A stretch of DNA of 6,819 bases, from assembly GCA_040755715.1 (NCBI GenBank), contig JBFLXN010000146.1:1-6819 (forward strand), given 5' to 3'. The notes under the pieces are model-generated. The model saw only the letters and a program-made list of their open reading frames with translations, searched no databases and was not told the origin of the DNA. Every line of letters begins with the position of its first letter. Position 1 is the stretch's first letter. The position numbers were made by a program, and so were the translations under genes. Shown here piece after piece: positions 1-6,819 of the stretch. The stretch comes from JBFLXN01 sp040755715 [NCBI: Candidatus Edwardsbacteria bacterium] (lineage in GTDB: Bacteria; Edwardsbacteria; AC1; JBFLXN01).

Positions 1-475
1 TGAAAATCTGCAAGTTATTCAATTCTGGAAATTTGTCTGATAATGACAAGAGGTCTCGCCAGCTTCTCTTCCAGTCTACAACAAGAAATGGTATCTTCTT
101 TTTTAGAAGTTGTAATGCTAATAAGAAAGCAAGGTTTGTCTTGCCTTCTCCGGTTATGCTGAAAATACCTATTTGTTTTATAAAATCTTCTTGCCTAAGA
201 TATAGTTGAGAAAGTTTTTTGTCATTGTAGATAATATCTCCGAGAAGAAATTCGCCAGAAGCTTGAAGTGCTGAAGGTGGTTGCAATAGAATAGGCTCAT
301 TTTGTAAAGGTGCTTTTCTGAGCAGTTTTTCAGCGATGATTTCAATGTCTAAAGCCAGGTCTTTTCTTCCTTTTTCGTCTTCGGCAAGATAACTATGCCA
401 GAGTTTGTTTGCCCTTTTGCCGATGATTGGCTTTAGTTTCTGGCAAGTCTCAAAGATTTCCATTGTTTTCATCAT
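1..475 (-). CDS. HerA/DUF87-type P-loop ATPase, N-terminal part (runs off the left edge)
   Basis: A minus-strand frame is open from ATG 475-473 to the window edge (158 codons, no stop). It contains a Walker A motif, SITGEGKT, about residues 106-113, preceded by a segment of the type 'GEFLLGD...LRQEDFIKQIGIF' and followed by a beta strand ending in a charged loop, 'FLVVDWKRSWRDLL'. This order (strand, 'TGxGKTN', helix, 'VxDWKxxxRDL') is typical of HerA-like/DUF87 ATPases of the FtsK-HerA superfamily, hexameric motors that move DNA or sometimes act in conjugation-like or defence systems. Walker B and the arginine finger lie outside the window, so the exact family is open. The start overlaps the end of the upstream gene (stop at 450) by 26 bases, implying translational coupling; in-frame ATGs at 472 and 463 are alternatives and none has a strong ribosome binding site. 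Family call fairly confident, role unknown. Confidence 0.75.
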   Translation of the reverse strand, partial: MMKTMEIFETCQKLKPIIGKRANKLWHSYLAEDEKGRKDLALDIEIIAEKLLRKAPLQNEPILLQPPSALQASGEFLLGDIIYNDKKLSQLYLRQEDFIKQIGIFSITGEGKTNLAFLLALQLLKKKIPFLVVDWKRSWRDLLSLSDKFPELNNLQIF

Positions 476-953
476 TTTCTAAGTCTTCTGTTAGATCAGA
501 AGCAAGTAGTTCTTGTCTTTTGCTTAAAGTCCAATATTCTGACAAGGCAGTCATTAGATATTTCTTCAAGAAGCTCATATCACGCCAACATTCCAAAAGC
601 TCTTGTCTTTTTTGTTTTTCTAAGTCAAAGACTTGAGTTTCAAGATGGTTTCTTCTTGGCATGAAAGCCAAGGTCATTTGTAGAGAATAATCTCTTTGGC
701 AATGGGTTCTGATTTGTTCAAGATAACCATCACATTTACAGATGTCTTCGTCTATGCTGTTAATTATATCTGAGTTTACTTTTAGTCTAAGGTTGATTTC
801 GTTGAAAAGTTCCTTTATTGTGGCTTTCAGAACTTTTGTTCTGTCCGAGAAGATTTTTTCTAAAGACTCTGATGGAATGTTTTCTTCAGAAGAAACAATG
901 GATTGAACAGATTGTTCTAAATCAGGATAAAAGCCTCTTTTCAGGGAATCCAT
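450..953 (-). CDS. hypothetical alpha-helical protein, 167 aa
   Basis: I do not recognise this protein. It is 167 residues, charged and almost free of Gly and Pro after the N-terminus, with long helix-forming stretches (residues 30-70 and 105-150) that suggest helical bundles or coiled coils. There is no signal peptide and no membrane segment. A 'CKC...C' cysteine group lies near residues 72-85 in the middle of the chain. The only plausible start is ATG 953-951; no Shine-Dalgarno sequence precedes it, unlike most genes here, and a small inverted repeat AATCC-TAAAT-GGATT straddles the start codon. Its end overlaps the start of the HerA-like ATPase gene, so the two are probably co-translated and may form a complex. 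Small helical partners of HerA-like motors are common, but that role here is inference from position alone. Confidence 0.75.
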   Translation of the reverse strand: MDSLKRGFYPDLEQSVQSIVSSEENIPSESLEKIFSDRTKVLKATIKELFNEINLRLKVNSDIINSIDEDICKCDGYLEQIRTHCQRDYSLQMTLAFMPRRNHLETQVFDLEKQKRQELLECWRDMSFLKKYLMTALSEYWTLSKRQELLASDLTEDLENDENNGNL

Positions 954-1095
954 TTAGGATTGAGTTTAGGGGAGATTAAAAGGGTTGTAGGCAAACTGTA
1001 GCGTGAGAAACAATAGAGAAGTTATGCGTATGGAGAGCGTTAAAAAAGGAACTATTCTAAAAAAGCAAGATTTTTATAAATTTGTTATACAGAGC

Positions 1096-1119
1096 AGAGC
1101 TTTGGAGAGACGAAGCTCT
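1096..1119. other. short hairpin after the XRE gene
   Basis: AGAGCTT and AAGCTCT form 7-bp arms with about ten bases between them, immediately after the stop of the XRE gene. No run of T follows on the minus strand, so it is not a clear intrinsic terminator; it might stabilise the 3' end of the mRNA. Apart from this hairpin I see nothing in the 169-base gap 954-1122, and no convincing promoter for the 450-953 gene. Confidence 0.3.
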
Positions 1120-1122
1120 TAA

Positions 1123-1461
1123 CTATCTTATACACCTTTCCACTGTTTTAGCAATTTCTAAGATAAGTTTTGCCTGTTTTATATTTCCTCTTTTTAAGAT
1201 AGCTGTGATTTCCGCTGTCAAGGTTTCCTTCATAGTTGCGGCTTCCTTCCCCTTGGGAAAAGCAAAAAGCTCAGACAGAGAAATCCCAAGTGCGTAGGCA
1301 ATCTTGGCTAATGTTGTATAAGTCGGGTTAGTCTCTGCTCTTTCAATCTCTCCAATATACTTTGGATTCATTTCCGCAAGTTCCGAGAGTTTTTCTTGTG
1401 TCATCTTTCTTGCTTTTCTCAGAGCTCTGACTCTTTTCCCTAAATTCTTTAACTGATCCAT
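1123..1461 (-). CDS. XRE-family helix-turn-helix transcriptional regulator
   Basis: This 112-residue protein has a classic Cro/C1-type HTH over residues 5-63: 'LGKRVRALRKARKMTQEKLSELA' (helices 1-2), 'NPKYIGEIERAETNPT' (recognition helix and turn) and 'LAKIAYALGISLSELF' (helices 4-5). The remaining 45 residues are helical and probably dimerise. ATG 1461-1459 was chosen as start: an AGGAGG (1472-1477 on the complement) lies 10 bases upstream. A TTG one codon earlier (1464-1462) sits 7 bases from the same site and is also possible. The gene points away from the lipoprotein genes, and a perfect palindrome lies in the shared promoter region, so it probably represses the divergent promoter and perhaps itself. 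Downstream, in the same direction, are the helical protein and the HerA-like ATPase, which it may also control. Family is secure; targets are inferred. Confidence 0.93.
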   Translation of the reverse strand: MDQLKNLGKRVRALRKARKMTQEKLSELAEMNPKYIGEIERAETNPTYTTLAKIAYALGISLSELFAFPKGKEAATMKETLTAEITAILKRGNIKQAKLILEIAKTVERCIR

Positions 1462-1520
1462 CAAAAGAAGCCCTCCTTTTTTAGATATAGGATAACAAAA
1501 AGAGAGCCTGAAAAAAACTT

Positions 1521-1547
1521 TTTATATACTCATTTTTCTCTTGACAA
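1521..1547 (-). promoter_or_regulatory. candidate promoter of the XRE gene
   Basis: On the minus strand TTGTCA (complement of 1542-1547) and TATAAA (complement of 1521-1526) are separated by 15 bases, a short spacer. The -35 box overlaps the -35 box of the divergent plus-strand promoter because TTGACAA is nearly self-complementary. The leader to the start codon is about 55 bases and contains the AGGAGG site. Confidence 0.4.
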
Positions 1548-1570
1548 ATACCGTCTAAAAATAGTATTTT
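1541..1570 (+). promoter_or_regulatory. candidate promoter of the lipoprotein genes
   Basis: A consensus -35 box TTGACA (1541-1546) is followed after 18 bases by TATTTT (1565-1570) as a weak -10; TAGTAT (1562-1567, spacer 15) is an alternative. Whichever is used lies inside the palindrome 1561-1577, so a protein bound there should block RNA polymerase. The transcript would have a leader of more than 200 bases before the first clear gene at 1789. Confidence 0.45.
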
Positions 1571-1577
1571 ATACTAT
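1561..1577. promoter_or_regulatory. palindromic operator, probably for the XRE regulator
   Basis: ATAGTAT-TTT-ATACTAT is a perfect 7-bp inverted repeat with a 3-base centre, a size typical for a dimer of an XRE-type repressor. It covers the -10 region of the plus-strand promoter and lies about 100 bases upstream of the XRE start. Binding by the neighbouring XRE protein is inferred from position only. Confidence 0.5.
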
Positions 1578-1625
1578 GAAGGTAGTTAAACCCGAGACAC
1601 TAACGGAAAGTCTTATTAGAAGAGA

Positions 1626-1703
1626 AAGGAGGTGATGCAAGCCTATTACAGTGGAACATTTATTTCTGAATACCTGTGCCCAAAGGCAATTGTTTTGCTG
1701 TAA
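1626..1703 (+). other. extended Shine-Dalgarno sequence and 22-codon leader ORF
   Basis: AAGGAGGTGAT matches the 16S anti-Shine-Dalgarno end over its full length, the strongest such site in the window, but no gene follows at the usual distance. ATG 1635-1637 overlaps the site (2 bases after AGGAGG) and opens a 22-codon frame (MQAYYSGTFISEYLCPKAIVLL) ending at TAA 1701-1703. The spacing is too short for efficient initiation. It may be a leader peptide, the remnant of a broken gene, or an unused site. The stretch 1578-1788 holds nothing else that I recognise. Confidence 0.25.
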
Positions 1704-1788
1704 GCAGGCAAGAAAGTAGGAAAAAAAGCAAAATAGAAAGCAAGAAAAAATATGGAAGATTAAAGATGGCACAGGAAAAGGAGGAAAA

Positions 1789-2250
1789 ATGCCTAGGAAG
1801 AGAATTATCTTGAAAAGAGCACTCACGCTATTCACTTTGATTCTCTCATTGATTCCATTGGGGTGTGAGGAGTATTTAGGGGAGTATTTAAGGGAACCTT
1901 ATAGTAGTACACCAACAACGCAGTACACGCCAACCGAGAAAATGGAGACTACCCTTCCAACTATAAATATTACTTCCCCTTCTAAAGATTCTCACTTCCC
2001 CTGGGGAGGAACAGCTGTTATCAGAGTGAATGCTTATGACGCGAGTGGCATTCAGAAAGTTACTTTCTCTGCTATCCCGGGGGGACATTCATATACAGCC
2101 TACAGTGAGCCCTGGGAGTGGTATTGGAGGCTTCCAGGAAGAAGCGGAGATGGAGGGGCACAGTGGTACAGTATAACAGCGACAGCTTATGACAATTACG
2201 GCAACTCACGGTCAACTTCAATTCACATTAGGGTTGGTAAAGAGTATTAG
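1789..2250 (+). CDS. secreted, probably lipid-anchored protein with an Ig-like domain
   Basis: The 153-residue product begins with a basic N-region (PRKR...KR), a hydrophobic stretch at residues 11-25 and Cys26 after 'LIPLG'. This resembles a signal peptidase II site, although Pro rather than Leu/Val/Ile stands at -3, so lipidation is likely but not certain. A Thr/Ser/Pro-rich linker (about 36-58) leads to one beta-sandwich domain (about 58-150) with the pattern 'PTINITSP...GGTAVIRVNAYDASGIQKVTF...WYSITATAYDNYGNSRSTSIHIRV', typical of bacterial Ig-like repeats (Big_9-like) found in surface proteins. A single such domain probably binds a partner or a polysaccharide at the cell surface. AGGAGG at 1779-1784 precedes the ATG by 4 bases. 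It lies downstream of the operator-controlled promoter and is followed 153 bases later by a second lipoprotein, probably in one transcription unit. Confidence 0.85.
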   Translation: MPRKRIILKRALTLFTLILSLIPLGCEEYLGEYLREPYSSTPTTQYTPTEKMETTLPTINITSPSKDSHFPWGGTAVIRVNAYDASGIQKVTFSAIPGGHSYTAYSEPWEWYWRLPGRSGDGGAQWYSITATAYDNYGNSRSTSIHIRVGKEY

Positions 2251-2403
2251 AGACAAAGTAAAGAGGGTAAGTTCTTTGGTTTTTGTTTTAGAAGAAAAAG
2301 TGGAGCTGGAGAGTGAAACCTTCACATTTTCTTATTTCCGAAAATTCACACTCAAGTTCTTCCGAAGAGTCTGTTAAAGCAGATAGGCAAGAAAGGAGAC
2401 CAT

Positions 2404-2862
2404 ATGAAACACATAGGATTTCTTGCGGCGACTGTTCTTATAATACTGCAGGGTTGTGCTGGGGTCTTGGAACAATTTGAAACATCATCTACTGGGCGTT
2501 CAGCCGAAATGGAACATGACGCTAGAATAGCAAATGTTAATGCGAGTCGGGAAGTAACATATACCGTCGCTTTATCCACGATTCAAGAATATGGATTTCC
2601 CGTCGAGAGTGCAAGCGAGACAGGAGTGATTGTGACCGGCTGGGCTAATGCTCCTATTCTTGGTGGAGGAGGAGAATGGAAGGTAACGATTACGATTGGT
2701 CCCACATGTAACGGTTCAATGCTCAGTCTAGTAGGCACCCACCGAGAGACAGGATGGGATGGCACAATGCAGGTTAAAACGATAGGCAGGTGGGATAGTT
2801 ACTTACTGGATAAACTGGAAAAGATAAAGAATACAATAAAAAGAAGAGCAGAAGGTCACTAG
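2404..2862 (+). CDS. predicted lipoprotein, 152 aa, function unknown
   Basis: The product starts with a short signal peptide and a good lipobox, L15-Q16-G17-C18, so mature Cys18 should be lipidated; Ala at +2 fits outer-membrane retention in a diderm. After a polar linker, residues 48-125 show an alpha/beta pattern: helix 'VTYTVALSTIQEYGFPVESA', strand 'TGVIVTGWAN', and 'GGGGEWKVTITIGP...GSMLSLVGTHRE'. Helix, then 'G(F/V)xVxxxSxxTGVIxT', then antiparallel strands is a layout found in many small envelope lipoproteins and recalls the helix-grip domains of BamC, but I cannot assign a family. The C-terminus is a basic amphipathic helix. AAGGAGA at 2393-2399 precedes the ATG at good spacing. It probably shares a transcript with the Ig-like lipoprotein and ends before the hairpin at 2967. 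The 153-base gap 2251-2403 shows nothing more than this ribosome binding site. Confidence 0.85.
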   Translation: MKHIGFLAATVLIILQGCAGVLEQFETSSTGRSAEMEHDARIANVNASREVTYTVALSTIQEYGFPVESASETGVIVTGWANAPILGGGGEWKVTITIGPTCNGSMLSLVGTHRETGWDGTMQVKTIGRWDSYLLDKLEKIKNTIKRRAEGH

Positions 2863-2966
2863 TGCGTGTTACTAATTCTATCGCTTGCAGGCAGGGCAGT
2901 TTCAAGATGTGGAGAAGATGGTGGTTGTTAGGTGAGCAAGGTTTGGCAAGATTTGTGAGGAAAAGG

Positions 2967-2994
2967 AAAGAGCCGTCGGCGACGACGGCTCTTT
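2967..2994. terminator. bidirectional intrinsic terminator with a GNRA tetraloop
   Basis: AAAGAGCCGTCG and CGACGGCTCTTT form a perfect 12-bp stem closed by the loop GCGA, a stable GNRA tetraloop. The stem ends in A/T pairs, which give a short T run on either strand (CTTTT on plus, CTTT on minus). It lies between the converging lipoprotein genes (end 2862) and the minus-strand block (last stop 3072), so it can end both transcripts. I see no gene in 2863-3071. Confidence 0.9.
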
Positions 2995-3071
2995 TCACAT
3001 AAATCTTGAGGCTATATCATGGATTTCTTTTAGTCTCCAAATGGATTTGAAAAAGACAGGGCTAAAGAAGT

Positions 3072-3356
3072 TTAGCTGATTTTCCAGCAGATGAAAGTTT
3101 GAGTATCAGCTATGACACCAGCATACTTCTCACGCAATCCCTTCATCACAAAATTACCAATTTGTTCTATGCTGTGTGAATTCACGAGCAGGACACAGTC
3201 GAAATACCCTCCACAGGCAAGCGCAAGTTCTACTTTTGGCTCAGAAGTTGATTGCCCATAATCCTGGCAAATTTCCTTTACGTCTTTGTTCATCTGTGGT
3301 AAGTTTTGGGAATGCGCTTTCAAGAACACTATTGCGTAGGTGTTTGTGTTTTTCAT
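3072..3356 (-). CDS. stand-alone Lrp/AsnC-type ligand-binding (RAM) domain protein
   Basis: The 94-residue product matches the C-terminal effector-binding domain of Lrp/AsnC regulators without any HTH: strand 'TYAIVFLKA' (6-14), helix (20-33), strand 'KVELALACGGYFDCVLLV' (41-58) with the characteristic G-x-(Y/F)-D turn at 50-53, helix 'SIEQIGNFVMKGLRE' (62-76) and last strand 'AGVIADTQTFICWKI' with the GVxxTxT-like pattern. Such domains form a ferredoxin-like alpha/beta dimer that can bind amino acids at the subunit interface. ATG 3356-3354 was chosen because it overlaps the TAA of the metallopeptidase-like gene (TAATG) and is preceded by a run of AGG triplets; a GTG at 3410 in the same frame would add 18 residues lying inside the upstream gene and is unlikely. 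The coupling suggests it senses a small molecule for, or binds to, the peptidase-like protein. It is the last gene before the terminator. Confidence 0.82.
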   Translation of the reverse strand: MKNTNTYAIVFLKAHSQNLPQMNKDVKEICQDYGQSTSEPKVELALACGGYFDCVLLVNSHSIEQIGNFVMKGLREKYAGVIADTQTFICWKIS

Positions 3357-4939
3357 TAGCCTCCTCCTCGGGTTATGGTAGAAAGCGCGCCACTCAAAGC
3401 TAGGCGCCACCCGATGTGCCCTGACATTTCTTCCTTTCGGTCAGTGTACAATTCCTTCCACCAAAGGGCATTAATTATTCTGTCTATGCTGACAGAATCT
3501 CCAAAGAATACTGTGCCTGTTTTAAGCTGACCCCATACGCTTTGGAGTTTTTCTAACCATACTTTCTCTCCTTCCTCCTTAATCTTTTTCCAACAAGTAT
3601 CTGTCATTGTGTCAGACAATGTTTCACACGCACGAACGAAAAGATTGAAATTTTGGTTTAGCCAGAAGGCAAGACTGCGGCACGCAGGGTCGTTGTCTGC
3701 TTCAATATGGGAAAAGCGTTTTTTCAACTCTTGAGTCTGCTTTTTGATATCGTCTGGGATACGCTGAAAACCTCCACTCTCCCGAAGAAGTCTTAGCATT
3801 AACTCCCTTCTAACACACGGTGGGGGATGGGTTACAAGGGCTCCTGGAAGTCTGACGAGGCTAATAGTCGCAGTTTGCCATGCACTTGGTCTGTTCAGGA
3901 ATGCCCAAAGGTAAGCTGGTCCCAGGAGGACTGTAGCACACACATCGGCAAGAAACTCACCAGTCCATCGCAGAGCAGAATCAGCAAAAGCTTTTTCAAA
4001 AATCCGGAAGTGACAGTCTTCCAGAAAATGTCCGTAATGTTCTATTCCACGCCCCATCCAGTCCTGAGACTCTTTACGGACGGTTCTGAAGAAGTCAGTA
4101 AGGCTGGTGAGAATCTGGGTATAAGATTCTAGCAAAAGCAGGAAGTTGGAACCAAGCAATTTCTTAATATCTGATAGAATCGTATCCTCGGTTCGCTCAC
4201 AAGAATTTCTATTTTCCTTTAAATAATCGCAAGCCGCTTTGAGCAAATATTCTATTCTGTGAAAATGCTCGTGTGCGATAGCCGGACAGTAGCGAATCTG
4301 AGCCGGAGTCCATCTCGGAAGGGTTATCCAAGACATCGTCAAGACCCACTCCATAGTTAATTTCTGCAGGTCTACTGGCAGTTGCCAAGGAAATGGTTGA
4401 AGTGTATACCTCTCAAATGCTGACACAGCCAATATCGGAGGAATACTACGAAGTCGACCAAAGAATGCCGAGACCCTGTTGTGTAACCAGCAATTGAGGG
4501 TTTCGATTGATTGTATGGCTTCAGCAAAATCGGGATGAACTTCCCCCAGTGGGAACGAATGAACCAAGGCGTTTCCCGCCAACTTTGGACTTCTCGCTCT
4601 TCTGGAGACTAATTCAGTCGTATAGTTCTGCATCATAATCGGCATTAATCTCAGAAGACTGGTCGTCCGCAGTAGATGGTTGAAATCTCCTGACCTCAGG
4701 TCACTTTCTTCTCTGTCAAAGTAGACATTCAAGTATTCTCGGACACAGTTAGCCCAAGTCTCTCCGTAAAGTATAAGTGGGTTCTTTGTCTCAGAGTTTG
4801 CTAAAGTCTTTGATACGATCCCCACATATTGAAGTTCAGCGACAAGAAATTGTTTTGCTTCTTCTGCGAATAGCTGTATCTCCTTTTCAATAGAGGATTT
4901 CCATCCTAAACTCTCCTGTGCTGCCACACTGTTTCCCAT
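3356..4939 (-). CDS. M48-like putative zinc metallopeptidase, 527 aa
   Basis: Three motifs appear in gluzincin order (numbering from ATG 4939): HEHFH at 223-227, a zinc-site HExxH; 'GEFLADVCA' at 327-335, where E328 would be the third zinc ligand as in the ExxxD helix of M48 enzymes; and 'THPPPCVRREL' at 370-380, like the THPPxxxR segment of HtpX/M48 proteins. About 100 residues separate HExxH from the third ligand, more than usual, so the core carries an insertion. The long N-terminal part is helical, with no signal peptide; hydrophobic stretches near 'PILAVSAFERY' and 'ATVLLGPAYLWAFL' look buried rather than membrane-spanning, so a cytoplasmic enzyme is likely. TTG 4954 is a longer alternative start, but it overlaps the GGAG that lies 9 bases before ATG 4939, so the ATG is preferred. 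It follows a winged-helix gene by 26 bases and is coupled to a RAM-domain gene, suggesting a ligand- and regulator-controlled protease. Substrate unknown. Confidence 0.75.
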   Translation of the reverse strand: MGNSVAAQESLGWKSSIEKEIQLFAEEAKQFLVAELQYVGIVSKTLANSETKNPLILYGETWANCVREYLNVYFDREESDLRSGDFNHLLRTTSLLRLMPIMMQNYTTELVSRRARSPKLAGNALVHSFPLGEVHPDFAEAIQSIETLNCWLHNRVSAFFGRLRSIPPILAVSAFERYTLQPFPWQLPVDLQKLTMEWVLTMSWITLPRWTPAQIRYCPAIAHEHFHRIEYLLKAACDYLKENRNSCERTEDTILSDIKKLLGSNFLLLLESYTQILTSLTDFFRTVRKESQDWMGRGIEHYGHFLEDCHFRIFEKAFADSALRWTGEFLADVCATVLLGPAYLWAFLNRPSAWQTATISLVRLPGALVTHPPPCVRRELMLRLLRESGGFQRIPDDIKKQTQELKKRFSHIEADNDPACRSLAFWLNQNFNLFVRACETLSDTMTDTCWKKIKEEGEKVWLEKLQSVWGQLKTGTVFFGDSVSIDRIINALWWKELYTDRKEEMSGHIGWRLALSGALSTITRGGG

Positions 4940-4945
4940 ACAGTG
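4927..4945 (-). promoter_or_regulatory. inverted repeat around the start codon of the peptidase-like gene
   Basis: CACTGT and ACAGTG are perfect 6-bp arms with a 7-base spacer that contains the ATG (complement of 4937-4939). In mRNA the start codon would sit in the loop, just downstream of GGAG. It could tune initiation or be an operator half-site pair; either role is inferred from position. Confidence 0.3.
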
Positions 4946-4965
4946 AAACTCCAAAAGATAATGTC

Positions 4966-5331
4966 TTACTGTATATAGTAAACGTTTTTTTGTTCTTTAG
5001 TCTCAACTCTAAAATCCCCTTTTTCTTTCAGTCCAGACAGGTCCTTAAGGACTTGAGAGCGCATCGATGCCGGGTACTGGTCCAGAATTTCTTGCTCTTC
5101 TGCTTTTCCACCACGAGATCTTACAAAATCAACGATAGAATCCACCCTAGTTGGAGAAGTTCTATAGAACAATCTGTCTTGTCTTAGAGCATCTGCGACC
5201 GCAGGACCGTAGAGTTCTCTTAGTTCCTCCAACGAAGGAACAATGCTCTCTGTAATGATTTCCTCGATAGTCGTGTATTTTAGATCTGGAAGCGGAAACC
5301 TAAGTTCCTCAACGCGTTTTTGTTCCTGCAT
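4966..5331 (-). CDS. small winged-helix protein, 121 aa
   Basis: The N-terminal half (1-60) is helical, with 'TIEEIITESIVPSLEELRELYGPAVADALRQDRLFY', and may be a dimerisation or partner-binding region. Residues 62-121 read as a winged helix: helix 1 'RVDSIVDFVRSRGG', helix 2 'EEQEILDQYP', helix 3 'MRSQVLKDLSGLKEKG', and a beta wing 'DFRVETKEQKNVYYIQ' that ends the protein. Such domains bind DNA or, less often, protein. A strong ribosome binding site (AAGGAGGTG, 7 bases from ATG 5331-5329) precedes it. Its stop is 26 bases upstream of the metallopeptidase-like gene, so the two are almost certainly co-transcribed; a pairing of a DNA-binding protein with a peptidase recalls regulator/protease switches such as ImmR/ImmA, although neither sequence belongs to those families. 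The specific role is unknown. Confidence 0.75.
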   Translation of the reverse strand: MQEQKRVEELRFPLPDLKYTTIEEIITESIVPSLEELRELYGPAVADALRQDRLFYRTSPTRVDSIVDFVRSRGGKAEEQEILDQYPASMRSQVLKDLSGLKEKGDFRVETKEQKNVYYIQ

Positions 5332-5361
5332 TTCTTCACCTCCTTATACAGTTTCTTTTTC

Positions 5362-5437
5362 TTAACTATATAAATTTTAGTATCAGATAGCTATATTTTC
5401 TTCCATTGATAGTTATTCTCCGAAAATCAAACTATCA
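5362..5437 (-). promoter_or_regulatory. cluster of AACTAT/ATAGTT boxes between two winged-helix genes
   Basis: TGATAGTT (5407-5414) and AACTATCA (5430-5437) form an 8-bp inverted repeat across the stop codon of the upstream gene. Further copies of the core follow towards the next gene: ATAGCTAT (5387-5394, self-complementary) and TTAACTATAT (5362-5371), whose complement contains TATAGT, a possible -10 box without a clear -35. The 81-base gap therefore may hold an operator array or a weak regulated promoter. No terminator is visible. Confidence 0.3.
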
Positions 5438-6006
5438 GGTATTTGATATGAATCCAAACCATTTTCATAAAGTTCTTTGATGATTAGCTTGTCTCTTTGC
5501 CATAACTCTCGATTGATTTTCACGCGTTCTTTAATGATTGATAAGTACTTATTTTCTATTAATTTTTGAATCCTTTCTCGCAATTCTTTTGTGTCATAAC
5601 TAATACCAGTTAATTTTTTTATTTTTGCCTTGAATCTGTTAAGCCCAGTCGAATTTGTCCCCTTCAGATAGCTGCCCCTATCACTTAGATAATCCACAAT
5701 TAACAATAACTGGGCATCTCTCTTTCCCATCTTGGCAAAACATTTGTAAATCTTTAGCGTTCCTTTTCTCCGCGAGCCTGTCAATATGTTTCTTTTGAGC
5801 AGAGCTTTTTCCATTTGCTCTATCGCAGGTCGCGTCCTCTTCAATAACTTCGCAAGTTCATCAAGACAAGGATAAATACTTTCTTGATTGATATATTTCA
5901 TTGCCTCAGTCAAACATTTGGCTGCACGTTCCGGCACAGTGTTTCTTCTATGCACATCCAGAAAATGAATTGCTTTGCCTAACCTTATCTTGGATTCTCT
6001 TGGCAT
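5413..6006 (-). CDS. basic protein with probable tandem winged-helix domains, 197 aa
   Basis: I do not recognise the family. The 197-residue protein is rich in Lys and Arg. Residues about 33-90 look like a winged helix: 'AMKYINQESIYPCLDELAKLLKRTRPAIEQMEKALLKRNILTG', with 'RPAIEQMEKALLKRN' as recognition helix, then a basic wing 'SRRKGTLKIYK'. Residues about 98-165 show a second helix-helix-helix-strand unit, 'DAQLLLIVDYLSDRG...DTKELRERIQKLIENKYLSIIKERVKI'. Two such domains in a small basic protein suit a transcription factor or the initiator of a mobile element. AAGGA lies 10 bases before ATG 6006-6004. A good promoter stands upstream with a leader of about 100 bases, and the next gene follows after 81 bases, so this is the first gene of the peptidase-containing operon. 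It is not a tyrosine integrase: no R...HxxR...Y pattern is present. Confidence 0.7.
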   Translation of the reverse strand: MPRESKIRLGKAIHFLDVHRRNTVPERAAKCLTEAMKYINQESIYPCLDELAKLLKRTRPAIEQMEKALLKRNILTGSRRKGTLKIYKCFAKMGKRDAQLLLIVDYLSDRGSYLKGTNSTGLNRFKAKIKKLTGISYDTKELRERIQKLIENKYLSIIKERVKINRELWQRDKLIIKELYENGLDSYQIPDSLIFGE

Positions 6007-6076
6007 GTTTTGTTATTCCTTTTCTTTAAACTTAATCTTCATTTAGAGTGAGAGTTTAACTATATTTTATACATTG

Positions 6077-6092
6077 AATTAAATATTTAATT
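6077..6092. promoter_or_regulatory. 16-bp AT palindrome in the operon leader
   Basis: AATTAAATATTTAATT is perfectly self-complementary and lies 17-33 bases downstream of the expected transcription start of the operon. A second motif, TTAACTATAT at 6056-6065, recurs before the next gene (5362-5371). Both are possible operators, but the region is AT-rich, so chance palindromes are not rare. Confidence 0.3.
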
Positions 6093-6115
6093 ATAACCTG
6101 ATTAATCCAGAAAAA

Positions 6116-6144
6116 AGTATATCATAAATAGAAATTGTTGTCAA
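6116..6144 (-). promoter_or_regulatory. strong sigma70-type promoter of the winged-helix/peptidase operon
   Basis: On the minus strand TTGACA (complement of 6139-6144) and TATACT (complement of 6116-6121) are separated by exactly 17 bases. A and T tracts just upstream (6147-6176) could act as an UP element. Transcription should start near 6109, about 100 bases before the first gene. Confidence 0.85.
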
Positions 6145-6173
6145 GACTTTTTTTAGTTTTCTCAAAAAATTTT

Positions 6174-6260
6174 TTTGTGCCAAATTTGTGCCAATTTCAT
6201 GGCAAAATTGCGAAAAATAAGCAAAACGGGGAAAACAGGCAAAATGAATTAACTTGCCAA
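6174..6260. repeat. cluster of GCCAAA/GGCAAAA repeats, possible integrase arm sites
   Basis: Two tandem 11-bp copies TTTGTGCCAAA and TTTGTGCCAAT (6174-6184, 6185-6195) are followed by inverted GGCAAAA at 6201-6207 and 6238-6244 and by direct TTGCCAA at 6254-6260. Short direct and inverted repeats within 150 bases of a tRNA fragment are the usual look of arm-binding sites of a tyrosine-recombinase attachment region. No integrase gene is in the window, so the assignment rests on layout. Confidence 0.45.
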
Positions 6261-6319
6261 AAATTCAAGGATTTAGACCAACTTTCACAATTTTCAATTT
6301 GTTAGCAAAAACTATTTTT

Positions 6320-6362
6320 CTGATTAAGAGTCAGCTGCTCTACCAAACTGAGCTAATGGCGC
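6320..6362 (-). pseudogene. 5' half of tRNA-Lys(CTT), broken in the anticodon stem
   Basis: Reading the complement from 6362: acceptor strand GCGCCAT, TA, D-stem GCTC/GAGC around AGTTTGGTA, anticodon stem GCTGA and loop CTCTTAA with anticodon CTT, then TCAG. Homology stops there; the next bases (AAAAATAG...) no longer pair and no T-arm or 3' acceptor strand (ATGGCGC) is found in the following 200 bases. All remaining positions are canonical, so the break looks recent. The junction in the anticodon stem-loop, next to the repeat cluster at 6174-6260, suits an integration site: the anticodon region of tRNA genes is a common crossover site. If so, the mobile DNA lies to the left of 6320 and the intact tRNA, or the missing half, lies at its other end outside this window. 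Confidence 0.8.
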
Positions 6363-6418
6363 TCATTCCACTGACCATCAAAGGCGACAGGCATGACAAA
6401 AATCACATATCTCCGCCC

Positions 6419-6449
6419 GTCATTTTGCATTTTGATTTTTGATATTTGC
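6419..6449. repeat. low-complexity TTTTGATTTTTG tract
   Basis: TCATTTTGCATTTTGATTTTTGA-type sequence with imperfect repeats of ATTTTGN lies between the tRNA-Lys fragment and the nested tRNAs. It has no coding potential. The rest of 6363-6457 shows nothing recognisable. Confidence 0.4.
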
Positions 6450-6491
6450 TTTCTGTTTGGCGTCCCCGGCGTGAGCCTAACACTTTAACCC

Positions 6492-6604
6492 TCTGCTCAC
6501 CCGCCTGCCACACGCCCAGTCCGACTTGAACGGACAACCTACTGCTTAGAAGGCAGTTGCTCTATCCCATTGAGCTATGGGCGCCAGGCAGGCGGGTGAG
6601 CAGA
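6492..6604. repeat. 18-bp perfect inverted repeat enclosing the inner tRNA
   Basis: TCTGCTCACCCGCCTGCC (6492-6509) is the exact reverse complement of 6587-6604. Five base pairs are the anticodon stem of the outer tRNA; the other 13 (TCACCCGCCTGCC) are GC-rich and REP-like. Only two bases on each side separate the stem from the inner tRNA acceptor stem, counting the discriminator base. In RNA the inner cloverleaf would sit on an 18-bp helix growing from the outer tRNA body. Confidence 0.95.
6511..6584 (-). tRNA. tRNA-Arg (anticodon TCT), complete, nested inside another tRNA
   Basis: The complement from 6584 folds into a full cloverleaf of 74 bases: acceptor GCGCCCA/TGGGCGT (7 pairs, G-T at the end), TA at 8-9, D-arm GCTC-AATGGGATA-GAGC, A26, anticodon stem ACTGC/GCAGT with loop CTTCTAA (anticodon TCT, reading AGA and by wobble AGG), variable AGGTT, T-arm GTCCG-TTCAAGT-CGGAC with the TTCRANY signature, discriminator G. 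CCA is not encoded and must be added after processing, whereas the decayed outer gene does encode CCA. No promoter fits in the few bases between it and the flanking helix, so it must be transcribed together with the outer tRNA from the promoter at 6648-6677 and then cut out, presumably by RNase P and a 3' nuclease. Confidence 0.95.
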
Positions 6605-6647
6605 TATTCTATCCTTTTGAGCTGCGGGGATAAGTATTTGAATATAA

Positions 6648-6677
6648 ATTATACTAAAATTCTCTTTTTAAAGTCAA
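6648..6677 (-). promoter_or_regulatory. promoter of the nested tRNA locus
   Basis: On the minus strand TTGACT (complement of 6672-6677) and a consensus TATAAT (complement of 6648-6653) lie 18 bases apart. The -10 box ends 16 bases before the outer tRNA, so transcription should begin about ten bases upstream of its first base. The promoter is intact although the outer tRNA is decayed. Confidence 0.8.
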
Positions 6678-6693
6678 TATAAATCTGCCATTT

Positions 6694-6819
6694 TGTCATT
6701 TAAAATTCAAAAGTGAACTCTTTTTAGCGAATTTAAAGTTCAAAAGTGAACTCTTAAACTGCTATAATCTAACCCAAAAAAGGAGGGTTTGGATTATGGC
6801 AAAACAGTTGCATAAGAAA
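6694..6819 (+). mobile_element. left end of a probable IS481-like insertion sequence
   Basis: The element is inferred to begin at TGT 6694-6696, the terminal trinucleotide typical of IS481 ends. Inside it the 17-bp sequence TTCAAAAGTGAACTCTT occurs twice, at 6706-6722 and 6739-6755 (33-base step), as expected of tandem transposase-binding sites near an end. A promoter follows (TTCAAA 6739-6744, spacer 18, TATAAT 6763-6768), then AGGAGG (6781-6786) and a start codon. The right end is outside the window, so family and exact border are inferred. Confidence 0.5.
6796..6819 (+). CDS. start of a transposase-like gene (first 8 codons)
   Basis: ATG 6796-6798, 9 bases after AGGAGG, opens MAKQLHKK and continues past the right edge. 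The basic N-terminus and the preceding IS-like end suggest an IS481-type DDE transposase that begins with a helix-turn-helix domain. Eight residues cannot prove this; a ribosomal or other short basic start is possible. Confidence 0.45.

Follow-up and report, generated by a model that had tools for sequence, protein, structure and literature searches.

Few genes are as strongly conserved as those for tRNAs. Entry of mobile DNA into tRNA genes in a way that leaves a working tRNA is known, and the genomic islands and phages that integrate there usually bring a tRNA 3′ end and an integrase. Palindromic repeats within genes are known from the Rickettsia palindromic elements, for which we know of no tRNA cargo. 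SegB of phages T4 and T6 is a GIY-YIG homing endonuclease that cuts within tRNA genes and amplifies tRNA segments (PMC13096335, PMC2988022), and rRNA insertions in the CPR bacteria carry homing endonuclease genes and are located mostly at the tops or bases of stem-loops (PMC11270868). Here we describe a locus in which a complete tRNA gene is found inside the broken halves of another. It is located in a stretch of 6,819 nucleotides, hereafter the window, which covers positions 1 to 6,819 of contig JBFLXN010000146.1 from a Candidatus Edwardsbacteria assembly (GCA_040755715.1).

The inner gene at 6511–6584 (minus strand, like all parts of the nested locus given below) is an intact tRNA-Arg(TCT) according to ARAGORN, Rfam and its cloverleaf fold; it scores 67.9 bits with RF00005 against a cut-off of 29, and its CCA is not encoded. 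This tRNA is flanked by a left palindrome arm, TCACCCGCCTGCC (6587–6599), and a right arm, GGCAGGCGGGTGA (6497–6509), which pair with each other at all 13 positions. The palindrome continues directly into the anticodon stem of the outer tRNA, whose 5′ strand (6600–6604) and 3′ strand (6492–6496) form five out of five pairs, so that the inverted repeat forms a perfect 18-bp helix topped by the intact tRNA. The folding z of this strand is −5.35. The inner acceptor stem is joined to the helix by TG on the 5′ side and, on the 3′ side, by the discriminator G and a T; since these short linkers keep the stem apart from the helix, ordinary 5′ processing of the inner tRNA seems plausible from the sequence. 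A putative sigma-70-type promoter, TTGACT-18-TATAAT (6648–6677, minus strand), is found 16 nt upstream of the outer tRNA start; the assignment is based on a consensus match at 11 of 12 positions, in a 570-base region with three promoter-like sites versus 1.2 in shuffled sequences.

The outer tRNA extends from 6631 to 6458, where GCCA at 6461–6458 closes its 3′ end. Its 5′ half (6605–6631) consists of the acceptor strand ATCCCCG and the D arm, and its 3′ half (6458–6491) consists of the variable loop, a decayed T arm, the acceptor strand CGGGGAC, G and CCA. Six of seven pairs are formed in the acceptor stem (6631–6625/6468–6462), three of four in the D stem and three of five in the T stem, and the T loop, TTAGGCT, has lost C56 and A58. 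The anticodon loop is replaced by the hairpin with the inner tRNA, and the outer anticodon is lost. The two flanks were given a cloverleaf-register score, which is built on general tRNA features but was composed after the site was known. Of 20000 dinucleotide-shuffled pairs of flanks, only 2 scored as high, as did 20 out of 20000 randomly chosen places in the window; this register test supports both halves, the 3′ one together with its pairing. For the 5′ half there is further support from the D-arm string AGCTCANNNGGATAGA, which occurs exactly twice, once in the inner and once in the outer tRNA, and which has three matches with up to two mismatches where 0.2 are expected, and from the isoacceptor comparison described below. 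The initial annotation had proposed a complete tRNA-Arg inside a second tRNA gene, and both this arrangement, which is beyond chance by the register test and the D-arm duplicate, and the coordinates and 13-bp helix given for it, which agree with the pairing check, were confirmed.

The same annotation had expected the outer halves to score as a tRNA when joined, and this expectation failed: ARAGORN calls no tRNA on the minus strand of the joined halves of the window. Each half alone has no Rfam tRNA match up to E = 10. In plain local similarity to a library of 144 tRNAs neither half is significant, shuffled sequences being as good in 19 of 200 cases for the 5′ half and in 182 of 200 for the 3′ half; three tRNA-Arg entries and one tRNA-Ala(tgc) tie as the best library match of the 5′ half. 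ARAGORN on joined halves was set aside as a proof of the outer tRNA, because it is weak either way, swapped-flank controls being called as well. Thus the flanks of the window are the halves of a loop-broken tRNA by the register test and the replaced anticodon loop, while they are not callable when joined: the outer shell is a decayed tRNA, and the nesting is supported whereas a functional double tRNA is not.

The two-shell layout, which the initial annotation suggested looking for in other genomes, was indeed found in the ultra-small Patescibacteria. A pattern in which GCCTGCC and GGCAGGC arms enclose a tRNA T loop, run on 379 Patescibacteria genomes, gave 13 rows representing 12 distinct loci in 12 genomes. 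In 11 of these loci, all but L053, ARAGORN detects an intact tRNA flanked by the arms. Judged by eye, the outer tRNA is broken in the anticodon loop in L049, L051, L052, L054, L055, L059, and L060, and in the D loop in L056, L057, and L058, while L050 is not assignable. The clearest case is L017/L058, where tRNA-Leu(CAA) is inserted in the D loop of tRNA-Leu(CAA) and the outer acceptor, anticodon and T stems are full. In a second, downstream case in L057, one tRNA-Ala(CGC) is nested in another, whose acceptor stem is full (GGGCCTA/TAGGTCC), and in L204 (G070) tRNA-Arg(TCT) is located in the D loop of another tRNA-Arg(TCT). L054 also harbors a perfect 52-bp tandem duplication (1580–1683) spanning the inner tRNA 3′ end, a palindrome arm and the outer 3′ half.

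Wider searches gave little beyond this set. A second arm pattern returned three rows, one of which, the second case of L057, was new as a pattern match, and order-level searches yielded no loci beyond those already found. As a control, the first pattern matched 23 stretches of viral contigs, none with a tRNA, and with two patterns no tRNA on a hairpin was found in viral contigs. As a further control, a stricter pattern applied to 84,980 genomes, one per species, gave ten loci, of which the only one with a tRNA belongs to Patescibacteria. When nested-site DNA was compared with plasmids and phages, none of the 20 records listed out of 105 and out of 829 spanned 80% of the query, and the listed matches are mainly to the inner tRNA.

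The flanks match the inner tRNA's own isoacceptor over the set. An earlier isoacceptor scan with wide flanks was confounded by neighboring tRNAs and was hence replaced by one with narrower flanks and a softer score, in which 11 nested loci and the window were permuted together. The alignment sum of the flanks with their own tRNAs is 319, versus a permuted mean of 199.4 (sd 18.9, highest 315), and none of 20000 permutations reaches it. The own isoacceptor comes first in 7 of these 12 loci without an ORF, including the window, where it ranks first of 12; it is not first in L050, L051, L056, L059, and L060. ARAGORN calls a tRNA from the joined outer halves in 3 of 13 cases (L049, L058 and the second case of L057), two of which carry mixed anticodons, and in 15 of 152 swapped-flank controls.

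Furthermore, a fuller form of the cassette is found in Patescibacteria, in which an outer 5′ half is followed by a GIY-YIG ORF and an intact tRNA, sometimes with an outer 3′ half and direct repeats. A search of 39 genomes with this ORF gave 56 matches at 30 loci in 21 genomes, and local tblastn recovered 26 matches in 25 of the 30 loci. In this first sample, 18 of the 26 matches have a tRNA within 600 nt, always on the same strand, and 13 stop 3–53 nt ahead of an intact same-strand tRNA. A second draw of 153 genomes, overlapping the first, had matches in 94, from which 27 further loci, the best-scoring matches and not a random set, were examined: an intact tRNA follows within 84 nt downstream in 11, and the tRNAs within 600 nt are on the same strand in 25 cases and on the opposite strand in none. 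There is no intact tRNA directly downstream of the remaining matches, 13 of 26 and 16 of 27, respectively. As a small control, four GIY-YIG relatives in two non-Patescibacteria genomes have no tRNA within 600 nt.

Several of the GIY-YIG loci have pieces of the same tRNA upstream, with inserts in their loops, and some also have 3′ pieces downstream. The flanks match the own tRNA better than in any of 20000 permutations in both samples, the own tRNA being first in 10 of 14 and 8 of 11 cases, respectively. Direct repeats consisting of the outer anticodon arm and a palindrome flank the ORF and tRNA in four of 14 tested loci (L111, L115, L135, and L136) and in L096. Most breaks are in loops: of the 14 insert-bearing breaks at 13 loci, five affect the D loop or its edge, four the anticodon arm and three the T arm around its loop, with two elsewhere (L167 and L181), and the inserts of the twelve breaks in the three arms are self-paired over 0.41–0.82 of their length. 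Either the insertion machinery prefers hairpin loops, or the tRNAs had to fold when they were hit. In the window, no GIY-YIG gene is present among the nine ORFs searched, and the outer 5′ half is separated from the intact tRNA only by the 13-base arm and a 2-base linker, with no GIY-YIG ORF.

Several states of one site are found among relatives of the L017 locus. A plain tRNA-Leu is present in L094, a GIY-YIG form in L095 and the nested form in L017, and an upstream gene and two tRNA-Met genes are in an order common to these three, L096 being only partly syntenic. L095 has a displaced 5′ half whose anticodon arm contains the palindrome CTGCCTGCCGGCAGGCAGG, and then the GIY-YIG ORF and a whole tRNA-Leu. 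In L096, the 5′ half is followed by hairpins, the GIY-YIG ORF and a whole tRNA-Leu, after which the hairpins are repeated (80 bp, 96% identical) ahead of a 3′ half that is 94% identical to the L017 outer tRNA over 50 nt. Pfam confirms GIY-YIG in the ORFs of both L095 and L096. The GIY-YIG frame of L095 (456–818) is open upstream through the displaced tRNA half and the palindrome.

Which of the two tRNAs is older can be told in one case. With the D loop left out, the uninterrupted tRNA-Arg(TCT) of L208 matches the outer tRNA of L204 at 15 of 15 and 48 of 52 positions, versus 11 of 15 and 42 of 52 for the inner one. L208 is from a different genome than L204, and it also adjoins tRNA-Leu(CAG), but on the opposite side. 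Because the outer and not the inner tRNA of L204 resembles the uninterrupted gene, the outer one is the older resident and the inner tRNA-Arg the newcomer. In G001, a genome of unstated completeness, the inner tRNA-Leu(CAA) is the sole whole copy among 42 tRNA matches, and ARAGORN yields a shortened tRNA call from its own outer shell. The same genome (contig C67) has an ARAGORN tRNA with a four-base anticodon (tcta) beside tRNA-Phe at 1404–1476 of L025, with 39.8 bits in Rfam.

These observations are probably best explained by an old tRNA-replacement insertion, in which homing SegB-like GIY-YIG cassettes bring a replacement tRNA and the window is an old derivative without the ORF. The cassette, a palindromic hairpin with a complete tRNA, would enter a resident tRNA gene of the same isoacceptor, probably a tRNA-Arg at the window, in its anticodon loop. 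The insertion would break the resident, and the cell would survive as the substitute works under the resident's promoter; the inner tRNA would now be the functional copy, and the outer halves would decay. In this best reading of the window, the inner tRNA is thus likely the working copy and the outer halves a relic shell. The fuller cassettes seen in Patescibacteria have a small GIY-YIG endonuclease gene directly upstream of the replacement tRNA: this SegB-like enzyme may cut tRNA genes in uninterrupted alleles, and repair of the break from the cassette-bearing allele may copy the ORF and the intact tRNA in. Such homing between alleles would account for inner and outer tRNAs of the same isoacceptor, and the ORF would later have been lost in loci such as the window. 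Taken further, the GIY-YIG cassettes might act as a natural cleave-and-rescue gene drive, which destroys tRNA genes at their loops and brings an intact tRNA of the same isoacceptor as the antidote; the hairpins without an ORF would then be non-autonomous, with only the rescue tRNA as cargo, and tRNA genes across Patescibacteria would be exchanged bit by bit over many such rounds. We propose this extension tentatively, as somewhat short of an even chance.

The main rival, which we regard as rather unlikely, supposes that the palindromic repeats, which are abundant, enter tRNA loops alone and that a second tRNA flanked by the same repeat later recombines in, with no homing; only same-isoacceptor insertions would survive, every isoacceptor being encoded by one essential gene. 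It would fit the tRNA-less hairpins that occur in loops of displaced tRNA pieces, the recurrence of the GCCTGCC arm around Pro, Thr, Gly, Ala, Arg, and Leu tRNAs, and the five Leu isoacceptors found once each in G001. However, such a sequence of events leaves unexplained why intact tRNAs that have pieces of the same tRNA at their flanks are immediately preceded by GIY-YIG genes, and it does not account for the direct repeats either.

It is very improbable that a single precursor gives rise to both tRNAs, the outer one being formed when the hairpin and the inner tRNA are removed by splicing, even though some outer tRNAs look near-perfect by eye, such as that of L017 with full stems and the acceptor stem of the second L057 case. 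The window outer is decayed, 10 of 13 loci have an outer tRNA that is not callable, L017, L056, L057, and L204 have by eye lost the D loop, and the anticodons are equal wherever both are readable, which would make the outer tRNA redundant. Nor is there any Rfam intron family in the window, in agreement with the initial annotation, and a group I intron is ruled out, no Rfam match to such an intron being found inside the tRNA. Because the inner tRNA is complete, the gene is also neither a split nor a permuted tRNA, as had been said, the outer one being decayed. On the other hand, the suggestion of a functional tRNA class with special RNase P processing was not supported: the outer tRNA looks like a relic, and as the joined halves have no tRNA score, such a new class is not shown. 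The least probable explanation, an ordinary tRNA-Arg gene with flanks that arose by chance or through misassembly, could appeal to the missing Rfam score and non-significant plain similarity of the window outer halves and to the L017 record being a metagenome assembly, but a chance origin of the outer tRNA is ruled out by the register test (2 of 20000), and the D-arm duplicate and the recurrence with matching isoacceptors in other genomes also speak against it.

By its layout, palindrome core and isoacceptor rank, the window would belong to the Patescibacteria series as an old replacement insertion. The best match of its inner tRNA among 314 genomes is a tRNA-Arg(TCT) of G231, with 63 of 73 positions identical. 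This tRNA (L198, around 1399–1705) lies, by eye, between apparent outer halves GTCCCGG...CCGGGGC, with a palindrome near the outer T loop, and G231 also carries the nested tRNA-Ala of L059. An uninterrupted allele of the window's own locus was not found in the genomes searched here. Two window proteins had no match in 286 Patescibacteria genomes in a search run without a positive control, and window proteins gave nothing informative against viral contigs and plasmids.

The surroundings of the locus have features of their own. The 5′ half of a tRNA-Lys(CTT) at 6319–6362 (minus strand) reaches 22.6 bits in Rfam, which is under the cut-off. It is complete to the anticodon stem and then gives way to unrelated sequence, and along with the genes at 2–6006, most of which are on the minus strand, it may mark the end of an integrated element. 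The partial ORF at 2–475 (minus strand) matches HerA/DUF87 and CedD-like proteins, which hints at a DNA-transfer or mobile-element gene set. By eye, two plus-strand ORFs (1789–2250 and 2404–2862) begin like lipoproteins, and the first of them contains a bacterial Ig domain. A 25-nt direct repeat with AAAAGTGAACTCTT (6698–6722 and 6731–6755, 96%) is located directly upstream of an ATG at 6796 behind AGGAGG, and is a possible operator.

If the replacement reading is right, tRNA genes are repeatedly broken and replaced from within by tiny cassettes, in hosts that may keep one copy per isoacceptor, as seen in one genome for leucine only. This would be a new route of tRNA gene turnover, would account for the broken tRNA copies and small GIY-YIG genes beside Patescibacteria tRNAs, and would provide a natural cleave-and-rescue element that is testable in vitro. 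Among the titles and abstract openings listed in searches of open papers, we found no description of nested tRNAs or of GIY-YIG genes at Patescibacteria tRNAs, and to that extent the nesting of a whole tRNA within a broken one of its own isoacceptor has not been described.

The nested loci resemble tRNA-integrating islands and phages in that an element enters a tRNA gene and a working tRNA remains; unlike those, a whole substitute tRNA is found here between displaced halves, and no integrase was seen. Like the Rickettsia palindromic elements, they have palindromes inside genes. An interrupted tRNA body is shared with the intron-containing and split tRNA genes of archaea (PMC10714607) and with permuted tRNA genes (PMC3978253), but the interruption here contains a complete tRNA of the same isoacceptor. 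The CPR rRNA insertions are from the same bacterial group and likewise place homing endonuclease genes within RNA genes, whereas their host genes are rRNA genes and their enzymes mostly LAGLIDADG, with GIY-YIG called sparse and the word “tRNA” absent from the main text (PMC11270868). SegB differs in that it sits between phage tRNA genes (tRNA-Arg and tRNA-Ile), and the consulted parts of its descriptions contain no broken outer tRNA and no loop palindromes; the likeness, which is drawn from described behavior and not from sequence homology, is that of a small GIY-YIG gene inside a tRNA cluster (PMC13096335, PMC2988022).
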